This document shows, in pieces, positions 1 to 64,000 of a DNA stretch of 64,000 nucleotides. Every line of letters begins with the position of its first letter. The stretch's first letter is position 1. Source of the stretch: an uncultured Bacteroidales bacterium (GTDB lineage Bacteria; Bacteroidota; Bacteroidia; Bacteroidales; F082); the NCBI GenBank assembly GCA_947304185.1, contig CAMZAM010000004.1, positions 82,450 to 146,449 of the forward strand. Direction: 5' to 3'. Under the pieces are notes generated by a model. That model saw only the letters and a program-made list of their open reading frames with translations. It made no database searches and had not been told where the DNA came from. The position numbers and the translations under genes are program-made.

Positions 1-335
1 GCTTCCTGAGCACCTTGCGTGTGGAACATCGTTACGACAAGCTGCACGTGATGGCCTTTGCCCCGGGATTTACTGCCTCTAACATAAGAAATATGGCACT
101 TCTCGCCGACGGGACACCTCAAGGCATGACACCTCGTAACGAGGAAAAAATGATGTCGGCTGAACGTGTGGCACAAAGACTCGCATATGGATTGAAACAC
201 CGTAAAAACGAGATGCTTCTCACTCCAATAGGAAAAATCACGAAATTCTTCACCTTCGCATTGCCAAAATTCTCCGAATGGTGTGAATATCATATGATGG
301 CCAGAGAGCCGGAAAGTCCTATAAAAAAGAAATAA
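1..335 (+). CDS. SDR family oxidoreductase, C-terminal fragment
   Basis: Only the last ~110 codons are present; the reading frame is open from base 3, so the gene begins outside the window. The segment 'APGFTASNIRN' matches the Pro-Gly stretch that follows the catalytic Tyr/Lys of classical short-chain dehydrogenases, where the cofactor loop and the substrate lid start. The remaining residues would form the lid and last helices, ending in a basic tail. The Rossmann motif and catalytic residues lie upstream, so substrate and cofactor cannot be read. The stop is 12 bases before a MarR-type regulator on the same strand, which suggests co-transcription. Confidence 0.75.
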   Translation, partial: FLSTLRVEHRYDKLHVMAFAPGFTASNIRNMALLADGTPQGMTPRNEEKMMSAERVAQRLAYGLKHRKNEMLLTPIGKITKFFTFALPKFSEWCEYHMMAREPESPIKKK

Positions 336-347
336 AACTTAAGCCCT

Positions 348-785
348 ATGATGCTCATTAAGGAAATAGCTGTCTATGTGAATTTCCTCAACTCGAGGAT
401 AAAAAAATGTTTCATAGACAGACTTCAGGAAAATGATATAAACATTACGCCTGAACAATATCTGGTGCTCGACATACTGTGGGAAAAACAGTCGCTGTCG
501 CAGCAGAATATCGCCGATATCATTCAAAAAGACAAGAATTCGGTTACAAAAATCATCGATTCACTTGAGAAGAAACATCTGGTGAAACGTGTGACGGATC
601 AGAAAGACCGCCGTATCAACAAGATTGAGTTGACCGAAGATGCCGTCGCTATGGAAAAAGTGGCAACCGAAGTGGCAATCAATTTTATGAATGATGCGAT
701 AAAAGGCATTGATGATCAGGAACTTGATAGTTTTGTAAACGTCATGCGCCAGATCAAAAACAATCTTGAAGGAGAAAACAATTAA
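348..785 (+). CDS. MarR family transcriptional regulator
   Basis: A 145-residue protein with the size and layout of MarR regulators: N-terminal dimerisation helix, then a winged helix-turn-helix at about residues 45-105. The segment 'QQNIADIIQKDKNSVTKIID' is the recognition region, followed by 'VTDQKDRRINKIELT', the wing with the conserved D-x-R. Such proteins bind palindromic operators as dimers, often responding to small phenolic or oxidising ligands; the ligand here is unknown. It lies between an SDR gene (12 bases) and a lipoprotein gene (11 bases), so it may control either. Confidence 0.85.
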   Translation: MMLIKEIAVYVNFLNSRIKKCFIDRLQENDINITPEQYLVLDILWEKQSLSQQNIADIIQKDKNSVTKIIDSLEKKHLVKRVTDQKDRRINKIELTEDAVAMEKVATEVAINFMNDAIKGIDDQELDSFVNVMRQIKNNLEGENN

Positions 786-796
786 AAGATAATAAT

Positions 797-1510
797 ATGA
801 GAATCAAACTGATAGGATTATTATGCATAGGCCTGCTGTTTTTCGTTTCGTGTAAACGGGATGCAGGTGAAGGCGGCACCGGAACGGTCCAAGGATATGT
901 GAAGCTCATCAACCATCCTGATGACAATTATTCTCTGCCGGCTGATACTATGAATGCAGCAAAAACTGATGTTTTCATCGTTTATGGCAACTCTGATTTC
1001 TATGGCGATGACGTGGAAACTGATGACAAGGGTTTTTATAAATTCAAATATCTGACACCAGGAACATACACTGTGTTTTCTTACTCAACACTGCCGAATG
1101 GCGATAAAGTCCCTGTGACAGCTTCAGTGTCAATTGGTAAAGGTGAAACAGGTAACGTGCCTACAATCTATATTCATTCAGGGAAGGCTTATGGAACGTC
1201 GATAGCTACAGGTAAGGTATATGCTTTGTACTATCATAACGACACCTATCGCGGACAAGGATGGGCTTACGAACATCGTGTCTACATCAGAAAAGCCGGC
1301 GAGGCATATCAGTTTGACGACGTGCGCGTGGGATTGGATGGAATTTTTGCTTTTCAGAAGCTGCAACCTGGTGAATATGAAGTGTTTACGTTTACTGAGA
1401 ATTCTAATGAAATCCCTTCTCCGTTGATTAAAACACTTACTGTTGAAAACCCGGGCGAGATAATTGAAATGGAACCGGATACCACATTCTTAGTAAGGAT
1501 TCAAGTCTGA
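797..1510 (+). CDS. Lipoprotein with two carboxypeptidase-regulatory-like beta domains
   Basis: The N-terminus has a signal peptide ending in a lipobox (FVSC, Cys about residue 19), so the mature protein should be a lipid-anchored envelope protein. Two similar beta-sandwich segments follow (about residues 30-115 and 130-235). Each holds a 'G.Y.F..L.PG.Y.V' pattern: 'GFYKFKYLTPGTYTVFSY' and 'GIFAFQKLQPGEYEVFTF'. This pattern is known from the CarboxypepD_reg / SdrD-B type fold. No catalytic motif is seen. Its place ahead of the VTC/DUF4956 genes suggests an envelope role in the same operon, but the function is unknown. Confidence 0.6.
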   Translation: MRIKLIGLLCIGLLFFVSCKRDAGEGGTGTVQGYVKLINHPDDNYSLPADTMNAAKTDVFIVYGNSDFYGDDVETDDKGFYKFKYLTPGTYTVFSYSTLPNGDKVPVTASVSIGKGETGNVPTIYIHSGKAYGTSIATGKVYALYYHNDTYRGQGWAYEHRVYIRKAGEAYQFDDVRVGLDGIFAFQKLQPGEYEVFTFTENSNEIPSPLIKTLTVENPGEIIEMEPDTTFLVRIQV

Positions 1511-1534
1511 TAATCAATGAATTACAAGGAAATT

Positions 1535-1963
1535 ATGAAAAAATTATTGATATTTTCGTTTTTGATGGCATTGGTAATCCCTGCCTTCGCTCAACAGGTC
1601 ACACCTGAGACTTTAATCAAACGCCAGAAACGTAAAGGCTTGACTGTCAAGGAGTGGAATACTCAGGTTGGAGCCAAACAGGCTTTTCTTGACCACGTGA
1701 CAACGTATGACTCACTCGGAAGAAAGGTCGAGGAAATTGAATATGCCTCTTATGGTCAGAAATCACGTGTGGTGAGCGAATATGTCGATCCTGTTGATCC
1801 GGCCTCAAAAGTTCTTCGTGAGATAGAATATAACGACCGTGACAAAGTGGTGAGAATCAGGAAGTTCGAATACAACGACGACGGTAGCAAGAAACGGCAA
1901 CTCAACTATTATCCGAACGGCAAGCTGGAATCGGTAAAAGAATTTGAAATGATATTCAAATAA
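1535..1963 (+). CDS. Small secreted protein with YD/MORN-like repeats
   Basis: The start at 1535 is chosen over an in-frame ATG at 1517 because a purine-rich AAGGA lies just upstream and it gives a clean signal peptide (MKKLLIFSFLMALVIPAFA). The mature part, about 120 residues, has short repeats around 'YDSLGRKVEEIEY', 'YNDRDKVVRIRKFEYNDDG' and 'YYPNGKLESVKEF'. These resemble the tyrosine-containing strand repeats of wall-associated and MORN-like proteins that report text-like 'G.L....Y' units. No enzymatic motif is visible. The stop overlaps the ATG of the VTC-domain gene (TAATG), indicating translational coupling. Function unknown. Confidence 0.55.
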   Translation: MKKLLIFSFLMALVIPAFAQQVTPETLIKRQKRKGLTVKEWNTQVGAKQAFLDHVTTYDSLGRKVEEIEYASYGQKSRVVSEYVDPVDPASKVLREIEYNDRDKVVRIRKFEYNDDGSKKRQLNYYPNGKLESVKEFEMIFK

Positions 1964-2769
1964 TGTTGATTGTCAATGACATATTGAAGGAGATGAGTCC
2001 TATCAGCCTCGACGAGATGAGTGCCGTGAAGCTGATGAACCGCGTTGATACAAAATATGTCGCGCACGACATAATTGTCGCGAAGCTGTTTTCGCTTATA
2101 AAAGATGAGTATTTTGTGCAGGAGATCGATGGTAAGCGCGTCGCCGCATACGATAGTGTTTACTACGATACCGAGGATAATCACATGTACATCATTCACC
2201 AGGACAAGAAGCTGAAGCGCGACAAGTTGCGCGTCAGAAATTACGTCGACACCGGCAACTATTTCTGCGAGGTGAAGCATAAAAACAACCACGGGCGCAC
2301 AAAGAAAAAACGCATCGAAGTGGGGCAGGATGCCTTCGCTGAGTTGAAGTCGGCTGCGGCGACGCGAGAGTTCGTCGAGAAAGAACTGCCGACATACGAT
2401 TTCGATGGTTTCGTTAAAAAACTCTCGACGACATTTGAACGGATTACGGTAGTAAACAAAGACAAAACAGAGCGCATAACCATCGATTTCAACGTGCGGT
2501 TTCATAACTTCGAAAACGGCAACGACGGAGGCATAGCGCCACTGGTGGTGATGGAACTGAAACGCAACGGCAGATGCGAGTCGTTCTTCCAAAAAACGCT
2601 CTTTGAATTGAGAGTTAAACCATTGAGTATCAGTAAGTATTGTATCGGGAGGGCACTCACTGACAAGACACTGAAACAGAATCGTTTTAAAAAGAAAATC
2701 ATCAAACTTGAAAAATTGGAAAAACTGAGAGAATATGATGTTACTTCAGATTTTACAACAGACATTTGA
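1963..2769 (+). CDS. VTC domain-containing polyphosphate polymerase-like protein
   Basis: The whole 268-residue protein fits the VTC domain, a triphosphate-tunnel metalloenzyme fold that in yeast Vtc4 makes polyphosphate from ATP. Visible signatures are 'NRVDTKY' near residues 26-32, the basic strand 'KLRVRNYVD', the 'FCEVKHK' E-x-K strand, and the acidic 'VVMELKRNG' strand near the end, which line the tunnel in this family. In bacteria such genes usually sit beside a DUF4956 membrane protein, as here (35-base overlap with the next gene). Polyphosphate synthesis is inferred from the family; other tunnel enzymes use triphosphates differently. Confidence in the domain is higher than in the activity. 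Confidence 0.8.
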   Translation: MLIVNDILKEMSPISLDEMSAVKLMNRVDTKYVAHDIIVAKLFSLIKDEYFVQEIDGKRVAAYDSVYYDTEDNHMYIIHQDKKLKRDKLRVRNYVDTGNYFCEVKHKNNHGRTKKKRIEVGQDAFAELKSAAATREFVEKELPTYDFDGFVKKLSTTFERITVVNKDKTERITIDFNVRFHNFENGNDGGIAPLVVMELKRNGRCESFFQKTLFELRVKPLSISKYCIGRALTDKTLKQNRFKKKIIKLEKLEKLREYDVTSDFTTDI

Positions 2770-3460
2770 TCCGGATATCGCCCGCGAATTCGGTGAAGCC
2801 GAGTTCCAGACGGGATTTTTGGGCGTGCCGCTCTACGACATGACGAGCCTCTGGACGCTTTTAGTGCGTTTCGCATTCCATTTCCTGGTGTGCTGGCTCA
2901 TCGTGAGATGGTTCTATTACCCGAAGAGTCGTCGCAATGACTATTATTTCACCTTCATGCTTTTCGCGGTGACGATCTTTCTGCTCATCACCCAGATGGA
3001 CAACATGAAGATGGCGATAAGTTTCGCTTTGGGACTCTTCGCAATTTTCGGCATGATACGATATCGAACGGAGACGCTGAAAGTACGCGAGATGACGTAT
3101 CTTTTCATCATCATCGGAATATCGATTATCAACGGCTTAGCCCTAACGGTGAGTTATCTCGAGCTTGGCGTTACTAACTTATTGTTTATCATATCAATAT
3201 GGCTGTTTGAGAACCATATCATCACCACGAAACGTACCGAGATGAAGATCGTTCTTTACGACAAGATCGAGAACGTTAAACATGGTCGTGAAGCCGAACT
3301 TATCGCTGATTTGAAGGAGAGAACCGGCTTGGATATCATCGAGGTCGAAGTCGGACATATCGACTTCCTGCGTGATGTAGCTTACGTGAAGGTGACATAC
3401 AAACCGTTCACAAAGACGCAAAATACCATCAATACGGTTACGAAATTGAAAGATTTTTAA
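2735..3460 (+). CDS. DUF4956 membrane protein
   Basis: A 241-residue protein with an N-terminal segment, about four hydrophobic helices between residues 40 and 165, and a soluble C-terminal domain of about 75 residues. The loop 'GMIRYRTETLKVREMTYLF' is the conserved DUF4956 core. The family is found next to VTC-domain polymerases and is thought to be a membrane partner, perhaps moving or sensing the polymer; this is unproven. The start overlaps the VTC gene by 35 bases and the stop overlaps the next start by one base, so the three genes are strongly coupled. An alternative ATG lies one codon downstream. Confidence 0.75.
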   Translation: MMLLQILQQTFDPDIAREFGEAEFQTGFLGVPLYDMTSLWTLLVRFAFHFLVCWLIVRWFYYPKSRRNDYYFTFMLFAVTIFLLITQMDNMKMAISFALGLFAIFGMIRYRTETLKVREMTYLFIIIGISIINGLALTVSYLELGVTNLLFIISIWLFENHIITTKRTEMKIVLYDKIENVKHGREAELIADLKERTGLDIIEVEVGHIDFLRDVAYVKVTYKPFTKTQNTINTVTKLKDF

Positions 3461-4152
3461 TGGCTGATTGGAAAAAATATGGCGTTGCTCTGATTCTGTT
3501 GTTGGTTTTGACAGCGTATGATACGTTTGCCCAACGCACAACGGATTTCGGTGCCATATTGCAGGCCGAATATGAGAACAATTTTGTAGGAAACTACGAT
3601 GTCTGGGTGAAGGAAGACCTTCGTTTCGATCATGATTTCTCCAAATATTCACGTTCAAAGACCACTTTAGGCTTTGATTACAAGTTCGTGAGATACGGTT
3701 TCAAGATAGGCGCAGGCTTTGATTATATCAATAAATACACGGAAAAGCGCGTTTATAGAAATCGTTATCGTTTTTTTGTAAATGCATCGTATAAATACAC
3801 TTATCGAAACTGGGATTTCGGTTATAGTATGCGTTTCATAACGCTGTATCATGACGAAAGGACAGGCTATTACAACTATACGCCGGAGTTTAGTTGGCGT
3901 AACAAGCTTTCGGTGTCGTATCAACGTCCTTACAGCAGATACAAATACACCTTGTATGGTGAGCTTTATTCTGATTTTAATAAGGCTAAGCGATTGGAAC
4001 TCAGTACTTTATTGCTTTCGGGCGAAGTCGATTACCGCTTGACACGCAGGCAGCATCTGACGTTGTTTGTAAGAGATTACAGAGATTTTTATGTGGAATC
4101 AGACCAGTTCAGGACGGTGTTTTTCGGTCTGGGTTGGAAATATAAACATTAA
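3460..4152 (+). CDS. DUF2490 outer-membrane beta-barrel protein
   Basis: A 230-residue protein with an N-terminal signal sequence (hydrophobic residues 8-24, cleavage near 'TFAQ') followed by alternating aromatic strands typical of a small beta-barrel: 'DFGAILQAEYENNF', 'NASYKYTYRNWDFGYSMRF', ending in 'FFGLGWKYKH'. The pattern fits DUF2490, a Bacteroidetes/Proteobacteria family predicted to be in the outer membrane. It overlaps DUF4956 by one base and precedes a GH2 gene by three bases. With VTC and DUF4956 it makes a cytoplasm - inner membrane - outer membrane set, though no direct interaction can be read from sequence. Confidence 0.7.
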   Translation: MADWKKYGVALILLLVLTAYDTFAQRTTDFGAILQAEYENNFVGNYDVWVKEDLRFDHDFSKYSRSKTTLGFDYKFVRYGFKIGAGFDYINKYTEKRVYRNRYRFFVNASYKYTYRNWDFGYSMRFITLYHDERTGYYNYTPEFSWRNKLSVSYQRPYSRYKYTLYGELYSDFNKAKRLELSTLLLSGEVDYRLTRRQHLTLFVRDYRDFYVESDQFRTVFFGLGWKYKH

Positions 4153-4155
4153 ACC

Positions 4156-5988
4156 ATGAAAAAACTTATTACCTTTATTTGCTTGTTAATCAGTGGATTA
4201 ACTGTGATGGGACAATATGCTCCGGCGGGCGACAGTCTTAAGACACGTTGGGCTGCAAAAGTTACACCTGAAAATGTTTGGCAAGAGTATCCGCGTCCGC
4301 AAATGACGCGTCCTGATTGGTTGAACCTGAATGGATTATGGGATTATGCTATTCGCTCGAAAGATGTAAATAGTATTGATGAGATTTTTGTTGATCAGTT
4401 GGATGGAAAGATTCTGGTTCCTTTCTGTGTCGAATCCGCACTGTCTGGAGTGCAGAAATACGTTGGGAAAGATAATGTGCTATGGTATCAGCGGGAATTT
4501 GAGGTCCCGAAATCATGGAAAGGGAAACATGTTATTCTTCATTTCGGTGCTGTCGATTGGAAGTGTGATGTGTGGGTCAATGACATAAAAGTAGGTTCGC
4601 ACACTGGCGGTTACACTCCGTTTAGCATGGACATTACTCAAGTTTTGAAAAAGAAAGGTAATGTGTTGAAAGTCCGCGTTTGGGATCCGACCGACCAAGG
4701 TGAGCAGCCTTGCGGCAAACAACATGTGAAACCTCATGGAATCTGGTACACTCCAGTGACTGGAATCTGGCAGACGGTATGGCTTGAGCCTGTCAGTGAG
4801 AACCATATTGTTGATTTGAAAATCGTGCCTGATATTGATAATAAAACAGTATATGTGACGCCACAAATCGCCAATGCCTCGGCTGATATTATGGTGAGAA
4901 TTGACATTAAGATGGGTCCGGATCTGGCTGTGGCTAGTGAGCAGTCAATAAATGAAGAAACTATAGAAGTACCATTTTATTTAAATAAAATTAATCTTTG
5001 GACACCTGACGATCCATTCCTTTATAACATTGATGTGTTTTTGTATAAAGATAATAAGATTGTTGACCATGTAACCAGTTACTTCGCGATGCGCAAATTC
5101 GGCACTGAGAAAGACGAAAATGGCATCGTGCGCCTGATGCTCAACAACGAGCCGATTTTCATGTTCGGTCCGCTCGACCAGGGCTGGTGGTGCGACGGTC
5201 TCTATACCGCTCCATGCGATGAGGCGTTGAAATACGATATCCAGAAAACGAAGGACTTCGGCTTCAACATGATTCGTAAGCATGTGAAGGTGGAGCCTGC
5301 GCGTTGGTATTATTGGTGCGATCAACTCGGAATCATTGTATGGCAGGACATGCCTTCTGGAGGCAAAGGTCCGGGCTGGGTTACCGACAGATATTTCGAG
5401 GGCTCGCTGAGTGAACGTACGCCAGAATCGGAGGCTACATACAAAAAAGAATGGAAAGAAATCATCGATTACCTGTATTCTGTGCCTTCGATAGGCGTCT
5501 GGGTGCCGTTCAACGAGTCGTGGGGGCAGTTCAAAACCCCTGAAATCGTTGAGTGGACAAAGAATTACGACCCGTCGAGGTTGGTCAATCCGGCATCGGG
5601 AGGCAACCACTATCCCGTGGGCGATATTTTGGACATCCACAACTATCCGGACCCTGAGATGTATTTCTACGAACCTGAAAGAGTCACTGTTTTGGGCGAA
5701 TATGGCGGAATTGGTAGAAAAATAGAGGGACACACTTGGGTGAAAGACCAAGGATGGGGCTATGTGGAATATGACACTGAGGAAAAAGTTACAGATACTT
5801 ATGTGGAATACGCCAACGAACTGCTGGAACTCATTCCACAAGGCTTCTCGGCAGCTGTCTACACGCAAACAACAGACTGTGAAGTCGAGCTCAATGGCCT
5901 GATGACGTACGATAGGGAAGTGGTGAAGCTTAACGAACAGCGGATTCGCGAGATAAATCAGAGGATTTCCAATTACTTCAAGAAATAA
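4156..5988 (+). CDS. Glycoside hydrolase family 2 protein
   Basis: Secreted 610-residue enzyme: signal peptide (residues 1-19), a sugar-binding jelly-roll domain (about 45-215, 'LNGLWDYAIRSKD', 'WYQREFEVP', 'DVWVNDIKVG'), an immunoglobulin-like domain (about 220-315), and a TIM barrel (about 320-605). The predicted acid/base is Glu454 in 'PFNESWGQ' and the nucleophile is Glu515 in 'VLGEYGGIG', so both catalytic residues are retained. GH2 members cleave beta-galactosides, beta-glucuronides, beta-mannosides and others; the specificity here is unclear. It is the last gene of the run that begins with the MarR regulator and is followed by a strong terminator. Confidence 0.85.
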   Translation: MKKLITFICLLISGLTVMGQYAPAGDSLKTRWAAKVTPENVWQEYPRPQMTRPDWLNLNGLWDYAIRSKDVNSIDEIFVDQLDGKILVPFCVESALSGVQKYVGKDNVLWYQREFEVPKSWKGKHVILHFGAVDWKCDVWVNDIKVGSHTGGYTPFSMDITQVLKKKGNVLKVRVWDPTDQGEQPCGKQHVKPHGIWYTPVTGIWQTVWLEPVSENHIVDLKIVPDIDNKTVYVTPQIANASADIMVRIDIKMGPDLAVASEQSINEETIEVPFYLNKINLWTPDDPFLYNIDVFLYKDNKIVDHVTSYFAMRKFGTEKDENGIVRLMLNNEPIFMFGPLDQGWWCDGLYTAPCDEALKYDIQKTKDFGFNMIRKHVKVEPARWYYWCDQLGIIVWQDMPSGGKGPGWVTDRYFEGSLSERTPESEATYKKEWKEIIDYLYSVPSIGVWVPFNESWGQFKTPEIVEWTKNYDPSRLVNPASGGNHYPVGDILDIHNYPDPEMYFYEPERVTVLGEYGGIGRKIEGHTWVKDQGWGYVEYDTEEKVTDTYVEYANELLELIPQGFSAAVYTQTTDCEVELNGLMTYDREVVKLNEQRIREINQRISNYFKK

Positions 5989-6018
5989 AAAAATGGTCGG
6001 CGATTGCCGACCATTTTT
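5987..6018. terminator. Bidirectional intrinsic terminator
   Basis: A 7-bp GC-rich stem (GGTCGGC 5995-6001 with GCCGACC 6006-6012, loop GATT), with A-runs on the left and T-runs on the right. It would stop the GH2 transcript on the plus strand and the ferredoxin transcript on the minus strand. Confidence 0.9.
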
Positions 6019-6041
6019 AATTAACATCCTGTGTTAATCTA

Positions 6042-6209
6042 TTAGTCCTCAACGATTGCTTCGTTCGGGCAAACGCTTGCGCATGTGCCGCATGAAACGC
6101 AGTTATCAGCGTTGATTGAATAGATGCTACCTTCTGAAATAGCGCCGACTGGGCACTCGTCGATGCAAGTACCGCAAGCTACACAGCTGTCCAAAATTTT
6201 GTATGCCAT
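6042..6209 (-). CDS. 2[4Fe-4S] ferredoxin
   Basis: A 55-residue protein with two clostridial-type cluster motifs, 'CVACGTCIDECP' and 'CVSCGTCASVCP', giving eight cysteines for two [4Fe-4S] clusters. A longer frame begins at 6260, but the -7 box at 6235-6242 lies inside that extension, so the start is placed at 6209 (MAYKIL). It is divergent from korAB, whose products reduce ferredoxin when they oxidise 2-oxoacids; this protein is a plausible electron carrier for them. It acts in the cytoplasm. Confidence 0.92.
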   Translation of the reverse strand: MAYKILDSCVACGTCIDECPVGAISEGSIYSINADNCVSCGTCASVCPNEAIVED

Positions 6210-6234
6210 AATATTATAGTTTAGAAAATTTTTG

Positions 6235-6242
6235 CAAAGATA
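6235..6242 (-). promoter_or_regulatory. Promoter -7 box for the ferredoxin gene
   Basis: TATCTTTG on the minus strand, a full match to the Bacteroidetes TAnnTTTG box, about 26 bases ahead of the chosen start. A GTTG about 20 bases further upstream may be a degenerate -33 element. Confidence 0.65.
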
Positions 6243-6345
6243 TGGGTTTTTCAAATACACAGCAACATTTTTCGAAAATATTTTTTTCTGTTAAAAATGA
6301 TAAAATTTTTTCCATAATTTATTTTTTTATATAAAAATATATCCT

Positions 6346-6353
6346 TAACTTTG
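6346..6353 (+). promoter_or_regulatory. Promoter -7 box for korAB
   Basis: TAACTTTG matches TAnnTTTG. It predicts a leader of about 75 bases before the korA ATG at 6435. The leader contains a short GGGA/TCCC inverted repeat near 6363-6376, too weak to call a riboswitch. Confidence 0.6.
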
Positions 6354-6434
6354 CGGAATATTTGGGAGAGTATCCCCATAAATGAGAAATATCATCTAAG
6401 TAATTAAAATACAATAAATTAAATTCAATTTCTT

Positions 6435-8276
6435 ATGGCTAACAGATCAAAAGTTGTAGAACTTGAACACGTTGTCATTCGTTTTGCGGGTGACTCTGGC
6501 GACGGTATGCAGCTGACAGGAAACCTGTTTTCCGATTCAACAGCTCTGGCAGGCAACGATTTTGCCACGTTCCCAGACTATCCGGGTGAGATTCGTCCAC
6601 CACAAGGCACTGTGTCAGGTGTTTCCGGATTCCAGGTCCACTTCGGACATAAACCAGTTCACACCACAGGCGACCTCTGCGATGTGCTCGTAGCAATGAA
6701 CCCGGCATCTATCAAGGCTAACATGCGTTGGCTTAAACCTGGCACCACTATCATCTTTGACGTCGACTCGATGAACGACAAGGCTCTCGAGAAAGCCGGT
6801 TACGAGTCGGACCCGACACAGGATGACACCCTCAGCCAATATAAAGTTGTCAAAGCCCCTATCACATCGATGACACTCGAGGCTTTGAAGGACTTCGGTT
6901 GGGACCGCAAGGCAATGCTCAAGTCAAAGAATATGTTCGCTCTCGGTATCGTGATGTACCTCTTCAACCGTGACATCACAATGTTGAACGGATATTTCAA
7001 TACAAAATTCAAAAACAAACCAGAAGTCATCAAAGCTAACCAGACTGTTGTTGCAGCAGGTTACAGCTATGCTGACACCATGGAAATCTTTGCCAACACA
7101 TATCGTATCGAGCCGGCAAACCTCGCTAAAGGCAAATATCGTGACATCACAGGTAACGTCGCTACAGCATGGGGTTTGATGGCAGCCGCCGAGCGTTCAG
7201 GCCGTCAGATTTTCTGCGGTTCATATCCTATCACTCCGGCGACCGATATCCTTGCAGAGTTGGTGAAATATAAGAACTTAAAAGTCAAGGCTTTCCAGGC
7301 TGAAGACGAGATTGCAGGTATCTGCTCGTCACTCGGAGCCTCATTCGCTGGCTGTCTCGCAGTGACCACAACATCAGGTCCTGGTCTATCACTGAAGTCA
7401 GAAGCCCTCGGCCTCGCTGTGATGACAGAGCTTCCACTCGTCGTCGTCGACGTACAGCGTGGCGGTCCTTCAACAGGTCTTCCGACCAAGTCAGAGCAGA
7501 GCGACCTCATGCAGGCTCTCTACGGACGTAACGGAGATGCTCCTCTTATCGTTCTTGCAGCACGCAGCTCGGCCGACTGTTTCTATTCAGCATACGAAGC
7601 CGCTAAGTTGGCAATGGAGCACATGACACCTGTCATCCTTCTCACTGAAGGCGCTCTCGGTAACGGCTCTGAGATCCTCCGCATCCCAAGAGTAGCTGAC
7701 CTTCCGGCTATCGTTCCGCCAATCGCAAAAGCAAATGATCCTGACTATCAGCCATATAAACGTGACGAGGCTAAACTCAGCCGTCAGTGGGCTCTCCCAG
7801 GAACAGAAGGTCTACGTCACCGCATCAGCGGTCTGGAGAAGGCCAACGGCAGCGGTAACCTCTCACTCGACCCGAAGAACCACCAGCTCATGACAGAGCT
7901 TCGTGAAGAAAAAGTGCAGCGCGTCGCTAACTTCATCCCTGAACAGGAAATCGTCGGTGATCCGAATGCTGACCTCCTCGTGGTGAGCTGGGGCGGCACA
8001 TACGGCGTTGTCCTCTCAGTCGTCGAAAAGATGCTTGAAGAAGGTAAGTCAGTCGCTCACGCACACTTCCGCCATATCATGCCTCTGCCAAAGAACACAG
8101 CAAAGGTGTTGAGCGGTCACAAGAAAATCCTCGTCTGCGAGAACAACAACGGTCAGTTTGTGAACTACCTCAGAGAGAAGATGCCTGACTTCAAGTATGA
8201 ACAATACAACAAGATTCAGGGTCTCCCATTCCTCACAGCAGAGTTAGAAAATAAGTTTAATGACCTTTTAAAATAA
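6435..8276 (+). CDS. korA: 2-oxoacid:ferredoxin oxidoreductase, alpha subunit (fused gamma-alpha)
   Basis: A 613-residue cytoplasmic enzyme subunit. Residues 1 to about 190 are the gamma-type domain ('IRFAGDSGDGMQLTG', 'PDYPGEIRPPQGTVSG'); the remainder is the pyrimidine-binding alpha domain ('SYPITPATDI', 'AEDEIAG', 'TTTSGPGLSLKSE', 'VDVQRGGPSTGLPTKSEQSD'). This fused architecture with a separate beta subunit fits 2-oxoglutarate or related 2-oxoacid oxidoreductases: 2-oxoacid + CoA + oxidised ferredoxin gives acyl-CoA, CO2 and reduced ferredoxin. korB follows after seven bases. The codon choice (many ACA, TCA, CTC) is that of a highly expressed gene. The 2-oxoglutarate assignment rests on architecture; other branched 2-oxoacids are possible. 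Confidence 0.9.
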   Translation: MANRSKVVELEHVVIRFAGDSGDGMQLTGNLFSDSTALAGNDFATFPDYPGEIRPPQGTVSGVSGFQVHFGHKPVHTTGDLCDVLVAMNPASIKANMRWLKPGTTIIFDVDSMNDKALEKAGYESDPTQDDTLSQYKVVKAPITSMTLEALKDFGWDRKAMLKSKNMFALGIVMYLFNRDITMLNGYFNTKFKNKPEVIKANQTVVAAGYSYADTMEIFANTYRIEPANLAKGKYRDITGNVATAWGLMAAAERSGRQIFCGSYPITPATDILAELVKYKNLKVKAFQAEDEIAGICSSLGASFAGCLAVTTTSGPGLSLKSEALGLAVMTELPLVVVDVQRGGPSTGLPTKSEQSDLMQALYGRNGDAPLIVLAARSSADCFYSAYEAAKLAMEHMTPVILLTEGALGNGSEILRIPRVADLPAIVPPIAKANDPDYQPYKRDEAKLSRQWALPGTEGLRHRISGLEKANGSGNLSLDPKNHQLMTELREEKVQRVANFIPEQEIVGDPNADLLVVSWGGTYGVVLSVVEKMLEEGKSVAHAHFRHIMPLPKNTAKVLSGHKKILVCENNNGQFVNYLREKMPDFKYEQYNKIQGLPFLTAELENKFNDLLK

Positions 8277-8283
8277 GATTACC

Positions 8284-9318
8284 ATGGAAAACACAAATAT
8301 AAATAATCAGGTTGTTAATCTTACTAAAGAAGATTTCGTTTGCGATCAGATAGTGAAATGGTGCCCAGGTTGCGGTGACCACGCTATCTTGAAAGTCTTG
8401 CAGGACGTGTTTCCACAGCTCGGTAAGAAGAAAGAGGACATCTGCGTCGTCTCAGGTATCGGCTGCTCATCACGTTTCCCGCACTATATGAATACATACG
8501 GATTCCATAGCATTCACGGCCGCGCTTGCGCTATCGCAACAGGTGTGAAGCTTGCAAATCCTAACCTCTCAGTATGGATCGTCTCTGGTGACGGTGACTG
8601 TACAGCTATCGGTGGTAACCACTTCATCCACGCTGTCCGCCGTAATATGGACATGAACCTCCTTCTGTTCAACAACCGTATCTACGGTATGACAAAAGGC
8701 CAGTTTTCACCATGCACCTTCCGCGGTACAGTCACAAAGACATCACCACAAGGTACTTACGAGGATCCGTTCAACGTTGGTGAACTCGTCATCGGTGCAG
8801 GCGGCAAGTTCTTCGCCCGTGGCGTTGACATCAATACCAAAGAACTCACTGATATCTGCTTGAGAGCTAAGAATCACGACGGCATGTCGGTCATCGAGGT
8901 GCTCCAGAACTGTATGATTTTCTCGAACGGCGTTCATGAAAACATCACAGGCAAGGACGTCCGCGATGATATGCAGGTGAAGTGCGAGCATGGCAAACCT
9001 CTCATCTTCGGTAAGGAGAGAAACAAAGGTCTGCGTCTCAACGGCAATAAGCTCGAAGTTGTGACAATCGGCGAAAACGGCATCACTGAAAAGGATATCC
9101 TCGTCCACGACGAGAAGGAAGAGAACACAGGTATCCACATGATGCTCGCACACATGATGCCTCCGGCGTTCCCAGTGGCTATCGGCGTTATCCGCAACGT
9201 GGATGCTCCGACCTACGACGACTGCCTCACAGAGGTCATCGAGCGCGAATCAGCGAAGTCGAACATCAAGACTGTCGACGACCTGCTGAACAGCGGCACA
9301 ACCTGGGATATCAAATAG
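8284..9318 (+). CDS. korB: 2-oxoacid:ferredoxin oxidoreductase, beta subunit
   Basis: A 344-residue thiamine-diphosphate subunit. 'WCPGCGDHAILK' (Cys27, Cys30) is the conserved N-terminal motif; a further Cys in 'GIGCSSRFPHY' is consistent with family cluster ligands. 'VSGDGDCTAIGGNHFIHA' from about residue 100 is the thiamine-diphosphate/Mg binding motif. It pairs with the alpha subunit encoded seven bases upstream to form the active oxidoreductase in the reductive or oxidative TCA branch. A terminator follows. Confidence 0.92.
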   Translation: MENTNINNQVVNLTKEDFVCDQIVKWCPGCGDHAILKVLQDVFPQLGKKKEDICVVSGIGCSSRFPHYMNTYGFHSIHGRACAIATGVKLANPNLSVWIVSGDGDCTAIGGNHFIHAVRRNMDMNLLLFNNRIYGMTKGQFSPCTFRGTVTKTSPQGTYEDPFNVGELVIGAGGKFFARGVDINTKELTDICLRAKNHDGMSVIEVLQNCMIFSNGVHENITGKDVRDDMQVKCEHGKPLIFGKERNKGLRLNGNKLEVVTIGENGITEKDILVHDEKEENTGIHMMLAHMMPPAFPVAIGVIRNVDAPTYDDCLTEVIERESAKSNIKTVDDLLNSGTTWDIK

Positions 9319-9334
9319 TGATATACTAAAAACG

Positions 9335-9365
9335 AAAAATCCCGCCTTAATGACGGGATTTTTTT
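9335..9365 (+). terminator. Intrinsic terminator after korB
   Basis: AATCCCG (9339-9345 region) pairs with CGGGATT, followed by seven T. It lies about 17 bases after the korB stop, and the T-run merges with the -7 box of the next gene. Confidence 0.88.
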
Positions 9366-9372
9366 ATCTTTG
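9365..9372 (+). promoter_or_regulatory. Possible -7 box fused to the korB terminator
   Basis: TATCTTTG matches TAnnTTTG and ends only four bases before the ATG at 9377, so a transcript from it would start at or beside the start codon. No TTTG -33 element is present at the usual distance, so it may be chance. Confidence 0.4.
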
Positions 9373-9376
9373 CAAC

Positions 9377-10012
9377 ATGAAGAAATCATTCAAACCCGGA
9401 ACAATGCTGTATCCGTTGCCAGTGGTGATGGTCTCGTGTGGCGACTGCCCCGAGAACTACAACATCATAACCGTGGCATGGACAGGAATTTTGTGTTCCG
9501 ACCCTCCGATGTGTTACATTTCGATCAGAAAGGAGAGACATTCACATCAGATTATCTCAAAAAACAAGGAGTTTGTGATAAATCTCACTACAGAAGCTCT
9601 CGCTAAAGCCACCGATTGGTGCGGAGTGCGGTCGGGAAGAGACTATGACAAATTCAAGGAGATGCATCTCACACCTGAACAGGCAGAGGTGGTGAAAGCC
9701 CCGATGATAGCTGAATCGCCACTGAATATCGAGTGTAAGGTAGTGGAAATTAAGGCATTGGGATCGCACGACATGTTTATTGCGGAAATAGTTGCCGTCC
9801 ATGGTGATGCAAAATATTTTGATCCAAGCACAGGGCTGTTCCAACTGAATCAAGCGGAACTGATAACATATTCGCATGGGAAATACTACGCTTTGGGCGA
9901 AAAAATCGGCAAATTCGGCTTCTCAGTAGAGAAAATTCAACATAAAAGGAAAACTTCCTCATCGTCATTTCGACCGGAGCGAAGCGTAGTGGAGAAATCT
10001 CCTAAAAAATAA
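9377..10012 (+). CDS. Flavin reductase family protein (FMN-binding split barrel)
   Basis: The start at 9377 (MKKSFKPG) is preferred to 9350, which lies inside the korB terminator. The 211-residue protein fits the flavin reductase-like family: 'PLPVVMVSCGD', 'NIITVAWTGILCSDPPMCYISIRKERHSHQII' region, and 'FVINLTTEALAKATDWCGVRSGRDYDKF'. Such proteins bind FMN and often act as flavin:NAD(P)H reductases or of unknown function in anaerobes. The last ~20 residues ('RPERSVVEKSPKK' end) are not part of the family; they are encoded by a dispersed 40-base repeat (9963-10002). Confidence 0.85.
   Translation: MKKSFKPGTMLYPLPVVMVSCGDCPENYNIITVAWTGILCSDPPMCYISIRKERHSHQIISKNKEFVINLTTEALAKATDWCGVRSGRDYDKFKEMHLTPEQAEVVKAPMIAESPLNIECKVVEIKALGSHDMFIAEIVAVHGDAKYFDPSTGLFQLNQAELITYSHGKYYALGEKIGKFGFSVEKIQHKRKTSSSSFRPERSVVEKSPKK
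9963..10002 (+). repeat. Dispersed 40-base repeat, copy 1 (inside a coding region)
   Basis: Matches 57712-57751 at 36 of 40 positions when aligned by eye without gaps. It begins CGTCATTTCGAC and ends with the palindrome GGAGAAATCTCC. It is read through as the C-terminal tail of the flavin reductase, which appears extended by its insertion. Confidence 0.8.
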
Positions 10013-10018
10013 ACGAAA

Positions 10019-10636
10019 ATGGATTACATCAAAGTTAAAGGCTTACAAAAAGACGAAGTCATAGGACTGGTGAAGGAATGGATTAAGTTGTATCCTCATT
10101 CATTCAATCCGGAAGTGAATTTTTGGTTTTACCAACTCGCTGATAATCAGGTTGTTATCGGTCTACACGACGACCTGAGCACCTTGGCGGTGAGTTTGCT
10201 GGTAATATATCTGACTTCGGCTGTGAAGGACCTGCAGGATGCTGAGCCGGTAGTGGCTTATCTTACTGTCGATGACAACGAGATCTTGCTGAAGCAGAAC
10301 TATGGTCGTCGCGCGAAAATTGTTGCTAAATCAACTGATGAAGACAATACCGGCGTGATAATCTTGTTGGAAAACAACTATTGTGTCGACTATTATTTCC
10401 ATGGCAAGGCACATAAAATCAAAGATTCCGAACTGGTCTTTGAAGAGCCGGCACTCCCTGAATCTATTGAAAATACTGAGAAAGAAGAGATTTTTGTTGG
10501 AGATGTGATTCCGAAAAAGATAATAGAGAAATCGCTTGAACCTGACGCATCACCTTGGAAGAAACTGATGTGGTACGCCATCTGCACCATAGTAGGACTC
10601 GGCATCGGATTTTTGCTTGTTTACTTTTATTTTTAA
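10019..10636 (+). CDS. Hypothetical C-terminally membrane-anchored protein
   Basis: A 205-residue protein not recognised as a named family. Residues 1 to about 145 look like a soluble alpha/beta domain ('FWFYQLADNQVVIGLHDDLS') with no signal peptide. An acidic linker follows (about 145-180), then a single hydrophobic helix at the end ('WYAICTIVGLGIGFLLVYFYF'), so it is probably tail-anchored with the soluble domain in the cytoplasm. It lies six bases after the flavin reductase and three bases before tilS. Confidence 0.6.
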   Translation: MDYIKVKGLQKDEVIGLVKEWIKLYPHSFNPEVNFWFYQLADNQVVIGLHDDLSTLAVSLLVIYLTSAVKDLQDAEPVVAYLTVDDNEILLKQNYGRRAKIVAKSTDEDNTGVIILLENNYCVDYYFHGKAHKIKDSELVFEEPALPESIENTEKEEIFVGDVIPKKIIEKSLEPDASPWKKLMWYAICTIVGLGIGFLLVYFYF

Positions 10637-10639
10637 ATA

Positions 10640-11965
10640 ATGATTGAACAATTTCGCGCATACATCACCTCAAATCACCTTATTAATAAGGGTGACCGCG
10701 TCCTCGTTGCCTTGAGCGGCGGCGTCGACTCAATGGTGCTTGCGGAGTTGTTAAGGCGTGAGGGCTACAACATCGCCTTCGCACACTGCAATTTTCATCT
10801 GCGTGGCAAAGAATCGGACGACGACGAGCAGTTTGTGCGCGAATATGCTGACAGGGTGGGAGTGAAGCTTTTTGTTAAGCAGTTCGACACTCTGGATTAC
10901 GTTGAAAACAACAAGGTTTCCGTTGAGATGGCTGCTCGTGAACTGCGTTACGCCTGGTTCAACGATTTGATTAACGCTAATGAACGGTTAAATGGTAAGG
11001 ATGGACAGCAGCCCTCCGATTGGCATAATCTCCGTTTCGACAAACTGGCTCTCGCACATCATGCCGACGATCAAATCGAGACTTTCTTCATCAACCTTTT
11101 GCGTGGCTCCGGCATCAAAGGTTTGAAGGCCATGCAGCCATGTAACGGTATGTATATCAGACCTTTACTGTGGGCTTCGCGTGAAGAAGTCAAGGGGTTT
11201 GCAATAGAAAACGGCATCCAATGGCGCGAAGACAGTACCAATAGCGATACGATTTATCTGAGAAATAAGATCCGTCATGATTTGATGCCTGTTTTTGACA
11301 GCATCAAACCTGAAGCAAGAGAAAAAATTCTTGAATCTGTCAATCATTTGGCCTCTGAAAATCAATTATATAGAGAACTTATAAAAGAAAAAATAGCTCA
11401 AATCGGAACTGTCGACGGCGTTCTGCATTCAATTGAAAAACGTCATCTCGACCAACAACTTTTATTTGAGTGGATTCGTGATTTCGGTTTTACATTTTCT
11501 CAATGTGAATCGATTTTCACTTCTCTGAATTTAGAACCAGGTAAGGAGTTTTATTCTGCTGATTATCAATTAGTTATCGAAAAAGATACAGTCGATGTTT
11601 TCCCAATTGATTTCATTATCAACGATCCAAAGTTAGCTTTTGAGAAATTTGAAAAAACTCCAGATTTCAAACTCCAAACTTCAAACCAAAACATCGCTCA
11701 GCTTGATTATGACAAGCTTAAACTGCCTTTAACAACTCGTCGTTGGCAGCAAGGCGACCGTTTCCGCCCTCTTGGGATGCATGGCACGAAACTCGTCTCC
11801 GATTTCTTTAATGACAACAATTTCACTACTTTTCAAAAGAAAACCACTCTGATTTTAACTGATGCCGATGATCAAATCGTATGGATAGTAGGCCGTCGCA
11901 TCGACGATAGATTTAAAATCACCGAAAAAACAAAAACCATCTATCAAATTAATTTTGGTGAATAA
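10640..11965 (+). CDS. tilS: tRNA(Ile)-lysidine synthase
   Basis: A 441-residue enzyme that converts the wobble C of tRNA-Ile(CAU) to lysidine with ATP and lysine, allowing AUA decoding. The PP-loop 'SGGVDS' is at residues 26-31, followed by 'AHCNFHLRGKESD', 'LAHHADDQIETFFINLLRGSG', and 'RNKIRHDLMP', all conserved in TilS. The C-terminal domain contains 'RRWQQGDRFRPLGMHGTKLVSDFF', the typical last TilS domain. It is essential in nearly all bacteria. It starts three bases after the preceding gene. Confidence 0.95.
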   Translation: MIEQFRAYITSNHLINKGDRVLVALSGGVDSMVLAELLRREGYNIAFAHCNFHLRGKESDDDEQFVREYADRVGVKLFVKQFDTLDYVENNKVSVEMAARELRYAWFNDLINANERLNGKDGQQPSDWHNLRFDKLALAHHADDQIETFFINLLRGSGIKGLKAMQPCNGMYIRPLLWASREEVKGFAIENGIQWREDSTNSDTIYLRNKIRHDLMPVFDSIKPEAREKILESVNHLASENQLYRELIKEKIAQIGTVDGVLHSIEKRHLDQQLLFEWIRDFGFTFSQCESIFTSLNLEPGKEFYSADYQLVIEKDTVDVFPIDFIINDPKLAFEKFEKTPDFKLQTSNQNIAQLDYDKLKLPLTTRRWQQGDRFRPLGMHGTKLVSDFFNDNNFTTFQKKTTLILTDADDQIVWIVGRRIDDRFKITEKTKTIYQINFGE

Positions 11966-11984
11966 AAACTTTTTCGTATATTTG
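11954..11984 (+). promoter_or_regulatory. Consensus Bacteroidetes promoter for dsbD
   Basis: -33 TTTG (11954-11957), 19-base spacer, -7 TATATTTG (11977-11984). This is one of the two best promoter matches in the window and predicts a leader of about 50 bases. Confidence 0.85.
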
Positions 11985-12039
11985 TAGCTTGTAGTATACG
12001 ATAATTAATTATTTTTATTCTATTGAAAATCAACGAGAT

Positions 12040-14091
12040 ATGAAAAAGTTCATGTTAGTTTTAGCAGCATTTTTCGCATTGATGATGCCTTTTGTAACTG
12101 TCGCTCAGATTTACGACCCTGTGCAATGGAGCTTCTCGACCGAATCGCTTGGTAACAACGAATACAACGTCATCTTCAAGGCTGACATCGAAGCTGGATG
12201 GCATGTCTATTCGCAGAATATTGCCGACGGCGGCCCTATTCCTACAGCTTTTTATTTTGCTGAAGCCACTGATTATGAGAGAGTTGGCGAACTGGCAGAA
12301 AGCGATGCCATCGTGCTTCAAGATCCCGTCTTCGACATGGAACTGCGATTCTTTGAGAAAGAAGCAATATTCACTCAAAAGGTGAAAGTGCTCGGCAAGG
12401 AGCCGGTTTCAGTGAAGGGCGAACTTGAATACATGGTCTGCAACGACGGACAGTGTCTGCCTCCGACAGTTGTTGAATTCGATATAAACCTCAACAATGC
12501 CGCAGTAGTAGCAACCTCCGAAACCGAGGCTAATTCTGGCGACAGCCTTCTTGGAATGATTCTTCAGGCTATCCTCTGGGGCTTGGCAGCATTGCTCACC
12601 CCATGCGTCTTCCCTATGATCCCGATGACGGTGTCGTTCTTCCTTCATGGAAGCGAAAATAAGGCGGCAGGACGTTTTAAAGCAATTATGTACTTCATTT
12701 TCATAGTGTTGCTTTACACCCTGCCAATCGCAATCATCATCATGGTGACATGGATTTTCGGTGGTGACAGCGTCACTGGCGACATATTCAATTGGTTGTC
12801 AACACATTGGCTCCCGAATATTATCTTCTTCTTGGTGTTTATGGTTTTCGCAGCATCGTTCTTTGGAGCGTTCGAGATTGTGCTTCCAAGCAGCCTCGTC
12901 AACAAATCAGATGCCAACTCTGATAAGAAAGGTCTCGCCGGTGTGTTCTTCATGGCTCTGACTCTTGTGTTGGTGTCATTCGCTTGCACAGGACCTATCG
13001 TCGGCACAGTGCTCATCAAATCAACATCAGGTGAGTTTTGGACTCCGATCCTCACGATGTTCTGCTACGCTTGCACATTCGCATTGCCGTTCGCACTCTT
13101 CGCGTTATTCCCGTCGATGCTGAAAAACCTGCCTAAGAGCGGCGGCTGGCTCAATACTGTGAAAGTCATCCTCGGTTTCATCGAGGTTGCACTCGGATTC
13201 AAGTTCTTAAGTGTCGCCGACCAAACATACCACTGGCATTTGCTCGACCGCGAGGTTTACCTCGGCATTTGGATTGTGTGCTTCGCAATGCTTGGATTCT
13301 ATCTCCTTGGCAAGATCAGATTTAAAAATGACGACCCTGTCGAATCAATCGGTGTGGGCCGTTTGATATTGAGTATCATTACCTTTACGTTTGTCGTGTA
13401 TATGATTCCTGGTATGTGGGGCGCACCTCTGAAGGCTCTCTCAGGCTATCTGCCACCTCAACAGACCCTCGACTTCGACCTCAAACGTATCAATCAGGAG
13501 AATGCTGATAAAGTCATCGAGTTTATACAACAGAATGTGAAGACGGTTCCTGTCGGTCAGGTGCAGCAAAATGAGGCTCAGCCGACAGCTGAACTCTGCG
13601 AGTCACCGCGTTTCAATGATATCTTCCATCTGCCTCACGGATTGAAAGGTTATTTTGATTATGAGCAGGCGTTGGCATGTGCGAAAGCACAAAACAAACC
13701 GCTTTACGTCGACTTTACTGGTCACGGATGTGTCAACTGCCGTGAGATGGAAGCCAACGTCTGGAGCGATCCGCGTGTGCTTAAGATGCTTCGTGATGAC
13801 TTCATCATCGTAGCACTTTACGTCGATGACAAGACCAAACTTCCTGAGGAAGAATGGGTTATGGGTGGCGATGGCAAGATGAAGAAGACCATCGGCCGTA
13901 AATATGCCGACTTCCAAATCACTAAGTTTGGAACCAACGCCCAACCGTATTATTGCCTCATGGGTCACAACGGCGAACTGTTACACGAGCCGCGAGCCTA
14001 CAACCTTGACAAAGACGGCTTCGTTAAGTTCTTACAAGAAGGACTCGACAATTTCAAAAACGGAGTCTCTGTTAGAAACATCAACGAATAA
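12040..14091 (+). CDS. dsbD: Thiol:disulfide interchange protein DsbD
   Basis: A 683-residue inner-membrane electron carrier from cytoplasmic thioredoxin to periplasmic thiols. Order: signal peptide (1-22); periplasmic DsbD-alpha domain (about 25-150) with Cys pair in 'MVCNDGQCLPP'; eight-helix DsbD-beta/CcdA domain (about 165-460) with Cys in 'LLTPCVFPMIPM' and 'SFACTGPIVGT'; C-terminal thioredoxin-like domain with CxxC in 'GHGCVNCREME'. All six redox cysteines are present. It has its own promoter and terminator, so it is a single-gene unit. Confidence 0.93.
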   Translation: MKKFMLVLAAFFALMMPFVTVAQIYDPVQWSFSTESLGNNEYNVIFKADIEAGWHVYSQNIADGGPIPTAFYFAEATDYERVGELAESDAIVLQDPVFDMELRFFEKEAIFTQKVKVLGKEPVSVKGELEYMVCNDGQCLPPTVVEFDINLNNAAVVATSETEANSGDSLLGMILQAILWGLAALLTPCVFPMIPMTVSFFLHGSENKAAGRFKAIMYFIFIVLLYTLPIAIIIMVTWIFGGDSVTGDIFNWLSTHWLPNIIFFLVFMVFAASFFGAFEIVLPSSLVNKSDANSDKKGLAGVFFMALTLVLVSFACTGPIVGTVLIKSTSGEFWTPILTMFCYACTFALPFALFALFPSMLKNLPKSGGWLNTVKVILGFIEVALGFKFLSVADQTYHWHLLDREVYLGIWIVCFAMLGFYLLGKIRFKNDDPVESIGVGRLILSIITFTFVVYMIPGMWGAPLKALSGYLPPQQTLDFDLKRINQENADKVIEFIQQNVKTVPVGQVQQNEAQPTAELCESPRFNDIFHLPHGLKGYFDYEQALACAKAQNKPLYVDFTGHGCVNCREMEANVWSDPRVLKMLRDDFIIVALYVDDKTKLPEEEWVMGGDGKMKKTIGRKYADFQITKFGTNAQPYYCLMGHNGELLHEPRAYNLDKDGFVKFLQEGLDNFKNGVSVRNINE

Positions 14092-14104
14092 GATGATTAA
14101 TAAA

Positions 14105-14139
14105 AGAGGCGGGATTGTTCAATCTCGTCTCTTTTTTTT
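14105..14139 (+). terminator. Intrinsic terminator after dsbD
   Basis: A 12-bp stem (14105-14116 with 14121-14132, including G-T pairs), loop GTTC, followed by a run of T to 14139. Confidence 0.9.
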
Positions 14140-14140
14140 A

Positions 14141-14205
14141 ACATTTAAACTATTAAACTGTAAACTTATAAACTACTTTAAACTTTACACTATAAACTTT
14201 ACACT
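14141..14205. repeat. Degenerate TAAACTTTA-type repeat array
   Basis: About 65 bases made of repeated (T)TAAACT units between the convergent dsbD and M20 peptidase genes. Related arrays occur at 30551-30586, 31531-31587, 42187-42216 and, more weakly, 21381-21408. Confidence 0.6.
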
Positions 14206-15567
14206 TTATTTGGCGTAATGCTGGTAGAATTGGATGATTGTCTCGATTCCCTTGAAGAAATGATCCAATCTGTAGTTCTCGTTCGGGGAGTGGATGGCGT
14301 CTTCTCCTAATCCGAATCCCATCAGGATTGACTTGATTCCCAATACTTTCTCAAAACGAGCGATAATCGGGATACTTCCGCCACTTCTCATTGGGATAGG
14401 CAGCTTGCCGTAGGTGTCGAAATATGCCTGCTCAGCAGCTTTGTATGCCGGGAGTTCAATCGGGCAGCCGTAAGCCTCGCCACCATGCAGGGTTGTAACC
14501 TTAACTGTCACATAATCAGGAGCTATGCTCTCGAAATATTCCTTAAACAGCTTGCCGATCTTCTCATGGTCTTGGTTAGGCACCAAACGGCATGAAATCT
14601 TGGCGTATGCCTTCGATGGAAGCACTGTCTTTGAGCCTTCACCGGTGTAGCCACCCCAGATTCCACAGAGATCGAAGGTCGGACGGATACCGACGCGCTC
14701 GATCTTGGTGTATCCTTTTTCACCACGTAACGCCTTTACACCCAGCGACTTTTTAAATTCTTCCTCGTTGTATGGCGCCATATTGAGCATCTCGCGTTCT
14801 TTTGCTGATGACTCTACGACATCGTCATAGAAATGAGGGATGGTGATGTGGTTATTCTTATCCATCACGCCAGCTACCATCTCGCACAAGGTGTTCAAAG
14901 GGTTTGCGACAGCGCCGCCGAACAATCCAGAATGCAGGTCGGCATTCGGTCCTGTGACTTCGACTTCCCAATATGCCAAACCACGCAAACCTGTTGTGAT
15001 TGAAGGCGTGTCGTGCGATATCATGCTTGTATCTGAAACCAAGATGACATCGGCTTTTACGAGGTCTTTGTATTCCTCTATCCACTTTGAGAGACTGCCG
15101 GAGCCGATCTCTTCCTCACCCTCAAGCATAAATTTCACGTTGCAGGGGAGGGTGCCGGTCTTAACCATTGTCTCAAAAGCCTTGGCGTGCATGAAAGCCT
15201 GACCTTTGTCGTCGTCAGCACCGCGAGCCCATATCTTGCCGTCTTTGATAACCGGCTCAAACGGGTCGGTATGCCATAATTCTATCGGGTCGACAGGCAT
15301 CACGTCGTAGTGACCGTAAACCAGCACCGTCGGGAGTTTCTTGTCGATGATCTTCTCACCATAAACTATCGGGTTTCCTTCTGTCGGCATTACCTCGGCC
15401 TTGTCGGCGCCTGCCTTCAAGATGCTGTCTCTCCAATACTCAGCAGCTTTAATCATATCAGGCTTATGCGCTGATTCCGAGCTGATTGAAGGTATTCTAA
15501 TCAGTCCGAACAACTCATCTAAAAAACGTTGTTCGTTTTGCTTGATGTAATCTTTTATTTTGTCCAT
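14206..15567 (-). CDS. M20 family metallopeptidase (dipeptidase)
   Basis: A 453-residue zinc peptidase without a signal peptide, so cytoplasmic. Metal-binding and catalytic motifs of M20 are visible: 'VYGHYDVMPVD', 'ARGADDDKGQ' (bridging Asp), 'MLEGEEEIGSGS' (general base Glu and metal Glu), and 'SGGSIPII' plus a late His in 'EDAIHSPNENYR'. The dimerisation domain lies between ('SGLFGGAVANP'). Length and motifs fit the dipeptidase/CNDP-like subgroup cleaving small peptides. It is the last gene of the minus-strand block starting with lpxK, five bases after lpxH. Confidence 0.88.
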   Translation of the reverse strand: MDKIKDYIKQNEQRFLDELFGLIRIPSISSESAHKPDMIKAAEYWRDSILKAGADKAEVMPTEGNPIVYGEKIIDKKLPTVLVYGHYDVMPVDPIELWHTDPFEPVIKDGKIWARGADDDKGQAFMHAKAFETMVKTGTLPCNVKFMLEGEEEIGSGSLSKWIEEYKDLVKADVILVSDTSMISHDTPSITTGLRGLAYWEVEVTGPNADLHSGLFGGAVANPLNTLCEMVAGVMDKNNHITIPHFYDDVVESSAKEREMLNMAPYNEEEFKKSLGVKALRGEKGYTKIERVGIRPTFDLCGIWGGYTGEGSKTVLPSKAYAKISCRLVPNQDHEKIGKLFKEYFESIAPDYVTVKVTTLHGGEAYGCPIELPAYKAAEQAYFDTYGKLPIPMRSGGSIPIIARFEKVLGIKSILMGFGLGEDAIHSPNENYRLDHFFKGIETIIQFYQHYAK

Positions 15568-15572
15568 ATCTG

Positions 15573-16322
15573 TTATTTTTTGTAATACTTCAAAACCATT
15601 TCATTCCCATCGAAGGTTGCGTACGTGTAGTCCCAAATCCAGTTTCCAATCACTGTCGTCACTGCATGGTCGCCGGTTTTATACTGCATCGGCTTGTGCT
15701 GGTGACCGAACACAAAGAACTCAATAGTCGGGTCTTTCGCCAGTTCTTCCTGAGCGTATTTATACAGCCGAGTGTCTTCGATAACGTTGTAATAACCGCC
15801 TTTTTCTTCCTTGCGAAGCTTCTTAACTCTGTGATTATGAGACCATTTCAGCGCCACTCTGATGCCGAAGTCGGGATGCACATGACGGAAGCACCACTGC
15901 AGGAACCTGCATTCGAACACGCTCTTCAGGAATTTGTATCCTCCGTCGCCTTTGCCGCGTCCGTCGCCGTGGACCATGAAAAACTTCTTGCCTTTGAGCA
16001 TCATCACCTCGGGCTCTCTATGTACTTGAATGCCGATCTCTTCCTGCAGATACGAGAATGTCCACAGGTCGTGGTTTCCGGCAAAGAGATGAACAGGTAT
16101 GCCGCTGTCGATGAAATCTGCTAATTTCCCAAGCAGACGCACATGTCCGCGTGGCACGACAGTCTTGTATTCGTACCAGAAGTCGAACAGGTCGCCCATC
16201 AGGAACAGCTCCTCGCAGTCGGCCTTGATAGAATCGAGAAACTCAAGAAGCATCTTCTCGCGCCTCTGACTATCCTCCAAAGTCGGCACTCCGAGATGAA
16301 AATCGGTGACGAAATATATCAT
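15573..16322 (-). CDS. lpxH: UDP-2,3-diacylglucosamine diphosphatase
   Basis: A 249-residue calcineurin-like phosphoesterase with every metal-binding block: 'TDFHLG' (D-x-H), 'LMGDLFDFWYEY' (GD.FD), 'FAGNHDLW' (GNHD), 'VHGDGRGKGD', and 'VFGHQHKP' (GH.H). The FDFWYE segment is typical of LpxH, which hydrolyses UDP-2,3-diacylglucosamine to lipid X and UMP in lipid A synthesis. lpxK lies two genes upstream, which supports this role. It acts at the cytoplasmic face of the inner membrane. Confidence 0.88.
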   Translation of the reverse strand: MIYFVTDFHLGVPTLEDSQRREKMLLEFLDSIKADCEELFLMGDLFDFWYEYKTVVPRGHVRLLGKLADFIDSGIPVHLFAGNHDLWTFSYLQEEIGIQVHREPEVMMLKGKKFFMVHGDGRGKGDGGYKFLKSVFECRFLQWCFRHVHPDFGIRVALKWSHNHRVKKLRKEEKGGYYNVIEDTRLYKYAQEELAKDPTIEFFVFGHQHKPMQYKTGDHAVTTVIGNWIWDYTYATFDGNEMVLKYYKK

Positions 16323-16337
16323 CTTTTTAATTGATTA

Positions 16338-17165
16338 TCAGAATTTTATCTCATCCAAGCGTCTGAGCATCTCCTTTAAGATGGCTGTCATCTTAGGCTC
16401 TGCCACGTTGGCTGCGTTGATCACTTCTTCGTGAGTTACCTGCACTGCTATGTCTTTGCCGCCAAGGTCGGTGATGATTGACATCGCAAACACCGGAAGG
16501 CCGCAGTGACGTGCTATGATAACCTCAGGCACTGTTGACATTCCCACGCAGTCGCCGCCGATTACGCGATAGTAGTTATATTCGGCCGGAGTTTCGTAAG
16601 TCGGGCCTGTGTCGCCGACGTAAACGCCGTGTTGCACTTGAATCTTCAGCTCGTCAGCAATCTTATCGGCGAAAGCCAGTACGTTTTTGTTATATGCCTC
16701 GCTCATCTCCGGGAAACGTGTCCCGATGCGGTCGTCGTTCTTGCCAATCAACGGGTTAGGCAACAGGTTGATGTGGTCGGTGATAAACATGATGTCGCTC
16801 ACTCTGAAGTCAGGGTTGATGCCGCCGCTGGCATTTGAAAGCACTAACAGCTTGATACCCAGATATTTAAGCACGCGAATTGGGAATGTCACTTCCTTTG
16901 TGCTGTAACCTTCATAATAATGGAAACGGCCTTGCATGGCCACGACCTTACGTCCGCTCAGAGTACCCAAAATGAGTTTCCCCTGATGTCCGGCAACTGT
17001 CGAAACAGGGAAGTTGGGAATCTCTGAGTATGAGATAGAGTATTGAGTATCAATAACATTCACTAATCCGCCCAAGCCTGAACCCAACACAATACCTACT
17101 TCAGGTTCAAAGCCATTTGTCTTCGATTTGATAAAATCTACTGTCTCAAGAATTTTTTCCAACAT
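16338..17165 (-). CDS. punA: Purine-nucleoside phosphorylase, trimeric class
   Basis: A 275-residue enzyme that phosphorolyses purine nucleosides to base and ribose-1-phosphate. Visible motifs are the phosphate-binding 'IVLGSGLGGL', 'AGHQGKLILG', 'MQGRFHYYEGYS', 'SNASGGIN', and the base pocket 'GPTYETPAEYNYYRVIGGDCVGMSTVPE', of which the Glu and Asn/Asp determine base choice. The class is the human-like trimer (PNP/MTAP). It is embedded between lpxK and lpxH; its start overlaps the end of lpxK by 20 bases. Confidence 0.92.
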   Translation of the reverse strand: MLEKILETVDFIKSKTNGFEPEVGIVLGSGLGGLVNVIDTQYSISYSEIPNFPVSTVAGHQGKLILGTLSGRKVVAMQGRFHYYEGYSTKEVTFPIRVLKYLGIKLLVLSNASGGINPDFRVSDIMFITDHINLLPNPLIGKNDDRIGTRFPEMSEAYNKNVLAFADKIADELKIQVQHGVYVGDTGPTYETPAEYNYYRVIGGDCVGMSTVPEVIIARHCGLPVFAMSIITDLGGKDIAVQVTHEEVINAANVAEPKMTAILKEMLRRLDEIKF

Positions 17166-18195
17166 AGTCTAAAATCAAATTTTTAAATATTTCTTCTTCT
17201 TTCTCATCGTTGAAACGCACCTCGATCGGGATGGTAAACAGCGGCACGTTCTCAAACCTGCTGAGATAAGAATCTTTTGTTATTCGCATTAAGTCTTTTT
17301 CTGTCGTCACAATGATTTTACTCTTGCCGATAACGCTGTTGTAGCCGTCGATAATCATGTCGATATCGCTGTCGCTAAAGCAGTGGTGGTCGTCGAAATA
17401 ATTGGTAATCAATGTGTTATACTTTCTCTTAAGGTGATCTTCGAGAGGATACGGATTGGCTATGCCGCAGAACAGATATATCGATTTGATGTTCTGTGGC
17501 TGTGTCTCCATGGCCGTCTGGTTGACAGGCTTAAGTCCTTGAAAATCAATATATGTAAAGAAAACTTTCTGATATGGTCTTGCATTGAGGACGTTGATCA
17601 TGTCGCGTTTATCGTAAGGCAGCAGCACGCGTGGTGATTTCGTCACTATGATGATGTCGGCACGTCTCGCAGCGCATTTTACATCGCGCAGATTACCAGC
17701 CGGGACAAGCATATCTTTCTTGTAGATGTTGTAATACTCGGTCAGGAGGATGTTCATGCCTGGCTTGATACGTCTGTGTTGGAATGCATCGTCGAGGAGC
17801 ACTACGTCAGGGGTCTTCTCTTGGTGCATCAGCCTTGAAACGCCGTCCGGACGGTCTTCGTCGACAGCCACTGCTATGTTGTTGTATTTGGTGTGATAGA
17901 GTAGAGGCTCATCGCCGATTTGCTCGTATGTCGTGTCGTCTTTAGCCAGCACAAACCCATTGGTTTTACGGCCATATCCACGACTCAGGACCGCCACGTT
18001 GAATTTGTCTTTAAGAAACCTGATGAGATATTCGGTGTGAGGCGTTTTGCCAGTGCCGCCAAACGAAAGGTTGCCAATGCAGATCGTCGGGACACTGAAA
18101 CTCTCCGAGCCGACAATCCCGCAGTCATAAAGCCAATGGCGAATGTAAAGTACAATCGCGTAAAGCCATGATAACGGTGCTAACAATCTTCTCAT
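17146..18195 (-). CDS. lpxK: Tetraacyldisaccharide 4'-kinase
   Basis: A 349-residue membrane-associated kinase that phosphorylates the 4' position of the lipid A disaccharide. It has an N-terminal hydrophobic helix ('PLSWLYAIVLYIRHWLYDCG'), a Walker A motif in 'GNLSFGGTGKTPH', 'VLSRGYGRK', 'GDEPLLYH', and 'DDAFQHRR', all characteristic of LpxK. It heads the minus-strand block lpxK-punA-lpxH-peptidase, probably one transcript from the -7 box at 18220-18227. Confidence 0.94.
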   Translation of the reverse strand: MRRLLAPLSWLYAIVLYIRHWLYDCGIVGSESFSVPTICIGNLSFGGTGKTPHTEYLIRFLKDKFNVAVLSRGYGRKTNGFVLAKDDTTYEQIGDEPLLYHTKYNNIAVAVDEDRPDGVSRLMHQEKTPDVVLLDDAFQHRRIKPGMNILLTEYYNIYKKDMLVPAGNLRDVKCAARRADIIIVTKSPRVLLPYDKRDMINVLNARPYQKVFFTYIDFQGLKPVNQTAMETQPQNIKSIYLFCGIANPYPLEDHLKRKYNTLITNYFDDHHCFSDSDIDMIIDGYNSVIGKSKIIVTTEKDLMRITKDSYLSRFENVPLFTIPIEVRFNDEKEEEIFKNLILDYVGKNS

Positions 18196-18211
18196 TGGTT
18201 ACTTTTTGATA

Positions 18212-18227
18212 CAAACGTACAAATATA
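18212..18227 (-). promoter_or_regulatory. Overlapping -7 boxes for the lpxK operon
   Basis: On the minus strand TATATTTG (18220-18227) and TACGTTTG (18212-18219) lie end to end, 17-25 bases ahead of the lpxK start. Both fit TAnnTTTG; no clear -33 element is seen. Confidence 0.55.
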
Positions 18228-18284
18228 CAAATTATTTTTGATTTGCGAATCATTATTTTTATTATTTTAGCGAAAAATTTCGAA

Positions 18285-19079
18285 ATGAATAAAGTTAGTG
18301 AGATCGTAGGTTGTATCACCGATATCGCACCTTTGAATTGGCAGGAGTCGTGGGACAATGCCGGACTTCTTGTCGGTGATGCTAATATGCTGATAGATAA
18401 GGCTTTAGTGACTCTAGATGTGACTGAAGCCGTCATCAATGAGGCAATAGAAAAAGGCTTTCATCTTGTGATAAGCCATCACCCTCTGATTTACCGTCCG
18501 CTGAAGCATATTTTGCCCGAAAACACTATCGAACGCACTATCATCAAGGCTATAAAACATGATATCGCCATTGCCTGCATGCATACCAACCTCGACAATA
18601 GCTATCTGGGCGTGAGCAAATGGCTCGCCGACCGGTTGGGAGTGAAGAACTTACAGGTACTCGAACCTATGAAGGTGGATGAAGACGTAGTCACCGGCGG
18701 TGGCATGGTCGGCGAGCTTGAAAAACCGCTCAATGAAACCGAATTTTTGACTTTGGTGAAAAAAAATCTCAACGCAAAAGCACTTCGCCATTCAGAATTT
18801 TTAGGAAAGAAAATAAAAAAAGTGGCTGTCTGCGGCGGCTCCGGATTTTTTATGCTTGACAATGTAAAGCATTGTGGAGCAGACGCTTACGTTACTGGTG
18901 ATGTGAAATATCACGACTTTTTCGAGGCCGACGGAAGGCTTCTTCTGGTCGACGCAGGCCACTATGAAACAGAACAATTTACAAAAGAATTAATTGCTGA
19001 TGCAATTATTAAAAAATTTTGTAATTTTGCAGTTTCAATTTCGAGCGTGAAAACTAACTCGATAAATTATTTTGTATAA
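18285..19079 (+). CDS. Nif3-like dinuclear metal center hexameric protein
   Basis: The start at 18285 (MNKVSEIV) is chosen over a TTG at 18243, which would add a non-conserved segment inside the promoter region. The 264-residue protein carries family signatures: 'DNAGLLVGD', 'VISHHPLIYRPL' (two His metal ligands), 'ACMHTNLDN', and 'YVTGDVKYHDFF' with a later 'GHYETE'. Members form toroidal hexamers with two metals per subunit; the reaction is not settled, and older GTP cyclohydrolase labels are not well supported. A zinc-ribbon gene follows after 18 bases, a frequent pairing. Confidence 0.88.
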   Translation: MNKVSEIVGCITDIAPLNWQESWDNAGLLVGDANMLIDKALVTLDVTEAVINEAIEKGFHLVISHHPLIYRPLKHILPENTIERTIIKAIKHDIAIACMHTNLDNSYLGVSKWLADRLGVKNLQVLEPMKVDEDVVTGGGMVGELEKPLNETEFLTLVKKNLNAKALRHSEFLGKKIKKVAVCGGSGFFMLDNVKHCGADAYVTGDVKYHDFFEADGRLLLVDAGHYETEQFTKELIADAIIKKFCNFAVSISSVKTNSINYFV

Positions 19080-19097
19080 ATATTAAATTTAACATAA

Positions 19098-19886
19098 ATG
19101 GCTGATACTCAGGAACTTAAACTCAACGAAGAAGAACAGATTGAAGTTACCGTTGAAAGAAAATTGGTTGCACTTTACACTCTGCAACAGATTGATTCGA
19201 AGATCGACAGAATCCGCATCGTGCGTGGCGAGCTGCCTGAAGCAGTGCAAGACCTCGAAGATGAAGTGGCCGGTCTCGAGACTCGTATCGAGAACTATAA
19301 CGCCGACCTGAAGAAATTCAACACCGACGTTACCAACTACAAAATCAAGATCAAAGAGACACAGGCTCTCATCAAGAAATATGAAGAGCAGCAGAATCAG
19401 GTGCGTAACAGCCGTGAATACGACTCTCTGACAAAAGAGGCTGAGTATCAATCACTTGAGATTCAGCTCTGCGAGAAGAGAATCAAAGACGCAACGATTA
19501 AGATTGAGGATATCAAGACAAATCTTGAGGCTACCGAACAGAAACTTGCTGAACGTAAGAACGACCTCGTGGTGAAACAGGGTGAGCTCCAGTCAATCGT
19601 TGAAGAGACTGAGAAAGAAGAGGAAGAACTTGTTGCAAAGTCAAAGGAAAGCGAAGCTTTGATCGAGGAACGTCTGCTCTCAGCTTACAAACGCATCAGA
19701 AAAGGTGCACGTAACGGCTTGGCAGTCGTGAAAATCGAGCGTGATGCCTGCGGCGGATGCTTCAACAAGATCCCACCTCAACACCAGCTCGATATTCGTA
19801 TCCACAAGAAGATTATCGTGTGTGAGTACTGCGGCCGTATCTTGGTCGACCAAGACATCATCGACCAGTACAACGCAAAAGGCTGA
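19098..19886 (+). CDS. Coiled-coil protein with C-terminal C4-type zinc ribbon
   Basis: A 262-residue cytoplasmic protein. Residues about 10-200 form a long coiled coil rich in Glu/Lys; the C-terminus has four cysteines in 'DACGGCFNKIPPQ' and 'IVCEYCGRILVDQD', a zinc ribbon. Proteins of this build, usually next to Nif3-like genes, are common in bacteria and are likened to nucleic-acid binding chaperones, but the function is unknown. Its codon use suggests strong expression. It is the last gene of the pair. Confidence 0.85.
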   Translation: MADTQELKLNEEEQIEVTVERKLVALYTLQQIDSKIDRIRIVRGELPEAVQDLEDEVAGLETRIENYNADLKKFNTDVTNYKIKIKETQALIKKYEEQQNQVRNSREYDSLTKEAEYQSLEIQLCEKRIKDATIKIEDIKTNLEATEQKLAERKNDLVVKQGELQSIVEETEKEEEELVAKSKESEALIEERLLSAYKRIRKGARNGLAVVKIERDACGGCFNKIPPQHQLDIRIHKKIIVCEYCGRILVDQDIIDQYNAKG

Positions 19887-19891
19887 TTCCG

Positions 19892-21376
19892 TTAGTCAAG
19901 TCTGAACTTAAGAGAGATGACCACCTGATTGATGTTGGTCGTCTCTTTTATTTGTGTCTCGTCGGCAACCAAATCGCCAGTGGCATTCGCGTAATACGCA
20001 GGATACGTGGTATATTGCGAATACAAGTCGTAAGTGTTGTTTCGCTGACTCAACACGTATGCCGCATCGAGGGTGAAGCGGTGATAAGTGTAGCCAAAAC
20101 CTAACGAATATGACGTGGTCTGCAGATCTTTCTTGCCGAAGCCGAACGGACTTCCATAAAGAGCGTAACCTGCTCTGAATGCAAGAGTTTGCCATCTCCA
20201 CTCGGTACCGATACGGAAGTTGGAAGTGCCTTTGTAGTTATCCTTGATGAAGTTGTTCAAATTGCTGTAGTTGAAGTCATAACTTGAGGCACGCATCTTG
20301 CTGTAGTCGACATATTCATAATCGCCGGTGATCATACCGTAGTTGCCAAAAATCAAAGCTGCGCTGGCATTGAAACGGAATGGGGTAGTGACTGTGTAAG
20401 AATATGTACCGGTTGGCGACTCGTAGGAATATGTCCCGAAGTTGAATGCTGCATTTGTCTCGGTATTCCAGCTTTCCGTTACCTTATATAAATAAGGTGT
20501 TGAGAATGAAGCGCCTAATCTGACCCATCTCGCAGGATACACAATGGCACCGACCTTGGCGTTGATACCCCATCCTGAGTTGGAGATGTTTTCTGTCTGA
20601 CTCCAGTTTTTGAAAGTTTCACCATGGGTGAGGTTGCTCTCTTTGTATTCTTTCGTCATTTTTCTGTCGAAATAAGGTATTCCGATAGATACGCCCATGA
20701 AGAATTTATCGTTGAAGTTGAATCCTGATGCGAATGTGAATTCTTTTGATGTTCCTCTCTTGCTGATGCCGTATTCCTGATTGATGCCGCCTGCAGGGAC
20801 GAATGTGGTGCAACCGTCACCAGTTATCGTGTCGATGACGTATGTCTGATATAATGGATATATCAGGTTAGGAGAGAAACTCTCCAAAGCATTTGGCGAG
20901 TTGATTCCGTTCTCTGACAGCTCGGTGGAGTAGGCATCAACAAGCGATGTGTTGACGTTATTGCCGCTGGCATATGAATTCAGCGCGTAATTGTTTAACT
21001 TATTGATACCCAAGGCGAAACTTACGGTCTTAAGCGAGCCGTCGTTGATATCCTGAGTCCACGTCAGACCGATGTTATTAGTATGTAACTTAAAGTCACG
21101 GTCGGAGTTACGGCTGCCTTGGTAGTTTGTCTCGTTAGAGATGGCGTAAAACGACGGCGTGTAGACGAACGAAGCTTTACGGAATAGTCCCAATCCTGCT
21201 GGGTTGATAGCTATCGCCGAGAAGTCTGACCCGACGGCGCCCATGGCGTTGCCCATGGCTGCACTCTTTGCTGTTCCCTGATAATAGATGGAGGAGAAGT
21301 CGAGAAGGTCGCTGTCATCCTGTGCCATCGCTAAGAACGGAACTAATATCGTGATGATTAAAAAGAACTTTTTCAT
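19892..21376 (-). CDS. OmpP1/FadL family outer-membrane porin
   Basis: A 494-residue protein with a signal peptide (1-18, cleavage after 'LAMA'), then 'YYQGTAKSAAMGNAMGAVGSDFSAIAINPAGLG', which contains the N-terminal plug-like motif with the conserved NPAGL of FadL/TodX proteins. The rest is an alternating-strand beta barrel ending in 'NQVVISLKFRLD'. FadL proteins bring hydrophobic compounds such as fatty acids across the outer membrane; the substrate here is unknown. The gene is convergent with the zinc-ribbon gene, five bases apart. Confidence 0.85.
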   Translation of the reverse strand: MKKFFLIITILVPFLAMAQDDSDLLDFSSIYYQGTAKSAAMGNAMGAVGSDFSAIAINPAGLGLFRKASFVYTPSFYAISNETNYQGSRNSDRDFKLHTNNIGLTWTQDINDGSLKTVSFALGINKLNNYALNSYASGNNVNTSLVDAYSTELSENGINSPNALESFSPNLIYPLYQTYVIDTITGDGCTTFVPAGGINQEYGISKRGTSKEFTFASGFNFNDKFFMGVSIGIPYFDRKMTKEYKESNLTHGETFKNWSQTENISNSGWGINAKVGAIVYPARWVRLGASFSTPYLYKVTESWNTETNAAFNFGTYSYESPTGTYSYTVTTPFRFNASAALIFGNYGMITGDYEYVDYSKMRASSYDFNYSNLNNFIKDNYKGTSNFRIGTEWRWQTLAFRAGYALYGSPFGFGKKDLQTTSYSLGFGYTYHRFTLDAAYVLSQRNNTYDLYSQYTTYPAYYANATGDLVADETQIKETTNINQVVISLKFRLD

Positions 21377-21380
21377 ATCT

Positions 21381-21408
21381 TATAACTTTAATCTTTTAAC
21401 TTTTAACT
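21381..21408. repeat. Short TTTAACTTTTAA-type repeat
   Basis: AT-rich repetition (ATAACTTTAATCTTTTAAC-like) between the FadL-like gene and the perfect hairpin; a weak member of the degenerate TTTA repeat family seen in four other intergenic sites. Confidence 0.4.
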
Positions 21409-21430
21409 AGGGACGGACGGGTCCGTCCCT
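21409..21430. terminator. Perfect hairpin after the Arg-Pro repeat lipoprotein gene
   Basis: AGGGACGGAC (21409-21418) and GTCCGTCCCT (21421-21430) are perfect inverted repeats, four bases past the stop of the upstream minus-strand gene. There is no strong T-run on either side, so it may be a transcript-end or processing hairpin rather than a full intrinsic terminator. Confidence 0.55.
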
Positions 21431-21434
21431 TTGT

Positions 21435-22520
21435 TTATCTGCGACCTCCGCTGCTTCTGCTGCCGCCACCAGAGCTTCCGCTTCTGCTGCCTCCGCCGTA
21501 ACTTCCTCCGCTTGAGCTACTGCTACTTCTTGGTGAGGAGTAGGAGCTGCTGCTTCTTGGAGCTGAGTTGCTGCTACTGCGTGTACTGCTTGGTCTTGCG
21601 GTGCTGTTATTGCTCGGACGTGAAGAGTTGCTGCTCGGTCTTGCAGTACTGCTACTGCTTGGTCTTGTAGTGGTGCTACTTGGTCTTGCAGTAGTTCCGC
21701 TGCTTGGACGAGTAGTGGTGTTACTTGGTCGGGCTGTTGTGCCGTTGCTAGGCCTTGAAGTAGTGCTTGCAGGTCTTGCCGTGCTGCTTGCAGGTCTTGC
21801 CGTAGCGCTGCTCTTTGGACGTTCGGTAGTGGTGCTCGGTCTTGCCGATGCATTAGTCGGTCTTGCAGTGCCGTTCGGTCTTACATATTCTGAGCTTGAG
21901 CGTGTTTGACGGCTTGAACTTGCAGGAGCGTAGCTCTTGCTGTTCGCTGCGTCTCTTCCGCCGCCGTTGCTGACGTTACCGTTACCACGATTTATCGCAC
22001 CGCGATGGCTGTTGTTGAAGATACCACTATGATAAGCATGATGGTTGTGATGCGGGTGATAATGGTGGTGATGATAATAGTGATGATGGTAGTAACCGCC
22101 CCAGGCCCAATATGGGTCGTATCCCCAGTGATATCCTGCATATGACCAGTAGTAAGGGTCGTATCTGTAGTAAGGATACCAGTAGGGATCCCAGCCATAG
22201 TAGTAATATGGCCAACCGAAACCTGCTCCGATCTCGACGGTGACGCGAGTCTCAGGTTCGACCTCCTGGACGATGTAAACGGTGTCTACAATGCGTTCGA
22301 TGCTGTCCGTGACGGTGTATTCTTCGTAATTTTTACGCGTTTCACTCTTCACGGAGTTGGAATCGAAATATCCGTAATTTGATGTGACGAGCACTTTTTC
22401 GTACTGCGAATCCTTGTCGTAAGGTGAGTAATAAGCGTCGTCATTAATGACGTTATTGCTTGACGCACAGGCAGTTAACAACATTGTTGTCGCTGCGATG
22501 ATAATGATGCTCCTTTTCAT
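21435..22520 (-). CDS. Lipoprotein with His/Tyr-rich region and Arg-Pro repeat tail
   Basis: A 361-residue protein with lipobox LTAC (Cys about 18). Residues about 95-165 are rich in Tyr, Trp, Gly, then His (runs of HHHYYHHHH type), a likely metal-binding or surface-sticky segment. Residues about 210-310 hold some 14 degenerate units of 6-8 residues around (A/T/S)RP(S/A), followed by a Ser-rich stretch and a Gly-Ser end. It has no recognised enzymatic domain. The repetition at DNA level (about 21570-21870) opens several long frames on other strands, which are artefacts. Probably an envelope protein exposed or wall-interacting; function unknown. Confidence 0.7.
   Translation of the reverse strand: MKRSIIIIAATTMLLTACASSNNVINDDAYYSPYDKDSQYEKVLVTSNYGYFDSNSVKSETRKNYEEYTVTDSIERIVDTVYIVQEVEPETRVTVEIGAGFGWPYYYYGWDPYWYPYYRYDPYYWSYAGYHWGYDPYWAWGGYYHHHYYHHHHYHPHHNHHAYHSGIFNNSHRGAINRGNGNVSNGGGRDAANSKSYAPASSSRQTRSSSEYVRPNGTARPTNASARPSTTTERPKSSATARPASSTARPASTTSRPSNGTTARPSNTTTRPSSGTTARPSSTTTRPSSSSTARPSSNSSRPSNNSTARPSSTRSSSNSAPRSSSSYSSPRSSSSSSGGSYGGGSRSGSSGGGSRSSGGRR
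21570..21870 (-). repeat. Degenerate tandem repeat coding for Arg-Pro units
   Basis: About 300 bases of imperfect 18-24-base units (recurring CTTGGTCTTGC-like core on the plus strand) that encode the Arg-Pro repeats of the lipoprotein. Copy number may vary between strains. Confidence 0.7.
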
Positions 22521-22559
22521 AATAATTCAATTTTTATTTATACTTTGCAAAAATTTTTG

Positions 22560-22567
22560 TAATTTTG
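22560..22567 (+). promoter_or_regulatory. Promoter -7 box for proS
   Basis: TAATTTTG fits TAnnTTTG, about 42 bases ahead of the proS ATG. The -33 element is not clear. Confidence 0.5.
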
Positions 22568-22608
22568 CACACTGAAATACTAACAAAAATCGTACCAAAC
22601 TTTTAAAA

Positions 22609-24081
22609 ATGGCAAAAGAAATTACAACACGTCAAGAAAATTATTCACAATGGTATAATGATATCGTGAATAAAGCCGAGTTGGCGGAGAGTTCCGCAGT
22701 GAGAGGTTGTATGGTGATAAAGCCTTACGGATATGCTATTTGGGAGTTCATGCATGACGCTCTCGACAAGATGTTTAAGGACACCGGTCACGTCAACGCG
22801 TATTTCCCGCTTTTTATTCCAAAAAGTTTTTTCAGCAAGGAAGCAAGTCACGTTGAAGGCTTCGCAAAGGAGTGCGCCGTCGTTACGCATTACCGCCTGA
22901 TGAAAAACCCCGATGGACCTGGTATCGTGGTCGACCCGGAGGCAAAATTGGAAGAAGAGTTGATAGTACGTCCAACTTCAGAGACAATCATTTGGGATAC
23001 ATATCGTAACTGGATCAAGAGCTACCGCGACCTCCCGATTCTGTGCAACCAGTGGGCTAACGTGGTGCGCTGGGAGATGCGTACTCGCTTGTTCCTCCGT
23101 ACAGCCGAGTTCCTGTGGCAAGAAGGTCATACCGCTCACGCCACACGTGAAGAGGCTATGGCTGAAGCCGAGAAAATGCTCACTGTTTATGCTGATTTCG
23201 CCGAGAAATACATGGCTGTTCCGGTCATCCGCGGTATTAAGTCGGCCAACGAGCGTTTCGCAGGCGCTGTCGAGACATTCTGCATCGAGGCTATGATGCA
23301 GGACGGCAAGGCATTGCAGGCTGGTACGTCACACTTCCTCGGACAGAACTTCGCTAAGGCTTTCGACGTGAAATATCTTAATAAGGAGAATAAACTCGAA
23401 TATGTTTGGGCTACATCATGGGGCGTTTCAACACGTCTGATGGGCGCTCTCATCATGGCTCACTCAGATGATAACGGTCTGGTGTTACCTCCAAAGGTTG
23501 CTCCAATCGAGGTTGTCATCGTTCCTATCTACAAGACCGACGATCAGCAGCAGGCAGTTCTCGATTACTGCGCTAAGATGAAACAACGTCTTGAGGCTAA
23601 AGGACTTAGAGTGAAATTCGATGACCGCGACACTCAGAAACCAGGATTCAAATTCGCTGAATGGGAGATGAAAGGCGTGCCGGTACGTCTCGCAGCAGGT
23701 CCACGCGACGTTGAGAACCAGACCGTTGAGATCGCTCGCCGTGACACCTTGACAAAACAGTCGATTTCAGAAGTCGAGATGGAAGACCACATCCTCGGAC
23801 TGCTCGATGAGATTCAGGATAGCTTGTTCAATAGAGCTCTCGAATATCGCAAGGCTAACACACATCGCGTCGACACTTGGGATGAGTTTAAACAGGTGAT
23901 CGAAAACGGCGGATTCGCTTACGCACACTGGGATGGTACGACAGAGACAGAGTTGGCTATCAAGGAGGAGACAAAGGCTACATTGCGTTGCATACCGCTT
24001 GACGACGACTACGAAGACGGCGTCGACGTCTACTCTGGAAAGCCTTCGAAGAGAAGAGTGATATTCGCCAAGGCATACTAA
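22609..24081 (+). CDS. proS: Prolyl-tRNA synthetase, type 3 (archaeal/eukaryotic-like)
   Basis: A 490-residue class II synthetase that charges tRNA-Pro. Motifs: N-terminal '[19 protein letters not shown]'; motif 2 region '[24 protein letters not shown]'-type segment beginning near residue 162; motif 3 '[18 protein letters not shown]'; then an anticodon-binding domain and the short C-terminal zinc-like domain ending '[11 protein letters not shown]'. It lacks the long editing insertion of the bacterial type 1 enzyme, as in most Bacteroidetes. Cytoplasmic, essential. Confidence 0.95.
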
Positions 24082-24098
24082 ACCTTGCTATTTATAAA

Positions 24099-24169
24099 TT
24101 TTTAATGCCATTTGCAGAAATGCGACCTACCACAGGGTACTGTGAGCATTTCGAAAATGGCATTAAAAA
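24099..24169 (+). repeat. Long hairpin repeat, copy 1
   Basis: Arms 24099-24123 and 24146-24169 are near-perfect inverted repeats (TTTTTAATGCCATTT and AAATGGCATTAAAAA outer parts, AAATGC/GCATTT inner parts) with a small internal loop. The 22-base apical part holds a nested stem CACAG-GGTA-CTGTG (24131-24144). It lies just after proS and convergent to the GIN lipoprotein. It is not a classic terminator, because the T-run is on the 5' side and the A-run on the 3' side. Confidence 0.8.
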
Positions 24170-24186
24170 TTCAATCATAAACACCG

Positions 24187-24242
24187 GCAGAAATGCGACC
24201 TACCATAGGGTACTGTTGAGCATTTCGAAAATGGCATTAAAA
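24187..24242 (+). repeat. Long hairpin repeat, copy 2 (direct tandem)
   Basis: 56 bases that repeat 24114-24168 with one substitution (C to T) and one inserted T. The substitution turns a C-G pair of the nested stem into U-G, keeping the fold. The left outer arm (TTTTTAATGCC) is missing in this copy, so it could only pair fully with the arm of copy 1. Confidence 0.8.
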
Positions 24243-24244
24243 TA

Positions 24245-25000
24245 TTAATTAAGTGGAAGAAGTTGCCCTCTGGCAAAATCCCCATAGGTGACCTGGATTG
24301 TTTCTGGGTCACCTTTATAATATATATCTCCAAGATTGTTGATGGTGGCCTCGATGTCTTTGCTGGCGCTGATATAGCAATCGCTGGGTGAATCGGTTGT
24401 TATGTGAACTGTTTCAGCGTCGTAATTTCGTGCGTCGATAACACCATAACTCCTTTTATATACTACAAAAGTTTTGTTGTTCTCACCATGTATGTTAAGA
24501 TGGCTTGTACCATAATGATAAACAACACGTAAGTCATTGCAGTTGTTGACGTTTAGGTCGACGTTACCTGATCCGCCATGTATCTCAAAACGGTAAAAAT
24601 CGTTGGGAGGCAGCTGTCCAGTGTAATTGTTTCGCGTATCCAAGGTGCCTGATGAGTTGAAAATGAAGTTTACGATGTCCTTATAATATAAGGTGGCGTG
24701 TAATTCGTAATTGTATGGACGAGTCCAGTTTACAGTAGTTGTGTTGCAGATGGACAAAACGCGGTTGCTGACGTCTGTTGTAATGTTACCGATGATGTTT
24801 TCGCCTGTTGTTATTTCGATGTAGCAGGTATCGGAGCGTACCAACGTAATGTTGATGTTGTCGTTGACGTTTACTTCCTTGAAATCAGGTAGCTCGCGTG
24901 TCTCAGTGACTATCTTACCGATAGTTAGCGGCGCTTTCTTACATGACATAAACGATGCGAGAAATCCTAATGTCAATATAATCAATAACTTACTTTTCAT
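24245..25000 (-). CDS. GIN domain (DUF2807) lipoprotein
   Basis: A 251-residue protein with a lipobox ending FMSC (Cys 20). The body is the GIN/DUF2807 beta-helix: 'RELPDFKEVNVNDNINITL', 'GGSGNVDLNVNNCNDLRV', 'GTSHLNIHGEN', 'RNYDAETVHI', rows of short strands with Asn/Asp turns. The family is abundant in Bacteroidetes envelopes, usually as adhesin- or polysaccharide-related proteins of uncertain role. The start is one base from the end of the PagL-like gene, so the two are co-transcribed. Confidence 0.82.
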   Translation of the reverse strand: MKSKLLIILTLGFLASFMSCKKAPLTIGKIVTETRELPDFKEVNVNDNINITLVRSDTCYIEITTGENIIGNITTDVSNRVLSICNTTTVNWTRPYNYELHATLYYKDIVNFIFNSSGTLDTRNNYTGQLPPNDFYRFEIHGGSGNVDLNVNNCNDLRVVYHYGTSHLNIHGENNKTFVVYKRSYGVIDARNYDAETVHITTDSPSDCYISASKDIEATINNLGDIYYKGDPETIQVTYGDFARGQLLPLN

Positions 25001-25001
25001 C

Positions 25002-26132
25002 TTAATTTATTCTATACCCTAATCCGAAACCAATATAATCGGCCCAGCCATAGTGTGTGGTGAGCGCAATGGTTGCAAAAATACCTTTGTAGATATTCTG
25101 TGTCATGTTTAATTTCTGGTAAACGCGGCCTTCACAGAGGTCTTTGCCTGCGATATGGTAGCCGAAGTTGAAGATAAACGAGGTGTTGCCGAATGATAAC
25201 TCATAGGCAGCGTTGATGCCAGGTTTAAGGATCTCGATATCGTCGAAAGCTATGCCTTTCTGACGCAGGACTTCCTTGTCGGTGCAGTCGTAAACGAGAT
25301 CGAAGCCGATGCCGAGTTTACTCATCTCGGTGAGTCGTTTCATCGCGTTGATTTCAAGGTTGTAGGCCGACCATGACATGCCGTAGCCAAGATATTCGTC
25401 GATGTCTTTTTTTGAATATGTGAACCCAAACAGCAACGAAATATTCTTCTTTTCCCAAGTCTTAAACTGTTTATTATCAGTCGGTTGCTTCGCAATGCGC
25501 TGTTTAGGCTCGTTGATGAAGTATTTTGCTACCAAACCTGTATGAGCTATATTCATACCGTTGTTCGGGGTCCGGCTTGAGCCATTGGAGAAATGTGTGA
25601 ATCCTACGAAAGCCGACATGCCGAACCGGTTGGTAATCATGCGACTGTATTCCGCTGATATGTTGATTGCGGCGTTGATATGCGAGCCGATGAAGGTGTT
25701 TTTAGGGTTGGTCTTTGAGTTATAAATCTGTGTAAGGTAACCTACGCCTATACCTAAATTAAAATTAATCTGGTTTTTCGGACTTTTCAAACAGTTGAAA
25801 GTCATGTGCGGTATCAACGCGAAGGCACGTCCAATCTCGGGCTGCTCGCCTATGCCTGTATAAAGGAAACTCAGACCCACACTGGGATAGTTCGACTTCG
25901 ACTGCCATGATTTACGGCCGAAAGTGACCTGTTTTATGTTGATTTCATAAACAGGATAATGGGCTTGGAAAACCTTCATCTCAGGGTGATGGCAAATAGT
26001 GAAGCCGTAGCTGGCCCGAAATTCAATTTGAAGGTTTTTTACAAAAATAGTATCGTTGCTCTGTGCTGATAAAGTGTTGATTATCAGTAAGAAAAACATT
26101 ATAATGATACTATTTCTGAAAAAATTTTTCAT
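25002..26132 (-). CDS. Acyloxyacyl hydrolase, PagL-like lipid A deacylase
   Basis: A 376-residue protein with signal peptide (cleavage near 'LSAQS') and beta-barrel strands. The segment 'FVGFTHFSNGSSRTPNNG' holds His180 and Ser182 in the H-x-S-N arrangement of PagL, followed by an Asn-rich turn as in the family; PagL removes the 3-linked acyl chain of lipid A in the outer membrane. It is longer than classical PagL (about 150-190 residues) because of a second barrel-like half after residue ~210, as in other Bacteroidetes members. The general acid/base Glu was not located with confidence. Confidence 0.72.
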   Translation of the reverse strand: MKNFFRNSIIIMFFLLIINTLSAQSNDTIFVKNLQIEFRASYGFTICHHPEMKVFQAHYPVYEINIKQVTFGRKSWQSKSNYPSVGLSFLYTGIGEQPEIGRAFALIPHMTFNCLKSPKNQINFNLGIGVGYLTQIYNSKTNPKNTFIGSHINAAINISAEYSRMITNRFGMSAFVGFTHFSNGSSRTPNNGMNIAHTGLVAKYFINEPKQRIAKQPTDNKQFKTWEKKNISLLFGFTYSKKDIDEYLGYGMSWSAYNLEINAMKRLTEMSKLGIGFDLVYDCTDKEVLRQKGIAFDDIEILKPGINAAYELSFGNTSFIFNFGYHIAGKDLCEGRVYQKLNMTQNIYKGIFATIALTTHYGWADYIGFGLGYRIN

Positions 26133-26155
26133 GATGCAAAGTTATAAAAAATTTG

Positions 26156-26163
26156 TAATTTTG
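26156..26163 (+). promoter_or_regulatory. Promoter -7 box for mazG
   Basis: TAATTTTG fits TAnnTTTG, 14 bases ahead of the mazG ATG, implying a very short leader. Confidence 0.5.
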
Positions 26164-26177
26164 CAAAAATTATTGAT

Positions 26178-26948
26178 ATGGATAAGAGATTAGAGGCTTT
26201 TAAGAGACTTTTGGACATAATGGACGACCTGCGAAAAGGCTGTCCATGGGACAAGAAACAGACCATTGAGAGCTTGCGTCATCTGACTATAGAGGAGACA
26301 TATGAGCTGAGTGAGGCAATCATTGCGTCTGATTATCAAGATGTTAAGAAAGAACTCGGCGATTTGATAATGCACATCGTTTTTTATGCGAGAATAGCAA
26401 ATGAGAAGGGTCTGTTCGATATCGCCGACGTGATTAACAGCATTTGCGACAAGCTCATAGTGCGGCATCCGCATATCTATGGTGACGTGAAGGTTGATAC
26501 GGCAGAGCAGGTTTTGGAAAATTGGGAGAAGATTAAGATAAAAAAAGAAGGTAACCGCAGTGTTTTGGGTGGCGTCCCGGCAGGTCTGCCGCCGCTTTTG
26601 AAGGCCTATCGTATGACCGACAAGGCATCGGGAGTGGGCTTCGACTGGCCGAATAAGGAGGAATGCTGGGCTAAAGTGCTTGAAGAGATGGACGAACTGC
26701 AGGAAGAAGTGAAGAATGACGGAAGTAAGGAACGCAAGGACGAGGAGTTTGGCGATTTGTTGTTCGCTCTCGTGAACTATTCGAGATTTATAAAAGTCAA
26801 TGCAGACGATGCTTTGGAACATGCTAATGCCAAGTTTAAGAAGAGATTTACGTATATCGAAGAAAAGGCGCGTGAGATGGGGAAAAGCGTAGCGGATATG
26901 ACACTTGCGGAGATGGATGCTCTTTGGAATGAAGCGAAAAAAGTATAA
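26178..26948 (+). CDS. mazG: Nucleoside triphosphate pyrophosphohydrolase MazG
   Basis: A 256-residue protein with two MazG domains. The first has 'RKGCPWDKKQTIESLRHLTIEETYEL' (GCPWD start and E-x-x-E metal ligands) and 'KKELGDLIMHIVFYARIA'; the second has 'LEEMDELQEEVKND' and 'EEFGDLLFALVNYSRF'. It hydrolyses NTPs or dNTPs to monophosphate and pyrophosphate, a house-cleaning enzyme that also influences ppGpp. Full family length, both E-E-D ligand sets present. Confidence 0.94.
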   Translation: MDKRLEAFKRLLDIMDDLRKGCPWDKKQTIESLRHLTIEETYELSEAIIASDYQDVKKELGDLIMHIVFYARIANEKGLFDIADVINSICDKLIVRHPHIYGDVKVDTAEQVLENWEKIKIKKEGNRSVLGGVPAGLPPLLKAYRMTDKASGVGFDWPNKEECWAKVLEEMDELQEEVKNDGSKERKDEEFGDLLFALVNYSRFIKVNADDALEHANAKFKKRFTYIEEKAREMGKSVADMTLAEMDALWNEAKKV

Positions 26949-26952
26949 TAAT

Positions 26953-26983
26953 TTTGTTGAACGAATAAAAATTCGTATATTTG
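26953..26983 (+). promoter_or_regulatory. Consensus promoter for cdsA-psd
   Basis: -33 TTTG (26953-26956), 19-base spacer, -7 TATATTTG (26976-26983), about 20 bases before the cdsA ATG. Confidence 0.85.
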
Positions 26984-27003
26984 CAAGTTAAAATGATGTA
27001 AAA

Positions 27004-27834
27004 ATGAGTGAACTGGCGAAAAGAACGATATTCGGGAGTTTGTTTGTAATCGTTGTGATTGGAAGCATACTCCTGGATTATTGGGCGTTTTTTGCAGTGA
27101 TGCTGATAACGGTGATCATTGGTTCTAAAGAGGTTGCCAAGCTGATGTTGAAAGACGACAAGGGCAGCTTGACGCCATGGATAATGATTCTGCCGACCTT
27201 GTTTTATGCGATGAGCGTCATTTTATTCCCGATAGATTTCATAATAAGATTTCTGTTTGTACTTACACCTTTATTAGTGGCATTATTCTCAAAGAATTAT
27301 CCGTTTGAGAAAGTCGTTGTCAGTCTTTGGACTGCGATGTTGTTTGTGGCGTTGCCATGCGAACTGATGATGTCTCTTTATAGGGAACCTATGGTTTTTA
27401 TGGATGGTAAGTATTTGTTAATCATATTGTTCTGCTTGATATGGATAAACGATATTTTCGCGTATCTGACGGGAATGGCCATTGGAAAACACAAGTTGTT
27501 TGAGCGTATATCGCCGAAAAAGACGATAGAAGGCAGCTTGGGCGGCTTGGTGATGACGATTGTGACGGCGTTATTGGTTAATCATTTCTGGTTTAATATG
27601 ATGAGCGACTGGAAAATGATGGGAATGGCACTGATTGTTGTTGTTTTCGGCAGTTTGGGTGACCTATGCGAGTCGATGATGAAACGTCAGGCGGGCGTGA
27701 AGGACTCGGGCAATGTGATTCCGGGTCACGGTGGCATTTTAGACAGGTTTGACGCTACGTTTTTAGCTGTACCGTTTGTCTATTGCTATCTGATGTTGTG
27801 TTATTTTGGTAATATGATGTTAATGTTCAAGTAA
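27004..27834 (+). CDS. cdsA: Phosphatidate cytidylyltransferase
   Basis: A 276-residue integral membrane enzyme, about eight hydrophobic helices, that makes CDP-diacylglycerol from phosphatidate and CTP. The signature near the C-terminus is complete: 'GDLCESMMKRQAGVKDSGN' then 'IPGHGGILDRFDATFLAVP'. An additional conserved 'ERISPKKTIEGSLGG' precedes it. It is followed after 11 bases by psd, which uses the phosphatidylserine derived from its product. Confidence 0.94.
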   Translation: MSELAKRTIFGSLFVIVVIGSILLDYWAFFAVMLITVIIGSKEVAKLMLKDDKGSLTPWIMILPTLFYAMSVILFPIDFIIRFLFVLTPLLVALFSKNYPFEKVVVSLWTAMLFVALPCELMMSLYREPMVFMDGKYLLIILFCLIWINDIFAYLTGMAIGKHKLFERISPKKTIEGSLGGLVMTIVTALLVNHFWFNMMSDWKMMGMALIVVVFGSLGDLCESMMKRQAGVKDSGNVIPGHGGILDRFDATFLAVPFVYCYLMLCYFGNMMLMFK

Positions 27835-27845
27835 ACTGATAGTTT

Positions 27846-28523
27846 ATGTATATTCATAAAAAAGGATATGGCGTTATTGCGACGGTGTTTACCGTGATGG
27901 CTTTGATAGTCATCGTGACGATAATGCTACTCAATGCTTTTTTGGAAAACACGCATTGGACCATACTCGCCGGACTTATAATAATAGGTGTGATAGTGGT
28001 AGTGTGGTCGATATCGTTTTTCCGAGTCCCGACGAAGAGAAAAATAACTCACGAGGAGAATGCTGTCGTCTCTTCCGCCGATGGCGAGATTGTAGCCATT
28101 GAGGAGGTGGAGGAAAAAGAGTATTTTCACGACAAGAGGATACAGGTTTCGGTGTTTATGTCGGCCTACGACGTACATGTCAACTGGTTCCCGATGAATG
28201 GTGTCGTGAGTTATGTGAAATATCATCCGGGCAAGAAATTGTTTGCGATAAACCCTAAGTCGTCGGAGCTGAACGAACGTAACTCTGTGGTAGTCAAGGA
28301 TGAAAAGGGCAGGGAAGTGCTGTTCAGGCAGGTCGCGGGTGTTATGGCAAGGAGGATTGTGTGCAATATAAAGGAAGGGGATAAGGCCGAGGTAGGTAAG
28401 GAATTCGGTATGATAAAATTCGGTTCGCGAGTCGACTTTTTCCTTCCGTGTGATGCTGATATTCAAGTGGAACTCGGCGATGACATCACAGGACAGGTGT
28501 CGGTATTGGCTTATTTAAAGTAA
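27846..28523 (+). CDS. psd: Phosphatidylserine decarboxylase family protein
   Basis: A 225-residue short-type decarboxylase with two N-terminal hydrophobic segments (about 10-60). 'ENAVVSSADGEIVAIEEV' and 'QVSVFMSAYDVHVNWFPMNG' carry the conserved Asp/His residues; 'MIKFGSRVDFFLP' holds the Gly-Ser site where the proenzyme cleaves itself to create the pyruvoyl cofactor. It converts phosphatidylserine to phosphatidylethanolamine. Its neighbour cdsA supports the role. Confidence 0.93.
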   Translation: MYIHKKGYGVIATVFTVMALIVIVTIMLLNAFLENTHWTILAGLIIIGVIVVVWSISFFRVPTKRKITHEENAVVSSADGEIVAIEEVEEKEYFHDKRIQVSVFMSAYDVHVNWFPMNGVVSYVKYHPGKKLFAINPKSSELNERNSVVVKDEKGREVLFRQVAGVMARRIVCNIKEGDKAEVGKEFGMIKFGSRVDFFLPCDADIQVELGDDITGQVSVLAYLK

Positions 28524-28563
28524 AAAAAATCGAAAAAAAGTAGCGCAATTAAAAAAATATTGT

Positions 28564-28571
28564 TATATTTG
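28564..28571 (+). promoter_or_regulatory. Promoter -7 box for the first T9SS cargo gene
   Basis: TATATTTG, a perfect TAnnTTTG box, about 67 bases ahead of the ATG at 28639; no clear -33 TTTG. Confidence 0.65.
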
Positions 28572-28638
28572 CAAGTTCAAAGACGAACAAATTAGGAATT
28601 TTAAATAGAAAATTATTGTTTAACTAAAATTAAATCAC

Positions 28639-30492
28639 ATGAAGAAATTATCTTTACTTTTCGCGATGATTGCCTTCTTAGCAGGCAACGTATTTGCACA
28701 GACAGTGCTCATCAATGATGACTTTGAGGCTTATCCTCTTGGCGGTAAGATCGCTCAGAGCGCACAGGCTCTTGGAATCGATTGGTGGACAACATGGACA
28801 AACCACCCAGGTGGCAATGAAGACGGTGTTGTCGCTGAGGCTGGCGGCACACAGTGCGGCTACATCTCAGGCGCTAACGACAACGTTCTTCTCCTCGGTG
28901 GTCAGGAATCAGGTACATACGATCTTGAATTCGCTCTTTACTGCGATGAAGGCAAGTATGGTTATTTCAACATCCTTCACGAGTTTAACGGTGGCGGTTC
29001 AACATGGGCTATGCAGGCTTACCTGAACGCAACAAACAACGGCCAGAGCACAACAACATACGCTCCAGGTCATGGTACAGTTCACGCTGGTGCTAACAGC
29101 AACGCTGATATCCCAGGTGTTGTGAACGAGTGGATGTTCATCAGAATCCGTGTCAACTGCGACTTGGACGTTGCACAGTTGTTCTATCGTACAGCTACAA
29201 CTTATCCGGAAGAGCAGATGATTGTTGAATGGCAGTGGAGCTTGGATAGCTTCGGTGAGCACACCGTTGGACCTAAGATGGATGCTATGGACTTCTATGC
29301 ACCACACTCAACACTCGGTTGCTATTATCTCGACAACTTCGTTTACACCAGAATCGGTGAAGAGACAGCAGCACACATCACATTCGATACAAATGAAATC
29401 AACGAGTTTGTTGCAGAAGATGACGCTACATCAGTTGATATCAACATCAGCAATGCAGAAGGTACCTCAATCGGCCGTTGGACAGGTTGGGTTGACTTTG
29501 GTGCATCAACAGTGACAACTGGTAACCACCAGATTAACTATGATGGTGAGCCAGGCACAAACTCATCACTCGTCGGTCTTAACGTTGACGCCCCAACACT
29601 CGTTGAGGTTGGTGCAATGTTCCCAGGCTCAGCATACGCTGGCGCAGCAATGGGTACAAAGATTGTGAGCGCACAGTATGTTGTCTTCACAGAATCATCA
29701 GGTTCAATGGGTATCGAGCCTAACACTCCTCTCACATTCCGTATCTACGGTCAGGGTTTGTATGGCCAACCAGGTGAAGTCCTCGCAGAGAAGGTTGTTC
29801 CTTATGGCTCAATTGTTGCAGACGACTGGACAATTGCCACATTCGACACACCAGTTGACCTCACAGGTTACAATGTTTGGGTAACATGCGAATATACACA
29901 GGCAGTCGAAGGCTACGCCATGTCATTCGACGGTGGTACACCATCAGGCAATGGTGACTATTATCGTACAAACGGTGGTGGTGCATTCGGAAAGTGCTCA
30001 GAAGTGTTCTCAGAAGTTTATGGTAACTTCCACATCCGTATGAACACTGTTGGTTCACCAGTTGCAGCAACATGGGCAAGCTTGAGCAAACCAGAAGGTC
30101 AGATGGCTATCGGTGGTTTAGACCAAGTTACTGTTAACGTCAACACAATTGGTTTGTCAGCAGGTGACACATACAATGCAAACATCATGTTTGTCACTAA
30201 CGATCCAGAGAATCCGGAAGTTATCATCCCATTGACACTCACAGTTACTGGTGAGTCAATCGATGAGACAGCAGTTAGCGCATTCAACGTCTATCCTAAC
30301 CCAACAACAGGTATGGTGACAGTTGAAGGCGAGAACATCAGCGCCATCGCTATCTATAGCGCAGCTGGCCAGCTCATCAACGTTGTCCGCGACAACAGAG
30401 TTGACATGAGCAGCTTCGAGTCAGGCGTGTACTTCTTCAACATCATCGACAACGCTAACAACACAACAGTACAGCGCGTTGTTGTGAAGTAA
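28639..30492 (+). CDS. Secreted protein with T9SS type A sorting domain
   Basis: A 617-residue exported protein. Signal peptide 1-21 (cleavage 'VFAQ'). Residues about 22-245 resemble a concanavalin-like beta-sandwich ('DDFEAYPLGGKIAQSA', 'YYLDNFVYTRIGEE'). The next ~270 residues include a choice-of-anchor-like segment ('PLTFRIYGQGLYGQPGEVLA'), and a strand domain around 'VNVNTIGLSAGDTYNANIMF'. The end, 'VSAFNVYPNPTTGMVTVEG' to 'SGVYFFNIIDNANNTTVQRV', is the Por sorting tail that directs passage by the type IX machinery and anchoring at the cell surface. Strong ACA/CCA/TCA codon bias implies high expression. No catalytic motif is visible. Confidence 0.85.
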   Translation: MKKLSLLFAMIAFLAGNVFAQTVLINDDFEAYPLGGKIAQSAQALGIDWWTTWTNHPGGNEDGVVAEAGGTQCGYISGANDNVLLLGGQESGTYDLEFALYCDEGKYGYFNILHEFNGGGSTWAMQAYLNATNNGQSTTTYAPGHGTVHAGANSNADIPGVVNEWMFIRIRVNCDLDVAQLFYRTATTYPEEQMIVEWQWSLDSFGEHTVGPKMDAMDFYAPHSTLGCYYLDNFVYTRIGEETAAHITFDTNEINEFVAEDDATSVDINISNAEGTSIGRWTGWVDFGASTVTTGNHQINYDGEPGTNSSLVGLNVDAPTLVEVGAMFPGSAYAGAAMGTKIVSAQYVVFTESSGSMGIEPNTPLTFRIYGQGLYGQPGEVLAEKVVPYGSIVADDWTIATFDTPVDLTGYNVWVTCEYTQAVEGYAMSFDGGTPSGNGDYYRTNGGGAFGKCSEVFSEVYGNFHIRMNTVGSPVAATWASLSKPEGQMAIGGLDQVTVNVNTIGLSAGDTYNANIMFVTNDPENPEVIIPLTLTVTGESIDETAVSAFNVYPNPTTGMVTVEGENISAIAIYSAAGQLINVVRDNRVDMSSFESGVYFFNIIDNANNTTVQRVVVK

Positions 30493-30511
30493 GAGAATTA
30501 ACAAACGAGCA

Positions 30512-30550
30512 GAAAAAGAAAGGACTCCTGACGGGGTCCTTTCTTTTTTT
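30512..30550 (+). terminator. Intrinsic terminator after the T9SS cargo gene
   Basis: Stem of about 12 bp (30517-30528 with 30533-30544), loop TGAC, then a run of T. Confidence 0.9.
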
Positions 30551-30586
30551 GTTTACAGTTTATGGTTTACAGTTTATAGTGTTTAC
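30551..30586. repeat. GTTTACAGTTTA-type repeat
   Basis: GTTTACAGTTTATGGTTTAC-like repetition overlapping the last codons of the radical SAM gene. It belongs to the same degenerate family as the arrays at 14141, 31531 and 42187. Confidence 0.55.
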
Positions 30587-31502
30587 CTTGGTAGGTGTCG
30601 CGGTCGGCGAGGTGCCTTTCAATAAGAGCAAGGACCTGGTCGTAGCGGAGATTTAGCCAAGGCTTCGAGACAAGGTAACGTGGCGGCACCTCGCCGGCGA
30701 AACGCTCTATCACAATATTAGGGTTAAGCCGCTCGATGAAGTCGATAACGAATTCGATGTAGTCGTCAAGGGTAAACAAATGAAAATCAGCGGGATTAGC
30801 GAGATATTCATCGGCTATCTTAGTGTCTTTGAAGATCTGCAGCTGATGGAATTTCACTGTTGTCAGAGGCAGATCCGAGATGATATCAGCGGCATGCAAC
30901 ATCATGTCGCGAGTCTCACCAGGCAAGCCGAAGATGAAATGCCCACCGCAGTGAAATCCGTATCTGTGAGTGAGCTCTATAGCTTTTTTCGCTGTAGCGA
31001 AGTCATGACCGCGGTTGACACGTTTCAAAGTGCTGTCATAAACCGATTCCACACCGTATTCGAGGATAACGGTAGTGTTTAAACCTTTCAGCATATCAAG
31101 TATTTCCTCGCTGATGCAGTCGGGACGGGTGCCGATGACGAGTCCGATGACGTTGTCAACGGAGAGAGCCTCACGATATAGCTTTTTAAGCTCATCTACA
31201 GGCTTGTATGTGTTGCTAAACGCTTGAAAATAAGCGAGATACGATTTGGCTCTACGATAACGGCGCTGGTGGAACTCGATGCCTTCTTCAATCTGTTGGC
31301 GCACGCTTTTCTCGGGCTCACAATATGATGGGTTGAAGGCGTCGTTACGACAGAAAGTACAGCCTCCGGTGCTTATCTTACCATCACGGTTAGGGCATGA
31401 AAACCCAGCATCGATGCTGATTTTCTGAACACGACTGCCAAACTCACGTGTGAAATACGCGTTGTAGCTGTTGAAACGCCGGTTGTCACCCCAGATAAAC
31501 AT
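30567..31502 (-). CDS. TIGR01212-type radical SAM protein (YhcC family)
   Basis: A 311-residue cytoplasmic radical SAM protein. The cluster cysteines are in 'DAGFSCPNRDGKISTGGCTF' followed by C: a long spacing Cys-x(n)-Cys-x2-Cys known from the YhcC/Elp3-like group. Further conserved parts are 'QAFSNTYKP', 'GTRPDCI', 'LEYGVESVYDSTLKRVNRGHDF', and 'HFIFGLPGETRDMM'. The reaction of this family is not established. A -7 box (31517-31524) lies just upstream, so it is a single-gene unit. Confidence 0.88.
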   Translation of the reverse strand: MFIWGDNRRFNSYNAYFTREFGSRVQKISIDAGFSCPNRDGKISTGGCTFCRNDAFNPSYCEPEKSVRQQIEEGIEFHQRRYRRAKSYLAYFQAFSNTYKPVDELKKLYREALSVDNVIGLVIGTRPDCISEEILDMLKGLNTTVILEYGVESVYDSTLKRVNRGHDFATAKKAIELTHRYGFHCGGHFIFGLPGETRDMMLHAADIISDLPLTTVKFHQLQIFKDTKIADEYLANPADFHLFTLDDYIEFVIDFIERLNPNIVIERFAGEVPPRYLVSKPWLNLRYDQVLALIERHLADRDTYQGKHYKL

Positions 31503-31516
31503 TGTGTTATTTTTTG

Positions 31517-31524
31517 CAAAGATA
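31517..31524 (-). promoter_or_regulatory. Promoter -7 box for the radical SAM gene
   Basis: TATCTTTG on the minus strand, 15 bases before the ATG at 31502. Confidence 0.6.
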
Positions 31525-31530
31525 CAAAAT

Positions 31531-31587
31531 AAAGTTTAGAGTTGAGAGTGTAGAGTTTAGAGTAGTTGAAAAGTTTAAAGTTTAAAG
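31531..31587. repeat. GTTTAGAGTTTA-type repeat array
   Basis: About 57 bases of degenerate (A)GTTTA(G/A)AG units between two divergent genes, between their promoters. Confidence 0.6.
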
Positions 31588-31596
31588 GATTTTTCT

Positions 31597-31604
31597 TATT
31601 TTTG
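31597..31604 (+). promoter_or_regulatory. Promoter -7 box for the Smr-domain gene
   Basis: TATTTTTG fits TAnnTTTG, 16 bases ahead of the ATG at 31621. Confidence 0.5.
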
Positions 31605-31620
31605 CAAAAATTTCAGAAAC

Positions 31621-32703
31621 ATGGAAAGTTTTAAAGTTGGTGATAGAGTTAACTTCTTGAACGACAAGGGTGGAGGAGTGATAAAAAAGATTATCGACAC
31701 TCGCATGGTGGAGGTTGAAATTGAAGACGGCTTTAACGTGCCGGTTTTGATGAGCGACTTGGTTTTGGATTTCCGCGCGCAGCCAACGAGGCAGCAGCAG
31801 ATGGTCGACAATGTGCGGAAAGAGATTAAGAATCAACAGATTATAGCAGAGGAGACTAAAAACGAAGCCCGCAGAAGTGAGTTGCGTCGTTTTGCGAGAA
31901 GCTCGGAAGAAGAAGGCATATATCTGGCGTTCATTCCGCACGATCAGCAGTGGTTGCTTACCGGTCCGATAGATGTGGCTGTCGTTAACAACACTCCGGC
32001 CGACGCTTTATACAGTTTTAATCTCAAAGATAGTGAAAAATACGCGAATATCGACTACGGAAGCATAGCTCCGTTCTCGAAAGTGGTAGTGGAAGCTATA
32101 TCTCGCGACGACATCGAGCATTGGTGTGATGGTGTGATCCAGGTGGTGCTTTGCCAGGACGACATCGACTCGGTGTATCATCCGCTGCATGCACCATTTT
32201 CGTTGAGAACCAGCAGGTTCTTCAAGGATGGAAGTTTCGTGGAATCAGGATTGCTGGGTGAGAAGGCGTTGATGATTTGTTTGTCGACATTAATGGCATT
32301 AAAAGGAAAGGAGACTGATTACACCAAGCTGATGAAAGACGGCGTGATGCAGCCGAAAGCTAACAAAGACATAGTGAAGAAGACTGCTGCCATCGACAAG
32401 CATCAGACCGAGCCAGGAGAGGCGATAGTTGACCTGCATATCGGCGAACTTGTCGACAACATCCTTGGGATGTCGAGCACGGACATCTTCAGAATGCAGA
32501 TTAACTATTTCAAGAAAATGCTTGACAGCGCTATAGAAAACGACTATTCAAAGGTGACGTTCATCCATGGTGTTGGCAACGGAGTCTTGAAAAATGCCAT
32601 CATAGAAGAACTGAAAAACTACGAGAATACATCCAACAGAATGGCCTCGATTTCAAGGTTTGGAGTGGGCGCCATAGACGTAATGATTAAAGATAAAAAG
32701 TAG
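31621..32703 (+). CDS. DUF2027 and Smr domain-containing protein
   Basis: A 360-residue cytoplasmic protein. It begins with a small Tudor/KOW-like domain ('FKVGDRVNFLNDKGGGVI', residues 4-60), continues with the DUF2027 beta domain (about 80-250), and ends in an Smr domain (about 270-355) with 'VDLHIGELVD' and 'FIHGVGNGVLKNAI'. The D-L-H and H-G-x-G motifs are those of the nicking endonuclease domain from MutS2; in Smr proteins it cleaves nucleic acid, notably mRNA at stalled ribosomes in some bacteria. The MutS ATPase is absent, as is normal for this Bacteroidetes family. Exact role unknown. Confidence 0.85.
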   Translation: MESFKVGDRVNFLNDKGGGVIKKIIDTRMVEVEIEDGFNVPVLMSDLVLDFRAQPTRQQQMVDNVRKEIKNQQIIAEETKNEARRSELRRFARSSEEEGIYLAFIPHDQQWLLTGPIDVAVVNNTPADALYSFNLKDSEKYANIDYGSIAPFSKVVVEAISRDDIEHWCDGVIQVVLCQDDIDSVYHPLHAPFSLRTSRFFKDGSFVESGLLGEKALMICLSTLMALKGKETDYTKLMKDGVMQPKANKDIVKKTAAIDKHQTEPGEAIVDLHIGELVDNILGMSSTDIFRMQINYFKKMLDSAIENDYSKVTFIHGVGNGVLKNAIIEELKNYENTSNRMASISRFGVGAIDVMIKDKK

Positions 32704-32760
32704 AGCGAAAACTTTTTACATTTTATTTATTAAATAAGTTGTTTGTTTGTAAAAAGTTAG

Positions 32761-32768
32761 TATTTTTG
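32761..32768 (+). promoter_or_regulatory. Promoter -7 box for the TIR-FGE operon
   Basis: TATTTTTG fits TAnnTTTG, 21 bases ahead of the ATG at 32790. TTTG occurs 11 and 15 bases upstream (32742-32749), not at the usual 19, so strength is uncertain. Confidence 0.5.
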
Positions 32769-32789
32769 CAAATTGAATAATTGTGCATT

Positions 32790-34331
32790 ATGAAAAAACT
32801 AATTCTATTATTAATCGCCGCATTGTTTGTCGTGAATGGCTATTGCAGTAACGATGAGGATAAGGAACAGCAGATTTACTATTATTATCTTCAGGGACAT
32901 AAGTCCGATAATGAGGAAAAGGAAAACTCATCGATAGGTGATGCATTGAGGTATTATTATTGGAGTCTGGTGCTCTGCTCGACACATCCTCAGGGTTCGA
33001 CTTTGATGTTCCAGGATCTGGATACCGGTGAAGATATAGTCATCAAGGAATGGCTCGGCAACAGGATTGACGATCTTTTGCAGAGGATTAAGTTCATCCC
33101 GAAGAAAAAGCCGGTCATGAAAAGCAAAAACAGTGTCGCATACGAGATGATTGTCACAGACGGAGCCGACAGGATACCGTGGCTTAAATTTGAATACAAC
33201 AACGGCAACGGTTATGTTGAGAGTTCGGTGGAAAGCGGTTTGGCTTCGATCGAGCTGATGGATAAGGACATCACCGATGTCGAAATCGTGGTGTGCATTG
33301 AGAATAAGGTTGACGCAGAGGCACGAGCCAAAGAGGTTTATGATGCTATGCAACAGCTCGGCGCACCTATCACTTTCACATCAGCAGTAAAGAAAGTCGA
33401 TGTAAAGAAAGTGCAAGACGAAGCGAGCGTTGGTGAGTATCACGACGACGCTATTCTTAACAAGAAAGCAGAAACCGACCGTCTTATTGAAGAGAGTCTG
33501 GCAAACAATATGGATGATTATCTTAAAGCTATGAAAGCTGTTGAAAAAGCTTTAAGAAACAAGGATGTGAGCGAGGCGAAGAACTATTTCACCCCTGATG
33601 GCTATGAGATGTTCGAGTCATTACTCAAAAACGGAAAATATTACATCTTGGGAACGCCGGAGTATAAGTTTGTCGAGATTAAGGATATGGTGATTTGCAG
33701 AAGTATCCCGATGCAGTTTAACTTTAAAAACAATGTCGGGTTTATCAGACACGTTGTATTCCGTTTCGACAAAGAATCGAGGAAGGTCAACTCGATAGCG
33801 TTCAAGCTCACTGATATGGCAGAGATTGATATTCTCGGTAAAGACCAATGGAATCCTGGTTCGAGAATGATTCTGATAAATTTCTTGGAGGATTATCAGA
33901 CAGCTTATGCCTTGAAACGTCTTGATTATCTTGATAAAATCTTCTCCGATGATGCTTTGATCATTGTGGGAACGGTGCTCAAACAGAAACAGAAGGGCGA
34001 TGTGATGCATCTGGCTACGGAGACCAAAGTGAAATATGATACTTTGAGCAAGGGTAAGTATATCGACAAACTGCACAATGTATTTACGAAAAACGAGTTC
34101 GTGAACATAAGATTTCTCGATACCGATTTCACTCAGCATAAATCGGGACTTGAACTTTATGGCATACAGGTCAAGCAGGAGTATCTGTCGAGTACATACG
34201 GCGATGTCGGCTATCTCTTCCTGATGGTTGATCTTCGTGAAGAGCTCCCTGTGATTCATGTAAGGACATGGGAACCTGAGAAAACAGAGAATCCAATTGG
34301 ATTTGATGATATAATTGTTGAAATAATTTAG
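32790..34331 (+). CDS. Secreted protein of unknown function, first gene of the TIR-FGE operon
   Basis: The start at 32790 gives a signal peptide (MKKLILLLIAALFVVNGYC); an upstream TTG adds only three residues. Mature length is about 495. An N-terminal helical part ('SIGDALRYYYWSLVL') is TPR-like; residues about 100-200 form a beta-rich segment; two related alpha+beta segments follow (about 250-345 and 350-515), each with a helix leading into a strand phrase such as 'AKNYFTPDGYEMF' and 'LDKIFSDDALIIVG', which looks NTF2-like. There are no recognisable catalytic residues. It is three bases ahead of the PEGA/BACON gene. Periplasmic by signal peptide; function unknown. Confidence 0.65.
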   Translation: MKKLILLLIAALFVVNGYCSNDEDKEQQIYYYYLQGHKSDNEEKENSSIGDALRYYYWSLVLCSTHPQGSTLMFQDLDTGEDIVIKEWLGNRIDDLLQRIKFIPKKKPVMKSKNSVAYEMIVTDGADRIPWLKFEYNNGNGYVESSVESGLASIELMDKDITDVEIVVCIENKVDAEARAKEVYDAMQQLGAPITFTSAVKKVDVKKVQDEASVGEYHDDAILNKKAETDRLIEESLANNMDDYLKAMKAVEKALRNKDVSEAKNYFTPDGYEMFESLLKNGKYYILGTPEYKFVEIKDMVICRSIPMQFNFKNNVGFIRHVVFRFDKESRKVNSIAFKLTDMAEIDILGKDQWNPGSRMILINFLEDYQTAYALKRLDYLDKIFSDDALIIVGTVLKQKQKGDVMHLATETKVKYDTLSKGKYIDKLHNVFTKNEFVNIRFLDTDFTQHKSGLELYGIQVKQEYLSSTYGDVGYLFLMVDLREELPVIHVRTWEPEKTENPIGFDDIIVEII

Positions 34332-34334
34332 CGA

Positions 34335-37061
34335 ATGAAAAGATTTTTACTGTTATTTCTGATATGCGTTTCAATATTGGTGAAAGCTCAGAATAACGAT
34401 TCGTTCTTGTGTGTTGACGAATTTCATATTCTTGGACCAGAGCATACCTTTATTCTTCCTGATGGTATGCGTAAGACCGACAATAATGGCAAGCCTTGGG
34501 CTATGGTCAAAATTGTGGCGAGCGGTTTCGACAGCAAGACACTCAACGACATCAGTTTTTACTCACCGAGTTCGACGCTGACGGTGGGAAATGCCAGTAT
34601 GGATATCAACGACGGCAGCTATAAGATTATAATGTCGTCGGGAGTCAAAGGAAAGCTGGTGTTTAAATACCAGGGCACTACATTGGAGTATCAGATACCA
34701 ATGCAGCTGGTTAAAAACCGTGTTTATGAACTCGTTCTTGCCATGCGTTCGGCCAACCTCACGATTGTGGCGACTCCGTCTGATGCGAAGATTTTCATCG
34801 ATGGAACGGAAGTGAGTGCTTCGGGCTACGCAAGCGTCAACCTGCCTTTGGGCGAACACACATATTCGGTTGAGTGTGAAAACCATCTCAACGAGAAAAA
34901 CAAGACTGTAAGATTAGAGAAAAACGAAAGGCTTGAAGTCAATTTGAGGCCTTTATTCGGTTATATATCAATCACTTCACAGCCTGCTGGAGCTGATGTT
35001 TATATCAATGGCACACGTGAGGGTACAACCCCATATCTCAACAAGAAAATCAATAGAGGTAAAAACAACGTGGTCCTTAAGAAAAACGGTTATTACGATT
35101 ATCCGGAGCTTGTTGATGTAGGCATGGGTGAGGAGAAGACGCTGGATGCGGTATTGGTGAGATACGGCGACTTGTCGTATAATATCGAAAATGCTATCAC
35201 AGCTGAGCTTACGTTATATCTGAGCCGCGACTCGTTGTATTTTGCTCCGACACAGACGACCGACTCAATATTAGTGACAACCAACAATATTGAATGGAAT
35301 TTTAAAGACGTTCCACGTTGGGTGAGTCTGTACAAACGTAGTAATGTCCTGTATATCACATGTTTGGAAAACAGGATGCATGAAGGCAGACAGGCAGATA
35401 TTACAGTGTTTACGGGCGATATAAGCACTACGCTTCATATTGTTCAGGAAGAGGGTAAGACCGTGCTGAAATCGGATTTCAACAGCATAGTGTTCGAAGC
35501 CGACAGAGACAGTGTGACAAGAAAAATCGAGACTAACGTGTCGGATTGGGAGATTACAACAAACATCGACTGGATTAATGCTTATGAGATGGGTAATTCA
35601 CTCGTGGTTGTCTGCGAAGAAAACACCATGCCGGTCTCACGACACGGAAACATCACCGTGCGGGCTTACGATCAGGAAAAGAGCTTTGCGGTGTCGCAGA
35701 AGTCACGTGTGACAAGATTTGTGATTCCGAAAGAAGATTATGTCATTGAGAAAGAAGGTGGCTCGATGGCGATTCCGGTAGGGCAGATCAAAGGCCCTTG
35801 GACATGTAGTTCCGACGAGGAATGGATGAAGGTGTCGCGCTCGGGCGATGTCGTCATTTTGGATTGTGAGAAAAATAATTCAAAAGATCGTCGCGGAAGT
35901 TTCATTGTGAATACCGAGACAAAATCTTTGAAACTCAACGTGTCGCAAAAAGGAGAATATTCTGAGAGTCAGGATGTGATTATCGACAGTAAGCCAACAT
36001 GGAGCCGATTGTATGTCGATGGCAAGGATGCGGGTCGCACTCCGTTGAGAGTAACTGCTGATGACTCGTTGCATATGGTAAGCCTTGGCCGTGAGACGAG
36101 AGGCATAGTGTACAACAAGGCTAGCGACAACTTGGTGTTTAACACAGGCTTACGTTATATTCAACTTACAGCATCGAGTAAGACCTTCGGTTTGAGAAGC
36201 GGTTTCATCGGTTCAAAACGCTGGGGCGGATATAATCATTTCCAGCTGAAGCTTAACAACTGGGATATTAAACCTTCTAATACTAATGGCCCGTTGTATA
36301 TCATGAGTGCTGGTCCTACGTTTGAAGTGTTGCCATGGATGTCGGTATATGCCGGTATCGGTGTTGGCGTCTCAAACGATACGTTGAGAGCAATACAGCA
36401 GGACTATCCTCAAGAATACAAACATTCTCCTAAAGAGATTAGCGTGGGATATGAGTTGGAGGCCGGTTTGATGTTCTATTACAAGAGCATCTTCGCGACA
36501 GGCGGTGTACAGGTGAACCACGTGGGAATACACGATAACGTTGACTTTTCGTTAGGTTTGGGAATGTACTTCAACAGATATTATGATCCGAAATTCGGCT
36601 ACTGCGCTACCAGAAGCCGTGAGTGGTGGTCGGTTAACTATCTATACAATCCGGGCCGAAACGGACACGGTTTGATGTTTAACGATGTCGGAAAACATGT
36701 AGTCCGCTGGTACATAAAAGCGATGGCAGAGTTTAACAAAGTCTACGATCCGGATCCTGATCCTGCAGCCACGGTGATAGAAAGAGTCGATGAGGTTGCT
36801 CCACTGCTGACTACAGGTGTCACGTTTAACCTGATGCCTGGATTTATCGACATGATGGTCGGAGCTGGCTATCAGGGAAGCGTGGTGTCAAAATCATATA
36901 TCGATAAAGGCTTGCAGGCTGAAGTCGGAGTTGTCATGAATATCTGGCGTATCCCGCTTACGATAATGATGCGTTGCAGCGAACTTGATAAAAAAACGCG
37001 TTATCTGACGGTTGATTTCGGCGTCGGCTTCAGCTTTGGTGATTTGTTTGCTAATAAATAA
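34335..37061 (+). CDS. PEGA and BACON domain protein with C-terminal barrel-like region
   Basis: A 908-residue exported protein. Signal peptide 1-19; an N-terminal beta domain to about 135; two PEGA domains at about 138-205 and 208-272 ('IVATPSDAKIFIDG', 'SITSQPAGADVYINGTREGT'); three BACON-like domains at about 292-371, 376-456 and 459-538, each with the phrase 'W....DW..' (for example 'VSDWEITTNIDWINAY'); a PEGA-like unit at about 545-590 ('SRLYVDGKDAGRTPL'); and from about 640 an aromatic-rich strand region ('GPLYIMSAGPTFEVLPWMSV', end 'DFGVGFSFGDLF') that resembles an outer-membrane barrel. BACON and PEGA domains commonly bind glycans or wall polymers. Linked by three and eight bases to neighbours. 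Confidence 0.75.
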   Translation: MKRFLLLFLICVSILVKAQNNDSFLCVDEFHILGPEHTFILPDGMRKTDNNGKPWAMVKIVASGFDSKTLNDISFYSPSSTLTVGNASMDINDGSYKIIMSSGVKGKLVFKYQGTTLEYQIPMQLVKNRVYELVLAMRSANLTIVATPSDAKIFIDGTEVSASGYASVNLPLGEHTYSVECENHLNEKNKTVRLEKNERLEVNLRPLFGYISITSQPAGADVYINGTREGTTPYLNKKINRGKNNVVLKKNGYYDYPELVDVGMGEEKTLDAVLVRYGDLSYNIENAITAELTLYLSRDSLYFAPTQTTDSILVTTNNIEWNFKDVPRWVSLYKRSNVLYITCLENRMHEGRQADITVFTGDISTTLHIVQEEGKTVLKSDFNSIVFEADRDSVTRKIETNVSDWEITTNIDWINAYEMGNSLVVVCEENTMPVSRHGNITVRAYDQEKSFAVSQKSRVTRFVIPKEDYVIEKEGGSMAIPVGQIKGPWTCSSDEEWMKVSRSGDVVILDCEKNNSKDRRGSFIVNTETKSLKLNVSQKGEYSESQDVIIDSKPTWSRLYVDGKDAGRTPLRVTADDSLHMVSLGRETRGIVYNKASDNLVFNTGLRYIQLTASSKTFGLRSGFIGSKRWGGYNHFQLKLNNWDIKPSNTNGPLYIMSAGPTFEVLPWMSVYAGIGVGVSNDTLRAIQQDYPQEYKHSPKEISVGYELEAGLMFYYKSIFATGGVQVNHVGIHDNVDFSLGLGMYFNRYYDPKFGYCATRSREWWSVNYLYNPGRNGHGLMFNDVGKHVVRWYIKAMAEFNKVYDPDPDPAATVIERVDEVAPLLTTGVTFNLMPGFIDMMVGAGYQGSVVSKSYIDKGLQAEVGVVMNIWRIPLTIMMRCSELDKKTRYLTVDFGVGFSFGDLFANK

Positions 37062-37069
37062 GACAGGTT

Positions 37070-38374
37070 ATGAAGTTTTTTAGATACATATTATGTTTGC
37101 TGATCATTATGCCATTGGCGATGACGGCGCAAAACAAGAAAAATCTCTCCAAACAATATGTTGGCAAGATTGATGTGGTTGATAGAACAGGTATTCAGAA
37201 TTTTTACGTTAAGCATGGCGAATTCAGACTTGATTTCGACACAAAGGTGACTGACGCGTATAACTATATGTATACCAAGAACTACAAGTATTTTGTCATC
37301 GTGAGAGATTCGAAAGACAATGTTATCAGTGCGAAGATGAATAATTACGAGCTGCCTTTTAAGAATATGAGCGGTGTGAAAATCTTAAAGGCCGGATATT
37401 CAGTTCCAGATTATATTTATGTTGAGAAACGTAACATAACCTACAAAGGAGAAGCGCAGTTTAAGTACTATCTACACGCTTTAGGCAGGTTGCTGGGGCC
37501 TTACGATGAGGTGCTCGACTTGTTCCCTGATGGGTTTATTTTCAGGTCTGGCAGTGTATACGGATATAGCACATATGATATTGACGATGTGAGCGATATC
37601 ACTTATCCTATTCCTACGGAGTCGCTATATGTTGAAAAGACTATCAAATGCAATTTGAGGAATTCGGTGCTTGAGTTCAAGCCTTCCGATGATGTGCGTT
37701 ATTACAGCACTTCCGATGGCCATTATTATTTGCTGTATTACGATAATTACATGGATAACACCCTTATGGTTGTCGATGGCACAGGATACGAGCTCGACGG
37801 TGCGATGGAGACCGTAGATTTCAAATACTCGCAGAATGGACAACATTGGATTGCGGCTTATTCAAACAATGTGATGGTCGACGGTGTCAGTATGATGCCG
37901 CTATCAGACAAAATCAAGCATATAGCGATAAAAAACAACGGCGATTATGCTTTTGTCGTTGAAGGTAAGGATAAAAACGACAAATTGTATTTCGGTGAGG
38001 ATATGATAATGCAAGGCGCAGATGTGAAATGGCTCGCTGTTGACTTCAATGAGCGCTTTAATTATATATGCCGGAACAAAAGAGGCTATTTCTATGGCAT
38101 CGATAATCAGCTTAGTGCGAAAAATGAGGATATGAAGAATTATTATTATCCGGCACTTTTCGACAGTGATGAGAAGTTCGTTGTGATGTCGAACGATGGC
38201 AAACATGTCATGGAATACAGCTACGACACACCATACATCGTTATTGACAACACGCGTATTGACGGGCCGTCGATTCCGCATTATGCCAAGTGGAATGAAA
38301 CCGAGAAAAGCTTCGTTTGGAATGCTGTTGAAGGTGTGAATCTTTATTTATACGAATACAAAGTGAAAGAATAA
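37070..38374 (+). CDS. Secreted beta-propeller-like protein
   Basis: A 434-residue protein with signal peptide (MKFFRYILCLLIIMPLAMTA). From about residue 150 it has repeated 40-50-residue strand blocks containing a Gly/Asp turn and an aromatic ('FKYSQNGQHWIAAYSNNVMV', 'IKNNGDYAFVVEG', 'FDSDEKFVVMSNDGKHVMEY'), which look like blades of a propeller. No metal or catalytic motif is evident. Its stop overlaps the start of the TIR gene (TAATG), so both are probably made in fixed ratio. The role is unknown; the same transcript suggests that it acts with the TIR-FGE protein in the envelope. Confidence 0.65.
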   Translation: MKFFRYILCLLIIMPLAMTAQNKKNLSKQYVGKIDVVDRTGIQNFYVKHGEFRLDFDTKVTDAYNYMYTKNYKYFVIVRDSKDNVISAKMNNYELPFKNMSGVKILKAGYSVPDYIYVEKRNITYKGEAQFKYYLHALGRLLGPYDEVLDLFPDGFIFRSGSVYGYSTYDIDDVSDITYPIPTESLYVEKTIKCNLRNSVLEFKPSDDVRYYSTSDGHYYLLYYDNYMDNTLMVVDGTGYELDGAMETVDFKYSQNGQHWIAAYSNNVMVDGVSMMPLSDKIKHIAIKNNGDYAFVVEGKDKNDKLYFGEDMIMQGADVKWLAVDFNERFNYICRNKRGYFYGIDNQLSAKNEDMKNYYYPALFDSDEKFVVMSNDGKHVMEYSYDTPYIVIDNTRIDGPSIPHYAKWNETEKSFVWNAVEGVNLYLYEYKVKE

Positions 38375-39759
38375 TGCAATACGACGTATTTATAAGCTAT
38401 TCCCGTAGGGATTATCTGGATGAGAACGGAGATGTTATCCCTGGTAACATTGTTTCCAAAATCAAGGATGTGCTGAAGAAAAACGGCATCAGCTATTGGT
38501 TCGACGAAGATGGTATCAATTCTGGAGACGAGTTTGCACGGCTTATCATAAGAAGCATCAAAGATTCGAAGGTGTTACTGTTTGTGTCGACAGAGAACTC
38601 GAACAATTCGTCATGGACGCGCAAGGAGATAGCTTCGGCAATATCTTACAAAAAGAAGATTATACCGTTTAAATACGACGACACTCCGTTTAACGATTCG
38701 TTATTGCTTTATCTTGCCGATTTGGATTTCATTTCCTATAAACAACAAGGAAGCAGGGCACTTAATAGACTCGTTACGAGTATTTCCAATTATCTTGACT
38801 CTATTAAACCTGTTGAGCCTGCGGAGATAGCCGAAGTTGAGACAAAACCGGAACCAAAACCTAACCCTAAGAAACAAGAACCTGTCGCGAAAGCTCCGAA
38901 GGGTAAGTCGAAGACAGGGAAGGTGTTGCTGATAACGCTGTTATCGATAGCGTTGATTGGAGCTGCGGTTATTGCCTTTAAGGGCATTAACTCAAAACAG
39001 CAGGGCGGCGAGGGCGTCGCTGAAGATATAGTCGCCACTGAAGTAAAGACAGAGCAAAAGATTGAACCTGCTGTGCCCCAAAAAACAGAGGTTAAGTCGG
39101 AAGGAAAGACCACAACATCTGTTCAGCAAGAAGCCAAGCCTGTTGAGAAAAAGGAGTTGAAAGACGCCACCATCAGTGTCAATGGTGTGAAGTTTGATAT
39201 GATTGCAGTGAAAGGCAATGGTAAGATCGGCGATTTCTGTATCGGAAAATTTGAGGTAACACAGAAGCTTTGGAAGGCTGTGATGGGAATGTCGGTCAAA
39301 CAACAGCGCGACCTCCTGGATTCGTCGTTCAAGCTGAGAGGAGAAGACGACGATATGCCTATATATTTCGTCAGTTGGGATGATTGCCAGAAGTTTATCA
39401 AGAAACTTAACGCAATGACAGGCAAGAAGTTCCGTCTGCCCACTGAGGCTGAATGGGAATATGCCGCTAAGGGTGGTCAGAAGTCGAAAGGCAAGCTTTA
39501 CGGTGACAGTGATGACGCTTCGAGTTACGGATGGTATGAAGATAACAGTGGCGGAACAACACATGTCGCAGGTACTAAGAATCCAAATGTCTTGGGATTG
39601 TACGACATGGTTGGAAATGTCAGTGAGTGGTGCCAGAATTGTGTGGTGAAAGGTGGCAGTTGGGCTAACACTGCCGACCACTGCAAGGTCACAAGCCGTA
39701 ATGCGGTTGACTCTTTCATTCGCACTGATGACACTGGGTTCAGACTTGTGATGGATTAA
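38374..39759 (+). CDS. TIR domain - transmembrane helix - FGE/SUMF-like domain protein
   Basis: A 461-residue protein with three parts. Residues 1 to about 140 are a TIR domain: 'YDVFISYSRRD', 'WFDEDGINSGDEF', and 'SSWTRKEIASAI'. Glu85 in the last phrase lines up by eye with the catalytic Glu of SARM1 ('DWVHKEI'), so NADase activity is possible. Then comes a Pro/Lys/Glu linker, a single hydrophobic helix (about 184-203), and a C-terminal FGE-sulfatase domain (about 265-461) with 'FRLPTEAEWEYAAKGG', 'GLYDMVGNVSEW', 'KGGSW', 'DTGFRLV'. Of the two catalytic FGE cysteines, one position appears to be Asn, so formylglycine formation is doubtful and a ligand-binding role is more likely. The TIR should be cytoplasmic and the FGE periplasmic. 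Last gene of the operon. Confidence 0.82.
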   Translation: MQYDVFISYSRRDYLDENGDVIPGNIVSKIKDVLKKNGISYWFDEDGINSGDEFARLIIRSIKDSKVLLFVSTENSNNSSWTRKEIASAISYKKKIIPFKYDDTPFNDSLLLYLADLDFISYKQQGSRALNRLVTSISNYLDSIKPVEPAEIAEVETKPEPKPNPKKQEPVAKAPKGKSKTGKVLLITLLSIALIGAAVIAFKGINSKQQGGEGVAEDIVATEVKTEQKIEPAVPQKTEVKSEGKTTTSVQQEAKPVEKKELKDATISVNGVKFDMIAVKGNGKIGDFCIGKFEVTQKLWKAVMGMSVKQQRDLLDSSFKLRGEDDDMPIYFVSWDDCQKFIKKLNAMTGKKFRLPTEAEWEYAAKGGQKSKGKLYGDSDDASSYGWYEDNSGGTTHVAGTKNPNVLGLYDMVGNVSEWCQNCVVKGGSWANTADHCKVTSRNAVDSFIRTDDTGFRLVMD

Positions 39760-39766
39760 ATAAAAG

Positions 39767-39838
39767 TGACCCCGCCGGGATTCGAACCCGGACCGAAGGA
39801 ACCGGAATCCTTAATTCTATCCATTAGACTACGGGGCC
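39767..39838 (-). tRNA. tRNA-Arg (anticodon CCG)
   Basis: Cloverleaf reads on the minus strand: acceptor GGCCCCG with CGGGGTC plus discriminator A, anticodon stem AAGGA/TCCTT with loop TTCCGGT, and T-loop GGTTCGAATCC. The CCA end is not encoded. It is five bases downstream of the ssrA 3' end, so both may be cut from one precursor. It lies seven bases from the stop of the TIR-FGE gene. Confidence 0.95.
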
Positions 39839-39843
39839 ATCTG

Positions 39844-40241
39844 TGGAGCTGGAGGGAGTCGAACCCTCGTCCAAACAAGGAACAATTATGCTTTCTACAT
39901 ACTTATTCTGTTGTTGGTTTTCGAGCTGTGCAAGGAAACAGACATCCTAATCGCAACCTTATCTCCTTGAGTTTCACGACGTTGCCGGAGCTTCCGCGTC
40001 GCTATCCCGAAATTGCTGAGCACCTCGTTGCCGGACCGGAATCGGGAGTCTCCATCCGCGAGATGTCTCGTCCTCTCACCTTGTGAAAGGATGAAGCTTT
40101 AATCTACTATACTTCGATTAAGCAGCGAGAGCGTAAGTATTTTCGCCAATTAATTTTTTGCAGTCAAGATTTACGAGCGTCACTGCGAGGCTCGGTATGC
40201 TTACATAACCCTTCTACAAGCTGTCAAAACCGGTCAGCCCC
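39844..40241 (-). ncRNA. ssrA: tmRNA (transfer-messenger RNA)
   Basis: About 398 bases on the minus strand. The 5' end GGGGCTGACCGGTTTTGACA is the conserved tmRNA start; the 3' end carries a T-arm (GGTTCGACTCC) and CAGCTCC that pairs with GGGGCTG, with discriminator A and no encoded CCA. The tag reading frame is 40147 down to 40118: GENTYALAA then TAA, close to the GENNYALAA and GETNYALAA tags of relatives. It frees stalled ribosomes with SmpB and marks the peptide for degradation. Confidence 0.97.
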
Positions 40242-40275
40242 AGATTATGCTGATTTTGATTCATCAAAAATCGTG

Positions 40276-40283
40276 CAAAAGTA
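40276..40283 (-). promoter_or_regulatory. Promoter -7 box for ssrA
   Basis: TACTTTTG on the minus strand fits TAnnTTTG, about 35 bases upstream of the mature 5' end, implying a short trimmed leader. Confidence 0.55.
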
Positions 40284-40299
40284 CAAATATTTTCCGAAT

Positions 40300-41448
40300 T
40301 TAGAGATATTTTTTTATGTCTTCATCGGAAATCGTTGAGCCACAGAGAATTACCAGTCGCCCGACGACATTCTGCAGTTCGCGAATGTTACCGCTCCAAT
40401 GTTGTTTTTTCAGTTCTTCGATGGCAGAGTCGGTGAAGGTAGGGGTGGGCTTACCCATCTCGAGGGCTGATTTCACCACGAAACGGTTAATTAATAGAGG
40501 TATATCGTCGAGGCGTTCGCGCAGTGGCGGCACCTTCATTATTATCATGCTTATGCGGTGATAGAGGTCTTCGCGGAAGTTGCCTTTTGTTATCTCGTCC
40601 TGAAGGTTTTTGTTGGTGGCAGCGATTACTCTGACATCCACTTTTATCTCTTCTTCGCCACCTACGCGAGTTATTTTGTTTTCCTGGAGGGCGCGGAGCA
40701 CCTTAGCCTGCGCCGCCAGACTCATGTCACCGATTTCGTCGAGGAATAGCGTGCCGTTGTTGGCGAGTTCGAAATCGCCTTTCTTTTGCTTTATGGCCGA
40801 TGTGAAAGCTCCTTTTTCATGTCCAAATAGCTGACTCTCAATGAGTTCTGATGGTATGGCGGCGCAGTTCACCTCGATGAAGGCGTTATCTTTACGTGGA
40901 CTCAGCTCATGCAGTTGGCGTGCCACGAGTTCTTTTCCTGTGCCGTTCTCGCCGAGGATGAGGACGCGTGCGTTGGTAGGTGCGACGCGCTCGATCATGT
41001 TGTGCAGTTCCTGCATCGCGTCAGAAGTCCCCACCATCTCGTGTTGTTTGCTGACAACGGTCCTGAGAATCTTCGTCTCATTGACCAGACGGGATTTGTC
41101 GAGGGCGTTGCGTAGCGTGATGAGCATGCGGTTGAGGTTCATCGGCTTCTCGATGAAGTCGTAGGCTCCTTTTTTTATCGCGTCGACGGCGATGTCGATG
41201 GTGCCGTGGCCTGAGATGATGATTATCGGTGCATCTGTCAGTGTCTTAGCCTTTTCAAGGAATTCTATGCCATCCATCTGAGGCATCTTGATGTCGCAAA
41301 AGATGGCGTCGAAGGTATCGCCGTTAAGCATAGGCAAAGCCTCGATAGCCGAGGCAGCCTCGGTTATTGTATAGCCTTCGTTCTCAAGTATCCCGTGCAT
41401 AGCACGACGGATAGCAGGCTCGTCGTCGATGATAAGTACTTTCGCCAT
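40300..41448 (-). CDS. Sigma-54-type response regulator lacking the DNA-binding domain
   Basis: A 382-residue protein with a receiver domain (1-120, phosphorylation site Asp52 in 'FCDIKMP', Lys in 'FIEKP') and an AAA+ central domain (about 138-360) with Walker A 'GENGTGKE' (166-173), 'ESQLFGHEKGAFTSA', Walker B 'TLFLDEIGDM', and arginine finger region 'FREDLYHRIS'. The sigma-54 contact loop reads GAFTSA (213-218), one residue different from GAFTGA. The chain stops after 'SGNIRELQNVV...DIKKYL', so the usual Fis-type helix-turn-helix (about 60 residues) is missing. It may act on sigma-54 without specific DNA binding. The start overlaps the LOG gene stop. No partner kinase is in the window. Confidence 0.87.
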   Translation of the reverse strand: MAKVLIIDDEPAIRRAMHGILENEGYTITEAASAIEALPMLNGDTFDAIFCDIKMPQMDGIEFLEKAKTLTDAPIIIISGHGTIDIAVDAIKKGAYDFIEKPMNLNRMLITLRNALDKSRLVNETKILRTVVSKQHEMVGTSDAMQELHNMIERVAPTNARVLILGENGTGKELVARQLHELSPRKDNAFIEVNCAAIPSELIESQLFGHEKGAFTSAIKQKKGDFELANNGTLFLDEIGDMSLAAQAKVLRALQENKITRVGGEEEIKVDVRVIAATNKNLQDEITKGNFREDLYHRISMIIMKVPPLRERLDDIPLLINRFVVKSALEMGKPTPTFTDSAIEELKKQHWSGNIRELQNVVGRLVILCGSTISDEDIKKYL

Positions 41449-42152
41449 TAGAAGTTAGGTTTAAGATCAGATTTCTTATAGAATTCGTCGATGATTCTCA
41501 CGGCTTCGCCGACGTCGTCGACAAGATGGAAAAGACCCAACTCGCTTTCATCTATCACCTTGTTCTCGATGAGAGTGGTCTTAAACCAGTCAACGAGACC
41601 TCCCCAGAATTCGGAGCCCATCATTATGATGGGGAAGTGTGCTATTTTGCTGGTCTGGATGAGCGTCAGGGCTTCTGACAGCTCGTCGAGAGTGCCGAAA
41701 CCACCTGGAAATGCTATGAATCCTTGGGCGTAACGGGTGAACATCGTCTTACGGATATAGAAATAGTCGAAGTTGATGCATTTGTCGTTGTCGATATATG
41801 GATTTGAGTGTTGTTCATGAGGCAGGACGATATTAAGTCCGACGCTCTTTCCGCCCGCTTCGTGTGCACCTTTGTTTCCCGCTTCCATGATGCCTGGGCC
41901 GCCGCCAGTGATGACGCCGAAGCCTTTCTGGACAAGTTTTGTTGCCGTTTCGGTGGCCATCTGGTAGTATTTGTTGGATTCTTTCAGACGTGCGGAACCA
42001 AAGATGGCAACGCATGGTCCGATTCGCGATAATGTCTCGTAACCATTAACAAATTCTGACATTATCTTAAACACCGACCAGGAGTCGTTAGCCTTGACAG
42101 AGCTCCATTTTCTGTCGTCGATGGCTTGTTTTATTTTATCTGCAAAATTCAT
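41448..42152 (-). CDS. LOG family (TIGR00730) Rossmann-fold protein
   Basis: A 234-residue protein with the two LOG motifs: 'ITGGGPGIMEAGNKGAHEAGG' core (PGxGxME type) and 'FIAFPGGFGTLDELSEALT' (PGGxGTxxE). Members cleave the N-glycosidic bond of nucleoside 5'-monophosphates, either cytokinin precursors or plain purine/pyrimidine nucleotides. In gut bacteria the nucleotide-recycling role is more likely. It precedes the response regulator gene in the same direction, with a TAATG overlap. A -7 box (42172-42179) is upstream. Confidence 0.88.
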   Translation of the reverse strand: MNFADKIKQAIDDRKWSSVKANDSWSVFKIMSEFVNGYETLSRIGPCVAIFGSARLKESNKYYQMATETATKLVQKGFGVITGGGPGIMEAGNKGAHEAGGKSVGLNIVLPHEQHSNPYIDNDKCINFDYFYIRKTMFTRYAQGFIAFPGGFGTLDELSEALTLIQTSKIAHFPIIMMGSEFWGGLVDWFKTTLIENKVIDESELGLFHLVDDVGEAVRIIDEFYKKSDLKPNF

Positions 42153-42171
42153 GATGACATAGTTTATTTTG

Positions 42172-42179
42172 CAAAGATA
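42172..42179 (-). promoter_or_regulatory. Promoter -7 box for the LOG / response regulator pair
   Basis: TATCTTTG on the minus strand, about 20 bases ahead of the ATG at 42152. Confidence 0.6.
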
Positions 42180-42186
42180 CGAAATT

Positions 42187-42216
42187 AGTTTAGAGTTTAG
42201 AGTTTAATGTGTAAAG
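42187..42216. repeat. GTTTAGAGTTTA-type repeat
   Basis: TTTAGAGTTTAGAGTTTA-like repetition between the divergent LOG gene and the tRNA-Gly promoter. Confidence 0.55.
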
Positions 42217-42233
42217 AATTTTTATAAAAAATG

Positions 42234-42263
42234 TTTGTGGATACAAAATATTTTGTATTTTTG
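42234..42263 (+). promoter_or_regulatory. Promoter for tRNA-Gly and tRNA-Val
   Basis: -33 TTTG (42234-42237), 18-base spacer, -7 TATTTTTG (42256-42263), 18 bases before the tRNA-Gly 5' end. Confidence 0.75.
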
Positions 42264-42281
42264 CAGCCCGTAAACGGTATT

Positions 42282-42354
42282 GCGGATTTAGCTCAGCTGG
42301 CAGAGCGGAAGCTTCCCAAGCTTCAGGTCGCGGGTTCGAGCCCCGTAATCCGCT
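42282..42354 (+). tRNA. tRNA-Gly (anticodon CCC)
   Basis: Acceptor GCGGATT with AATCCGC and discriminator T; anticodon stem GAAGC/GCTTC with loop TTCCCAA, giving anticodon CCC; T-loop GGTTCGAGCC. CCA is not encoded. Nine bases precede the next tRNA. Confidence 0.95.
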
Positions 42355-42363
42355 CACGCAACT

Positions 42364-42438
42364 GGAAGCTTAGCTCAGTTGGTTCAGAGCGCCTGCCTTA
42401 CAAGCAGGAGGTCGCTGGTTCGAACCCAGCAGTTTCCA
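42364..42438 (+). tRNA. tRNA-Val (anticodon TAC)
   Basis: Acceptor GGAAGCT with AGTTTCC (one G-T pair) and discriminator A; anticodon stem CCTGC/GCAGG with loop CTTACAA, giving TAC; T-loop GGTTCGAACC. Ends at a terminator two bases later. Confidence 0.95.
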
Positions 42439-42440
42439 CA

Positions 42441-42474
42441 AAAAAAAGACCGGTCGAATGACTGGTCTTTTTTA
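42441..42474 (+). terminator. Intrinsic terminator after the tRNA pair
   Basis: GACCGGTC (42448-42455) and GACTGGTC (42460-42467) with loop GAAT, flanked by A-run and T-run; the symmetric runs mean it may also serve the minus-strand T9SS gene. Confidence 0.9.
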
Positions 42475-42497
42475 TTTATAGGATTTATAATATTTTC

Positions 42498-44354
42498 CTA
42501 TCTGATAATCTTTCGAATCACGGTCTTGCCGCTTTGCGTCATGCCTTTAACAATGAATATTCCTTGATTTAACTCATTGATGTTGCTGGTATTGACGCGT
42601 TGTCCATTGATGTTATAGACCTCAATTACATCGACAATTTCCTCATATTCGTTTTCCGGAATTGACAATGTCACTTCGATAAGGAGATAGTTATCTCCGC
42701 TTGCGGTGAGGGCGAAGTCCGACTCGCAGTCCTCGTACCAGGCAGTGAGTTTGAAGATATAATCGCCTGGCTCAAGTTCATAATAATATGAGGTGTATTC
42801 GGGCTCGACTTCGATCACTCCTTTTAGGCCTTCGTAATAAAGATTATAGTGTAACGGCGTTGTCTCTGGTGCTGTCCATGAAAGCACTGCTGCTGTAGCT
42901 CCTGTGGCGGGGTTGTAATATGATTCGCCTTGGAAGTCAGTAGGAGGGTAGCATGGCGTCGGTGGCGTCGGCGGAGTCACTTCGCCCATCTCGCCGTGTT
43001 GTCCGATATTTTGTCCGTAAAGGCCGCCATTATTGCTGTTTACCCATGTAAAGATATTTTGTCCGCTATGGAATCCGGTTGTGTTGTCGCAGCCTGTCTT
43101 GCCGTATGTGTTTGAGCATATCTGGGTGTTCCACAGGACGTTTCCGTTCATGTCAAATCCGTGAGCTTCAACTGTCGACGCGTCACTTGTTTGGATTTGG
43201 CCTTTGATATAAATCACGGAGAAGCCGTCGCCGTATTCGAAGGCGTCGACACGTATTTTAGCGAATGGGGCAGTGCCGTTGTCGAGCACAAGGATACCTT
43301 CACCCCAGACTCTTTCACCCCATGGTGTGATGCGGTTTACATACAACTGATGATACGCTTCGTATTCGGAGTCTGTTTGACGGTAACCGATGATGATGTC
43401 ATGGCTTACAGGGTCGACTGTAGCGTATGCATCGAGGTAGTAGAATGCTGGATCGCCGGTGTGTACTGGTGTTCCGGTGGCACCGATGGTAGATGTTCCG
43501 TACTGGTCGAAGTGGAAAACATAGGTATTGAAGGCTTCACCGATGCCAGGGTGCCATATGTAGACGTAGCCGCCACCCATGCCGTCGGAAATGGCATGAT
43601 GCAGGTAGGTGACCTGAAAGGTTTGTGTCGACATCAACAAAGTCTCGGGACTGAATTGTGTTCCATCAGGGTTATATCCTGCTACAAATATCTGTTTGTC
43701 GGTGTAAAGCTGAGCGCCGCATTTTTCATAAGTAACGAAAACGCGATTTTCGTAGCTAAGTGTGAGCTGCCCGTACATACACCGATAGCCCCCTGGGTCG
43801 GAGATGGTGATGACGGGACCTGTTGCAACGTTAAGATACTGCAGATAGAGGTTCTGGTAGTCGAATCCGAGTGCCCACACGCCGCCGTCGTCGGTAGCGA
43901 TGATTTCAGCACGAGAGAAACCGAGGCCGCCAAAGAGTTGAACGCCTTGTTCACCCCAAGGGAAAGTGCCGTCAGGGTTGATTTTTACGGCGTAGGTGTA
44001 GCCTTCGTAAACGGCGAAGCAGCTAACCACGCCACCGTCGGATGTCGTAGTCATAGCAACGCCTTCAGAATACGAAGAGAACTCATGTCCGGCGATGTGG
44101 ATCCCGCCTGCGCCCCATTGTGGCTCGCCTGCGAAGTTAAGACGCTGTAATGTTGGTGACCATCCGTTGCCACCCACGAAGCTGCACCATTGAATGTAGG
44201 TGTCGCCGGTGTTTGTGTTGGTGGCAAGATAAATCTCGCCGGCATCTGCCGAAGTGTTGGCGAGTAGGGTATTAGTGGCTGGATCGTCAGTCCACTGAGC
44301 CTTAGCATTTATAATAAAAGCTAAAGCGATAATAAGAATGTAGAATTTTTTCAT
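42498..44354 (-). CDS. Secreted protein with T9SS sorting tail and fibronectin type III domain
   Basis: A 618-residue exported protein. Signal peptide 1-19 (cleavage 'AKAQ'); residues about 20-450 form repeated strand blocks ('TTSDGGVVSCFAVYEG', 'IATDDGGVWALGFD', 'DGMGGGYVYIWHP') that look like a seven-bladed propeller; then a fibronectin-like domain about 468-555 ('CYPPTDFQGESYY', 'AAVLSWTAPE'); and a short Por-type tail ('VYNINGQRVNTSNI', 'GIFIVKGM', 'VIRKIIR') for type IX export. No hydrolase motif was recognised. Likely a surface-bound protein. Confidence 0.82.
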   Translation of the reverse strand: MKKFYILIIALAFIINAKAQWTDDPATNTLLANTSADAGEIYLATNTNTGDTYIQWCSFVGGNGWSPTLQRLNFAGEPQWGAGGIHIAGHEFSSYSEGVAMTTTSDGGVVSCFAVYEGYTYAVKINPDGTFPWGEQGVQLFGGLGFSRAEIIATDDGGVWALGFDYQNLYLQYLNVATGPVITISDPGGYRCMYGQLTLSYENRVFVTYEKCGAQLYTDKQIFVAGYNPDGTQFSPETLLMSTQTFQVTYLHHAISDGMGGGYVYIWHPGIGEAFNTYVFHFDQYGTSTIGATGTPVHTGDPAFYYLDAYATVDPVSHDIIIGYRQTDSEYEAYHQLYVNRITPWGERVWGEGILVLDNGTAPFAKIRVDAFEYGDGFSVIYIKGQIQTSDASTVEAHGFDMNGNVLWNTQICSNTYGKTGCDNTTGFHSGQNIFTWVNSNNGGLYGQNIGQHGEMGEVTPPTPPTPCYPPTDFQGESYYNPATGATAAVLSWTAPETTPLHYNLYYEGLKGVIEVEPEYTSYYYELEPGDYIFKLTAWYEDCESDFALTASGDNYLLIEVTLSIPENEYEEIVDVIEVYNINGQRVNTSNINELNQGIFIVKGMTQSGKTVIRKIIR

Positions 44355-44377
44355 TTTAAATATAGTTTATCAAGTTG

Positions 44378-44385
44378 CAAATATA
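44378..44385 (-). promoter_or_regulatory. Promoter -7 box for the second T9SS cargo gene
   Basis: TATATTTG on the minus strand, 24 bases ahead of the ATG at 44354. Confidence 0.65.
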
Positions 44386-44405
44386 CAAAATAAAAATGAA
44401 AAAAG

Positions 44406-44445
44406 CAAAAAAAATATAGGGGTGAAATTTTTCGCCCCTATATTT
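44406..44445 (-). terminator. Intrinsic terminator after the MFS gene
   Basis: Strong stem (44412-44426 with 44431-44445), with eight T following on the minus strand. Confidence 0.9.
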
Positions 44446-44462
44446 ATGATAAAGGATTGTTT

Positions 44463-46115
44463 TTATGCCTTTATATTCGGCTCCTCCAAACCAAGGTGTT
44501 TCTTCTTATCAACAGCCTTGAGGTAGATGCCGATAAGCAATGCTGCCACGCCGAGGCATGCGAGCATCACCAATGCCCATGTGTAGTCGAGCTCATGTGC
44601 GAGAGCGCCCTCAGGGTTAGTTGATGTGAGCACCTTACCGATAAGGAGAGGGAACAGCCACAGACCGATGTTCTGAATCCAGAAGATGAGAGCGTAGGCT
44701 GATCCGATGATCTTCTCGTCGACGAGTTTCGGCACGCTTGGCCACAGAGCTGCTGGGACGAGTGAGAATGATGCGCCCAAGACAAGGATTGTCACGTAAG
44801 CCACGATGGTTCCGCCTGCTGCGTTGCCTTTGAACAGAGGCAGGATGAAGGCGAAGGTGAGGTGGCAGATGATGAGCAGCAATGATCCGATCATAAGCAT
44901 CGAAGCGGCTTTACCTTTGTGGTCGACGTAGTTGCCGAGGATAGGGGTGATGGCCACTGCGAGGAGCGGGAACACTGCGAATATTGTCTCAGCGGTGCCG
45001 CGCATGTAACCCATGTAGCAGTAAACCACAAGGGCGATGACTGCGAGACCCATCAAGCCATATTTGAGACCTTTGTTGGTCTTGATAAAGTTACTTGCGA
45101 ATGAGCAGGCAGCGACGAGCAGCATCACGACATACTGGACGATGGTCACTGAGTTGCTTGCCCAGAAGCCTTCACCAGGAGTGAGTGTGAGGTTGCACTG
45201 CAGCATGTTGACAGCGTATTTCTGGAACGGGAATATTGCTGAGTAGTAGAGCACGCAGAGCAATGCGACGAGCCAGAATCCGAGGCTTGACAGTATTTTG
45301 CCGATGTCTGATACCTTGAACGGGTCATCTTTCTCTTCAGCTTCGCCAGTCTGACTGTCGAGTTTCTTATCCATGAAGAAATATGTAATAAACATTATCA
45401 GAGCGATGCAGAGAAGCACCACGCCGAAGGCCACTGAACGGCTGACGTTGATGTCTTCACCGAGTTTTGCGAAATAAGGTGAGAAGATCATGCAGGTGGC
45501 GACGCCGAGGCGTGCTAATGCCATCTCTGAGCCCATTGCCAAGGCTGTCTCACGACCTTTGAACCATTTCACGATACCGCGGCTGACGGTGATACCGGCC
45601 ATCTCAGCGCCGCATCCGAAGAGCATGAAACCGACGGCTGCGAGCTTGGCTGAAGCAGGCATAGCAGGACGAAGCAGGTTGCCGGCTTCGTCGACGATCT
45701 CGCCGTAGAACGGTGAAACACCTAACTCATCGAATAACGGGATGTAGTTGAGGTTGGCTGTGAACCATGCCTCTGTGCCACTGCCTTTGAAGCTTTCGTG
45801 GATGGCGTAGTATTTGATCAATCCGCCGACGAGCATCACAGCGCCTGATAAAACAGCTGTGAAACGCACTCCCATCTTATCGAGGATGATACCTGCAAAG
45901 ATAAGGAAGAACACGAAGACGTTGAGGAAAGTCTCGGCGCCTTGCATGGTGCCAAAAGCGAGGCTGTCCCATTCACGTTCGGTCTGCATCAGGTCTTTGA
46001 TAGGTGACAAAATGTCCATGAAGATGTAGGCGCAGAACATTGCCAACGCCAACAGCAGCAACGCGGTCCATCTCATGGCCGCACTGTCGCGTAAAGTCTG
46101 AATTTTTTCTGTCAT
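44463..46115 (-). CDS. MFS transporter
   Basis: A 550-residue membrane protein with about twelve hydrophobic helices in two halves, separated by a charged cytoplasmic loop around residue 255 ('DKKLDSQTGEAEEKDDPFK'). The loop between helices 2 and 3 reads 'GIILDKMGVRFTAVLSG', matching the major facilitator motif A (G-x3-D-x2-G-x-R). The substrate is unknown. It stands alone, with its own terminator, and no sugar or catabolic genes lie beside it that would hint at a ligand. Confidence 0.85.
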   Translation of the reverse strand: MTEKIQTLRDSAAMRWTALLLLALAMFCAYIFMDILSPIKDLMQTEREWDSLAFGTMQGAETFLNVFVFFLIFAGIILDKMGVRFTAVLSGAVMLVGGLIKYYAIHESFKGSGTEAWFTANLNYIPLFDELGVSPFYGEIVDEAGNLLRPAMPASAKLAAVGFMLFGCGAEMAGITVSRGIVKWFKGRETALAMGSEMALARLGVATCMIFSPYFAKLGEDINVSRSVAFGVVLLCIALIMFITYFFMDKKLDSQTGEAEEKDDPFKVSDIGKILSSLGFWLVALLCVLYYSAIFPFQKYAVNMLQCNLTLTPGEGFWASNSVTIVQYVVMLLVAACSFASNFIKTNKGLKYGLMGLAVIALVVYCYMGYMRGTAETIFAVFPLLAVAITPILGNYVDHKGKAASMLMIGSLLLIICHLTFAFILPLFKGNAAGGTIVAYVTILVLGASFSLVPAALWPSVPKLVDEKIIGSAYALIFWIQNIGLWLFPLLIGKVLTSTNPEGALAHELDYTWALVMLACLGVAALLIGIYLKAVDKKKHLGLEEPNIKA

Positions 46116-46142
46116 AACAATATTTTATTTAAAGATTTGAAT

Positions 46143-46769
46143 TCAATATAGATGTATAACGTATTTCTCAACAAAATAAGGCTCTGCGTACCATTTCGTA
46201 ATGGAAGTGCTCTTGCGTTTCCAGTTTTTCGGCACGTTGCGCAGTTCTTCTTCGATGTCGCCACCTTTTAAATATAAGATTCCGCCGGCCTCAATGTCGT
46301 TGGTGACACGAAGCTTGTTGTTGCACCATTTTACGAAGTCGGGGAGTTGTGTGACGGCGCGACTCACTATCACGTCGAATTTCTCTTTGATGTTCTCGGC
46401 GCGTTCCTGGATGGCTGTAACATTTTGTAAATCAAGCTTTTCCTTGACGTCTTGAACCACTTTTATCTTCTTACCGATGCTGTCGACAAGTAAAAAATTT
46501 GTTTGTGGAAACATGATCGCCAGAGGAATTCCCGGGAAGCCGCCGCCTGTGCCGATGTCAAGGACTTTCATACCTGGCAGAAGCTCGAAATATTTCGCGA
46601 TGGCTAATGAATGCAGGACGTGATGCTCGTAGAAATTGTCCATATCCTTTCTTGAGATGAGGTTGATCTTGCTGTTCCAGTCTTCGTAGAGCGGCGCAAG
46701 TTTCTCATACTGAGCCATTTGCGACTCAGTCAAGGAAGGGAAGTATTTCTTAATAATGTCAGAATTCAT
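46143..46769 (-). CDS. rsmG: 16S rRNA (guanine527-N7)-methyltransferase
   Basis: A 208-residue SAM-dependent methyltransferase that modifies G527 of 16S rRNA. The start at 46769 (MNSDIIKKYF) is chosen because the longer frame begins inside the -7 box at 46795-46802. Signatures are 'WNSKINLISRKDMDNFYEHH', the SAM motif 'VLDIGTGGGFPGIPLAI', and 'DVIVSRAVTQLPDF'. Loss of this enzyme gives low-level streptomycin resistance in known bacteria. Confidence 0.95.
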   Translation of the reverse strand: MNSDIIKKYFPSLTESQMAQYEKLAPLYEDWNSKINLISRKDMDNFYEHHVLHSLAIAKYFELLPGMKVLDIGTGGGFPGIPLAIMFPQTNFLLVDSIGKKIKVVQDVKEKLDLQNVTAIQERAENIKEKFDVIVSRAVTQLPDFVKWCNNKLRVTNDIEAGGILYLKGGDIEEELRNVPKNWKRKSTSITKWYAEPYFVEKYVIHLY

Positions 46770-46794
46770 CGAAATCAATTCATCATTAATCTTG

Positions 46795-46802
46795 CAAAGA
46801 TA
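46795..46802 (-). promoter_or_regulatory. Promoter -7 box for rsmG
   Basis: TATCTTTG on the minus strand, 25 bases ahead of the chosen rsmG start; it decides against the upstream ATG at 46805. Confidence 0.6.
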
Positions 46803-46868
46803 CAAAAAATAATTGATTTCTATAAATTATGTTGAAATATTTCGTAATTTTACACGTTCAAAAGCAGG

Positions 46869-47900
46869 ATGAGCGGAAAAATTAGACATATCGCCTTGAT
46901 AATCTTCATATTTTTAGGATTATCAGTATTTGCCCAGCAAAACGAGGCAACTCTTAAGTATATTGAGAAATACAAGGACCTCGCAATGGAGCAGATGATA
47001 GAGTTTAAGATTCCGGCATCGATAAAACTGGCTCAGGCCATAATCGAGTCGTCGCATGGCACTTCCGAGCTGGCGGTGAAAAGTAACAACCATTTCTGCA
47101 TAAAATGCCATAATAGCTGGACAGGTAAGAAGACTTATTACGACGATGACGCGAAAGGCGAGTGCTTCAGGGTTTACAACACCGTTGAGGAGTCGTATCG
47201 CGACCATTCAAATTTCTTGAAAAATGGCACCCGTTATGCTTCACTTTTTGAACTTGAGATTACCGATTACAAAGGATGGGCCAACGGCCTGAAAAAGGCA
47301 GGATATGCTACATCGCCAGTATATGCTACGGTTTTGATAAAGGTCATCGAGGATTATAATCTTCAGAAGTATGACCAGATGGTTATTAAAAAGGAGTTTA
47401 AGCCGAAAAAAAAGACGGAGAAGGTAGAGCCTGAAGCGAAGAAAGAGCCGACAAAAGTTGAAAAACCGAAGAAAGTTAAGGTAAACAAACACACTGCAGC
47501 CGACAATACCAAGCCGTTGCCTGTTTTGGCTGACTGTCCGGTGGTGGAGATGACCCCAGACCATCATTATATAAGGGAGAATTTCGGAATTAAGTTCGTT
47601 ATGACGAAAGACGGCGACAACCTTGAAAGTCTGGCGAAAGAGCTGAAGATGTTCCCGAGACAGTTGGTGAAATACAATCATCTCGGAAATAAGACCACTT
47701 TCGTGAAAGATGAAGTGCTTTATATCGGACCGATGCGTCGTAAAGCTGCGGCCGGTTATTATGTCCATGTTATCCAGAAAGGTGAGACGCTGTCGTATGT
47801 GTCGCGACTTTATGCCGTGAAGCTGGAGCGACTGTTTAAGATGAATGATCTTGATGATAATTCAATCTTACAGATTGGACAGGAGATAAGGCTTAGATAG
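46869..47900 (+). CDS. Peptidoglycan hydrolase: glucosaminidase (GH73-like) with LysM domains
   Basis: A 343-residue secreted protein. Signal peptide 1-22 ('LGLSVFAQ' cleavage); glucosaminidase domain about 30-165 with 'PASIKLAQAIIESSHGTSEL' (catalytic Glu in 'IIESSHG'), 'NNHFCIKCH' and 'YRDHSNFL'; a Lys/Glu linker; two LysM domains at about 240-288 and 297-343 ('DGDNLESLAKEL', 'QKGETLSYVSRLYAV') for binding glycan strands. It cleaves the N-acetylglucosamine side of peptidoglycan during remodelling or division. Confidence 0.92.
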   Translation: MSGKIRHIALIIFIFLGLSVFAQQNEATLKYIEKYKDLAMEQMIEFKIPASIKLAQAIIESSHGTSELAVKSNNHFCIKCHNSWTGKKTYYDDDAKGECFRVYNTVEESYRDHSNFLKNGTRYASLFELEITDYKGWANGLKKAGYATSPVYATVLIKVIEDYNLQKYDQMVIKKEFKPKKKTEKVEPEAKKEPTKVEKPKKVKVNKHTAADNTKPLPVLADCPVVEMTPDHHYIRENFGIKFVMTKDGDNLESLAKELKMFPRQLVKYNHLGNKTTFVKDEVLYIGPMRRKAAAGYYVHVIQKGETLSYVSRLYAVKLERLFKMNDLDDNSILQIGQEIRLR

Positions 47901-47921
47901 CCTAAATGCTTATAAGTTTAG

Positions 47922-50768
47922 TTAGAGCTCTGATTTTAGATAGGCTGCTGTGTAGCCGATTCCTTTTTTCACTATCTCTTCTGGTGTGCCTTGGCTGAGA
48001 ATCATGCCGCCGCGCTCGCCTCCTTCAGGTCCCATGTCGATGATGTAGTCAGCCATCTTGATGACATCCATGTTATGCTCGATGATGAGCACCGTGTTGC
48101 CTTTGTTTACTAGTTTATTCAGCACTTCCATCAATATCTTGATATCATCGAAATGCAAGCCTGTGGTAGGCTCGTCGAGGATGTACAAAGTCTTGCCGGT
48201 GTCGCGTTTCGACAGCTCTGTTGCCAGTTTGACACGTTGTGCCTCGCCTCCCGACAGTGTCGTTGAAGGCTGTCCGAGTGTGATGTAGCCGAGTCCTACA
48301 TCCTGTAATGTCTTGATTTTCTGTAATATAGAAGGGAAATTCTCGAAGAACACCACGGCTTCGTCGATGGTGAGGTTGAGGACGTCGTTTATTGATTTCC
48401 CTTTGAAACGTACTTCGAGAGTCTCGCGGTTATAGCGCTTGCCTTGGCATGTCTCACATTTCACGTGGACATCAGGTAGGAAGTTCATCTCGATGACGCG
48501 CACTCCCGCACCTTGGCATGTCTCGCATCGGCCGCCTTTGACGTTGAACGAGAAACGTCCCAACTTATAGCCGCGGATCTTCGACTCTGGCAGCTCGCCA
48601 TAGAGCTTGCGGATGTCGTCGAATACCTTGGTATATGTGGCAGGGTTGGAGCGGGGCGTCTTGCCAATCGGCGCCTGGTCGATCTCGATGACTTTATCAA
48701 TGAATTCGAGGCCTTCGATACGGTCGTAGGGCAGAGGGTTCTTCTCTGAGCGATAGAAATGCTTGCTCAGGATAGGGTAGAGCGTTTCGTTGATGAGCGT
48801 CGATTTGCCCGAGCCGGAAACCCCGGTCACGCACACCATCACGCCGAGCGGCAGCTCGAGGTCGACGTTTTTGAGGTTATGCCCGCTTGCATTATATAAT
48901 TTAAGGTATTGCCCCTCGAGGGGTTTCCGTCTCGTCGGCGGCACCTCGATTTTCTTCTTGCCTCGGAGGTAGTCGCAGGTAAGACCGTTGCCATGCATCG
49001 CTTCTTTAGGACTTCCCTGAAACACGACGGTGCCGCCGTTGACGCCCGCTCCCGGACCTATGTCGATGAGATGGTCGGCGGCGAGCATGGTGTCTTTGTC
49101 GTGCTCCACCACGATGATGCTGTTACCGATGTCGCGGAGCTCCTTCAGAGAGTCGATAAGTCGGTGATTATCACGCTGATGTAAACCTATGGACGGCTCA
49201 TCCAAGATATATAGGATGCCTGTTAGCTGTGAGCCAATCTGGGTTGCAAGCCTGATACGCTGTGCCTCACCGCCCGACAGACTCTTAGCAGGACGGTTCA
49301 TGTTCAGATAGTCGATGCCCACGTTGAGCAGGAAGTTGATTCTCTTCTTGATCTCGTTGAGGATATCGTGCGAGATCTCCTTCTGTTTCTCGTCGAGATG
49401 ATTCGGGAGATCGTCGAGCCACAGTGAGAGCGCGTTGACGTCCATATCGGCCAGCTCGGCTATGTTTTTGCCGTTAAGGCGGAAATAAAGAGCCTCTTTT
49501 TTGAGTCTTTGTCCATGACACTCAGGGCATTCTGTCTCGTTCATGAAGCTGTTGGCCCATTTAGCGATTGATGCCGGGGCGTTGTCCTCGTTTTGTTTCT
49601 TGATAACGTTGACGACACCTTCGAAAGGCATTGAGTATGTCGAACTTGTGCCGAGATATTCTTTCGTCACGGTGAACGACTCGTTGCTTCCGTAGAGGAT
49701 GATGCTCATGGCGTTTTCCGGAATCTCGCTGATTGGAGTGTCGAGTGTGAACCCGTATTTCGCTCCGATGACCTCTAGTTGGTTGAATACCCAGTTATTC
49801 TTATATTCTCCGAGCGGTGCCAATCCTCCTTTTCGCAGACTCAGCTTCGGGTCGGGGATGATTTTCTTCATGTCGACCTGTATGATGGTGCCAAGTCCGT
49901 TGCATTTCGGACAAGCGCCGTAAGGTGAGTTGAAGCTGAAGGTGTTAGGCTCAGGGTCTTGATAGGCGATACCTGTCGTCGGACACATCAGGAGCTTACT
50001 GAAATAACGCATGTCATTGCTGCCTTCTTCGAGAATCATCAGCATGCCTTTACCTCGACGAAAGGCTGTCTCCACTGATTTCACTATGCGTTCCTTTGTA
50101 TCGTCGTGGACTGCGAGACGGTCGATAACGATCTCAATATCGTGAGTTTTGTAACGGTCGAGCTGCATTCCGAAGGTAAGCTCGCGGATCTCGCCGTCGA
50201 TACGTACCTTTATATATCCTTGTTGACGAATCTGTTCGAATAAATCACGATAATGACCTTTGCGGCCTCTGACTACTGGAGCTAACACGTTGATTCTCTT
50301 GCCGTTAAACTGTTCCATTATCATCTGGGTGATCTGTTCTTCGGAGTAACGCACCATCTTTTCGCCGGTGTTGTAGGAATACGGTTCCGATGCGCGTGCG
50401 TAGAGCAGTCGCATGAAGTCATAGATCTCGGTGATGGTGCCCACTGTCGAGCGCGGATTGCGGTTCACTGACTTCTGCTCGATGCTGATGACAGGGGAGA
50501 GACCGCGGATCTCGTCGACGTCGGGGCGTTCCATGCTGCCGATGAACTGGCGTGCATAGGCAGAGAACGACTCCATATAACGGCGCTGACCCTCGGCGTA
50601 TATCGTCTCGAAAGCTAACGACGACTTGCCGGAGCCACTGAGTCCCGTTATCACTACGAGCTTGTCACGAGGAATGCGTAAGTCGATGTTTTTCAGGTTG
50701 TTCTCACGCGCCCCGTAGATTTCGATGAACTCGTCCTCAGCGATATTTCTGTTTTTCTCAGCCATCAA
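47922..50768 (-). CDS. uvrA: Excinuclease ABC subunit A
   Basis: A 948-residue DNA damage recognition ATPase. Two ABC cassettes are present: Walker A '[14 protein letters not shown]' (N-terminal) and '[14 protein letters not shown]' (C-terminal), signature '[17 protein letters not shown]' and '[17 protein letters not shown]'. Zinc modules include '[19 protein letters not shown]' to 'VKCETCQG', and 'ACPKCNGLG'. Full family length. It works with UvrB and UvrC, which are not in the window. Three bases separate it from the transglycosylase upstream. Confidence 0.97.
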
Positions 50769-50771
50769 AAT

Positions 50772-51788
50772 TTAGTTCAATTCTTCAACGATGCTGTCGT
50801 TTTCAAAGTCGATGATGTCGCCGCCAGTGGCTTCATTGCAGTATTCGGCAGTGAGGTTGAACGGCCTCGTCGGTATTTTTATCTCATAAACTTCTCCCTT
50901 CTTGACTTTCAATGATTGTGCACGCAGCCAAGGGTTGAAAATCTTGAGGAGTTTATAGGTTATTTCGTGTTCTATGGCGAAATCAGCCCAGCTGTCGACG
51001 CTCTCTGTGACTACGACGGTCTTATACTTAAACGGCTGATACTCAAGGTTTTTGCTAACATAGATGCCGTATTTCTCCGGGTTGTTGAGGATGGTCTTGA
51101 AAGCCAGAATACGGAAGATGTAACGTTCTGTCTCGTCTGAGAGAAGAAGGTCGTAATATGAATGCACCTTCTGTTCCTTCAGGAACTTGCTCAGTCGGCG
51201 TGTGCCGGCGTTGAACGAGGCCGCCACAAGTGTCCAGTTGTGGTATATCTCATACGACTTCAGGAAATAACGGCATGCTGCTTCTGTCTCCATCTCCACG
51301 TTGTATCGCATGTCGATTTCCTTGTTGATTTCGAGCCCGTATTCCTTGCCGGTGGCTTCCATAAACTGCCAGAAACCCACTGCTCCTGCTGGCGATACCG
51401 CGTTTGTGAGTGTGCTCTCCGCTACGCAGAGATACTTAAAGTCGTCGGGGATGCCGTATTTCTTCAAGATCGGCTCTATCACTGGGAACCAGCGCGATGA
51501 ACGTTTCACGAGGAGCATGGTGTTACTATGGAAATAGCATGTCGACAGCAGCTCGCGTTCGTAGCGTTCACGGATGTTGAACATCTCCAAAGGCACGCGT
51601 TCGCCGGCGAAAGTGATGTCGTCGGTGAACTCGATGTCGTTGCTGCGGAGCTGGATCTGCTCGAGAGAAACAGGTCGTTTCTCGGCCAACTTCAGCGCCC
51701 TGATGCCTACAATGATGGCGGTGATGGCAGCTATGCCAACCAGTAAAACGACGATCTGAATTATCAGTATAGCTTTTTTGTTATCCAT
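50772..51788 (-). CDS. Membrane-anchored lytic transglycosylase (SLT domain)
   Basis: A 338-residue protein with an N-terminal hydrophobic helix (about 6-28, no cleavage site) and a periplasmic SLT domain (about 100-240). The catalytic Glu is predicted at 124 in 'CVAESTLTNAVSPAGAVGFW', followed by 'WQFM', 'AACRYFLKSYEIYHNWTLVAASFNAG' pattern of the MltD/Slt fold. It would cleave the muramyl-glucosaminyl bond to leave anhydromuramyl ends. It is between lpdA and uvrA on the minus strand, sharing a one-base overlap with lpdA. Confidence 0.9.
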   Translation of the reverse strand: MDNKKAILIIQIVVLLVGIAAITAIIVGIRALKLAEKRPVSLEQIQLRSNDIEFTDDITFAGERVPLEMFNIRERYERELLSTCYFHSNTMLLVKRSSRWFPVIEPILKKYGIPDDFKYLCVAESTLTNAVSPAGAVGFWQFMEATGKEYGLEINKEIDMRYNVEMETEAACRYFLKSYEIYHNWTLVAASFNAGTRRLSKFLKEQKVHSYYDLLLSDETERYIFRILAFKTILNNPEKYGIYVSKNLEYQPFKYKTVVVTESVDSWADFAIEHEITYKLLKIFNPWLRAQSLKVKKGEVYEIKIPTRPFNLTAEYCNEATGGDIIDFENDSIVEELN

Positions 51789-53179
51789 TATAGATGGACC
51801 ACCTCTCCGTATGCTGCCGCTGCAGCTTCCATGATAGCTTCCGACATCGTTGGATGCGGGAAGATGTTCTCTATGATGTCACGGCCTTCAGCGCCGAGTT
51901 CGCGTGCCAACACTGCTGTCGCGACCATCTCAGTGACATTCTCGCCGACCATATGGCAACCGAGCCATTTGTTAGTCTTGGCGTCGAACACAACCTTGAT
52001 GAAACCGTCTTTATTGCCTGCCGCTGCTGCCTTTCCTGAGGCTGTGAACGGGAATTTACCGATTCTCACTTCATAGCCTGCTGCAATGGCCTTAGCCTCG
52101 CTAAGACCCACTGAAGCGATTTCTGGTGTGATGTAGGTGCAACCAGGTATGTTATTGTAGTTCAATGGTTTAGGATCCAAACCGCAGAACTTCTCGACAC
52201 AGATGATAGCTTCGTGTGATGCCTTATGTGCCAATGCCGGGCCGTGCACGATGTCGCCGATGGCATAAACGCCAGGGACGTTGGTGCGATAGTAGTCGTC
52301 GACGATGATCTTGCCACGTTCGCTGGCGATGCCAAGATTCTCAAGGCCAAGATCTTCGAGGTTAGTCTGGACTCCGACTGCAGAGAGCACGATGTCGGCT
52401 TCAACAACTTTTTCACCTTTCTTGGTGTCGATGGTGCAGATGCATTTCTCGCCAGTTGTGTCGACTTTAGTTACGGAAGCCTCAGTCATCACTGTCATTT
52501 TCAGCTTCTTGAAGCAGCGCTCGACTTGTTTCGACACCTCTTCGTCTTCGTTTGGTACGACGTTAGGCAGGAACTCGACTAATGTAACTTTCACGCCCAT
52601 CGAGGTGAAAAAGAAAGCGAACTCAGAGCCGATGGCGCCTGATCCGACAACAACCATAGTCTCCGGAAGCTTGTCTAAAACCAATGCCTGACGATAGCTG
52701 ATGATTTTCTTGCCGTCGATAGGCATTGCTGGCAGCTGACGTACACGAGAACCTGTTGCGAGGATGATGTGGTCGGCCTCATATTCGTTGCTATTGCCTT
52801 CAGCGTCAACGACTTTTACTGTCTTGTTAGCTGTGAGCGAACCCAGACCCGGAATCAGTTCGACGTTGTTCTTCTTAAAGAGGTATTGAACGCCTTTGCT
52901 CATGCCATCGGCCACTCCACGGCTGCGAGCCACCACGGCCTCCATGTCGGGATTTACTTCGCCTTCGAGCTTAATGCCGTAATTCTCAGCATGTTGCATA
53001 TATGTGTATACGGCTGCGCTTTTCAGCAGAGCCTTGGTCGGGATACAGCCCCAGTTGAGGCATGTGCCGCCGATTTCAGCCTTTTCAACAACGCCAACCT
53101 TTTTTCCAAGCTGTGAAGCTCTGATAGCCGCGACGTAACCGCCTGGACCGCTACCGATAACAATAACATCGTACTTCAT
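51788..53179 (-). CDS. lpdA: Dihydrolipoyl dehydrogenase
   Basis: A 463-residue flavoenzyme (start at the ATG 53179; a TTG three codons upstream is less likely). FAD motif 'VIVIGSGPGGYVAAI', redox disulfide 'GGTCLNWGCIPTKALL', NAD motif 'VVVGSGAIGSEFA', and C-terminal 'HPTMSEAI' with the catalytic His. It reoxidises the lipoamide of 2-oxoacid dehydrogenase or glycine cleavage complexes; neither E1 nor E2 genes are in the window. The next gene overlaps its last base. Confidence 0.95.
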   Translation of the reverse strand: MKYDVIVIGSGPGGYVAAIRASQLGKKVGVVEKAEIGGTCLNWGCIPTKALLKSAAVYTYMQHAENYGIKLEGEVNPDMEAVVARSRGVADGMSKGVQYLFKKNNVELIPGLGSLTANKTVKVVDAEGNSNEYEADHIILATGSRVRQLPAMPIDGKKIISYRQALVLDKLPETMVVVGSGAIGSEFAFFFTSMGVKVTLVEFLPNVVPNEDEEVSKQVERCFKKLKMTVMTEASVTKVDTTGEKCICTIDTKKGEKVVEADIVLSAVGVQTNLEDLGLENLGIASERGKIIVDDYYRTNVPGVYAIGDIVHGPALAHKASHEAIICVEKFCGLDPKPLNYNNIPGCTYITPEIASVGLSEAKAIAAGYEVRIGKFPFTASGKAAAAGNKDGFIKVVFDAKTNKWLGCHMVGENVTEMVATAVLARELGAEGRDIIENIFPHPTMSEAIMEAAAAAYGEVVHL

Positions 53180-53259
53180 GATTATCAATGATTTATGTTA
53201 AATTTTAATTTATTTTTTGTTATTCGAATTTTATCGTGCGAAAATACAAAAAATTTTCA

Positions 53260-53267
53260 TATCTTTG
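53260..53267 (+). promoter_or_regulatory. Promoter -7 box for the lipocalin-like gene
   Basis: TATCTTTG, 28 bases ahead of the ATG at 53295. Confidence 0.6.
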
Positions 53268-53280
53268 CAACATTGTTAGT

Positions 53281-53294
53281 GGAGAATTTTCTCC
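53281..53294 (+). promoter_or_regulatory. Palindrome directly ahead of the lipocalin-like start codon
   Basis: GGAGAATTTTCTCC is a perfect 14-base palindrome ending on the base before the ATG. It contains a GGAGA that resembles a ribosome binding sequence, so it could mask the start site or bind a protein. Confidence 0.45.
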
Positions 53295-53828
53295 ATGTTA
53301 ATATTTGCTAAAAAGCAATTTTTTTACACTTTTTTGTTCCTTTTAATTATTAAAATTATGTCAGCTGATTATTTCAATAATCCGCTCATGCCGATGTCAT
53401 ATTCCGGCGTGTCGGAGAAGTGGTATGAGGTGGCACGCTCCCGCGAAAAACGCCTCTTCCCAAAAGTCGATGTCTTTATGTATCTCTCAATGTCTCATGA
53501 CAATGCATTCGATTTGCTTTATGTCGCGATAGATGAGGTGAATCAACGTCTGATTAAATGTTATCATGGTAAATTTGTTGTAAAATTGACAAACAACTAT
53601 TTGATTATTCGTCAAGGTCTATGGAGAAAGAAATATTTAATCATTGCTAATGATGATGAAAGAAGTATCATGGCTTTGTCAAATCGAAGAAAATCAAAGC
53701 TTTGGATATTGTCGAAAAAGTTGCCTTACGATAGAATAGCTTTCGAAAATGTTTTAAAATCAGTAGAAAATCAGGGTATTAATATGGATAATATTGAATT
53801 ATTTTATGATGAGAAATTCAATAATTAA
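53295..53828 (+). CDS. Lipocalin-like protein (divergent Blc family)
   Basis: A 177-residue protein. The N-terminus from 53295 reads as a signal or anchor helix ('FFYTFLFLLIIKIMSA'); a second start at 53358 (MSADYF) would give a cytoplasmic form. The body has lipocalin hallmarks: 'SEKWYEVARSREKRLF' (the G-x-W first strand, Gly lost), 'KKYLIIANDDERSIM', and 'LWILSKKLPYD' with the final helix and strand 'GINMDNIELFYDE', much like bacterial Blc, which binds lipids in the outer membrane. The gene is AT-rich compared with neighbours. The family call is by eye on short phrases. Confidence 0.65.
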   Translation: MLIFAKKQFFYTFLFLLIIKIMSADYFNNPLMPMSYSGVSEKWYEVARSREKRLFPKVDVFMYLSMSHDNAFDLLYVAIDEVNQRLIKCYHGKFVVKLTNNYLIIRQGLWRKKYLIIANDDERSIMALSNRRKSKLWILSKKLPYDRIAFENVLKSVENQGINMDNIELFYDEKFNN

Positions 53829-53873
53829 AACTGCTTGACAAAATTTATTTTTATTTACAATAAAATAATTTCG

Positions 53874-53881
53874 TATATTTG
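53874..53881 (+). promoter_or_regulatory. Promoter -7 box for purB
   Basis: TATATTTG, 28 bases ahead of the purB ATG at 53910. An AT-rich spacer precedes it but no exact -33 TTTG. Confidence 0.65.
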
Positions 53882-53909
53882 CAAGTTTTATTGATAACAA
53901 TCCTTTGAG

Positions 53910-55265
53910 ATGAATATATCAGAATTAACCGCTATTTCGCCTATCGACGGCCGTTATCGTAAGAAAGTCGAGCATCTTGACGAGTATTTTTCAGAATTTG
54001 GACTGATTCGTGCCCGTGTGATGGTGGAGGTGGAGTATTTTATTGCTCTTTGCCAGATCCCGCTGCCACAGCTCACTAGTTTCGATAAGAATAATTTCCG
54101 TAAGCTCAGAAATATCGTCAAAAATTTTAAAGTCGCTGATGCTCAAGAGATTAAAGAGATAGAAAAGACGACAAACCACGACGTGAAGGCGGTTGAGTAT
54201 TTCTTGAAACACCGTTTCGACAAGATGCATCTCAGCCAATACAAGGAGTTTATTCATTTCGGTCTGACGTCGCAGGATATCAACAACAGCGCGGTGCCTT
54301 TCACCATGATGCAGGCACAGAAAACGATTATTCGTCCGGCTTTTACTCAGATTGTTGAGAAACTAAGAGCTTTGGCTGAAGAATGGCGCGACATCCCGAT
54401 GCTGGCCCACACTCATGGCCAGCCCGCGAGTCCGACGCACCTCGGAAAAGAGATATTCGTCTTCGTTGAACGTCTTGAGAATCAATTGGATGAACTCGAT
54501 AAGATTCCGTTTACCGCTAAGTTCGGCGGCGCCACAGGTAACATGAATGCACATAAGGTGGCATATCCTGAGATTAACTGGCCGGAGTTTGCCGCGAAGT
54601 TCATCAAGAAGCTTGGACTTAAACGTCAGCAGACTACAACGCAGATTGAGCATTACGACGTGATGGCACAGTATTTTGATGCTTTGAAACGTCTCAACAC
54701 GATATTGATTGACCTGTCGCGCGACATCTGGCTGTACATCTCGATGGATTACTTCAAACAGAAGATCAAAGCCGGCGAGGTGGGCTCATCGGCGATGCCG
54801 CATAAGGTCAACCCGATCGACTTCGAGAATGCCGAAGGTAACCTCGGTATGGCCAACGCCATCTTCGAGCATCTCAGCCGTAAGCTACCGATCAGCCGTA
54901 TGCAACGCGATCTCACCGACTCGACAGTGACACGTAACATCGGGGTGCCGCTGGCGCATACTTTGATTGCAACAAGCTCATTATCAAAGGGTTTGGATAA
55001 GCTCATCCTTAACGAGGCTAAGCTTCGCGACGACCTGCAGAATAACTACGCGGTGGTAGCCGAGGCCATCCAGACCATCCTTCGTCGCGAACAGGTGGAA
55101 GGAGCCTACGAGTTGCTGAAAGGCCTGACACGCACCAACGAAAAAGTGACTCGAGAGTCAATCGATGCATTTATCGACCAACTGCCTGTAAGTAAAGCGG
55201 TTAAGAAGGAGATGCACGCAATAACTCCAGAGAATTACACTGGTTTTAACTATGAAAATGATTAA
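53910..55265 (+). CDS. purB: Adenylosuccinate lyase
   Basis: A 451-residue enzyme of the fumarase/aspartase superfamily catalysing two steps of purine synthesis (SAICAR to AICAR, adenylosuccinate to AMP). Signatures: 'SPIDGRYRKKV' at the N-terminus, 'HFGLTSQDINNSA', 'LAHTHGQPASPTHLGKE', and the catalytic loop 'GSSAMPHKVNPIDFENAEGN' (residues about 291-310). Length and motifs match the E. coli type. The exporter gene follows after three bases. Confidence 0.96.
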   Translation: MNISELTAISPIDGRYRKKVEHLDEYFSEFGLIRARVMVEVEYFIALCQIPLPQLTSFDKNNFRKLRNIVKNFKVADAQEIKEIEKTTNHDVKAVEYFLKHRFDKMHLSQYKEFIHFGLTSQDINNSAVPFTMMQAQKTIIRPAFTQIVEKLRALAEEWRDIPMLAHTHGQPASPTHLGKEIFVFVERLENQLDELDKIPFTAKFGGATGNMNAHKVAYPEINWPEFAAKFIKKLGLKRQQTTTQIEHYDVMAQYFDALKRLNTILIDLSRDIWLYISMDYFKQKIKAGEVGSSAMPHKVNPIDFENAEGNLGMANAIFEHLSRKLPISRMQRDLTDSTVTRNIGVPLAHTLIATSSLSKGLDKLILNEAKLRDDLQNNYAVVAEAIQTILRREQVEGAYELLKGLTRTNEKVTRESIDAFIDQLPVSKAVKKEMHAITPENYTGFNYEND

Positions 55266-55268
55266 ACA

Positions 55269-57116
55269 ATGACAAAAAGAAGAAATTTTCGCAGGATACT
55301 TCATTATGTCAAGCCATATTGGTTCAGCATTTTGATGAACATCATCTTCAATATTTTGGCGATAGTGTTCTCGTTGTTCTCGTTCTCGATGATAGTGCCG
55401 TTCCTGAACCTGCTTTTCAATCCTGGGAATCTGGTGAATGTAAAGCCCGAGTTTGCTCTGGACACCGATTCCTTACTCGAGACGCTCAACTTCTACGTCA
55501 GTGAAGTGATTAGAAACTACGGCCAGGCTAACGCTTTGATATTCATTTGTTTACTACTTGTAGTGGCGTTCTTCCTGCGAAACCTCACCACATATCTTGC
55601 TCTGTATTTCATGGTCGGAGCACGAGCCGGCACAATTCAAGATATCCGCAACGATTTGTATGAGAAGATAATGATTCTGCCACTGTCGTTCTACAGCAAA
55701 CACAAGAAAGGCGACATCATGGCACGAATCACCACCGACGTACAGGAGATAGAGGTGTCAATCATCAGTTATCTCGACACTTTCATCAAATCGCCGATAA
55801 CAATTCTGGCATATTTCGCCTACATGTTAGGCGTGAGCTGGCGTCTGACGCTGTTTGTGGTGTTGCTTCTGCCTATCGGCGGTCTCATCATCGGAGCCAT
55901 AGGCAAGTCGTTGAAGAAAGACTCCCTCGAAGGACAGAACCGATTCGCGGGAATGCTTGCCACCATTGAGGAAACCATAGGTGGACTGCGTATTATCAAG
56001 GCTTTCAACGCCATCGACTACTCAAGCGAAAAATTCAACGAACAGAACGGCAAATACACCCGAGTGATAAAATTCGTGAACCGTAAACGTGACCTCAGCT
56101 CCCCGATGAGCGAGTTCCTTTCGTCAATAATCATCTCCATCGTGGTGTGGTTCGGTGCTACCTTGATTTTGAACGCCACCGCCATACCAGGAGCCGAGCC
56201 AAGCATAACAGCGGCAAACTTCATAGCTTATATAGTGGTGTTCTCGCAGATCATATCACCGGCAAAGTCGTTCTCACAAGGTTTCTACAGCCTGCAGAAG
56301 GGTATGGCCTCGGCTGACCGTATCTTCGAAGTGCTTGACGCTGAAGAAGTTATCGTTGAGAAAGAAAACGCTTTGCCGCTGCCTGACTTCAACGACTCTA
56401 TCGTTTACAACAACGTCAGCTTCCATTATAACGAGGTTAACGTGTTGAAAAACATCGACATAACAATACCTAAGGGTAAGATGATAGCTCTCGTCGGTGA
56501 GAGTGGCGGCGGTAAATCGACTCTGGTTGACCTGCTTCCGCGATTCTATGACGTGAGCGAGGGCAGCATCACCATCGACGGCACAGATGTGCGCGACTTC
56601 ATCATCAGCGACGTGCGCGGACTGATGGGCATCGTCTCGCAGGAGAGCATCTTGTTTAACGATACCGTGTTCAACAACATAGCTTTCGGACTCGAGCATG
56701 TGTCGCGTGAGGCCGTCATAGAGGCGGCGAAGATCGCCAACGCACACGACTTCATCATGGAGATGGAAGACGGCTACGACACCGTCATCGGCGACCGCGG
56801 CATGAACCTCTCGGGCGGACAGCGTCAGCGTATCAGCATCGCGCGCGCAGTGCTGAAGAACCCGCCGATTCTGATTTTGGATGAGGCTACATCGTCGCTC
56901 GACACTGAGAGCGAGCGTCTGGTGCAGGAAGCATTGGCGAAGGTGATGACAAACAGAACGTCAATCGTCATCGCACATAGACTGTCGACGATTCAGAATG
57001 CCGACGAGATTCTCGTCTTGGTGAAAGGTCAGATAGTGGAGCGTGGCAAACACGATGAACTCATAGAAAAAGGTGGAGTTTACAAGCGTTTGACTGATTT
57101 GCAGTCGTTTAATTAG
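55269..57116 (+). CDS. ABC exporter, MsbA-like lipid flippase
   Basis: A 615-residue half transporter. Six membrane helices in residues about 15-320, then an ATPase domain about 365-610 with Walker A 'GESGGGKST', Q-loop 'GIVSQESILFND', signature 'LSGGQRQRISIARA', Walker B 'ILILDEATSSLD' and H-loop 'IVIAHRLSTI'. This architecture fits MsbA, which flips lipid A-core across the inner membrane. The many lipid A genes in the window agree, but other exported lipids or drugs cannot be excluded. Confidence 0.87.
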   Translation: MTKRRNFRRILHYVKPYWFSILMNIIFNILAIVFSLFSFSMIVPFLNLLFNPGNLVNVKPEFALDTDSLLETLNFYVSEVIRNYGQANALIFICLLLVVAFFLRNLTTYLALYFMVGARAGTIQDIRNDLYEKIMILPLSFYSKHKKGDIMARITTDVQEIEVSIISYLDTFIKSPITILAYFAYMLGVSWRLTLFVVLLLPIGGLIIGAIGKSLKKDSLEGQNRFAGMLATIEETIGGLRIIKAFNAIDYSSEKFNEQNGKYTRVIKFVNRKRDLSSPMSEFLSSIIISIVVWFGATLILNATAIPGAEPSITAANFIAYIVVFSQIISPAKSFSQGFYSLQKGMASADRIFEVLDAEEVIVEKENALPLPDFNDSIVYNNVSFHYNEVNVLKNIDITIPKGKMIALVGESGGGKSTLVDLLPRFYDVSEGSITIDGTDVRDFIISDVRGLMGIVSQESILFNDTVFNNIAFGLEHVSREAVIEAAKIANAHDFIMEMEDGYDTVIGDRGMNLSGGQRQRISIARAVLKNPPILILDEATSSLDTESERLVQEALAKVMTNRTSIVIAHRLSTIQNADEILVLVKGQIVERGKHDELIEKGGVYKRLTDLQSFN

Positions 57117-57156
57117 AAAATATTTTTAAAGTTTTAGACATAAATTAGAATTTAAA

Positions 57157-57702
57157 ATGGATCTTAGTAAAGTTGTTGCCATATCTGGCAAACCAGGTCT
57201 TTTCCTCGTCACAACGAATGGCGGAGGAAAGCTTATTGTTGAGTCGTTAATCGACGGAAAACGTATTCCTGCTTTCGCAAACGACAAAATCAGTTCCCTC
57301 GAGGAAATCAGCATCTTCACGACAGGTGAGGACAAGCCTCTGAAGGAAGTTTTTATGAGCATTCACGAGAAATTGGGCGACGATATCGGTTTCGACCCTA
57401 AGAAAGCATCTCCAGTTGAGTTGAAAGAGAAATTCATGCTCGTATTGCCTGACTACGATGAAGACGCTGTGTATCAATCAGATATGAAGAAGGTGTTCCA
57501 GTGGTATCAGCTTCTCAACGATAAGAAAATCCTTGATTTCACCCCTGATAAGGAAGAGAAAGCCGAGGAAGCACCAGCAGAGAAGAAAGCTGTGAAGAAA
57601 GAGACTAAGAAAGCAGCTCCAAAGGCCGCTCCGAAAGAGAAGAATGTGAAGGCCGCCGCTGCACCTGCTACAAAGTCGACAAAGAAACCGAAGAAGGTTT
57701 AA
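57157..57702 (+). CDS. DUF5606 domain protein
   Basis: A 181-residue cytoplasmic protein. Residues 1 to about 130 are the conserved domain ('DLSKVVAISGKPGLFLV', 'SLEEISIFTTGEDKPLKEV', 'DDIGFDPKKASPVELKEKF'), found across Bacteroidetes; the tail (about 130-181) is Lys/Ala/Pro-rich with alternating KK and AP, similar to nucleic-acid binding tails. Function unknown. It lies between the exporter and a dispersed repeat that precedes pyrK. Confidence 0.82.
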   Translation: MDLSKVVAISGKPGLFLVTTNGGGKLIVESLIDGKRIPAFANDKISSLEEISIFTTGEDKPLKEVFMSIHEKLGDDIGFDPKKASPVELKEKFMLVLPDYDEDAVYQSDMKKVFQWYQLLNDKKILDFTPDKEEKAEEAPAEKKAVKKETKKAAPKAAPKEKNVKAAAAPATKSTKKPKKV

Positions 57703-57711
57703 GACTGCAGT

Positions 57712-57751
57712 CGTCATTTCGACTGAAGCGAAGCGAAATGGAGAAATCTCC
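57712..57751 (+). repeat. Dispersed 40-base repeat, copy 2 (intergenic)
   Basis: Matches 9963-10002 at 36 of 40 positions. It begins CGTCATTTCGAC and ends GGAGAAATCTCC. It lies just before pyrK and contains a spurious in-frame ATG (57738). Confidence 0.8.
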
Positions 57752-57758
57752 TGTATAT

Positions 57759-58517
57759 ATGAAACAAATTATTGATTTCAAAATAATCGAAAAACAATCA
57801 TTTCAGCGTGCTGCGTTGTTGAAACTGAAATCAGCGACGCAGTTACCTGAAATAGCCGGCGGACAGTTTGTCAACGTGCGCGTCGACGGCTGCAACAAAG
57901 CCTATCTGCGTCGTCCTATATCAATACATGACGTTGATTATCAAAACAATACGATCGACTTGCTGATTCAGGAGAAGCATGAAGGCACGAAGAGACTGTG
58001 TGCTATGTCGGTAGGCGCGAAGGTGAACGTAGTGCTGCCTTTGGGCAACGGATTCACCATGCCAGACAAAGACGATAACATCTTGCTCGTCGGCGGTGGC
58101 ATCGGTATAGCACCTTTATTATATTTTGCAAAGAAATGTAATTATTTGCAGAATGTCAATTTCTTGTTGGGCGGTCGGACTCAATCCGATTTGATGCTGT
58201 TGGGCCGTTTCCGTAATGAAGGCGACGTTTTCATTACTACCAACGACGGCTCGATGGGTGAGAAAGGCTTTGTGACCGATCATAGTCTGTGGAATACATT
58301 GAAAATCAATAAGATTTATGCGTGTGGGCCAATGCCGATGATGAAGGCGGTGGCTAAGAAGGCAAGAGAAAAAGGCATCTGGTGCGAGGTCTCACTCGAA
58401 AACCAGATGGCCTGCGGAATAGGAGCATGCCTCTGCTGTGTGGAGAACACCAAGGAAGGCAATGTGTGCGTGTGCAAAGAAGGTCCCGTTTTTAATATCG
58501 AGAGGTTATTATGGTGA
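57759..58517 (+). CDS. pyrK: Dihydroorotate dehydrogenase electron transfer subunit
   Basis: A 252-residue subunit that carries electrons from PyrD to NAD+. The start at 57759 (MKQIIDF) is chosen because the upstream ATG at 57738 is inside a dispersed repeat. FAD-binding '[12 protein letters not shown]', NAD-binding '[16 protein letters not shown]' and '[13 protein letters not shown]', and a [2Fe-2S] site '[14 protein letters not shown]' plus 'CVCKEGPVF' (four cysteines in the family spacing). The last seven bases overlap pyrD. Confidence 0.93.
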
Positions 58518-59422
58518 AGACAGAGATAAAACTCAAGGGCTTGACCCTGAAAAATCCCGTCATGACAGCGTCGGGGACGTTCGGATATGGCGAGGAATAT
58601 GCCGATTTTGTTGACCTTTCGGAACTCGGTGGCATCATCGTTAAAGGCACAACCTTACATCATCGCGAAGGCAATCCGTATCCAAGGATGGCTGAGACTC
58701 CGATGGGCATGCTTAATTGTGTCGGCCTCCAGAACAAAGGCGTCGACTATTTCATAGAGACGATCTATCCAAGAATCAGAAACTTTGAAACTAATGTGCT
58801 CGTCAACGTAAGTGGCTCAAACATCGACGATTACGTCACGGCAGCCGCTAAGATTGACGCGCTGGAAGACATCCCTGCCATCGAGCTTAATGTGTCGTGT
58901 CCCAACGTGAAACAAGGAGGCATGGCATTTGGTGTGACCTGCTCTGGCATTGAACAGGTGGTAAAGGCGGTGCGTGAAGTCTATCACAAACACTTGATGG
59001 TGAAGCTCTCACCCAACGTGACAAACATAGCTGAGATAGCATTTGCCGCCGAGGCCGCTGGCGCCGACTCAGTTTCATTAATCAACACCTTGCTCGGAAT
59101 GGCAATCGACGCTGAGACAAGGAAACCGGTGCTTTCGATGGTGACAGGCGGCTTGTCGGGAGCCTGTGTGAAACCGGTGGCTTTACGCATGGTATGGCAA
59201 GTGTCGAAGGCAGTGCAAATCCCGGTCATCGGCCTCGGCGGCATATCGTCGGCTACCGATGCTATAGAATTCCTGCTGGCCGGAGCTTCTGCAATACAGA
59301 TCGGAACAGCCAACTTCATCGACCCCGCGATATCAGCGAAAGTCGCAAAAGGTATAGTGGAATACTGTGAACGTCAAGGAGTTGAGGATGTTAACGAACT
59401 GATAGGAGGGATGATTATATAA
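58511..59422 (+). CDS. pyrD: Dihydroorotate dehydrogenase, class 1B catalytic subunit
   Basis: A 303-residue flavoenzyme of pyrimidine synthesis. '[13 protein letters not shown]', 'GIIVKGTTL', '[11 protein letters not shown]', '[17 protein letters not shown]' (catalytic Cys and Asn), '[10 protein letters not shown]', and '[30 protein letters not shown]' region are all present. The Cys base marks class 1B, which needs PyrK, encoded immediately upstream. The last eight bases overlap the end of murB, which is convergent. Confidence 0.95.
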
Positions 59423-60422
59423 TATTAACCTCTGGTTTTATTTCAATTCCGAATTGTTCTTTTACTGAATTCTGAATTTTTCCCATCAAATCGAGGATTT
59501 CCTGTGGGTTGCCACCGCCGTAGTGTACCAACACGAGGGCTTGCTTGTCCCACACGCCTACATGATTTTCGCGATAGCCTTTCCAACCGGCTTTGTCAAT
59601 AAGCCATCCTGATGGGATTTTTATGAAACTGTTATCAGCTGGATACGATGGGACTTCAGGATATAACTTTTTGATTTCCAGATATTTATCTTCGCTTACG
59701 ATGGCATTTTGGAAGAAACTGCCGACGCTGCCGACAACACCCACTTCAGGCAATTTTTCGGCACGAATTGTCTTCACTGTTGATGCCACATCTTTTAATG
59801 TCGGATTGGTTATATTATTGTTACTCAGATAATTACGGATGTTACCGTAATCCAATTTTAATTCACCGTTTTTATTCAGAATGAAATCGACAGCGAAAAT
59901 AATAAACGATTTGTATTGTTTGAAAATGGAATTTCTATACGAAAACCTACATTCTTCATTGCTGAAAATCTTGATCTTCCCTGTAGTCAAATCAATTGTA
60001 TGTACTTGATACACAGTGTCTTTCACCTCTGCGCCGTAGGCTCCGATATTTTGAACAGGTGCCGCACCGACCTTACCTGGGATGTCGGCCAGATTTTCCA
60101 ATCCGTAAAGGTTTTTCGAAACAGTATAATCGACGAAATCTTTCCACACCTCGCCGCAATAGCAGCGAATCAAAACTGCTTTATCCGATTCTTCAAGTGT
60201 TTCGATGCCTTTCAGGTTCGGATAAACCACAAAACCGTCGTAAAATTCATTGGAGAAAAGAATGTTGCTGCCACCACTGAGAATCAAAACCTGTGAACGT
60301 TTTATCTCAGGATTGTCAACCAATTGATGTATGTCATCCATCGATTTCAATTCCTGAAAATACTTCGCTTTTACGTCAAATCCGAAGGTATTGAGCTCGC
60401 GTAACGGGAAATTTTTCTCCAT
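59415..60422 (-). CDS. murB: UDP-N-acetylmuramate dehydrogenase
   Basis: A 335-residue flavoprotein that reduces UDP-GlcNAc-enolpyruvate to UDP-MurNAc. The start at 60422 ([10 protein letters not shown]) removes 15 non-conserved residues that lie in the promoter region. Signatures: '[11 protein letters not shown]' (FAD loop), '[24 protein letters not shown]', 'RYS'-type '[10 protein letters not shown]', '[10 protein letters not shown]' (catalytic Ser) and the terminal 'KPEVNII' with Glu. It is the longer E. coli-type MurB. Confidence 0.94.
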
Positions 60423-60437
60423 TCCTGAAAATTTTTT

Positions 60438-60468
60438 CAAAAATAAACAAAATTTGTCAAACGACAAG
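60438..60468 (-). promoter_or_regulatory. Promoter for murB
   Basis: On the minus strand -7 TATTTTTG (60438-60445), 19-base spacer, and CTTG at 60465-60468 as a near -33 TTTG. It lies 16 bases ahead of the chosen start. Confidence 0.6.
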
Positions 60469-60507
60469 AGAAAATCTGTAATTTTATAGCTTGAAATTTA
60501 AGTTGCA

Positions 60508-61623
60508 TTGAAACGTGTTATTGTCTCGGTAATCAATGACTTAGTGACCGACCAACGTGTCAACAAGTCGTGCCTGACCCTCCAAAAGGCAGGGTTTGAG
60601 GTGCTTCTTGTGGGTCGCCGGCAGCGCAAATCGCCTCCGATGGACAAGCGCCCATACAAATCGAAACGTATGAAGTTGTTGTTCGAGAAAGGTCCGTTTT
60701 TCTATGCAGAATTTAATTTCAGACTATTCCTGTTTCTTCTTTTTCGTCGTTGTAACTGTTTGTTATCCAATGATTTAGACACTTTGTGGCCTAACTACTG
60801 GATTTCAAAGTTAAAACGAGTCCCGTTGATTTACGACAGTCACGAATATTTTACGGAAGTTCCTGAATTGGTTAATCGCCGTCTGGTTCAGCACGTCTGG
60901 AAGAAGATTGAGGAACACATCCTGCCGAAGATGCAGGAAATGATTACGGTTTGTCAGTCGATTGCCGACCTATTTCATCTAAAATACGGTATCAAAGTGC
61001 ATGTGATACGTAACATCCCGATGCGCGCTATGCTTCCGGCTCCTGCATCTCGCGAAGAAGTTGGTCTTGACCCTCAAAAGCATATCCTCATTCTTCAAGG
61101 CTCGGGTATCAACATCCACCGTGGCTCCGAAGAACTTGTCGATGCAATGGCCTATCTCAATGATTGTCAATTAGTTATCATCGGCGGAGGAGATGTGTTG
61201 CCAATATTGAAAGAGAAGGTCGCCGCTAATCATTGGGATGACCGTGTGAAGTTCTTCCCACGCATGCCTTATCAGCAGATGATGGCTATCACGCAGCTTG
61301 CTGACCTCGGCTTCACACTCGACAAAGACACCAATCTCAACTATCGGTTCAGTCTGCCTAATAAGCTCTTCGACTACATCCAGGCCGGAGTGCCGATAGT
61401 GGCGTCGCATCTGCCTGAGATTGAACGGATTATAAAAGAATACAACATAGGGACTTTCATCGATAATCACGACCCTAAAACCATTGCGGATACCATACAA
61501 AAAGCATTAAATGATGAAAAGAATTTGGTGCAATGGAAAAATAATCTTATATTTGCAGCCCAAAATCTCTGCTGGGAGAATGAAGAGGAGGTTTTGCTGA
61601 AGATATATGAAAAATACGTCTGA
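60508..61623 (+). CDS. Glycosyltransferase family 4 protein (TTG start)
   Basis: A 371-residue GT-B transferase. The frame opens after a TAA at 60499-60501; the only sensible start is TTG at 60508, reading MKRVIVSVIND when initiated. N-terminal half: 'SNDLDTLWPNYW', 'PLIYDSHEYFTEVPEL', 'TVCQSIADLF'. C-terminal half with 'ILQGSGINIHRGSEELVDAM' and 'NLNYRFSLPNKLFDYIQAGVP' (the E-like donor site is present as 'SLPNKLFDYI'). Donor and acceptor sugars are unknown. The last 17 bases overlap the next glycosyltransferase, so both are likely used in one glycan pathway. Confidence 0.85.
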   Translation: MKRVIVSVINDLVTDQRVNKSCLTLQKAGFEVLLVGRRQRKSPPMDKRPYKSKRMKLLFEKGPFFYAEFNFRLFLFLLFRRCNCLLSNDLDTLWPNYWISKLKRVPLIYDSHEYFTEVPELVNRRLVQHVWKKIEEHILPKMQEMITVCQSIADLFHLKYGIKVHVIRNIPMRAMLPAPASREEVGLDPQKHILILQGSGINIHRGSEELVDAMAYLNDCQLVIIGGGDVLPILKEKVAANHWDDRVKFFPRMPYQQMMAITQLADLGFTLDKDTNLNYRFSLPNKLFDYIQAGVPIVASHLPEIERIIKEYNIGTFIDNHDPKTIADTIQKALNDEKNLVQWKNNLIFAAQNLCWENEEEVLLKIYEKYV

Positions 61624-62731
61624 TAATCATATACATATCGTTAGCTTTGACATCCCGTGTCCTGTAAATTACGGTGGTGTTATCGACGTGTTTTTCAAAC
61701 TCAAAGCTTTGGCAGAACGAGGTTTCAAGGTTCACATGCACTGTTTTGAATACGGCCGCGAGCGGAGCGAGCGGCTTGAAGCGTTGTGCGAAACGACACG
61801 TTATTACAAACGTGATATGTCGTTTTCGAATTTCTTCAACAAGAAACCTTATATCGTAACATCCAGGATATCAGAGGAGTTGATTCAGGATCTGCTGAAA
61901 GACGATTATCCTATAATCCTTGAAGGCCTGCACACCTGCGGCGTTTTGCTTGATCCTAGGATGCAAGGCCGTAAGATCTTCGTGCGTACACATAACGTCG
62001 AACACGAGTATTACCAATATCTGGCAGAGACTGAGAAAAACCTTCGTAAAAAACTGTTTCTGAAGATGGAAGCGAGAAAACTGCGCCGATTTGAGCCTAT
62101 TTTGGCAAAGGCAACAGGAATACTCGCAATATCCAATAAAGACTACGAATATTTCAAACAGAAATACGATAACGTTTATCTCATTCCAGCTTATGCAGGC
62201 TTCGATAAGGTTGATGTGCTTGAAGGTCAGGGCGATTTTGTGCTTTACCATGGAAAACTTGACATTTCCGAGAATTATCACGCCGCTGAATTTCTGATAA
62301 AGGAGGTTTTCAAAGACACTGGCATCAAACTCAAGATTGCAGGTATGAATCCACCGCATTATCTTGTGAAACTCATTGATAATGAGCCGAATATCGAACT
62401 TATTGAGAATCCGGAAGACGATGTTTTGCAGGAACTCATCCGCAATGCACAGATCAATATCCTGGTTACTGCCCAGTCGACAGGTTTGAAGCTCAAGCTG
62501 CTGAATGCCTTGTTCAACGGACGTTATTGTGTTGTCAATGACAAGATGGTTGAGGGCTTGGATATCAACGACTTATGTATTGTCGCCAACTCGGCTGTAG
62601 AAATGAAGACCGTCGTCGCCGACCTCATGACGAAACCTTTCGTTGAGGAACAGGTCGAGATAAGAAAGAGTAGGATGGATGCTTTCTATAATTCTTCACG
62701 CACCACCGACAAACTCGTTGAGTTACTTTGA
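61607..62731 (+). CDS. Glycosyltransferase family 1/4 protein
   Basis: A 374-residue GT-B-like transferase. 'IVSFDIPCPVNYGGVIDVFF' begins the acceptor domain; 'EGLHTCGVLL' and 'VRTHNVEHEYYQYLAE' are typical of group 1 transferases; 'VLYHGKLDISENYHAAEFLI' opens the donor domain and 'ILVTAQSTGLKLKLLNALFNG' holds the donor-binding loop (with Lys where many members have Glu). Substrates are unknown. The gene overlaps the preceding transferase by 17 bases and its stop overlaps the convergent ftsE stop by nine bases. Confidence 0.85.
   Translation: MKNTSDNHIHIVSFDIPCPVNYGGVIDVFFKLKALAERGFKVHMHCFEYGRERSERLEALCETTRYYKRDMSFSNFFNKKPYIVTSRISEELIQDLLKDDYPIILEGLHTCGVLLDPRMQGRKIFVRTHNVEHEYYQYLAETEKNLRKKLFLKMEARKLRRFEPILAKATGILAISNKDYEYFKQKYDNVYLIPAYAGFDKVDVLEGQGDFVLYHGKLDISENYHAAEFLIKEVFKDTGIKLKIAGMNPPHYLVKLIDNEPNIELIENPEDDVLQELIRNAQINILVTAQSTGLKLKLLNALFNGRYCVVNDKMVEGLDINDLCIVANSAVEMKTVVADLMTKPFVEEQVEIRKSRMDAFYNSSRTTDKLVELL
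61755..61775 (+). repeat. GC-rich palindromic insert inside the second glycosyltransferase
   Basis: GCCGC (61755-61759) pairs with GCGGC (61771-61775), with repeated GAGCG between. It encodes 'GRERSERLE'-type residues and stands out in base composition from the surrounding gene. Confidence 0.4.
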
Positions 62732-63394
62732 TGATTCGGTTATTGTGCCGTTGGCGCAGCTTATCACGCGCGAAGGATATTTCAAAATCAGATTGTAATT
62801 ATGTGTTGCCATCAGGATGGTGGTGCCGTTATCACGAATCTTCATGATGAGCTTCATGATGTCGTTAGTCGTCTCCGGGTCGAGGTTACCTGTTGGCTCG
62901 TCTGCCAAAATGACACTCGGGTTGTTGAGCAAGGCACGTGCTATCGCAACACTTTGCTGTTCGCCGCCTGACAGTTGGTGTGGCATCGACTTGCGTTTGC
63001 CTTGAAGTCCGACGAGTTGCAGTACCTCGTCGATACGGCGGTTGATGCCGTTTTCATCGTCCCAGCCTGTCGCTCTCAGCACAAATGAGAGATTCCGCTC
63101 GACGTTTCTGTCGTAGAGCAGCTGGAAATCCTGAAACACAATGCCTATCTTACGTCTCAGCATCGGTATGTCCTTGCGTTTGATGTCAACGAGGTCGAAT
63201 CCCGCGATGCTGAACTGTCCGTCTTTGGCAGGAAGATCGGCATAAAGCGTCTTCAGCAACGATGACTTTCCCGAGCCGCTGCGGCCTATCAAATATACAA
63301 ATTCGCCCTCTTCAATTCTAAGATTGATATTGTTAAGAATTAGTCTATCGTGTTGAAAAACAGAGCCGTTGATAATACTTATAATTGTATGCAT
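62723..63394 (-). CDS. ftsE: Cell division ATP-binding protein FtsE
   Basis: A 223-residue ABC ATPase with Walker A '[17 protein letters not shown]', Q-loop 'GIVFQDFQLLYDRNV', signature 'HQLSGGEQQSVAIARALL', Walker B 'VILADEPTGNLDPET' and switch His 'MATHNY'. The 'YDRNVERNL' phrase is typical of FtsE, which works with FtsX to activate peptidoglycan hydrolases at the septum. ftsX is not next to it here. An inverted-type repeat array (63398-63449) lies just upstream. Confidence 0.88.
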   Translation of the reverse strand: MHTIISIINGSVFQHDRLILNNINLRIEEGEFVYLIGRSGSGKSSLLKTLYADLPAKDGQFSIAGFDLVDIKRKDIPMLRRKIGIVFQDFQLLYDRNVERNLSFVLRATGWDDENGINRRIDEVLQLVGLQGKRKSMPHQLSGGEQQSVAIARALLNNPSVILADEPTGNLDPETTNDIMKLIMKIRDNGTTILMATHNYNLILKYPSRVISCANGTITESSK

Positions 63395-63397
63395 AAT

Positions 63398-63449
63398 AAT
63401 GTGTTAAAATGTGTTACGACGTAAAATGTGTTGCTTCGCAAAATGTGTT
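63398..63449. repeat. Hairpin repeat array A (AATGTGTT units)
   Basis: Four AATGTGTT units at 63398, 63408, 63425 and 63442, spaced 10-17 bases, with mini-palindromes between them (TACGACGTA, GCTTCGC). It fills the gap from the four-helix-bundle gene stop to the ftsE start and takes in that stop codon. Confidence 0.7.
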
Positions 63450-63807
63450 ACTCCCTTCGGTCGTAATTTTTAGATGATTTATATATTATATAACTCAATA
63501 AATTTAATATGTTTTGTAATTTTTCTTGTAATTCTTTTGTTGATGGATAATTATCTGATTTTTCACATAATGTTAACCAATATTTTGTTTCAATTGCTTC
63601 TTTATGGGCTATTTTTAATTTATGAATAAAATCATTTTTGCTCTCTGGTGATTGTGCTTCATGAATATTTGCTCCAATTGATGTTCCTGATCTTAATAAT
63701 TGTTTTGATATTACAAATTTGTTTAATTGATCTAATGATTCACAATATTTGATAATCTCTAAAGCAAAATCAATGCTCAAATCTAAAATAACATTATCTT
63801 GTTTCAT
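63448..63807 (-). CDS. Four-helix bundle protein (23S rRNA intervening-sequence protein family)
   Basis: A 119-residue helical protein with the S23/IVP family pattern: 'FALEIIKYCESLDQ', 'SKQLLRSGTSIGANIHEAQ', 'KNDFIHKLKIAHKEAIETKYWL', and a final helix. The phrase S.SIGANI.EA is the family hallmark. Such proteins were first found in insertions within 23S rRNA genes and also occur as orphan genes; a relative (Avd) serves diversity-generating retroelements. The gene is much more AT-rich than its neighbours and is bracketed by inverted hairpin arrays, which suggests acquisition as a cassette. Its last codons ('RRE') lie in array A. Confidence 0.88.
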   Translation of the reverse strand: MKQDNVILDLSIDFALEIIKYCESLDQLNKFVISKQLLRSGTSIGANIHEAQSPESKNDFIHKLKIAHKEAIETKYWLTLCEKSDNYPSTKELQEKLQNILNLLSYIIYKSSKNYDRRE

Positions 63808-63841
63808 AACTTTTGGTTATATAAAAAACATTTATCAAATT

Positions 63842-63937
63842 AGCTGTAAGGCTACATGTTGGCCGTCAGGCCACACATTCAGCCGTTAGGCTGCACATTG
63901 GCCGTCAGGCCACACATTGTCGCAAAGCGACCACATT
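63842..63937. repeat. Hairpin repeat array B (palindrome + CACATT units)
   Basis: Five units of 19-20 bases: palindromes at 63842-63853, 63861-63872, 63881-63892, 63900-63911 and 63919-63931 (types AGC..GCT, GGCC....GGCC, GTCGC..GCGAC), each followed by CACATT or a variant. It runs from the TPM gene stop codon toward the four-helix-bundle gene, and its CACATT is the reverse complement of the AATGTG in array A. Confidence 0.85.
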
Positions 63938-64000
63938 ACCATTTTGAGCTTCCGCCGCCACCTCCGAAGTGACCGCCTCCGAAGCCGCCGAATCCTCCGG
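63936..64000 (-). CDS. C-terminal tail of a TPM-domain (YgcG-like) protein, partial
   Basis: Only the last 20 codons and the stop are present on the minus strand. They read Gly-rich 'GGFGGFGGGHFGGGGGSSKW', the characteristic end of TPM-domain proteins (YgcG family), which are membrane-anchored and exported with a Gly/Phe/Ser tail. The domain itself lies outside the window, so the call rests on the tail alone. Its stop codon overlaps the outermost unit of repeat array B. Confidence 0.6.
   Translation of the reverse strand, partial: GGFGGFGGGHFGGGGGSSKW

What the first reader, a model, noticed from the sequence alone, without database searches (positions are those of the whole stretch)
32790..39759. 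Four-gene envelope operon ending in a TIR-TM-FGE protein: candidate undescribed sensing or defence system
Seen: four genes in one direction with gaps of 3 and 8 bases and one TAATG overlap; three have signal peptides (unknown protein, PEGA/BACON/barrel-like protein, propeller-like protein) and the fourth carries an N-terminal TIR domain, one membrane helix and an FGE-like domain. Known: TIR domains in bacterial defence are often NADases or signal enzymes; PEGA and BACON domains tend to bind glycans or wall polymers; the FGE fold can be a catalyst or a ligand binder. Inference: the exported proteins and the periplasmic FGE domain sense an outer-membrane or surface event, such as phage adsorption, a toxin or envelope damage, and the TIR acts in the cytoplasm. 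I cannot rule out a housekeeping envelope role.
Basis: partly seen in the sequence, partly recalled or inferred. Interest (0 to 1): 0.78.

Follow-up and report, generated by a model that had tools for sequence, protein, structure and literature searches.

The report
Envelope-spanning TIR receptor operon
A bacterium whose close relatives are Bacteroidales carries four adjacent genes, three for exported proteins and one for a membrane-anchored TIR protein, and related species carry or lack a shorter three-gene form as one block; together they likely form a sensor that would carry news of trouble at the cell surface to a predicted NAD-cutting switch inside.

Summary
In detail: four co-directional genes (32790-39759) encode three exported proteins and a TIR-TM-FGE protein. 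The barrel half of gene B and gene C (propeller-like) occur in the same 18 of 99 genus genomes, always adjacent; across the order C was found in 1 of 393 (this one). A TIR gene adjoins them in 16 of 18, and in a 17th judging from contig ends. Two layouts exist: type I (here and G011) A-B-C-TIR-TM-FGE; type II (15 genomes) TIR-TM, BACON-barrel, C. At the type II site 17 of 19 readable non-carriers have the flanking genes directly adjacent, so the block comes and goes as a unit. The TIR glutamate is invariant in 26 aligned relatives. Best reading: an outer-membrane barrel plus exported binders sense an envelope event, and a single-pass TIR receptor turns it into an NAD-derived signal. Sensing, NADase activity and defence are untested. 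Against: G035 has A-B-C without D, gene A is a wider envelope family, type II lacks A and FGE, and no known defence system was identified around the operon (truncated listing). In G011 a channel gene with a RyR-like motif precedes the operon: an optional candidate effector.

The parts
32790..34331 (+). gene A: exported 513-aa protein, C-terminal NTF2-like domain (about 350-501), perhaps a second one before it (from the helix and strand order only)
34335..37061 (+). gene B: exported protein with N domain, PEGA repeats, three BACON domains, predicted outer-membrane beta-barrel (about 601-908)
   Evidence: Pfam PEGA and BACON above cut-off, OMP_b-brl E 0.07 below cut-off; region 601-908 found in 18 of 99 genus genomes
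37070..38374 (+). gene C: exported all-beta, propeller-like protein
38374..39759 (+). gene D: TIR (1-140) - lysine-rich linker - one TM helix (about 180-207) - FGE-like domain (about 271-461), inferred to lie in the periplasm
   Evidence: Pfam, hydropathy, Glu85 and Trp81 invariant in 26 aligned sequences, closest solved structure by sequence TvpA 2y3c E 1.2e-27
38614..38628 (+). codons for W81-T-R-K-E85, the conserved TIR Trp and putative catalytic Glu
   Evidence: alignment A3; coordinates checked
31621..32703 (+). left flank: DUF2027/Smr protein, conserved anchor of the site, not part of the system
   Evidence: Pfam; found in 91 of 99 genus genomes
39766..40241 (-). right flank: tRNA-Arg and tmRNA, anchor of the site, not part of the system
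   Evidence: ARAGORN

Best explanation
The genes at 32790-39759 encode three exported proteins and a single-pass membrane protein with an N-terminal TIR domain, and they likely work as one envelope-spanning receptor in which a predicted outer-membrane barrel (B), a propeller-like protein (C) and a predicted NTF2-like protein (A) would pass an outer-membrane or cell-wall event to the FGE-like domain of D, predicted to face the periplasm, whose TIR would then cut NAD. Shown: gene order, signal and TM segments, domain matches, co-occurrence and adjacency of barrel, C and TIR, block-wise presence or absence at the type II site, invariance of the TIR Trp and Glu in the aligned relatives. Inferred: that B sits in the outer membrane, that A, B and C contact D, that contact makes the TIRs oligomerise, that NAD is cleaved to a messenger or depleted, and that the stimulus is phage adsorption, a toxin or wall damage. 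The FGE domain is read as a ligand binder rather than an enzyme. In type II its place is taken by another region (helical by my reading of the sequence) while barrel, C and TIR stay, so the TIR's outside part looks like the exchangeable adaptor and barrel-C like the constant sensor.
For: Barrel and C are in the same 18 of 99 genus genomes and adjacent in all 18; a TIR gene adjoins in 16 of 18, and in a 17th (G008) the TIR gene is followed, at a contig end, by the start of a barrel-type gene whose rest begins another contig. In 14 complete type II operons the TIR-B gap is -59 to 23 bases and the B-C gap 0 to 14, with starts as my ORF caller set them. Three type II C proteins are 21-24% identical to C and the 15 type II barrels 36-41% to that of B, so the link is old. 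Type II block absent as a unit: flanks directly adjacent in 17 of 19 readable non-carriers, of 20 fetched. Glu85 and Trp81 invariant in the 26 D-like proteins aligned, of 120 listed; W-V-R-[RH]-E-I in 14 of 14 complete type II operons and in G008. Single TM after a lysine-rich stretch in D and in type II TIRs. FGE domain closest in the PDB, by sequence, to TvpA rather than to the enzyme.
Against: G035 (76% complete) has A-B-C then the tmRNA, no D there, and its only TIR_2 hit is elsewhere. D-like TIR-TM-FGE exists with no A, B or C in the 16 kb fetched around it in G031 (L130). A occurs widely without a TIR (0 of 18 A-paralog loci have one within 6 kb). Barrel match is below Pfam cut-off. C matches propellers only over part of the chain. 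No contact between the proteins was modelled. No NADase assay. No known defence system identified around the operon (truncated listing). The fixed type II site speaks for vertical inheritance with loss as much as for mobile defence.
Confidence: 0.45

Rival explanations
1. A housekeeping or colonisation envelope module (glycan or wall binding) in which the TIR is only a scaffold that tethers the complex, with no NAD chemistry and no defence role.
For: A belongs to a broad family that sits within 5 kb of PEGA or FGE genes in 12 of 18 loci fetched for A alone (16 of 22 if four loci fetched for an FGE or a channel hit are counted) against 0 of 27 smr-anchored loci; A-B-C without D in G035; type II at one fixed chromosomal site.
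Against: Not found in 39 of the 46 good genus genomes, with clean empty sites; putative catalytic Glu and Trp invariant, which scaffold-only TIRs need not keep.
Confidence: 0.25
2. The TIR messenger opens a partner ion channel: the 2-TM, RCK-like channel with a C-terminal RyR-like domain encoded just before A in G011 is the effector, and in this genome a RyR-like gene elsewhere does that job.
For: G011 has the 676-aa channel gene ending 5 bases before A; G152 keeps the channel (80% identical) at the same site without A-D; channel-anchored loci have a TIR gene within 6 kb in 11 of 32, against 0 of 28 and 0 of 18 control loci (Fisher about 2e-5); EHxRW invariant in the 20 RyR-like segments aligned, of 22 found, with the spacing of H75 and W78 of the ADPR-signal-binding RyDEP (PMC13232231, sections 4 and 5 read); own genome has a RyR-like gene one gene away from a TIR-TM gene (L132).
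Against: No channel in this operon, none in the fetched stretch of G035 and none in the fetched stretches of the 15 type II loci; RyR label is below Pfam cut-off (2 of 20 at E<=1, best 0.055; one 0.79 match elsewhere in a relative) and has only chance-level PDB hits; the segments were chosen by likeness to one another, so the motif is partly given. Controls are housekeeping or envelope anchors, smr loci offer less flank (mean 6.5 kb against 10.1 kb) and two smr sites were fetched twice, so the excess may only mean shared conflict islands.
Confidence: 0.2
3. A stable envelope trio (A-B-C) to which TIR-TM-FGE was added by chance; the genes are neighbours but not partners.
For: G035 trio without D; TIR-TM-FGE without the trio in G031.
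Against: TIR adjacent in 16 (probably 17) of 18 with two different outside regions and two gene orders.
Confidence: 0.07
4. A type IX secretion or gliding accessory: the FGE domain acts like PorK/GldK under the outer membrane.
For: Best NCBIfam hit of D is GldK, E 3.5e-16.
Against: 59.5 bits against a cut-off of 350; PDB match to PorK weaker (8e-9) than to TvpA (1e-27); no FGE match in the type II TIR protein scanned with Pfam.
Confidence: 0.03

Closest known systems
Thoeris (TIR ThsB plus effector)
   Same: TIR with conserved Glu, expected NAD-derived signal
   Different: No Thoeris effector match among A, B and C in PADLOC; TIR is membrane-anchored with an outside domain; partners are exported
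FGS/CLec-bearing conflict systems (eLife 2020 PMC7159879; PNAS 2024 PMC10907252; passages read)
   Same: FGE-type C-lectin fold at the C-terminus as presumed sensor, TIR among partner domains; PEGA in membrane-near iSTAND systems
   Different: None of the four proteins has a MoxR, vWA or STAND match in Pfam; exported partners instead
Zorya (PMC11890865, passages read)
   Same: Works alike in outline: an envelope-contacting part is thought to sense infection and lead to a cytoplasmic effector
   Different: No match to motor proteins here; single-pass TIR instead; not a member
Animal Toll-like receptors (recalled)
   Same: Ligand-binding part outside, one TM helix, TIR inside
   Different: TIR is N-terminal, no LRR match, extra exported partners; analogy only
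TvpA of Treponema denticola, 2y3c
   Same: Nearest solved relative, by sequence, of the FGE-like domain
   Different: Listed as a 294-residue variable protein; only the FGE-like domain of D aligns with it
RyDEP phage RyR-domain proteins (PMC13232231, abstract, passages and sections 4 and 5 read)
   Same: His-x-x-Trp of the ligand pocket matches EHxRW of the channel in G011
   Different: Phage anti-Thoeris proteins; the channel is not in this window

Membership tests
TIR domain (Pfam PF13676) | profile match above curated cut-off | tested here: met
   63.4 bits against 28
catalytic TIR (NADase) | conserved Glu after Trp in the W-x-x-x-E stretch | tested here: met
   W81 and E85 invariant in 26 aligned sequences; that this Glu is the catalytic one is recalled
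catalytic TIR (NADase) | NAD cleavage | not testable with these tools
   needs enzyme assay
Thoeris | adjacent ThsA-type effector | tested here: not met
   among A-D PADLOC gives Thoeris models only for the TIR of D, weak ThsB ones; listing for the wider window truncated at 25 of 35 families
formylglycine-generating enzyme | catalytic Cys pair in the last segment | tested here: not met
   D has one Cys from GG-x-W to its end, and so have 19 of the 26 sequences of A3 (the other 7 have 2 or 3); none is invariant; position of the pair is recalled
FGE-sulfatase fold family (PF03781) | profile match above cut-off | tested here: met
   112.2 bits against 23.3
VMAP or iSTAND ternary conflict system | MoxR, vWA and STAND components in the operon | tested here: not met
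   no such Pfam match in A-D
Zorya | ZorA and ZorB motor proteins | tested here: not met
   no PADLOC hit in A, B, C other than one PDC-M52B at E 0.03 in B, and only TIR-type hits in D
outer-membrane beta-barrel protein (B) | profile match above cut-off | tested here: inconclusive
   OMP_b-brl 13.7 bits against 28.7
beta-propeller (C) | closed propeller fold | tested here: inconclusive
   top matches are mostly propellers, but over a part only, TM about 0.2-0.3
NTF2-like (A, C-terminal domain) | fold match of the predicted model | tested here: met
RyR domain PF02026 (channel next to the operon in G011) | profile match above cut-off | tested here: not met
   2 of 20 segments at E<=1, best 0.055
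known anti-phage system | loss of phage resistance on deletion | not testable with these tools
   needs phage challenge

The most novel reading that the evidence does not exclude
A bacterial counterpart of a Toll-like receptor: an outer-membrane barrel and propeller feel phage or toxin contact at the surface, a single-pass receptor with exchangeable periplasmic domain relays it, and its TIR makes an ADP-ribose messenger that in some relatives opens a ryanodine-receptor-like channel, killing or arresting the cell before the phage genome arrives.
Probability: 0.2. Interest if true: 0.88.

Novelty: new variant of a known kind. Interest (0 to 1): 0.66.

Why it matters
How bacterial TIR systems could notice an attack at the cell surface, before anything enters the cytoplasm, is to my knowledge largely open. 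A small cassette that joins a predicted outer-membrane protein to a membrane-anchored TIR, and that is present or absent as a block between close relatives at one clean site, makes that question testable with a handful of genes. If true it would also give a prokaryotic parallel to receptor-type TIR signalling.

Tried and rejected
Rejected: (1) that D was merely off-contig in G035: the contig runs on from C into the tmRNA, so the trio stands without D. (2) Defence-island reading of the window: 54 of 56 window ORFs against PADLOC gave strong hits that I read as generic models (ABC, sigma-54 activator); only 25 of 35 families were printed and hits are not tied to genes, so this is not a clean negative. 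(3) Obligate four-gene unit: A is in 31 of 119 family genomes, and 0 of 18 A-paralog loci have a TIR within 6 kb. (4) RyR by profile: no Pfam cut-off hit; nothing in the PDB with the one sequence and only chance-level hits with the profile; kept as motif-level likeness. (5) PDB sequence matches for A and C (profiles, E<=1) and B (E<=0.01): none. (6) C outside the genus: 1 of 393 order genomes, own only (as a rule 4 candidates scored per genome, and a few genus members are among the 393, so misses are possible). (7) Equal longest-contig lengths in the A, C and D homologue lists (A and D share 8, C and D 3, A and C 3, numbers copied by hand, the own cluster's 7260 included) hint at more A-C-D contigs but show no context. 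(8) Literature: ten searches of the open-licence PMC library listed no paper that I could recognise as describing a TIR with BACON-barrel and propeller partners; most papers were seen only as search listings. (9) My first count of PEGA/FGE genes beside A (16 of 22) included four loci fetched for other reasons; without them it is 12 of 18 (Fisher 1.2e-6 against 0 of 25 distinct smr sites). The barrel search also gave two weak second hits in G016 (E 1.4e-5 and 8e-4), not followed.

Labels from recall: MT (386 aa) and BCAT (341 aa) for the type II flanks, position of the FGE catalytic cysteines, Toll-like receptor layout, roles of Bd1075 and Csd6, and the reading of the channel as RCK/TrkA-like (Slo-like_RCK below cut-off in relatives).
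Full report
Observation. Four genes on the + strand, A 32790-34331, B 34335-37061, C 37070-38374 and D 38374-39759, lie 3 and 8 bases apart and then overlap by one base. A, B and C begin with one hydrophobic segment each, D has none there but one internal TM helix. Pfam sees PEGA and BACON domains in B, TIR_2 and FGE-sulfatase in D, nothing in A and nothing above cut-off in C. They sit between a DUF2027/Smr gene and a tRNA-Arg/tmRNA pair.

What stays together. With a profile of C (alignment A1, 24 rows) C is found in 18 of 99 genus genomes, 7 of 46 among the good ones, and in 1 of 393 genomes drawn across the order, this one. The barrel half of B (residues 601-908) is found in 18 of 99, the same 18 genomes. 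In all 18 the two genes adjoin. A TIR gene adjoins them in 16 of 18: D in G000 and G011, and a 314-328 aa TIR-TM protein in 14 others. In a 17th, G008, the contig with barrel and C starts inside the barrel gene, and another contig ends with a type II TIR gene followed by the start of a barrel-type gene. The exception is G035 (76% complete), where A, B and C are followed by the tmRNA (96.9% over 388 bases) and the only TIR_2 hit of the genome is elsewhere.

Two layouts. Type I (G000, G011) is A-B-C-D, with TIR and FGE at the two ends of D. Type II (15 genomes) is TIR-TM-other region (helical by my reading), then a BACON-barrel protein without a PEGA match, then C. Gene order differs (TIR last or first), three type II C proteins are 21-24% identical to C and the barrels 36-41% to that of B. 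In 14 complete type II operons gaps are -59 to 23 and 0 to 14 bases (the -59 depends on the start my ORF caller chose). That the same three parts persist across this distance and in both orders is the strongest sign of a shared function.

Gain and loss as a block. In the 15 type II carriers the block follows a 386-aa gene (MT, my label); the next gene after C is a 341-aa gene (BCAT, my label) in 12 of 15, another gene in 2 (G018, G139) and a contig end in 1 (G029). I fetched the site in 20 non-carriers chosen among those with close MT genes (82-88% identical): one was cut by the contig end, and in 17 of the other 19 MT and BCAT lie side by side, at most 115 bases apart; two hold one other gene there. 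So the three genes come or go together at one clean site. For type I the interval from smr to tmRNA holds A-B-C-D (G000), A-B-C (G035), or the channel alone (G152). In G011 the tRNA-Arg and tmRNA follow smr, and channel-A-B-C-D lies between the tmRNA and the regulator gene. No gene of the system lies between smr and the regulator gene in G026, G160, G017 and G199, and other genes follow smr in G197, G137 and G172. In at least three of the 20 stretches fetched (G100, G073, G148) smr is turned round, and rearrangements are common there.

A wider envelope family. A has 31 carriers in 119 family genomes, mostly as longer proteins of about 600-710 aa, and at least 2465 relatives at E<=1e-3 among 7997 candidates scored. 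PEGA or FGE genes lie within 5 kb in 12 of 18 loci fetched for A alone (16 of 22 with four loci fetched for other reasons), against 0 of 27 smr-anchored loci (Fisher 1.2e-6 on 25 distinct smr sites). Apart from the D of G011, the FGE domain of D is nearest to FGE parts of other long proteins, some of which carry PEGA domains. I infer that type I combined an existing A/PEGA/FGE envelope module with the TIR-barrel-C core.

A possible effector. In G011 a 676-aa gene ends 5 bases before A: two strong TM segments near its start, a nucleotide-binding-like part and a C-terminal RyR-like domain, by my reading. The labels are weak: Slo-like_RCK matches only in relatives and below cut-off, RyR in 2 of 20 segments at E up to 1, nothing in the PDB with the sequence and only chance-level hits with the profile. 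But E-H-x-R-W is invariant in the 20 segments aligned, of 22 found, and in the phage protein RyDEP H75 and W78, the same spacing, contact an ADP-ribose immune signal (PMC13232231, sections 4 and 5 read). Channel-anchored loci have a TIR gene within 6 kb in 11 of 32, within 2 kb in 7 of 32; control loci have 0 of 28 and 0 of 18. The controls are housekeeping or envelope anchors, smr loci offer less flank (6.5 kb on average against 10.1) and two smr sites were fetched twice, so this may reflect common islands. No channel lies in the operon, in the fetched stretches of the 15 type II loci or in that of G035, so it is optional at best.

Mechanism. I commit to an envelope-spanning TIR receptor: barrel and C sense, A and PEGA/BACON domains hold or read the wall, the outside domain of the TIR protein relays, and TIR oligomers cut NAD. 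The sequence facts above are shown; location, contact, activity, stimulus and purpose are inferred. Defence against phages is the purpose I think most likely, because bacterial TIRs of the catalytic type often serve it (recalled) and because the block is dispensable and patchy, but a stress response without phages fits the data as well.

Known systems. It is not Thoeris by partner genes, not a VMAP or iSTAND ternary system, not Zorya by partner genes, and not an FGE enzyme by the residues I could check. It works in outline like Zorya (envelope contact to effector; PMC11890865, passages read) and is laid out like a receptor TIR protein. The conflict-system papers with FGE-type sensors (PMC7159879, PMC10907252; passages read) are the nearest printed relatives that I saw. 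Ten searches of the open-licence library listed no paper that I recognised as describing this combination; subscription papers are not covered.

Noticed in passing
L182:6439-10359 (G025:C56): 1306-aa protein that joins the RyR-like channel to FGE-type domains (Pfam counts two stretches), 1.9 kb from a TIR gene: channel and FGE domain in one chain.
   Followed up: partly
L188:3-8951 (G153:C34): Channel, TIR-TM protein with a weak Lcl_C match (below cut-off) in its outside part, and PEGA protein in a row, with an A homologue nearby on the other strand: a third layout of the same theme.
   Followed up: partly
L132:4139-7344 (own genome, G000:C1): RyR-like gene, four-TM gene and TIR-TM gene in a row in the window's own genome; further TIR matches lie on the same contig at about 57-65 kb.
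   Followed up: partly
window 31621-40241: The Smr to tRNA-Arg/tmRNA interval is a variable site in the genus: without genes of this system, filled with different cargo, or rearranged, with the Smr gene turned round in at least three fetched genomes.
   Followed up: partly
window 39759-39766: D ends 6 bases before the opposite-strand tRNA-Arg, leaving no room for a terminator between them.
   Followed up: no
window 39766-40086: 106-aa ORF listed here is antisense to tRNA-Arg and tmRNA, so hardly a gene.
   Followed up: partly
G004:C60 and G210:C14, type II flank: The MT gene next to the type II block has an internal stop in these two genomes, as in six non-carriers; decay or sequencing error.
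   Followed up: no
window 32790-34331 and L111, L112, L114, L117: Gene A family: no Pfam match in the two members scanned, at least 2465 relatives, often with an extra N-terminal stretch of roughly 110 aa, commonly beside PEGA or FGE genes; an unannotated envelope family worth naming.
   Followed up: partly
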